Origin: an uncultured Porphyromonadaceae bacterium
Lineage (GTDB): Bacteria > Bacteroidota > Bacteroidia > Bacteroidales > Muribaculaceae
Length of the DNA stretch: 36,126 nucleotides
Direction: 5' to 3'
Assembly (NCBI GenBank): GCA_947176995.1
Contig: CAMWSY010000004.1
Coordinates: 1-36,126, forward strand
Shown: positions 1 to 36,126 of the stretch, one piece after another
How positions within the stretch are numbered: position 1 is the first letter of the stretch
Layout of the letters: the number at the start of each line of letters is the position of its first letter
The notes under the pieces: generated by a model
What the model saw: the letters and a program-made list of their open reading frames with translations, nothing else
The model's database searches: none
What the model was told of the DNA's origin: nothing
Position numbers and translations under genes: made by a program

Positions 1-1185
1 TTCCAGCGCATCATCAAGGAGAAATACGCTGCCGACATCAAGATCCTTGTCAATCACGCAAAAATCCGCAACATATACCTCGCCAAGGGTGACCTGAAGC
101 GTCTCCACGAGAACATTGCCAACGCCAACAAGGCTGCCAATCAGGAAATCGAGGAAATCAACATCTCCTCCTACGCTTCTCCCGAAGGCGGTATTGACCT
201 CAACACCCGCCTTGCCGAGAACCGCGAGAAGAACACCACGGCTTACCTCAACAAAGAGCTAAAGAAAAACAACATCTCATTCGGCGAGCTCACCGCACAG
301 TTCACCCCCGAGGACTGGGAAGGCTTCCAGAAACTCGTCGCAGCCAGCAACATTCAGGACAAAGACCTTATCCTGAGCGTTCTGTCGATGTATAAAGATC
401 CCGAGCAGCGCGAGCGTGAGATCCGCAATCTCTCCTCAGTGTTCGACAAGCTCGCCGAGGACATCCTCCCGCAGCTCCGTTACTCACGCATCACCGCCAC
501 CATCAACACCATCGGTAAGAGCGACGAAGAGATCCAGCAGGTATTTGCCACAAATCCCCGCTCACTCACCATCGACGAGATCCTCTACTGCGCCACACTC
601 ACCGACGATCCCGCGCAGAAGATGAAGATCTACACCGAGGCTGCTGCTATCTATCCCGATGACTACCGCGCCGTCAACGACCTCGGCATGGTTCAGTGGA
701 ACACCGGCGACTTCAAGGCTGCCAAAGCATCATTCGCTCAGGCTGCCCGCGTTAACCCCACCGCTCCCGAGCCCCAGATGAACCTCGGCCTCGTTTCGCT
801 CACCGAAGGTGACTATGCCGCCGCAACACAGAAATTCGGTGCTGCTGCAGGCGTGACCGAACTCGGCGAAGCCATGGGTACAGCCTATCTGCTTCAGGGC
901 GACAACGCCGCAGCCGTTCGCTCATTCGGCAACACCAAGAGCAACAACGCCGCACTCGCGCAGATCCTCACCAAGGACTATGCAAAAGCAAAATCCACTC
1001 TTGGCGGAATCCTTGCTCCTGATGCAACTACCTACTATCTCGCAGCCGTTCTCGGTGCACGCACAAAGAACGACTCGATGGTACAGAGCAATCTCCGTCA
1101 GGCAGTGAAACTCGATCCCTCGCTCAAGGCCACAGCCGCAAAGGATCTTGAATTTGCCAACTACAACCTCTCATCGATCCTCTGA
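1..1185 (+). CDS. TPR-domain secreted/outer-membrane-associated protein, 5' truncated by window start
   Basis: Frame 1 is open from base 1 (FQRIIKEKYAADIKILVNHAKIRN...) into the listed ORF 388..1185; C-terminal half has TPR-like repeats (YRAVNDLGMVQWNTGDFKAAKASFAQAARVNPTAPEPQMNLGLV). Confidence 0.8.
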   Translation, partial: FQRIIKEKYAADIKILVNHAKIRNIYLAKGDLKRLHENIANANKAANQEIEEINISSYASPEGGIDLNTRLAENREKNTTAYLNKELKKNNISFGELTAQFTPEDWEGFQKLVAASNIQDKDLILSVLSMYKDPEQREREIRNLSSVFDKLAEDILPQLRYSRITATINTIGKSDEEIQQVFATNPRSLTIDEILYCATLTDDPAQKMKIYTEAAAIYPDDYRAVNDLGMVQWNTGDFKAAKASFAQAARVNPTAPEPQMNLGLVSLTEGDYAAATQKFGAAAGVTELGEAMGTAYLLQGDNAAAVRSFGNTKSNNAALAQILTKDYAKAKSTLGGILAPDATTYYLAAVLGARTKNDSMVQSNLRQAVKLDPSLKATAAKDLEFANYNLSSIL

Positions 1186-1224
1186 TCATAGAAGAAACTG
1201 ACCGGGCTTCTGCAAATCACGGTT

Positions 1225-1260
1225 GCGGGGTGGCTCCAATCCGGAGCCGCCCCGCCTTTT
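1225..1260 (+). terminator. Rho-independent-like terminator after the TPR gene
   Basis: GGGGTGGCTCC-AATCC-GGAGCCGCCCC stem followed by GCCTTTTAT. Confidence 0.75.
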
Positions 1261-1303
1261 ATACCCCCTCCCGCGACTCCCACTCATCCTTATAGGTAAG
1301 CAT

Positions 1304-1745
1304 CTTCAAGCCCGTGAAACGGGCGTCACACGTGTCAGCACCCGGTGACCGAAGGGAACCGGGTGTAATCATGCGAAGTCACCAGAGCTGCGGAGCTGCG
1401 ACACAACTAAAAAAACTAACCGCATACTATCTTTGCGTCATCCTCCTCGCCTCATACCGTTGGCGATTTATTCCTGTTCCGTCGAAGACGGATGATTTGC
1501 ATAGCCCCATGTCGAGCGAAGCGATGGCATGGGGTAAAGGCCGTAAATATCATGCGGCCTCGACAGAGGTCGGCTAACTGACGTCTTCGACGCCATTATT
1601 CGTGTGAACCAATATACCCCACACCTTGCCGCTGAACGCGGCTCGATGTGGGGCTCGATTTAATTGCCGTCATCCGACGGCAGGAATTGGATTATCTCGT
1701 TAGCGATATGATGTTTGTAGGCCCGTATACCGCAGGTATGCGGGT
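1304..1745 (+). repeat. 442-bp intergenic hairpin-rich repeat, copy A
   Basis: Base-for-base identical to 7726-8167 (offset 6422) by direct comparison; contains several inverted repeats, e.g. GCCCGT-GAA-ACGGGC, TCCGTC-GAA-GACGGA, CCCCACACC...GATGTGGGG, CCCGTATACC-GCA-GGTATGCGGG. Confidence 0.97.
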
Positions 1746-2056
1746 TTCGGGTTGCACAACCAAGAAAATCAACCGCATAGCGGTTGGACACCTCAGCCAC
1801 CTCCCAACCCCCTCCCACCTTGCGAAAGCGCCGTGAGGCGCGCCGTTATCGTAAACCCCTGACGACCGATAGGGAGTCTGGGGAGACCACACCGCGCCCC
1901 TCCGCCCGAGCCTCGGAAAGGCGACATCCTCCCCTTCCGGCATCGCAGATGCCACAACCCGGCTAAGCCGGAGCAAAACCCCATCCTGTGAGCAAAATTG
2001 CTCACAGGATGGAGCACTAAAAGACCTAATAACCAGTCTCGCAGAGACTGAACAAC
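1746..2056. repeat. Continuation of hairpin mosaic A
   Basis: AACCGC-ATA-GCGGTT (1771-1785), GGCATC-GCA-GATGCC (1939-1953), CCGGCT-A-AGCCGG (1959-1971), CCATCCTGTGAGCAA-AA-TTGCTCACAGGATGG (1981-2012), CAGTCTC-GCA-GAGACTG (2034-2050). Confidence 0.75.
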
Positions 2057-2524
2057 CTAATCCCGCTTGATAGGAGTCACAAAAACATAGACATGCAACC
2101 CATCCTTAGCCGGAAAATTAGTGAGCAGTTCAAGCTGCTTCACATATCCCGTTGAATGCTCGCGGATATTCTCTATTATCTCCGTGTCCGATGTGCCGTC
2201 GGCATTTTCCGTTGTATGGATAACCATATCTTCGGTCACATTTGATCCGTTGAAAAAGCGGGACGCCTGCGACATTGCCTTGACCGAAGCCACACGATTG
2301 AGCGCCGACTCTGTCTTATACTTTCCCTTATCAAGTTTCACAACCGACATCAGGTAAGCATTCTCATAGTCCTCCACCGCCTTCACTCCCTCAAAAGGGG
2401 CATCCTCATACATGCGTGTCAGGAAATTGGCAAGTGCCCTCTTCTCTTGATTATAGCTCTGGCACAAAGCTACAGATGGCACTAAAAATATACCTGCGAT
2501 TATTGCTATTTTAATTAGTCTCAT
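2057..2524 (-). CDS. Small secreted protein of unknown function (~155 aa)
   Basis: ORF with signal peptide MRLIKIAIIAGIFLVPSVALC; internal ATG at 2524 preferred over the longer ORF start at 2665, which overlaps the upstream gene. Confidence 0.7.
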   Translation of the reverse strand: MRLIKIAIIAGIFLVPSVALCQSYNQEKRALANFLTRMYEDAPFEGVKAVEDYENAYLMSVVKLDKGKYKTESALNRVASVKAMSQASRFFNGSNVTEDMVIHTTENADGTSDTEIIENIREHSTGYVKQLELLTNFPAKDGLHVYVFVTPIKRD

Positions 2525-2535
2525 TATAACTGTTT

Positions 2536-3111
2536 TTATGAAGAATGAGCAGCTTGGGTGATATATACATAGTCTTCCCATATTCGTATGTGAGTTATAT
2601 AAAGGAGGTATAACATAAGAAGGATTGTGATAACCCCAAGAACAGCGATAAACGACAATATACATGGGCAGCTAAACACTTTACATCCAAATACAAGATA
2701 TAGCAGTTCTACAATTAATGCACTTCTGAGAAATGAGTATTGTGCCTCCAATATAGGGACGGAAGACCATGCATATCTTGAAGCTATATAATAAGCTTCA
2801 TAATAACTGACATTTTCTTCTATCATGCGCGCATCTTTTGTCTGAAGCAGCTTTTTATTGACGTAGTCTTTTGCTTTTGATACTAAGCATTCACGATTGC
2901 GCAATGAGCTAAATACTGCTTTTGCAACCAAATGAATCAATATCCCTACAATATAACTGATTGCAAACGTTACCACACCGAATGTCACGTCATCGTAGTG
3001 CCATGCCATCTGTTGGAAGAAGGATTGGTGAAGAAGGAATAAGACAAGATAGCCGGGGATAATCATTGAAAGCAAGTCGTATAAACTTGCCTTTGTCGAC
3101 AGAGTGCTCAT
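2536..3111 (-). CDS. Multi-pass membrane protein of unknown function
   Basis: 191-aa ORF with several hydrophobic segments (MIIPGYLVLFLLHQSFF; VTFAISYIVGILIHLV; FIAVLGVITILLMLYLLYI). Confidence 0.75.
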   Translation of the reverse strand: MSTLSTKASLYDLLSMIIPGYLVLFLLHQSFFQQMAWHYDDVTFGVVTFAISYIVGILIHLVAKAVFSSLRNRECLVSKAKDYVNKKLLQTKDARMIEENVSYYEAYYIASRYAWSSVPILEAQYSFLRSALIVELLYLVFGCKVFSCPCILSFIAVLGVITILLMLYLLYITHIRIWEDYVYITQAAHSS

Positions 3112-3113
3112 TG

Positions 3114-4514
3114 TTATTTGTGATTAGGTTCAACCCAGAATTTTGAATATTTGCTGATATCTGCTTTAGGAATATAAATGGTAAGTTCCCAGACAATTGG
3201 AGTAATTACACAATCATAAAAATCAAGATGATATAATTTAGTCCCTGGTATAATTTCAGTATAGTGATAATTAAACAATCCTGGGTTACCATATTTAAAC
3301 TTGAATACATCGTGGAATAAGCCCTCACCAAAAATCGCTGCTTCTTCTCTTTCGCTTATCATTAATATGTTGTCGTACATGGAGTTGACTCTGCGCACTA
3401 CATCGTCCCTTGTCAAAGATGCAGGATAGTAATATCGATTTAATATTTCTAAAGGATAAAAAATTGAGGTAGTACCGGTATTGTCCTTTATGACAAAATC
3501 ATTCGTTATTTCAGATGCTCGAAAGTATAGATTTTGCATCCATTTTCTTATTTCATCTTTAGAGTTCCTGAAATATTGTGTCAATCTCTTGCCTCTATGT
3601 AACTCTGAATATTCCATATTGCGTTTCCTCATGACCTCAACCTGATCTTCACTAAGTGCTAATGCATCAAGTGTATTATATATGGTTGCATATATATCAC
3701 TTATTCTATCAGGATTCCTCCATCCATCCTCCCTTTCAAATTCAGATGATGTTATGTATATAGTTAGGGGAATACTGTAATATTCCAATGCAGTCTGATC
3801 ACGTTGTGATCTCGACAGCTTCATCAGATATGAATGGGCCACACTGTCTACACTAAATTTATATCCCGTTGTGAGAGACGAGTCATAAATTGTATCATAT
3901 CTTATGCTCCAGTCATTATGGGGTTTTCTTGAGTAGCGGCTAATAAGCTTCCCACCGTCATATAAACTGTATTCTGGAAGATCTTGTGCAACAGAGGGCT
4001 CTCCGATTTCAATGTCATAATGCAGCTCATTAGGTAGCATGGCAATAACTTGATCTGTCAGGTTGTAAAGAGCCTTCAGCTCATTTTCCTTTTGCAGCTC
4101 AAGCAATTTCATCTCCATCCCGAATGTATTTCCGGCAAACTCACATTCGCTGCCATGATTCTTTGCATAAGTGATAAGATGTGGCAAGCTGACTGTTGCG
4201 GTCAGGGTTACGAAATATCCTCCCTTGCCGTCAGGAACAGACGAAACCTCAGTGTAATCTTTGATCGAGCCGTTTGACACTGTGACAATCTCATCTTTCA
4301 CCATCTCGTCATTGAGGATGGACGTGTTTGCTGAAACAAATGCGCCGTAAGTTTGCTCGATAGCGCTGCGCAGGGCGTTTTTGGTTGCTTCATCCTTGCT
4401 GGGGCCGTCCGACGAAACTGTCAGTGTCACCTCCTGTGGTTGTGTCTGAGCTTGCAGGGTGCTGCCGAACATCAGGCAGATGACTGCTGCTAAGAATAAA
4501 TGAATATGTTTCAT
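3114..4514 (-). CDS. Secreted protein of unknown function; N-terminal region resembles LPP20/FlgT-N type domain
   Basis: 466 aa, signal peptide; SSDGPSKDEATKNALRSAIEQTYGAFVSANTS is reminiscent of the G-x-G/A-x(3)-A helix of LPP20/FlgT-like domains. Confidence 0.75.
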   Translation of the reverse strand: MKHIHLFLAAVICLMFGSTLQAQTQPQEVTLTVSSDGPSKDEATKNALRSAIEQTYGAFVSANTSILNDEMVKDEIVTVSNGSIKDYTEVSSVPDGKGGYFVTLTATVSLPHLITYAKNHGSECEFAGNTFGMEMKLLELQKENELKALYNLTDQVIAMLPNELHYDIEIGEPSVAQDLPEYSLYDGGKLISRYSRKPHNDWSIRYDTIYDSSLTTGYKFSVDSVAHSYLMKLSRSQRDQTALEYYSIPLTIYITSSEFEREDGWRNPDRISDIYATIYNTLDALALSEDQVEVMRKRNMEYSELHRGKRLTQYFRNSKDEIRKWMQNLYFRASEITNDFVIKDNTGTTSIFYPLEILNRYYYPASLTRDDVVRRVNSMYDNILMISEREEAAIFGEGLFHDVFKFKYGNPGLFNYHYTEIIPGTKLYHLDFYDCVITPIVWELTIYIPKADISKYSKFWVEPNHK

Positions 4515-4674
4515 AATTTAGTTGTAATATTTGTAATTTAGAGATTCGATCTTTAAGCTTTGTCTCTAATTATCATAATTCTCTCTTCTTATTAATTGTA
4601 ATTAGCTGATTTACGGCAAAGTTGCCGGACCAAACGCAAAACTCTTTGAAACTTCGATGATACTACCGGCTGCT

Positions 4675-5286
4675 TTAACGTTTTTGAATTTCAGACAGTT
4701 TATTACGGAGATTCTCTATACGCCTTAAGTTTGCCTCGTCATTGAGGTTGTTGTAAATGAGGATCAGATAAATCAGTGCATCGTGCACGTCGGGGTTAAG
4801 TTTGTAAGCCTCTTCTAAATAAGGGGCAGCCTCGCGGAAAAGAGTAATAGCCTGCTTTTGGTAACGGATGCCCTGATACTTCTTCAATTTGGCAGCATTA
4901 TCGAGATCGATTGCTTTGTTGCAGAGCACACGACCTACGTTGTACTTATACTGGGCGTTCGACGGATCGAGATCCACAGCCTTGCGGTGGTTGGCGAGAG
5001 CGGCATCATAATTCTCAAGACACTCCTCAAGAATACCGAGCATGAAGTAAATGTTGGCGTTGTTGGGCTCTGATGCAATAGCACCTTCAAGTATCTTGCG
5101 GGCATCGTCATACTGTTTATTATCAAGCATATTGCTGATTCTAATCATAAGTTGAATGTCCTTCGGATCTTCGTTACTGTAGATTGGAAAAGCATCCTCG
5201 GCAAACGCATTTTCTGAAGTCGCATGCGTCTTATGAAAAATCATAAAACAGCAGATAACAATTGAAAATAAAATTTTAGCACTCAT
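4675..5286 (-). CDS. Secreted TPR protein
   Basis: 203 aa; TPR-like repeats (ANIYFMLGILEECLENYDAALANHRKAVDLDPSNAQYKYNVGRVL); signal peptide. Confidence 0.8.
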   Translation of the reverse strand: MSAKILFSIVICCFMIFHKTHATSENAFAEDAFPIYSNEDPKDIQLMIRISNMLDNKQYDDARKILEGAIASEPNNANIYFMLGILEECLENYDAALANHRKAVDLDPSNAQYKYNVGRVLCNKAIDLDNAAKLKKYQGIRYQKQAITLFREAAPYLEEAYKLNPDVHDALIYLILIYNNLNDEANLRRIENLRNKLSEIQKR

Positions 5287-5292
5287 AATATC

Positions 5293-6294
5293 TTAATGTT
5301 TTTTTAATATGTTAATCTGGGGCATTTCAAATTTATTTGCAAATATCTCACCGACAGAGCGACAAGCGTCAAGAACAGAGTTTTTGAACTTTACGTCATC
5401 CTCATATTTTTTCATCTTAAAATCCCATTGTCTCTTTTTCTCAGCAGCAATCTCTGCCTCTCGTTTCATCTGAAGTTCCCTTCTGTATTGTTCATCGGCC
5501 TCCAGCTTTTTGGTAATATTATGGCGTAATTCCATAACTTCCGGATAATCACTATATCTAGGATCTATTTCACTAATTAAGTCCGCCACTTCAAGGGCTG
5601 TCTCTCCTGTCTGTGATACCGCCCATTTATTTTGTGCACGACTAAGTTTAATAGCACACTCGTGATCTATTTTTTGTTGAAAGATACTTGAAGCCAGTTG
5701 ATGGCAATCTGTGTAACATACCTGACTCACTTCCGGGACAGACATTAATAGAAAGATTGCCTGATCGTATTCTCCGTTAGCTGCAAGTGTATTTGCCTTT
5801 GTCATCAATTGAGGACAGGAATTTGTATAGTAATCAAGTATTTTCTCTTTGGCCTCTGATAGTAGGGTCTTTATCTGCTGGTTTTGACCGGAAACCTTTT
5901 GAAAAGCCGTGCTGAATGCCTTGGTCTCGTTTGTACCGATGCCTGAGACGGTCATGTCACAGCTTCCGTAAACCTTGTTGTCGATCATATCCACAACTGC
6001 AAACGTGATTTCGATCTTTTGAGATATACGGGGCGGTGTGGTGGGTGCAACATCTTTCTCAAGGATATCACAATTTGCGACAAGAGCGAAACGCCCGGTT
6101 GCACGGTCATCGCCATAACCGTTTGCCGTGATCGCCTTTTGCATCTTTGCGGTCAGCATGGACGCGGCTTCGGCTGGAATCGTTGTGGAGGTTGCTATAT
6201 AAGCGCCAAGAGAGATTCGTTCTGCATCCGAAGCATAGACCGATATGGCCATGCAAAACGAGATTGCCGCCGGGATAAGTCTTATTAGAGTCAT
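5293..6294 (-). CDS. Secreted protein of unknown function, possibly with a CsgG/TolB-like N-terminal fold
   Basis: 333 aa; signal peptide; N-terminal alpha/beta pattern, charged coiled-coil segment EADEQYRRELQMKREAEIAAEKKRQWDFKMKK near the C-terminus. Confidence 0.7.
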   Translation of the reverse strand: MTLIRLIPAAISFCMAISVYASDAERISLGAYIATSTTIPAEAASMLTAKMQKAITANGYGDDRATGRFALVANCDILEKDVAPTTPPRISQKIEITFAVVDMIDNKVYGSCDMTVSGIGTNETKAFSTAFQKVSGQNQQIKTLLSEAKEKILDYYTNSCPQLMTKANTLAANGEYDQAIFLLMSVPEVSQVCYTDCHQLASSIFQQKIDHECAIKLSRAQNKWAVSQTGETALEVADLISEIDPRYSDYPEVMELRHNITKKLEADEQYRRELQMKREAEIAAEKKRQWDFKMKKYEDDVKFKNSVLDACRSVGEIFANKFEMPQINILKKH

Positions 6295-6296
6295 GA

Positions 6297-7247
6297 TTAC
6301 TTCTCTCCTAATATCAGTATTGCCTCACCAAGACCGCGCATGACGACCTTTGAAGTGATGTCGTAAGGTTGTTTCTGTAAGTATTTGCGTAATGCCGTGG
6401 CAAAAGCGCGTGCGTCCATGGCTGCCCCCTTCTGGTCAAACAGCGGAATACGTACCTGTTCAAACTGAGCGAACGTTTCGGTGCCGTCGCTGAGATTAAA
6501 GGATGAATTCACGGTGTTGTCGCGCATCCACTGTTGTATGATATCCACAAGTTCATCGTCACCATACTCTGTTTCAAGGTCATTGTCCCAACTGTCCCAA
6601 CAGCGCACAGTCAACGTGATTTCGCGGCCATTCTTCTTTTGGTCAGCATACCAGTTGTCGAGTTGCTTGTCAAAATCCTTTATGTTTTCTTTGACTGCAT
6701 TTTCCAGAGCCACAGGGATGGCATCGATCGTCGGTTTTGAATTTCCTGTAGCAGTGGCAATGCGTTTGTTGGTGTAGGCATCAAATGCCTCGAGTGTGAA
6801 CGAAACAACCCTTCCACCTTGGTCTTTTGTTATGTTCCACCACAATTGGATGATGATATCTGATTTCATGCGCCGCTTCAGTATATCAAGAGGAGTCTCA
6901 GCGATCGATGCTCCCGACGATTTACTTGAAAGCACATTATCCTCAGCCTGTTTGACTCCAAGAGATTTTATCTCCATCTCGGCATCTTTGAGGCTATATC
7001 CCATGCCGGTAAGCACCCCACCTATTTTCGATATCACCTGAGGTAGTTCAATATCCTCCGTAAAGGCACGTTGGTAATCGGGAACTTTTACCGTAGAACC
7101 CTGATTGTCGAAATTCTGTGTGAAATAGCGTTGGGTGCACCAGTTGTCACTGGGCAGAATCATCAATGTCGGCTTCTTAGCCACATCAGCATGGCAACCA
7201 ATAGACAAGCATAGACAACCCACAAGAAAAACAAGCAGTCGATACAT
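6297..7247 (-). CDS. Secreted protein of unknown function (possibly DUF6175-like)
   Basis: 316 aa; signal peptide MYRLLVFLVGCLCLSIGCHA; TLMILPSDNWCTQRYFTQNFDNQG...; family name from memory only. First gene of a tightly spaced minus-strand operon. Confidence 0.7.
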   Translation of the reverse strand: MYRLLVFLVGCLCLSIGCHADVAKKPTLMILPSDNWCTQRYFTQNFDNQGSTVKVPDYQRAFTEDIELPQVISKIGGVLTGMGYSLKDAEMEIKSLGVKQAEDNVLSSKSSGASIAETPLDILKRRMKSDIIIQLWWNITKDQGGRVVSFTLEAFDAYTNKRIATATGNSKPTIDAIPVALENAVKENIKDFDKQLDNWYADQKKNGREITLTVRCWDSWDNDLETEYGDDELVDIIQQWMRDNTVNSSFNLSDGTETFAQFEQVRIPLFDQKGAAMDARAFATALRKYLQKQPYDITSKVVMRGLGEAILILGEK

Positions 7248-7305
7248 ATTGACATATCTTTGCCGCCGGGCTCACCTCTTAGGCTAAAGTGTTGATTATT
7301 AAATC

Positions 7306-7621
7306 AAAAAAAAGCGTGAGAGCCGTACCTGTTGCCCGTTCCGCTTGTTGAGGCCTTCGCATTGCCCGGTTAGTTGAACGAGCAAACTTGCAGAGGCCTC
7401 ACGCAGAATATGTATAGTTCCGCCACAGCATGACGCTCACGCGCTGCTGTAGCGAATTAATATACATCCACATAGGCATCTACTGTTTGCTGCATTCCTG
7501 ACTAACCTGAGAAAGTTGCGAAGTTTCAACAAGCCAAGAAAGAGCGTCGAGTAAACGCTTTCCATTATGTCTGTCAACCCACCCGCATTACCCATCGTTG
7601 GGCCTCTGCCGTGTTGTCGAC
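7306..7621 (-). ncRNA. Structured RNA / leader, copy 1
   Basis: Homologous by eye to 22104-22423; starts just downstream of a Bacteroidetes promoter, ends in a GC hairpin plus 8-T tract; conserved GAGGCCT...AGGCCTC hairpin and downstream GAACGRGCAAC able to pair with its loop; protein frames not conserved between copies (1-nt indels). Confidence 0.75.
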
Positions 7622-7625
7622 GTTG

Positions 7626-7657
7626 CAAATATATTATTATTTCTCTATTTATACAAA
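7626..7657 (-). promoter_or_regulatory. Bacteroidetes sigma-type promoter of ncRNA/leader copy 1
   Basis: Minus strand: TTTG (7657-7654), 20-nt spacer, TATATTTG (7633-7626), matching TTTG/TAnnTTTG. Confidence 0.8.
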
Positions 7658-7725
7658 ATCAGATGAAATATGCAGAACGACGTGTTAGGGGCGCGCGACA
7701 GCACGCCCAAATAAGGCTGAGGGGG

Positions 7726-8167
7726 CTTCAAGCCCGTGAAACGGGCGTCACACGTGTCAGCACCCGGTGACCGAAGGGAACCGGGTGTAATCATGCGAAG
7801 TCACCAGAGCTGCGGAGCTGCGACACAACTAAAAAAACTAACCGCATACTATCTTTGCGTCATCCTCCTCGCCTCATACCGTTGGCGATTTATTCCTGTT
7901 CCGTCGAAGACGGATGATTTGCATAGCCCCATGTCGAGCGAAGCGATGGCATGGGGTAAAGGCCGTAAATATCATGCGGCCTCGACAGAGGTCGGCTAAC
8001 TGACGTCTTCGACGCCATTATTCGTGTGAACCAATATACCCCACACCTTGCCGCTGAACGCGGCTCGATGTGGGGCTCGATTTAATTGCCGTCATCCGAC
8101 GGCAGGAATTGGATTATCTCGTTAGCGATATGATGTTTGTAGGCCCGTATACCGCAGGTATGCGGGT
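7726..8167 (+). repeat. 442-bp intergenic hairpin-rich repeat, copy B (direct repeat of 1304-1745)
   Basis: Identical to copy A across 442 bp; boundary reaches the last base of the sialidase stop codon. Confidence 0.97.
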
Positions 8168-9525
8168 CACCTTGCCGAGAAACGTCCGCCGGTTATATCT
8201 TCGATACTCAGTTTCTCAAAGACTATGCAATAGTCCTTGCCGTAGGTCGATTCCTCGTATAAAAAAGCTATCGAACCGTCGGGCATCTGCACCATTGTCG
8301 AGTACCCCGACTCCATGTCGGTCAGTTTCAGGGTCTGCGATTCCATGTCGCCCCAGCCCTTTGCCATAGCTTCGGCGGTAGCATAATCGCCCTTGGCCAT
8401 AAGCGGTTTCCACTTTATCCCGACCTTCTCGCGCTCCTTCGACAGAGTCATCGACTGCAAAGCGAGCCACGCATCCCCGTTGCCGGGATTCTCCTTATCA
8501 GTAACGGGTACTATAAGTATCTCCCCGTTGCACGGATTAGGTTGCACACCACCGAAATCGCTGAGTGCCGGAGCAGATTCCCATGAGCCCGTAGCTTTGG
8601 CTGCATCGCTGTAACGGAATATGTTGAAATTACGGCCGTAGTTGGCGCTCGAGCGTGCGCTCAGCAGCACTGAGCCGTCCGGCAGCTCCTCCACCTTCGG
8701 CTCGTCACCTCCCAGTGCCACTGGAGGCATGTCGGCGCTTCCGAGCACATGCCATGTGTCGCCGAAATCATCGGAGTAAAGCACCCAGTTGGCAATGTAA
8801 GTGCCCGTGCTGTCGGTGTCGGCGGGGTTGGATACATGTCTCCCTGACAAAGCAGAGTAAAGGCGGTGATGTGTACCCGCTTTCACATGACGTGACTGCA
8901 TGATGCGGCCCGAACCGAAAAACATCGCGTCAATGCACCCGCCCGGAGCTGTTTTTTCACCATTACGGCCGTCAAATAGGCCATAGATCTCCGATGTGAT
9001 AGTATCGCGCTCAGTCCACGTTTTGCCGCCGTCGTCGCTGCGCCAGCGTGCCACTTGATTGGGATTATCCCGGCGTGCTTTGAAAAAGGGTGTGCGCCCG
9101 CACACGGCGAGAAGCACCATCTTGTCCGACTCACGGTCGGCTGCTATAGCTGCGTCGCCATAGCCGCAGTCGGGATGCTGCATCGACGTCTCTACAGTTC
9201 CCTCCCCGTTACCTTGGCTCACGGCATTGCCATGCGCGTCGGTCAGCAGTGCCGGGGTGCTCCATGTCCTCCCTCCGTCGGCCGATATCGACTCATGCAG
9301 GTCGATGCGTCCGTTGCCTATGTCGTAACCGCAGAAACGGTAATCGGCAATGGCGACCAGACGCCCGTCGCGGGTCGATGCTATTGCCGGAATGCGGTAC
9401 ACGATGCTGTCGCCGTTGCCCGATCCATAGCTGAATATCACCTTGCGGTTCTCGGCATCTGCGTCATTTCCTGAAAACATTGATGCCACAGTCAGTGCTA
9501 TGACCGATATGATGCTCTTTGTCAT
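8167..9525 (-). CDS. nanH: Exo-alpha-sialidase (GH33)
   Basis: 452 aa; YRIP motif, Asp-boxes SADGGRTW, SDDGGKTW, SDDFGDTW; signal peptide. Confidence 0.92.
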   Translation of the reverse strand: MTKSIISVIALTVASMFSGNDADAENRKVIFSYGSGNGDSIVYRIPAIASTRDGRLVAIADYRFCGYDIGNGRIDLHESISADGGRTWSTPALLTDAHGNAVSQGNGEGTVETSMQHPDCGYGDAAIAADRESDKMVLLAVCGRTPFFKARRDNPNQVARWRSDDGGKTWTERDTITSEIYGLFDGRNGEKTAPGGCIDAMFFGSGRIMQSRHVKAGTHHRLYSALSGRHVSNPADTDSTGTYIANWVLYSDDFGDTWHVLGSADMPPVALGGDEPKVEELPDGSVLLSARSSANYGRNFNIFRYSDAAKATGSWESAPALSDFGGVQPNPCNGEILIVPVTDKENPGNGDAWLALQSMTLSKEREKVGIKWKPLMAKGDYATAEAMAKGWGDMESQTLKLTDMESGYSTMVQMPDGSIAFLYEESTYGKDYCIVFEKLSIEDITGGRFSAR

Positions 9526-9549
9526 TCTATTGGAGTGTTTATAAAACTG

Positions 9550-9591
9550 CGCCGGAGATGCGTCAAATCTGTATTTGGCACACCTCCGGCG
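9550..9591 (-). terminator. Hairpin terminator downstream of TPR gene
   Basis: CGCCGGAG-A-TG...CAAAT CTGT ATTTG...CA-C-CTCCGGCG. Confidence 0.55.
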
Positions 9592-9620
9592 GTATGGAGT
9601 TTTGCGTGAGCGGTTTATGC

Positions 9621-11237
9621 TTACTTCATCTTGTCTACGTAGTCACGGAGAGGCTGGTTGTCTGGATCCACCTCAAGGAAGAGGTTGAGATACTGCTTGG
9701 CGGTCTCCTTGTCACCCTCGCCAAGATAGTAGTTGGCGATCAGGTTATAGGCGCGCACGTAGTCGTTTTTGTGAGCGGTCTTGTTGGCCTCGCGGTCCTT
9801 GTCGAGGATAGCGATTGCAGCGAGGAATGCGTCAACGACTTCCTGATTCATCTCCTGACCATTGCGGTTGTAGAGAGTGATAGCCTTCTGGTTGGCGACT
9901 GAGAAATTGTCGGGAACGACCTTGAGCACCTCGTCAAGATAGAGGATAGCCTTGTCGGCATACTGCACCTTGGCGGCAGGATCCTCTGCCATAGCTGCTG
10001 CGTTGCTGTAGCGGCGGCCGAGGGTGAACTTGTCGTTGGTCGAAGGCTCGATCATGCCGAGATACTTCTCGAAGCTCTCAGCCGATTTGTCGTACATCTT
10101 TGCGGAAGCGTATGCCTCTGAAAGCGATTTCACGTTGTCGGCCTTGTCGGGATTGAGGTTCACGGCCTTCTCGTAGTTGGCCACGGCAGCGATTGTGTCG
10201 CCGGTGTGGAAGAGCACGTCACCGTAGGTGGTGTAGTCTGTGCCGGTAAACTCCTTGGCGTTGGCATTGCCGAAGAAAGTCTTTGCTGCGGTGGCAGCCT
10301 CGTCCCAGTTCTCAAGAGCGGCCTTGTTCAGGAACACCATGCGCTCCATGTAGTGGTTGCCCGGATCCTTGGCGAGAATCTCGTTGGCGAGCTTCAGCGA
10401 CGGAGCATACTCCTTTGCGAAGTAAAGCAGACCCACATAGCGCTGTTCGTCCTTCTGGAAGTGGTTGGGGTTCTGGATGTACTTGCCGTACTCCTGAGCT
10501 GCCATGGTGAGCTGGTTGTTGTCGTAGTATTTTTCTGCGAGTTCACGCTCAGCGAGAGCCGAGTTCGGGTTCTTCTCCACGAGCTCTTTCAGGCGCTGGA
10601 TTGCAAACTGCGGGTTGACAGGGAAGTAAACCTGAGCATACTTCACGTAAGCCTCGGGGAACTGGTTGTTCTTGTCAAAGTTCCATGCCATCTCATAGTA
10701 ACCCACTGCGTCACCCACATTTTCGGGAGCGAGCATGTCACCCTCGAGGATGTAGATTGCCGGGCACTGCTTGTCGGCTTTCTTGGCATCAGTGAGAGCC
10801 CTCTCGATATCCTTCTGGTAAGTGGGGGGATTGGCGTTGTAGTAGGCGCGGGCGATATCGGTGAGCATCACGGCATTCTTCTTGCCGAGGTTGCGTGCCT
10901 GCTTGAACTGTTCCTGAGCGCCTTTGGCGTCATTGTTTTTCAGCGCGACAGCACCGAGACCCACATAGTTGAACGGATTTTCGGCATTTGCGGCGATACC
11001 TTTCTCAAAGTATGATTTCGCAGCGGCGGCGTCACCCTGCAACAGGGCGATCTGGCCGAGATAGTAATTGGCTTCGGCCTTGTCGGTCGAGGCATCGTTT
11101 ATGGTGCGGTCAAGGATGATCTTGGCATCATCGACCTTGTCGGCTTTGAAGTACTCTACGCCGTCTTTGTAGCCTTGCTGAGCTGCGACACTCAGCGTTC
11201 CTGCAGCGAGCAGGCTCAGGAGCAGCTTAAATTTCAT
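9621..11237 (-). CDS. TPR-repeat protein (secreted)
   Basis: 538 aa; signal peptide MKFKLLLSLLAAGTLSVAA; many TPR-like units. Confidence 0.88.
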   Translation of the reverse strand: MKFKLLLSLLAAGTLSVAAQQGYKDGVEYFKADKVDDAKIILDRTINDASTDKAEANYYLGQIALLQGDAAAAKSYFEKGIAANAENPFNYVGLGAVALKNNDAKGAQEQFKQARNLGKKNAVMLTDIARAYYNANPPTYQKDIERALTDAKKADKQCPAIYILEGDMLAPENVGDAVGYYEMAWNFDKNNQFPEAYVKYAQVYFPVNPQFAIQRLKELVEKNPNSALAERELAEKYYDNNQLTMAAQEYGKYIQNPNHFQKDEQRYVGLLYFAKEYAPSLKLANEILAKDPGNHYMERMVFLNKAALENWDEAATAAKTFFGNANAKEFTGTDYTTYGDVLFHTGDTIAAVANYEKAVNLNPDKADNVKSLSEAYASAKMYDKSAESFEKYLGMIEPSTNDKFTLGRRYSNAAAMAEDPAAKVQYADKAILYLDEVLKVVPDNFSVANQKAITLYNRNGQEMNQEVVDAFLAAIAILDKDREANKTAHKNDYVRAYNLIANYYLGEGDKETAKQYLNLFLEVDPDNQPLRDYVDKMK

Positions 11238-11320
11238 CTGGATGACTGAAAGTGTTTAGTTATTTTCTTAGTGATTTTGTTTCTGTGGTGATTGGTTGCA
11301 GTGAAAAAGGGGGAGCGTTG

Positions 11321-12322
11321 TCACTCCACCTTCACTTTGCGGGCATGCATGTGCGAGGGAAGTATGCCCGTCATGAGCATCAGTTTCTGCCCCTGCACGC
11401 CTGTCACAAACGAGTAGAAGCCGTGGGCCGGAGCACCCGGAACGCTCGTCGTGATCATGTAGATCGACCGCAGTAGCGGATATTTACCCTCGAATATGTA
11501 TTGCTGATATGGTTTCCAGTACGTTGGGGTGCCGGGCTGCTGCACCTTGAGCACCTTCACGTCGGGAGTGAAATCAAGCACCGTGGTGTCCGACTTCTCC
11601 GATGCTCTCGCGAGCTCCTCGGTTGACCCTGCCGGTGTTCCGTCGAGATCCGACGACAGCCAGCTAACACCGAGAACACCGATAGCGTTCTTGCGCGCCA
11701 TCACGGCATCATACACTGCCTGACTCGAGCCCTGCGCATACACATTGTCGCCGAACGATGCTCCGTTGAGCAGCGAGTCACGCATGAAATTTACCGTGCT
11801 TGCACCCTCGTGCTCAAACACCACATCGATCTTGCCGAGCTTCTTCATTCCCGGTCCCATTTGATCCCAGTCCTGAATCTTTCCGGTCAGTATATCGTTG
11901 AGATCCTTGAGGTCGATGCGGTCTATGGGGTTCTCGTTGTTCACGATAAGTGCCACGGCATCGATAGCCACGCACTTCTGGTACACCTTTTTCTTCTTCG
12001 ACTGGAGATAGGCAATCTCCTTATCCGACAGCGGACGCGTCGTGACCGCCGCATTCACCTTCAGTTCGAGGATAGAGTCGATGCAGGCCTTTTCGTCGAT
12101 ATAGTAAGGAAGCACATCGGCGTGAGGATAGATATACTCAAATACCTCGATCTCCTGTTGCATGATATTCTCAAAAGTTGCGTCGCAGGCAAGGCGCGTT
12201 ATGCCGTTGGTCGACGAACCCTCCTCCGGAATCTTGCTGTATTTCTTGCACCCCGGAGCGACTGCCACAAGCGTGGTCATTCCGGCCACGACAAGTGATC
12301 TGAAAATTTTATTGAGATTCAT
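11321..12322 (-). CDS. PstS-like phosphate/solute-binding lipoprotein
   Basis: 333 aa; lipobox-like VAVAPGC; FEHEGASTVNFMRDSLL and NAIGVLGVSWLSSDLDG are typical of PstS-like SBPs. Confidence 0.8.
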   Translation of the reverse strand: MNLNKIFRSLVVAGMTTLVAVAPGCKKYSKIPEEGSSTNGITRLACDATFENIMQQEIEVFEYIYPHADVLPYYIDEKACIDSILELKVNAAVTTRPLSDKEIAYLQSKKKKVYQKCVAIDAVALIVNNENPIDRIDLKDLNDILTGKIQDWDQMGPGMKKLGKIDVVFEHEGASTVNFMRDSLLNGASFGDNVYAQGSSQAVYDAVMARKNAIGVLGVSWLSSDLDGTPAGSTEELARASEKSDTTVLDFTPDVKVLKVQQPGTPTYWKPYQQYIFEGKYPLLRSIYMITTSVPGAPAHGFYSFVTGVQGQKLMLMTGILPSHMHARKVKVE

Positions 12323-12352
12323 GCCTGATGGTGTTGTTCTTGGAAGTGATGG

Positions 12353-12568
12353 TCAGATGTTGGAGTCGATGCCGGCAAACTGGCGGTAGGCACGCCAGAT
12401 CCCGTAAAGAATCAGAAGCACACCACCTGTCCAGCGGAGCCATTCCCAGTTACCGCTTTCCCAGCCAAAGAAATTGACCAGAAGAAGAATACCCATCCCT
12501 ACGTAAATGATAATCATGAAGATGCCAAATATCATTCGTGCAATCTTCGGAGTGTTGTTTGTTGCCAT
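12353..12568 (-). CDS. Small membrane protein
   Basis: 71 aa, two hydrophobic helices. Confidence 0.65.
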   Translation of the reverse strand: MATNNTPKIARMIFGIFMIIIYVGMGILLLVNFFGWESGNWEWLRWTGGVLLILYGIWRAYRQFAGIDSNI

Positions 12569-12723
12569 AGTTGCTGATTTGGTATCTGATTAACGCTTAT
12601 GTCGGGAGAGTTGTTCAGTGCGGACTCCGCATCCTGTCAGGCGGTAAAGTTAATAATAAATTGCGTAGCGTCAAAATCCACACCCTCAAAAATCCACACC
12701 CGGCATTTTTTTAGTGGCGCTTT

Positions 12724-14421
12724 TTATGCCATCAGGAGCACGAGCACTATGCCGAATATTATCAGCAGCGTGTTTGAAACGGCGTAAGTGATCGTGTAGC
12801 CGAGAGCCGGCACTGTGCTGCCAAGTCGTTCCTGAACCGCGCCGAGGCCGGCTGTGGTCTTGCGGGCACCGGCGCAGCAGCCGAGTGTCACTGCCGGATG
12901 GAACTTGAACACCTTGTGGCCGATAAGTATCGCGAGAAACATCGGCACGAGTGTTACTATAAGTCCGGCAACGAAAATCTTTGGCCCTACAGCTTCAAAC
13001 GCGCTGATGAACGACGGGCCCGATGCAATGCCGATGACGGCGATATACATGTTGAGGCCAAGATTGTTGAACACCCATAGCGAGGCCTTCGGTATGGCAC
13101 CGTAGACTGGGCGTTTCGAACGCAGCCAGCCCATTACGAGACCTGCGACGAGAGCCCCTCCGCTTGCTCCGAGACTCACCGACACGTTTCCCCACTTTAT
13201 CGCCAGAGCCCCGATTAGTCCGCCGATGAGTATGCCGAGTCCCACAAAAACAAAGTCTGTTGCCAGAGTACGCCGGTCGGGATAACCGATCTGTGCCACG
13301 GCTTTCTCCACGTGCTTCTTCTGCCCGACGAGCTCGATGACATCTCCCGCCTCGATTGTGGTGGGGCTGAACGGCTTTAGGGCGACACCACTGCGTATAA
13401 TGCGTTTTATCTCAACACCCTCCATCCACTCCTGTGCCATCAGGTCGGCCACGCTCTTCGCAGTGCATTTTCTCGATACAGTCACCTCCACGTCCTCGAC
13501 CGCAAACGTCAGCAGTCCAACACCGGCCACCTCATGCCCGAGCCAGCTGTTGTCCCCCACGATCATCTCGCGTCGGCCGGTGAGCACGATCGTGTCGCCA
13601 CGGTCTACTGTTGCATCGGGAGTAACTTCGGTCATTCCTCCACCTGCCCGCTCGATCCGCTCGACGGTAAGCCGCCTCCCCTCATTTTCAAAATGTTTTT
13701 CGATTTCGGCCACGGTGCGGGGCTCGGTCATCCACTCGCCATCGGCGACAAATGCCCTGAATGCCACCGGACGGCAAGCGTCGAAGTATGCCGGATCGTC
13801 ACCTATTCCGGCCGGATTCAGAGTCTTTTCAAGCTCGTGAGTCATGGCCTTGACCTTCTCGAGGCCTCCCATCATAGCGGGACCGACGTAGCCAAGCAAC
13901 CACACGGCTCCAAGCGTGCCGAAAACGTAGGTCATGGCATAACACACCGGTATTGCGTCAGTCATGGCCTTGATTGTATCGGCATCACCTTTGAGTGAGG
14001 CCACCGTGTCCTCTGCCGCTCCCACGACAGGCGAGGCAGTGGAGGCACCTGCCATCATTCCGGCAGCCTGTCCGGGATTAAGCCCCATCCACATCGACAC
14101 ACCCAACGAAACGCCAAGTATGAGCACGCACACTACCACGGCGAAGATCACCTCGCGCAGTCCGTCGCCGCGTAGCGATTTGAAAAACTGCGGCCCCACG
14201 CTGTAGCCGATGCAGAATAAAAACAGCAGGAACGACACGCTTTTCAGCGGCCCACCGACGTTTATGTCCATTTGCCCCACCAGCACACCCACTATCAGCA
14301 CCGACGTGACAGTGCCTAGTGAGATACCCCTGTATTTCAGCTTGCCGAGCCAGAAACCGAGTCCGATTGTGAGGAATACCGCAAGTGCGGGAGTGTGCCG
14401 GAGTGTGTCTATGAACCACAT
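12724..14421 (-). CDS. AspT/YidE-type transporter (aspartate:alanine exchanger family) with TrkA-C domains
   Basis: 565 aa; duplicated TM domain (TIGLGFWLGKLKYRG...; FVGLGILIGGLIGALAIKWGNVSVSLGASGGALVAGLVMGW), two RCK_C-like segments. Confidence 0.88.
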   Translation of the reverse strand: MWFIDTLRHTPALAVFLTIGLGFWLGKLKYRGISLGTVTSVLIVGVLVGQMDINVGGPLKSVSFLLFLFCIGYSVGPQFFKSLRGDGLREVIFAVVVCVLILGVSLGVSMWMGLNPGQAAGMMAGASTASPVVGAAEDTVASLKGDADTIKAMTDAIPVCYAMTYVFGTLGAVWLLGYVGPAMMGGLEKVKAMTHELEKTLNPAGIGDDPAYFDACRPVAFRAFVADGEWMTEPRTVAEIEKHFENEGRRLTVERIERAGGGMTEVTPDATVDRGDTIVLTGRREMIVGDNSWLGHEVAGVGLLTFAVEDVEVTVSRKCTAKSVADLMAQEWMEGVEIKRIIRSGVALKPFSPTTIEAGDVIELVGQKKHVEKAVAQIGYPDRRTLATDFVFVGLGILIGGLIGALAIKWGNVSVSLGASGGALVAGLVMGWLRSKRPVYGAIPKASLWVFNNLGLNMYIAVIGIASGPSFISAFEAVGPKIFVAGLIVTLVPMFLAILIGHKVFKFHPAVTLGCCAGARKTTAGLGAVQERLGSTVPALGYTITYAVSNTLLIIFGIVLVLLMA

Positions 14422-14595
14422 GATATTTTAGTTTTTTCGATATAAGCGTTTATGCTGAGCGTGAGTGAGATTCCCCTTTTCACTTTCAACAAATCACGCT
14501 TTGTGTTTGTTTTTATGAAAATCGGTCACGGTTTATTCCTGTGACCCTGCGGAACTTCATCGCGGCTTCAAACGCAAATTTACGACACCTGCAAC

Positions 14596-15339
14596 ATGAA
14601 AATTGGTTTTTTTGTCCCTTGCTATATCGATGCGATCGCGCCACAGGCAGCAATCTCGTCCTTTAAACTCTTACGCCGGCTCGGGCTTGATCCGGAGTTC
14701 ATTGAGTCGGCGGCATGTTGTGGTCTGCCGATGAAAGACATGGGCTATGCACGCACAGCCTGCAAAGTCGAGGGTGCGGTAGCGTCACACATGGCGGGCT
14801 ACGATCACATTGTGATGCCCTCGGGTATCTGCGCCGACCAGTTCCGCAACCATTTCGAGGATGTCCCGCAGACTCCTGAAATTAAGCAGATATGCCACGC
14901 TGCGGTCGACCTTGTGACATTCCTTCACGACATTATCCGTGTCGATTCCCTCCCTTGGGCATCGTTTCCTCACCGCGTGGCACTTCACAACGGTTGTCAT
15001 TCGCTACGTTATCTCAATGAAGCCCGCCCCTCCGAGCTTATGATCCCCGACTTCTCCAAAGCGGCCGATCTTCTCAATCTCGTCGACGGTATTGAAGTTG
15101 GTTATGCCACCCGGCGCGATGAGTGTTGTGGATTCGGCGGCACATTTGCCATCTGGGACAAAAGCTGTTCAGGTCAGCAGGGACTCGACAAGGTCAATGA
15201 TTACGCCCGCAACGGCTTCCGTTATGTCACTTCCCAGGACATGTCATGCCTGCTTCATCAGTCATGCGTGGCGCGTAAATTTGGATTGGATATCAAGTTT
15301 TACTATATCGCCGAGATTCTCAACGGCGACGCAAAGTGA
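14596..15339 (+). CDS. lutA: Lactate utilization protein A, (Fe-S)-binding CCG-domain protein
   Basis: CCGLPMKDMGYARTAC and CCGFGGTFAIWD motifs; followed by lutB and lutC. Confidence 0.92.
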   Translation: MKIGFFVPCYIDAIAPQAAISSFKLLRRLGLDPEFIESAACCGLPMKDMGYARTACKVEGAVASHMAGYDHIVMPSGICADQFRNHFEDVPQTPEIKQICHAAVDLVTFLHDIIRVDSLPWASFPHRVALHNGCHSLRYLNEARPSELMIPDFSKAADLLNLVDGIEVGYATRRDECCGFGGTFAIWDKSCSGQQGLDKVNDYARNGFRYVTSQDMSCLLHQSCVARKFGLDIKFYYIAEILNGDAK

Positions 15340-15344
15340 GCACC

Positions 15345-16739
15345 ATGAGCAGACAGGTTAATCAGGTAAAGCTCGGCGCCGAATTTATAGCCGACACTCC
15401 CCACCGCGAGAGCAACGACCGTTGCCTTTGGGCGGCACGTATGCGTCGTGACAAGGTCGCTGCCACACTACCCGAGTGGGAGCAGATGCGCGATCTTGCA
15501 TCCGGGATCAAAGAGCACGCGTTGTCACACCTCGACGAATACCTCGTTCAATTCGAGGAAAACCTTGCGTCGCGTGGCATCATTGTCCACTGGGCAGAGA
15601 CGGCCGAAGACCACAACGATATAGTCCTCGACATTCTCCGCTCTCACCACGTCGCCACCCTCACCAAAGGCAAATCCATGACGATGGATGAGTGCGCCAT
15701 GCGTGAGCATCTGGAGAGTAACGGCATTGAGGTCAACGAGTCTGATCTCGGCGAGCGCATTCAGCAGCTCGACAACCAGCGTGACAGTCACATCGTCATG
15801 CCTGCGATCCACAAGCTCCGCACCGACGTTGCCCGCATCTTCGCCGAGAAACTTGGCTCCGATCCGGCCAACGACGATCCCACTTATCTCAACAGCGTCA
15901 TGCGGGCCGATATGCGCAAACGCTACGTCAAGGCACAGGCCGGCATGATCGGTTGTAACTATGCTGTGGCTGAGACGGGCACAATAGTCATGTGTTCCAA
16001 CGAAGGCGACGTTGATATCTGTGCGACAGTGCCTCCGTTGCTTATCGTCACCATCGGCATAGAGAAAGTCATTCCCAAGCAATCCGATCTGCCGTTATTC
16101 CTCAGGTTGTTATCCCGTAGTTCACTTGGCTACGACATTACACAATACACCTCCCACATCTCCGCTCCTGCACCCGGTCAGGAAATTCACGTCGTCATGC
16201 TCGACAACGGACGTTCCGAACGGCTCGGACAGTCCTATTGGCCGGTGCTCAAGTGTATGCGTTGCGGCACTTGTATGAACACCTGTCCGGTCTTCCGCCG
16301 CACATCAGGCATATCCTACGACGCCAACTATATGGGACCGCTCGGACTTGCACTCATGCCCTCCTATGACCTGCACCGCTATGCACGTCTGCCGTTCTCA
16401 TGCACCCATTGTGGTTCATGTGGCGATGTCTGCCCGGTTAAAGTGCCTCTGCCTGAACTGATTTTCTACTGGCGTCAGGTCGTGGTTGAAAATCAGCAGT
16501 CGCTCATTTCTCATGATCTTGAGGAGGGACTTATGGGAGCCGCATTGCGCAACTCCACAAATCTTCAGCACGCAGAGAAGTTAGGCCTTTGGGCATTGCG
16601 TCATACTCCTTCGGCAATTGCCGAGAGCGGCATAAATCCATGGGCTGAGTGGCACAGTAATCCTGTTCCGCCCGAGCAGACGTTCCGCGAGTGGTACAAG
16701 GATAATGCCTGCCACAACGACAAAAAAACTGATAAATGA
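15345..16739 (+). CDS. lutB: Lactate utilization protein B, iron-sulfur protein
   Basis: CMRCGTCMNTCPVF and CTHCGSCGDVCPV ferredoxin motifs; LUD-type N-terminus; ATG at 15345. Confidence 0.92.
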   Translation: MSRQVNQVKLGAEFIADTPHRESNDRCLWAARMRRDKVAATLPEWEQMRDLASGIKEHALSHLDEYLVQFEENLASRGIIVHWAETAEDHNDIVLDILRSHHVATLTKGKSMTMDECAMREHLESNGIEVNESDLGERIQQLDNQRDSHIVMPAIHKLRTDVARIFAEKLGSDPANDDPTYLNSVMRADMRKRYVKAQAGMIGCNYAVAETGTIVMCSNEGDVDICATVPPLLIVTIGIEKVIPKQSDLPLFLRLLSRSSLGYDITQYTSHISAPAPGQEIHVVMLDNGRSERLGQSYWPVLKCMRCGTCMNTCPVFRRTSGISYDANYMGPLGLALMPSYDLHRYARLPFSCTHCGSCGDVCPVKVPLPELIFYWRQVVVENQQSLISHDLEEGLMGAALRNSTNLQHAEKLGLWALRHTPSAIAESGINPWAEWHSNPVPPEQTFREWYKDNACHNDKKTDK

Positions 16740-16746
16740 GATCCCT

Positions 16747-17349
16747 ATGACTCCTCATAATAAATCCCTCACGGCACGCGAGCGCATTCTGGCCCGTGTG
16801 CGTGCCAACCGTCCGAATTCTGTTGAGCACCCCGAAGTCCCGGTTTTTGCTATTGACGGTGATCCGCTGAAAGACTTTATCAGCCATGTCGAGGGCTTCG
16901 ACGGAAAAGTAATTGACGTCGACACCCGTGAGAGTGCGCTTTCATGGCTTCGTGAAAACGTGAAGCAGTCCGATTCATCACTTGTCTACAGTGCTGCCGA
17001 TGGGTATGAGGGCAACATCACGCTTGACCGGCTGCCTTCCCCTGCCGACGCGCATATTCTGCAGGCATGTGTGGGCGACGGCATTTTGGGTATAGGTGAG
17101 ACTGGGAGTGTGCTGGTAGATCCTGAAACATTCGGCCGGATGGCGAACGGACTGTTTGCAATAGACCTTTATCTGCTCCTTGACCGTAGCAAAATCGTCC
17201 CCGGACTTCAGGATGCCTATGCGCAGATGGATCTATCCAAAGTTCAGTATTCGTCGCTATTCTCAGGGCCGTCGGCTACTGCCGATATTGAGGCTGTCCA
17301 CATCACCGGAGCTCAGGGCCCCGTATCCCTCACTATCCTCCTCTACTGA
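16747..17349 (+). CDS. lutC: Lactate utilization protein C, LUD domain
   Basis: LUD-like GIGETGSVLVDPETFGRMANGLFAIDLYLLL; ATG at 16747 just after the lutB stop. Confidence 0.88.
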   Translation: MTPHNKSLTARERILARVRANRPNSVEHPEVPVFAIDGDPLKDFISHVEGFDGKVIDVDTRESALSWLRENVKQSDSSLVYSAADGYEGNITLDRLPSPADAHILQACVGDGILGIGETGSVLVDPETFGRMANGLFAIDLYLLLDRSKIVPGLQDAYAQMDLSKVQYSSLFSGPSATADIEAVHITGAQGPVSLTILLY

Positions 17350-17408
17350 TTCTGATTCTTTGATCTGCCAGTCGTTGCAATATGTCGCAAAAAAGCTATA
17401 TTTGCAAT

Positions 17409-17714
17409 ATGAAGCTTATAGAGTTAAATCTTAAACGTATTTTCGATCTATGCAGGCAGCATAAGGTCAAAACACTCGCTGTCTTTGGTTCGGTTCTGAC
17501 GGACCGTTTCAATGACAGCAGCGACATAGATTTGCTCGTTGATTTTGAGTCGGTCGATCATGATAAGTTCGACTATGTTTCCAATTACTTTGATTTGCAG
17601 CAGGCGTTTGAAGATCTTTTTGGTCGCCGGGTTGATCTCGTGGTTGGTAAGGGCTTGAGAAATAAATATTTCATCGACAATGTGAATCGCACTAAAAAAG
17701 TGGTCTATGGCTGA
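17409..17714 (+). CDS. mntA: MntA-type minimal nucleotidyltransferase (antitoxin of HepT)
   Basis: GSX10DXD motif: GSVLTDRFNDSSDID; overlaps the downstream HEPN gene by 8 bp. Confidence 0.88.
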   Translation: MKLIELNLKRIFDLCRQHKVKTLAVFGSVLTDRFNDSSDIDLLVDFESVDHDKFDYVSNYFDLQQAFEDLFGRRVDLVVGKGLRNKYFIDNVNRTKKVVYG

Positions 17715-18060
17715 TGAATATGTTTTGAAGCATCTGCAGGACGTGCTGGATGCAATACTTGAGCTTGAGAGTTTCTTTGTTGATTATCCGAGGCGTTTTG
17801 ATGTGTTTGAGAAAGATCGCCTGCGCATAGCTGCTGTTGAGCGTAAAACCGAAATCATGGGAGAAGCGTTGAATCGCATTCTTAAATATGATCCGGCTTT
17901 TTCTTTACCTCATATCAAGGAAGTCATAAAGACGCGGAATCGCATCATTCACGGCTACGACAGTGTTGAGACAGAATTTTTGTGGGGATTGCTTTTGCGT
18001 CACATTCCGGCATTGAAGTGCGACGTAGAGCAGATTTTGGCAGCAAGTACGCAAAATTAG
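17707..18060 (+). CDS. hepT: HepT-type HEPN RNase toxin (DUF86)
   Basis: RX4HXY motif RNRIIHGY in the C-terminal part; paired with MntA. Confidence 0.88.
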   Translation: MADEYVLKHLQDVLDAILELESFFVDYPRRFDVFEKDRLRIAAVERKTEIMGEALNRILKYDPAFSLPHIKEVIKTRNRIIHGYDSVETEFLWGLLLRHIPALKCDVEQILAASTQN

Positions 18061-18067
18061 TCAGCTG

Positions 18068-18436
18068 TTACACTATCGTCTTCCCGAAAGGAGTCAGGGC
18101 GAGCCATGCCAGTTTGAAGTGTTGCCGACCGAACGGTATGCCGATTATTGTGATGCAGAACAGTATGCCGAGTCCAAGATGTGTCAGGCATATTGTCAGT
18201 CCGCCGAGAATAATCCAGAGCACATTCATTATCAGGCACAGACAGCCGCCTGAGTTACCTGTTTCAACTACATTGTGTCCGAAGGGCCATAACGAGAGCA
18301 TTCCGAGTTTCAATGTCTGCAAACCAAACGGAATACCGATGATGGTCAGCATCATCAGTATGCTTGAGATGAGATATTCCACGGCAGTGATGATGCCGCC
18401 GAAAACAAGCCAGATTATATTGCCTAAGAAATTCAT
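18068..18436 (-). CDS. YccF-family inner membrane protein
   Basis: 122 aa with duplicated IGIPFG(L/R)QxxKL(G/A)xL(S/A)LxPFG signature. Confidence 0.88.
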   Translation of the reverse strand: MNFLGNIIWLVFGGIITAVEYLISSILMMLTIIGIPFGLQTLKLGMLSLWPFGHNVVETGNSGGCLCLIMNVLWIILGGLTICLTHLGLGILFCITIIGIPFGRQHFKLAWLALTPFGKTIV

Positions 18437-18549
18437 CTTTCAGAAATTTTTTTGGTGTCATCTAATTTGACGCAAAAATACTGCATTGGGTTACAATGAT
18501 AATGTTAAATTTGCCATTACAACAAAAAACATAACCAATCGTGTTACTC

Positions 18550-21500
18550 ATGAATATTTTTCAGAACATAACATTGTCACTAATGGCCGTTTCTGTCAGC
18601 GCTTTGGCCGCAGAGCGGGCAACTGAGTTCGACCGTAGCTGGATTGCTGACCAGCATGTACTCGGGGTCAACAAGGAGCCGGGACATGCAACTTATATTC
18701 CCTATGCTTCAAAGTCTGATCTTATGGCAGATCCGAGGTTTAAGACTGCATGGCTTACTCCGGAGAAAGCTATGACGATCGATCTCAACGGCACTTGGAA
18801 GTTCAAGTGGGTACCGGGCACTCCCGATGGGCCCGGCGACAGTGAGTTTCAGGCAGCCGCGTTCGATGATTCCGGCTGGGACAATATCCGCGTTCCCATG
18901 AGCTGGGAAATGCAGCCCGGATATAATCTCCCCACTTACAACAACACCGGCTATCCATTTGTCAACGAGCCACCACGCGCAATGACAGGTTATGAAGAGC
19001 ACGGCATCATCGATCACAATGCCACCGGTTTTTACCGCCGCACATTCGATATTCCACAGGACTGGAAAGATAAAAACATATTCATTCATTTCGATGGGGT
19101 CTACAGCTGTTGTGCCGTGTGGGTCAACGGAAAATTCGTTGGCTATTCACAGGGAGCTAACAACGACGCCGAGTTTGACCTTACCGGCTTTGTGCATCCC
19201 GGCGAGAATCAGCTCTCGGTGCGCGTGTATCGCTGGTGCGACGGCTCTTATCTCGAGGGACAGGACATGTGGCGCATGAGCGGCATTCACCGCGATGTGT
19301 ATCTTGTGGCCACACCCCGCACCTTTGTCCGTGATCACTACATCACCATGGATAACCAGAGCGATGATGCGACTTCTGGCACAATGAATGTGGCGCTGAA
19401 ACTCGACAACCGTAGTGGAGCCGACACATCCAAAACCTTGCGCATGGAGCTTGTCGGTCCCGATGGGAAAGTGAAAGCCACCGATACAAAGACAGTTAAG
19501 ATCTCAGAGCCGGAGACCGATGTGACTCTCTCCACTGGCCAGCTTTCTGGTCTCACTCCTTGGGACACTGAGCATCCGATACTTTACGACGTGATTATCT
19601 CGCAGCTCGACGACAAGGGCAACGAGGAAATGGTGTTCAACACAAAATACGGTTTCCGCAACATCGGGCTTGTCAATTCCGGTGATGAGCATTACTTTAC
19701 CATAAACGGCAAGCGTCTTTTTATCAAGGGTGTCAATATCCACGACTCACATCCGCTTTATGGGCGCTACGTTGATGTCGAGACAATGCTGCGCGATCTG
19801 GAGCTTATGAAGCAGGCCAACGTCAATACCGTCCGCACAAGCCACTATCCCCGTCAGCCCAAGATGTATGCCATGATGGACGCTTATGGTCTGTATTGCA
19901 TTGATGAAGCCGACCTTGAGTGTCACGGCAACAATAAGCTTACCCGCGATACCACTTGGACCGACGCATTTGTCGACCGAAACGTTCGCATGGTTCTGCG
20001 CGACCGCAACCACCCCTCGGTAATCTTCTGGTCGCTCGGCAACGAAAACGGTTCAGGCGAGAATATGTCGCACTGCTACGACGCGGTTCACGCGCTTGAT
20101 TCCCGTTTCGTCCATTGTCATGGCGACAAGGCATCCGATATGTATTCCGAGATGTACACCTCTATCGATAATGCAAGGAAGCTCACCGACGGCCGCGACG
20201 GTCAGCCATTCATCATGTGCGAGTATGCCCATGCGATGGGGCAGGCCATAGGCAATCTCCGCGAGTATTGGGATATTATCGAAGCGAGCAAAAGCATGGT
20301 CGGCGGTTGTATCTGGGACTGGGTCGATCAGTCCATCTTTGACCCCGTTGCCATAAAGAACGGCACTACCGTCTCACCCGACGGCTTCAGCGGCTGGATG
20401 GGAGGATGCGACTACGATCCGTGGTTCAAAACGAGTCCTACCTGCGACAAGGCTTTTCAGGGCAACTTCCTCAACAACGGCATCATTACTCCCGATCGCA
20501 AGTGGACGGCCAAACTCACTGAGGTAAAGAAAGTCTATCAGAACGCCGACTTTGTTTCGCTCGACGGCAACAAGCTGACGATACGCAACAAATACCCCTT
20601 CAGTAATCTCGGCGATATGTTTGACCTCACTTACTCTGTCGCCCGCGACGGTGTTGAGATCGAGTCAGGTAAAACCACTGTCGATATTCCCGCATTGCAC
20701 ACGGCTACAGTCACACTTCCCGTAAACATAACTCCATCCGATGATGCCGAATACACAGTTATCGTAGGGCTTACGCTGAAAAATGACACCCCGTGGGCTG
20801 CAAAAGGCTACAGGCTTGCCGATGAGCAGTTTGTGATCCAGCCCCGCGTGGACGGGCTACCCTCTGTCAACGCCCGAGGCTCCCTGAAAGTCAAAGGCAA
20901 CACCGTCACCGGCAAGGACTTCTCCATAACATTCAACTCCGATGGTGCCGTTGAGAGCTACATCTACAAGGGACACGAGCTTCTTCATGCAGCCCCCGAG
21001 TACAACGACTTCCGCCGTATCGACAACGACACCGAGGGCAAGCAAGGCCTTGAGTCGCCCAACGACAGAACACCCGGATATGACTACGCCGCTACGGGCA
21101 TCGAAACTCATACCATCACATCCCCGTTGCGCAAGTCAGGGAATCAGGCATCCATATCCATGGCAGCCACAGGATCAAAGGCCGACTACGATGTGACCTA
21201 CACCGTTTATCCCGATGGTGTGATGGATATGAAAGTGACATTCACGCCCAATCGCCGCGGTTTGCGCCGCCTCGGCATGGCCATGCAGTTTGCGCCCGGT
21301 TTTGAGGATGTCACCTACTACGCCAAAGGCCCGTGGTCAAACTACAAAGATCGTCAGACAGCCTCATATCTCGGCCGCTATACGACATCCGTTCGCGACA
21401 TGGTTGACGAGAACACCCATCCGCAGACCTACGGCGACCATCAGTCATTGCGCGACATGACCCTTGTCAATAAGCAGGACGGCGTGAGCCTGAAGATCGA

Positions 21501-21765
21501 GACACAAGGCCCCGTAGCCTTCAGTCTGTCCAACTACGACGAACTCCAGTGGAATCATCCCACCCAGTACACCAAGCTGCATTGGTATGATCTGGAGAAG
21601 CATCCGCAGCTCTTCGCCCACTTCGACTACTGGCAGCGCGGCATAGGCAACAACAGCTGCGGAGGCGACTGCTGCCTCCCGCAGTACGAGACCCCCTATC
21701 CCGGCAACTATCAGGGCGCCGACACCCTCACCTACACCCTCCGCTTCATTCCGCAGGCACACTGA
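18550..21765 (+). CDS. Secreted beta-galactosidase (GH2)
   Basis: ~1071 aa; WSLGNENGSG (acid/base), FIMCEYAHAMGQAIGNL (nucleophile), NTVRTSHYP; signal peptide. Confidence 0.95.
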   Translation: MNIFQNITLSLMAVSVSALAAERATEFDRSWIADQHVLGVNKEPGHATYIPYASKSDLMADPRFKTAWLTPEKAMTIDLNGTWKFKWVPGTPDGPGDSEFQAAAFDDSGWDNIRVPMSWEMQPGYNLPTYNNTGYPFVNEPPRAMTGYEEHGIIDHNATGFYRRTFDIPQDWKDKNIFIHFDGVYSCCAVWVNGKFVGYSQGANNDAEFDLTGFVHPGENQLSVRVYRWCDGSYLEGQDMWRMSGIHRDVYLVATPRTFVRDHYITMDNQSDDATSGTMNVALKLDNRSGADTSKTLRMELVGPDGKVKATDTKTVKISEPETDVTLSTGQLSGLTPWDTEHPILYDVIISQLDDKGNEEMVFNTKYGFRNIGLVNSGDEHYFTINGKRLFIKGVNIHDSHPLYGRYVDVETMLRDLELMKQANVNTVRTSHYPRQPKMYAMMDAYGLYCIDEADLECHGNNKLTRDTTWTDAFVDRNVRMVLRDRNHPSVIFWSLGNENGSGENMSHCYDAVHALDSRFVHCHGDKASDMYSEMYTSIDNARKLTDGRDGQPFIMCEYAHAMGQAIGNLREYWDIIEASKSMVGGCIWDWVDQSIFDPVAIKNGTTVSPDGFSGWMGGCDYDPWFKTSPTCDKAFQGNFLNNGIITPDRKWTAKLTEVKKVYQNADFVSLDGNKLTIRNKYPFSNLGDMFDLTYSVARDGVEIESGKTTVDIPALHTATVTLPVNITPSDDAEYTVIVGLTLKNDTPWAAKGYRLADEQFVIQPRVDGLPSVNARGSLKVKGNTVTGKDFSITFNSDGAVESYIYKGHELLHAAPEYNDFRRIDNDTEGKQGLESPNDRTPGYDYAATGIETHTITSPLRKSGNQASISMAATGSKADYDVTYTVYPDGVMDMKVTFTPNRRGLRRLGMAMQFAPGFEDVTYYAKGPWSNYKDRQTASYLGRYTTSVRDMVDENTHPQTYGDHQSLRDMTLVNKQDGVSLKIETQGPVAFSLSNYDELQWNHPTQYTKLHWYDLEKHPQLFAHFDYWQRGIGNNSCGGDCCLPQYETPYPGNYQGADTLTYTLRFIPQAH

Positions 21766-21844
21766 AAATTAGTGGCGCACCACCGCGCATCCGCCCCGGC
21801 CACCATCCCTCCGCGTCCTCCGAGTGCTCTGAGTACTCTGCGCC

Positions 21845-22044
21845 ATCCTTAGGCCGTGAACGGGCGTCACAACCGCCGGCACCGGGTGACTGAAGGGAAC
21901 CCGGTGAGAACATGTATATTATTATTGAGCTGCGGAGCCGCGAAACACAGACATAAACCGGAGATCCCAGTGCGAGTGTAACCGGCAATTAACACCAATC
22001 CCCACACCGTTGCTGCTGAACGCAGCCCGATGTGGGGATTACCT
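21845..22044 (+). repeat. Hairpin mosaic C, diverged relative of copies A/B
   Basis: GCCGTGAACGGGCGTCAC, CACCGGGTGACTGAAGGGAACCCGGTG, GAGCTGCGGAGCCGCGAAACAC, CCCCACACCGTTGCTGCTGAACGCAGCCCGATGTGGGG in the same order as in A/B. Confidence 0.8.
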
Positions 22045-22066
22045 TATTCTTTCTATTTCACCTGAT

Positions 22067-22098
22067 TTTGTGCAAATAGGAAAATAATAATATCTTTG
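22067..22098 (+). promoter_or_regulatory. Bacteroidetes sigma-type promoter of ncRNA/leader copy 2
   Basis: TTTG (22067-22070), 20-nt spacer, TATCTTTG (22091-22098). Confidence 0.82.
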
Positions 22099-22103
22099 CA
22101 ACG

Positions 22104-22423
22104 TCGACAACACAGCAGAGGCCCGACGACGGGTAATGCGGGTGGGGTTGACAGACATAATAGAAAGCGTTTACTTGACGCTCTTTCTTGGCTTTCTGAA
22201 ACTTCGCAAATTTCAATCTCAGTCAAGAATGCAGCAAACAGTAGATGCCTTGTGGATATGTGTATATATATTCCGTCGACGGCTGCGCGCGAGCGTGGCT
22301 CTCGGCGCGTATATCTCATATTCTGCGTGAGGCCTCTGCACGTTTGCTCGTTCTACTGAGATGGGCAGTGCGAAGGCCTCAGAAAGCGGAACGAGCAACA
22401 GGTAAAGTTCCTCGCGCTTTTTT
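22104..22423 (+). ncRNA. Structured RNA / leader, copy 2
   Basis: Homologous by eye to minus-strand 7621-7306; GAGGCCTCTGCAC...GTGCGAAGGCCTC hairpin, GAACGAGCAAC complementary to its loop GTTTGCTCGTTC; ends CGCGCTTTTTT. Confidence 0.75.
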
Positions 22424-22480
22424 GTATAATCACACTTTTATCGCCAAGGTTGGGGAACTCTGCGGCAACCATACATCAAT

Positions 22481-22843
22481 ATGAAAAAAATTTTAATAGC
22501 ATCTGCAGCATCCTTGTTATTGCTTGCGACAAGCTGTGGTGTATCTCGTCAGGCCACTGACAACCGTAACATTACTCAAACAGAGGTCGTACTTGCCAAG
22601 AAAAACTACAAAGTAGTCGGCATGGTTTCAGGTGAATCCAAACAAAACTATTGGTTAGGATTTGGTGGTCTTTCAAAGAAGTCTCTTGGAGAATCTGCGA
22701 TGTCTGATATGTACAAGAATGCTAATCTTAAAGGATCTCAGGCGATCATCAACGTCAATGTATCTTACAAGGATAAGTTTATCTTGATTCATAATCAGGC
22801 TAAGGCCATTGCAACCGGTACAGTCGTCGAATTCATAGACTAA
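22481..22843 (+). CDS. Small lipoprotein of unknown function
   Basis: 120 aa; lipobox LLLLATSC; KGSQAIINVNVSYKDKF. Confidence 0.8.
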   Translation: MKKILIASAASLLLLATSCGVSRQATDNRNITQTEVVLAKKNYKVVGMVSGESKQNYWLGFGGLSKKSLGESAMSDMYKNANLKGSQAIINVNVSYKDKFILIHNQAKAIATGTVVEFID

Positions 22844-22849
22844 GTGTCC

Positions 22850-23053
22850 GTAGAAGAAGGACGTACGATATTAGCTTGCTGCCTAAGGCAGTCTGATATC
22901 AATGTGCTTCACACATACTGCGCTGTCGGATGACAGCAATTAAAATCAAGCCCCACATCGGGCCGCGTTCAGCGGCGACGGTGTGGGGCTAATAATGTCA
23001 TATATGTTTGGCGTCGAAGACGTCGGCTAACCGACCTCTCAGAGGCCATATTA
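22850..23053 (-). repeat. Hairpin mosaic D, partly inverted relative of copies A/B
   Basis: CTGCCT-A-AGGCAG, GCTGTC-GGAT-GACAGC, AGCCCCACATCGGGCCGCGTTCAGCGGCGACGGTGTGGGGCT, GGCGTCGAAGACGTCGGCTAACCGACCTCTCAGAGGCC (reverse complement of the A/B segment ~1555-1654). Confidence 0.78.
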
Positions 23054-23329
23054 TCAGAACAGGTCGGAATGAGAGCCTGTGTCGATCAAGAGCAGAAGTA
23101 GCTCGTCGTCATATTGTTCCCAAACCAATAGCCAGTCAGGTGTGATGTGGCATTCCCATGCACCTGCATATTTACCCACGAGTTTGTGAGGCCGATATTT
23201 GGCTGGCAGTGTCCCTGTTGTTGATAATAGATCGATGACCTCCTTGAATCTCGACATATCCAGCCCTCTTTTTATACATTTCTTAAGGGCTTTGTCGAAA
23301 TTACGGGTAGTGTCAATTCTATATTTCAT
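23054..23329 (-). CDS. YafQ/RelE-superfamily mRNA interferase toxin
   Basis: 91 aa; PHKL...ECHITPDWLLVW...DTGSHSDLF matches the YafQ pattern of catalytic His/Asp residues. Confidence 0.9.
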   Translation of the reverse strand: MKYRIDTTRNFDKALKKCIKRGLDMSRFKEVIDLLSTTGTLPAKYRPHKLVGKYAGAWECHITPDWLLVWEQYDDELLLLLIDTGSHSDLF

Positions 23330-23529
23330 ATACCGAATGCTTTGAAGAGGTCTTCGGCACTTTCGTAATGCGAAATGCGTCCGGCGCGCACATCTTCATA
23401 CGCCTCGTCGAGACCGCATTTGCGTTTCTTCTCCGGCTTGGCGATCGAGACGCCTTCTATGGCATTCAGAATTTTCTTCAGGTGCGGCAGGATCGATTTG
23501 TCCTCAATATTGATTGTTAGCTGTGTCAT
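23326..23529 (-). CDS. RelB-like antitoxin
   Basis: ~67 aa from internal ATG (MTQLTINIEDKS...); 4-bp overlap with the downstream toxin. Confidence 0.78.
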   Translation of the reverse strand: MTQLTINIEDKSILPHLKKILNAIEGVSIAKPEKKRKCGLDEAYEDVRAGRISHYESAEDLFKAFGI

Positions 23530-23576
23530 GACTTGTTCTTTTAGTGGCCGCAAGTTATGAAAATCCGCCCAAACAA

Positions 23577-24737
23577 TCAAGCATCTGCCATGAGGTTGGC
23601 GGCAAGGGTGCGCAGCTCCTCAGTCTTCTCCTCGGTAAGTCGGCCTCGCAATGTCACCATCGGCTCGACGATGGTGATGTCCTTCATGTTCTCAAACATC
23701 TGCCGCATCTTCTTGCCGGCCGCCGGAGCCCAAAGGCCGTTTTCGACAATGGCGACCCTGCGGCTGCAATATCCTTTGAGCGACAGGTGATGGATGAAGT
23801 CATGCATCGGCGGGAATATCTCGGCGTCATAGGTCGGCGACATGACCACAAGATGGCTCATGCGGAACGCATCTTCTACCGCCTCAGCCTTGTCGTCGCG
23901 GCTGAGATCGGTTATTGAAACTTTCGGAGCACCTGCCTCACGGAGTATGTCGGCAAGCTGTTTGGCGGCCTGTGCAGTGAAGCCGTGAATCGATGCGTAG
24001 GCTACGAGAACGCCGGGCGTCTCCACATCATAGGCTGCCCATGTCTTGTAAAGGTTAAGGTATTTCTCCAGATCTCCCTTGAGCACAGGACCGTGAAGCG
24101 GGGCGATAGCGTCGATTTCTTTGCCTGCAAGTTTCTGGAGGACAGTCTGCACCGGTTTGCCGTATTTGCCGACGATGTTGAAGTAGTAGCGTCGTGCCTC
24201 GCATGCCCATGGCAGTGTCTGATCGGGATTGCCGAACCGACCGAAACCGTCGGCCGAGAACAGTGTCTTTGCGTAGGCATCGTAAACCATCATCACTTCG
24301 GGCCAATGCACCATAGGAGCGGTCAGGAAAAGCAGGTTGTGCTTGCCGAGCGACAGTGTCTCGCCGTCGGCCACTGTCTTGATGCGGTCTTCAAAATTTA
24401 TGTCCCCGACAATGAGGGGGAGCATCTTGTAGGCGGCTGCCGTGCATATCAGCTGGCAGTCGGGATATGTGTCCATTACCCATGCGATCTGCGACGAATG
24501 ATCCGGCTCAAGATGCTGGATTATGAGGTAGGCGGGAGCTTTGCCCACGGGCAGATTCTCGGTGAGATTTTTGCGCCATTCATCGGCCATACGCTCGTCG
24601 GCGGTGTCGATGAGAGCAATTTTGTCGTCTAAGATCAGATAAGAGTTATAGGAAATACCTTCGGGAACACTATACTGGTTCTCAAATAAATCCAGATCCT
24701 TGTCATATACGCCTATCGGCTTGATATCGTGCTGCAT
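23577..24737 (-). CDS. FprA family A-type flavoprotein (diiron beta-lactamase fold + flavodoxin)
   Basis: 386 aa; HLEPDH, PMVHWPEVMMVYD, LFSADGFGRFG, APLHGPV; flavodoxin-like C-terminus. Confidence 0.93.
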   Translation of the reverse strand: MQHDIKPIGVYDKDLDLFENQYSVPEGISYNSYLILDDKIALIDTADERMADEWRKNLTENLPVGKAPAYLIIQHLEPDHSSQIAWVMDTYPDCQLICTAAAYKMLPLIVGDINFEDRIKTVADGETLSLGKHNLLFLTAPMVHWPEVMMVYDAYAKTLFSADGFGRFGNPDQTLPWACEARRYYFNIVGKYGKPVQTVLQKLAGKEIDAIAPLHGPVLKGDLEKYLNLYKTWAAYDVETPGVLVAYASIHGFTAQAAKQLADILREAGAPKVSITDLSRDDKAEAVEDAFRMSHLVVMSPTYDAEIFPPMHDFIHHLSLKGYCSRRVAIVENGLWAPAAGKKMRQMFENMKDITIVEPMVTLRGRLTEEKTEELRTLAANLMADA

Positions 24738-24806
24738 ATTCTTTTTACCTTAGTGTTTTATTCATCTGCAAAATTAACTAATTCCCGAGATATGTCATAT
24801 CACGTT

Positions 24807-24841
24807 GCAGACGCTGCCTGATCGTCTCGGGCAGCGTCTGC
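24807..24841 (-). terminator. Strong 12-bp-stem hairpin, putative terminator of the DUF4332 gene
   Basis: GCAGACGCTGCC-TGATCGTCTCG-GGCAGCGTCTGC, just downstream of the 24856 stop; no U-tract. Confidence 0.5.
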
Positions 24842-24855
24842 GGCTTAGTCGGTTG

Positions 24856-25263
24856 TCAGTATGTCATTACCGGTGTGAGTTCCTTGGCCTGATCGATCAT
24901 GCGTTGGATCTCTTTTTCGGCCGGAACACGGTTGCATAGATTCTTAGCTTCGTTTACCTCGATCATCTTGGCGTGGAGATTGGCAGCTACACGGTGGCGG
25001 AGTTCCTTCACAGTGTCGACTCCCGCAGCCTCAAGCAACTCGGCAAACTGGTCGGCAACACCTTTGATGCGGAACAGATCGGCGTGGTTGGCCCATTTCA
25101 ATATGAGCTTTTCGGGAATGCCGGTGGTGGAAGCGAGTTCATCGCGTCCTTTCTTGGTTGCGGCGCGGTTCAGCAGATCATCGGTTGTGATGATGCCCGC
25201 TTCGTTCATCTTGGCTGCGTATGTGCTGCCGATGCCTTCGATTGCTATGATCTTGTAGGCCAT
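24856..25263 (-). CDS. DUF4332-like helix-hairpin-helix protein
   Basis: 135 aa; MAYKIIAIEGIGSTYAAKMNEAGIITTDDLL typical of DUF4332/HhH. Confidence 0.82.
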   Translation of the reverse strand: MAYKIIAIEGIGSTYAAKMNEAGIITTDDLLNRAATKKGRDELASTTGIPEKLILKWANHADLFRIKGVADQFAELLEAAGVDTVKELRHRVAANLHAKMIEVNEAKNLCNRVPAEKEIQRMIDQAKELTPVMTY

Positions 25264-25368
25264 AGTGAGGTAATTTAAGGTTGAAACTATATAATTTATC
25301 TTGTTTAATTCTAACAAATTGTGCCTGCGGTTGGTTCGCCTTGCAACGCTATTTTGCCGGTGACTGGT

Positions 25369-26238
25369 TCAAAATCGTCCGTAGGGCACTGAAAACGTAT
25401 CGCCCTGTGTAGGGTCGCCCGTCTTTAACCCCTTTGTCAGCCAGTTCACACGCCACTGCGAACGGCCGTGATTGAAGCTCTCTGGCATCTCGCGTCCGGT
25501 GGCTTTGCGTTGTAGATAGTCGTCGCCGATTTTCGAGGCAGCGTTTATGGCCCGCTCCACGTCGCCCGGTTCTATTGAGCCGAACATCTCATTGTCGTTG
25601 TGAGCCCACACACCTGCATAGAAATCGGCCTGTAGCTCGAGGCGCACGCTTATCTTGTTGGCTTCTGTGTCGCTGAGTTCCGCCATCCTGTTGTGGGCGG
25701 CATCAAGAGTGCCTAACAGATACTGCACATGATGCCCAACCTCATGGGCGATCACATAGGCGTAGGTGAAGTCACCTGAAGCCCCGATCGTCTGCTCCAT
25801 GTTTCTGAAAAAATCAAGATCGATATATACCGTCTGGTCTGCCGAGCAATAGAACGGCCCCATCTGTGCCGACCCTTGTCCGCAACCGGTCTGTATCGCG
25901 CCGTGGTACAGCACCATCTGCGGCGGTTCATAAGTCCCCCAACCCTGACGCTGAAACTCACGGGTCCACACATCCTCTGTGCCTGCAAGCACTTGCGACG
26001 CTATTGTGGCAAGCCGTTCATCCTCGGCATCGGGGGTGTAGCTCTGCTGGCCCATCCCGCTCTGCGAAAACTCGTTTAGGGCCGACTGCGCTATGTCGCC
26101 TATGTCGCCGCCCGACATCAGGGTGATCAATGCGGCGATTATCAAGCCTATGATGCCGCCTCCCATGCCGATACTCCTGCCCGAGATGCCCCGTTTGTCA
26201 ACCACATTGTTGCTTCTGCGCCGTCCGTCAAGTCTCAT
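25369..26238 (-). CDS. YpfJ-type neutral zinc metallopeptidase
   Basis: HEVGHHVQ; N-terminal MRLDGRRRSNNVVDKRG and glycine-rich TM helix. Confidence 0.92.
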   Translation of the reverse strand: MRLDGRRRSNNVVDKRGISGRSIGMGGGIIGLIIAALITLMSGGDIGDIAQSALNEFSQSGMGQQSYTPDAEDERLATIASQVLAGTEDVWTREFQRQGWGTYEPPQMVLYHGAIQTGCGQGSAQMGPFYCSADQTVYIDLDFFRNMEQTIGASGDFTYAYVIAHEVGHHVQYLLGTLDAAHNRMAELSDTEANKISVRLELQADFYAGVWAHNDNEMFGSIEPGDVERAINAASKIGDDYLQRKATGREMPESFNHGRSQWRVNWLTKGLKTGDPTQGDTFSVPYGRF

Positions 26239-26392
26239 GTTAAGTAGAGATAAAAAGATTATTTAACAATTAAACGACCGACAATGCAAAAACGTTCTTG
26301 CAGATTCCGCTATTTCATGAAAAACTGATCGGCCACTCCATGGAAAAGTGTAAATTTGCGCATAATGCAACTGATAAAACTCACGGCAGATC

Positions 26393-36126: not shown

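Follow-up and report, generated by a model that had tools for sequence, protein, structure and literature searches.

The window, i.e., the whole stretch of 36,126 nt that was analysed, holds two copies of one arrangement running from a promoter to a start codon, at 7670-7245 on the minus strand and at 22053-22483 on the plus strand, exactly where an earlier note had placed them. The copies align nearly end to end (BLAST 81-83% identity over 385-430 nt, E ~1e-103), and both contain an exact TTTG-N20-TATnTTTG element (7654/7633-7626 and 22070/22091-22098), which we take to be a Bacteroidetes-type promoter. The genes behind them are indeed unrelated, one belonging to PF19672 (DUF6175) and the other to PF20205 (DUF6567). 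The claim of a duplication is thus correct but too narrow, because the host genome, a 1.8-Mb assembly that is 71% complete, carries four copies rather than two. No tRNA or tmRNA was found in the window. A palindromic intergenic repeat (CCGGTTCCCTTCGGTCACCGGGTG and relatives) is located upstream of both leader promoters, at ~7736-7790 and 21880-21905. The features of copy 1 are the following, where A, A*, D, and g denote pairing strands and b, c, and d variable loops.

7626-7662, minus: promoter, -33 TTTG and -7 box TATATTTG, spacing 20 (from sequence)
7573-7621, minus: 5′ domain with strand A (GCAGAGGCC, 7601-7609), complementary to D; A:D covaries, the domain is variable outside the family
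7543-7559, minus: local hairpin AGCGUUUACUCGACGCU with U-rich tail, terminator- or pause-like; its 5′ arm is also the base strand of the long hairpin
7495-7540, minus: hairpin I, conserved stem UUCUUGGC:GUCAGGAA, inner GAAA:UUUC, variable loops b, c, and d (covariation)
7475-7491, minus: AGCAAAC and A* (GUAGAUGCC), alternative partners of the hairpin II stem and strand D
7406-7471, minus: variable hairpin with a closing helix of the GGAUAUG:CAUAUUC type
7390-7404, minus: strand g+D (GCGUGAGGCCUCUGC); g pairs with CUCACGC, D with A or A* (column pairs 210:289 and 135:210)
7332-7385, minus: hairpin II, stem UUGCUCGUUC:GAACGGGCAA, inner GGGC:GCCU, loops complementary to the hairpin I loops
7306-7320, minus: CUCACGC stem arm and U-tract, putative conditional terminator (covarying stem, U-run)
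7269-7324, minus: post-U-tract helix, arms 7318-7324 and 7269-7276, incompatible with the terminator stem (column pairs 286:334 and 287:333)
6297-7247, minus: downstream gene, 316 aa, DUF6175 (E 4e-104), signal-peptide-like start

For copy 2, on the opposite strand, the features are the following.

22062-22098, plus: promoter TTTG-N20-TATCTTTG
22103-22152, plus: 5′ domain, strand A at 22115-22123
22166-22182, plus: local terminator- or pause-like hairpin
22185-22229, plus: hairpin I
22233-22249, plus: AGCAAAC and A* (GUAGAUGCC)
22325-22339, plus: strand g+D
22344-22398, plus: hairpin II
22411-22424, plus: terminator arm CUCGCGC and U-tract
22406-22459, plus: post-U-tract helix, arms 22406-22413 and 22450-22459 (AGUUCC:GGAACU; from sequence)
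22481-22843, plus: downstream gene, 120 aa, lipoprotein-like start, DUF6567 (E 2e-36)

As judged from sequence comparison, the duplicated stretch is a member of an uncatalogued leader RNA family of ~330 nt, followed by a ~50-nt spacer to the gene and spread order-wide in Bacteroidales. The suggestion that it might belong to Bacteroidales-1 or a 6S-like family is not supported. Searches against Rfam 15, which includes Bacteroidales-1 (RF01693) and 6S/6S-Flavo, at the gathering, E ≤ 1, and E ≤ 10 settings identified no known family. The window gave no match at E ≤ 1, and the leader searched alone gave 11-bit chance hits (best 11.5 bits against a cutoff of 55). Nine distant leader loci likewise gave nothing in Rfam apart from a tRNA, and no known family with the fold of the leader was found. 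In the literature we found no description of the RNA, which might be contained in the supplements of earlier catalogues, such as the human-microbiome RNA candidates of PMC8040213. A transposable element with target duplication is not favoured, as the conserved unit appears to extend from the -33/-7 promoter to the start codon.

Within the same family, DNA similarity reveals the element in 109 of 149 genomes. With a covariance model built on the 3′ portion of the leader (R1, 107 positions), homologues were identified in 42 of 344 sampled Bacteroidales genomes from many families, with E-values down to 6e-17 outside its own family and 1-8 copies per genome, counts that are lower bounds for draft genomes. 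In a 297-genome sample of the phylum, the only match was in the window's own genome, and none of the other Bacteroidota genomes in that sample gave evidence for presence outside Bacteroidales, with filters that lose weak matches. Named hosts among the matches listed are Phocaeicola oris, Paraprevotella xylaniphila, Xylanibacter caecicola, Xylanibacter rodentium, and Palleniella muris, together with many Prevotella, Bacteroides, and Muribaculaceae assemblies. A few matching records bear the names Clostridiales, Lachnospiraceae, or Pseudoflavonifractor, probably in error, because at least one such contig has the same length as an own-family contig (both of 1,777,766 bases). The 80 named-genome loci were picked by an exact pattern over parts of hairpin II, so that the invariance of this hairpin is partly imposed. 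A phage origin was also considered and rejected, the RNA occurring in 1 of the 18 viral contigs that match a loose pattern. In this contig (IMGVR_UViG_3300021319_000137, L301), the leader at 532-635 precedes an EF-Tu-like gene of 577 aa, and the gene run at 648-9254, which includes a HerA-like ATPase, resembles a defence-type operon.

The position of the element relative to genes is highly regular. In 168 of 185 non-redundant instances, it is followed by a co-oriented ORF whose ATG lies a median of 57 nt beyond the model (10-90% range 43-111), several of the 17 exceptions being instances cut by contig ends. The element thus lies on the same strand as the gene, upstream of it, at a fixed spacing, and with a structure backed by covariation, as is expected for a cis-regulatory 5′ leader. 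The TAnnTTTG box is found at the start of the leader in 141 of the 168 cases, and at the promoter place in ~95% of the 92 family members (column counts), while only 4 of the 168 have it between the U-tract and the ATG. This distribution indicates that the element is a 5′ leader and that the gene depends on readthrough of the U-tract. Of the two possibilities left in the earlier note, the long 5′ leader is therefore retained, also on account of a covarying U-tract-spanning helix, and a purely trans-acting RNA is disfavoured. The layout of 5′ end, terminator, and ATG described there is likewise kept, with the addition that conservation runs beyond the U-tract up to the start codon.

The two copies have minimum free energies of -135.7 and -149.5 kcal/mol (z of -7.6 and -9.8 relative to shuffled sequence). 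Covariation was analysed in 92 family members and in 185 order-wide instances, and the stems fixed by the search pattern were rechecked on 23 distant hits found by the model only. In the 185-instance alignment, each helix tested pairs above all 200 shuffles and all slid registers. The A:D helix, in which strand A is GCAGARGCC, is largely restricted to the own family and was examined in the 92-member set, where 89:300 covaries and is 96% paired. Order-wide, hairpin I has the stem UUCUUGAC:GUCAAGAA with the inner GAAA:UUUC, and hairpin II the stem UUGCUCGUUC:GAACGAGCAA with the inner GGGC:GCCU. The helix GCGUGAG:CUCACGC formed by g and its partner g′ precedes the U-tract and is 99% paired (210:289, rank 22). 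A* (GUAGAUGCC) pairs with D (GGCUUCUGC), with an extension at 135:210 of rank 42, and the AGCAAC:GUUGCU and base AAAGCGU:ACGCUUU helices have ranks 97 and 99, respectively. The local AGCGU:ACGCU hairpin with its U-rich tail was detected by a terminator scan; the motif AGCGUUUACU(C/U)GACGCU followed by CUUUCUUGG at 7543-7559 and 22166-22182 is near-invariant, lies early in the leader, and has a pause- or terminator-like look. Summed over all helices, G-U cells outnumber A-C mismatches by 1526 to 270, which argues that the transcript rather than the DNA duplex is conserved and, together with the covariation, supports the view that conservation concerns RNA and not protein. For helices b, c, and d alone, the two counts are nearly equal (88 to 71).

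Many of these pairings exclude each other. CUCACGC has three possible partners (g, the 5′ base strand, and the arm after the U-tract), D has two (A and A*), and for the 5′ arm of hairpin II the choice is between AGCAAC and its own 3′ arm; each alternative is supported. Between promoter and gene there are thus a stem and a U-run (median 6) and conserved helices that are mutually exclusive, g:g′ against both the A*:D extension and the post-U-tract helix, to which terminator and antiterminator roles are here assigned by inference. The U-tract-spanning helix is of the GGCUCUC:GNGAGCC type. Its pairs 286:334 and 287:333 rank 27 and 36 of ~62,000 column pairs, it has 193 double-change cells, and its pairing was reached in 0 of 200 shuffles. 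Since this helix covaries, the RNA past the U-tract belongs to the structure.

The same helix could suggest that the leader controls translation or mRNA stability instead, by shaping access to the start codon or protecting the transcript, the U-tract being a mere single-stranded linker. The tight distance to the ATG would fit, as would a covarying GCC:GGC pair directly upstream of it. However, a U-run present throughout the family right after a conserved G+C-rich stem exceeds what a linker needs, and we consider this explanation quite unlikely.

The strongest covariation of all is that of helices b, c, and d, formed between the loops (internal and apical) of hairpin I and those of hairpin II, ~160 nt apart. 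These helices occupy ranks 1-13, 15, and 17 of ~62,000 column pairs, off-register neighbours aside. The loop sequences form a variable code, of which 92 leaders carry 79 different combinations. When leaders of orthologous genes are compared (proteins 61-88% identical), 37-77% of the code positions differ, against mostly 7-14% in the remaining core, as exemplified by pairs with 15/30 against 12/162 and 23/30 against 12/169 differences. The exceptions are L154/L205, an identical recent copy, and L170/L173 and L133/L234, which are more diverged pairs. A natural case of code turnover is provided by L103 and L113, paralogous leader-plus-gene units of one genome with 88% identical proteins and wholly different codes. 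In another contig (L071), inverted leader copies at 1472-1883 and 4124-3713, ~2 kb apart, have the same code, the second being degraded in hairpin II. The b-c and c-d codes are statistically associated. Sharing of codes through relatedness or conversion of whole leaders was considered and not adopted, as the identity of inner hairpins and flanks is hardly higher when a code is shared.

At the 18 variable positions, complementarity is 97.5% in cis and 62% between paralogues of one genome, so that trans pairing of paralogues was discarded. These values bear on the proposal that the element is a paralogous trans-acting sRNA ending at the U-tract, with the neighbouring gene read only by leakage. 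Such multi-copy families exist in Bacteroides (FopS, 14 members, PMC11697453), the strong promoter-like box and the terminator-like end are in line with it, and a terminated leader of ~310 nt could double as an sRNA. The loops match in cis only, however, and conservation and covariation persist beyond the U-tract towards the ATG, which makes this proposal improbable. It is very hard to favour a homo-oligomer of the ROOL/GOLLD/OLE style, in which hairpin I would kiss hairpin II of another molecule from the same locus and orthogonal codes would separate paralogues. Fast-turnover complementarity between loops would be expected for it, and large homo-oligomers of bacterial RNA are known (PMC12286853), but cis pairing accounts for the covariation equally well, and code sharing among the copies of one genome is at the level expected by chance (b, c, and d are shared in 2, 13, and 3 of 52 pairs, versus 2.1, 11.5, and 3.1 expected), which led us to reject avoidance of shared codes.

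Both the stems within the hairpins and the loop helices between them covary. A nested long hairpin predicts the same loop pairs, so the covariation fits a paranemic kissing pair and one long hairpin alike. Nearest-neighbour energies give the long nested hairpin as the lowest-energy fold (-152.8/-159.5 kcal/mol), the two-hairpin fold being at -115.1/-133.7 kcal/mol. Because the latter, 26-38 kcal/mol higher, leaves out ~22 loop-loop pairs, the two folds could be near balance. A tentative further step, which we regard as possible rather than probable, is that the leader is a natural paranemic RNA, in which an apical kiss, along with two helices between internal loops, would hold parallel hairpins together. 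The fast-turnover code would then act as a locus-specific lock for self-recognition that restricts switching to cis, in a module found across the order in front of surface, capsule, and defence genes. No natural paranemic RNA was found in the literature searched, PMC10376919 describing a designed motif.

The downstream genes are diverse, with 60 unrelated Pfam families represented among 143 proteins. They include BspA-type LRR proteins (10), BACON, Ig-like, and PEGA domains, outer-membrane barrels, DUF6567, two UpxY-type antiterminators, two Snf2/HKD anti-phage helicases, and one type III methyltransferase. Signal-peptide-like starts are found in 65% of the ORFs behind leaders and in 43% of neighbouring ORFs (Fisher p 8e-7, simple heuristic). 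The targets therefore do not fall into one pathway or transport class, which would be odd for a metabolite switch. The leaders L169 and L219 apparently precede the two UpxY/LoaP-type NusG paralogues, of the kind that opens Bacteroides capsule operons. L185, L221, and L251 precede short proteins with similar twin-arginine-like starts, and three downstream proteins, probably these, match a Cys-Xaa-Xaa-Xaa repeat family of radical-SAM targets.

The nature of these genes also brings to mind processive antitermination, in which the leader would recruit a NusG-like protein of the UpxY/LoaP type or act on RNA polymerase, such that the U-tract and later terminators in long foreign genes are passed. 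Long LRR adhesins, the two UpxY-type genes, defence helicases, and restriction resemble the genes served by RfaH/UpxY; the LoaP leader likewise has an RNA hairpin and a terminator together with a pause site (PMC12691694), and in capsule operons UpxY keeps transcription from ending prematurely within the untranslated region (PMC7315117). The one small hairpin of LoaP, on the other hand, leaves the hypervariable complementary loops and the start-codon-adjacent helix unexplained, and in an unsystematic look no general partner protein was noticed near the leaders. We consider this mechanism unlikely.

The reading we prefer, to which we assign a probability of about 0.5, is that of a cis-acting 5′ leader family in which every copy has its own promoter and controls the one accessory gene or operon that follows, through strand-exchange transcription attenuation. 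Attenuation by strand exchange is proposed because so many pairings exclude each other; the family, the helices, their exclusions, and the leader position come from the comparisons above, to which termination and the direction of control are added by inference. Hairpin I would form first and hairpin II later. In the OFF state, g (GCGUGAG) would pair with CUCACGC beside the U-tract to give an intrinsic terminator, assisted in some lineages by the capture of D by strand A of the 5′ domain. In the ON state, D and the 5′ arm of hairpin II would pair with A* and AGCAAC, whereupon sequestration of g begins and the polymerase may read through; the U-tract-spanning helix, just before the start codon, would then dismantle the stem of the terminator. 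In both folds, the geometry would be fixed by pairing between the variable loops of the two hairpins, whether these form a paranemic kissing pair or a single long hairpin. Which fold terminates is a guess, since both put some stem beside the U-tract, and the A:D part is not general, since the 5′ domain is variable or near-absent in some families. No conserved sensor was identified in the leaders.

Bacteroidales are dominant in the mammalian gut. In their best-mapped member, most 5′ UTRs are short, with a median of 32 nt (PMC7366714). For these two reasons, a conserved leader family of ~330 nt across the order would constitute a major unrecognised regulatory layer. A single RNA mechanism would then connect genes for adhesins, outer-membrane proteins, capsule antiterminators, and phage defence. 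The compensated fast turnover of the loops raises the testable question of why they keep changing while the rest is fixed, and the leader is a candidate natural counterpart of engineered paranemic RNA.

Several known systems share parts of this design. The FopS/GibS sRNAs (PMC11697453) are likewise multi-copy paralogous RNAs of Bacteroidales; compared by description, FopS are free sRNAs that act on susC mRNAs through an R1 seed, whereas in the present family a fixed spacer connects the RNA to its gene. ROOL, GOLLD, and OLE (PMC12286853) are also large ornate RNAs with loop-loop contacts but are reported as homo-oligomeric complexes, in contrast to a start-codon-adjacent leader whose loops match in cis. 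Designed paranemic (PX) motifs (Afonin, Cieply, and Leontis 2008, as cited in PMC10376919) alternate stems within and helices between parallel hairpins in a similar way; those are engineered, while the present arrangement would follow from covariation alone. With the LoaP (dfn/mln) and UpxY capsule leaders, the family has in common a long leader, an early pause- or terminator-like hairpin, and a terminator before accessory operons, two of the present leaders preceding UpxY-type genes; here the small UNCG hairpin is not recognised, the conserved fold is far larger, and many targets are unrelated to capsules. In layout, the family resembles attenuation leaders and riboswitch expression platforms in general, with a promoter, a structured leader, a stem with U-tract, mutually exclusive helices, and a gene. 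In place of a short aptamer, however, most of the ~330 nt is conserved here, two large hairpins are joined by their loops, and the targets are without a common pathway.
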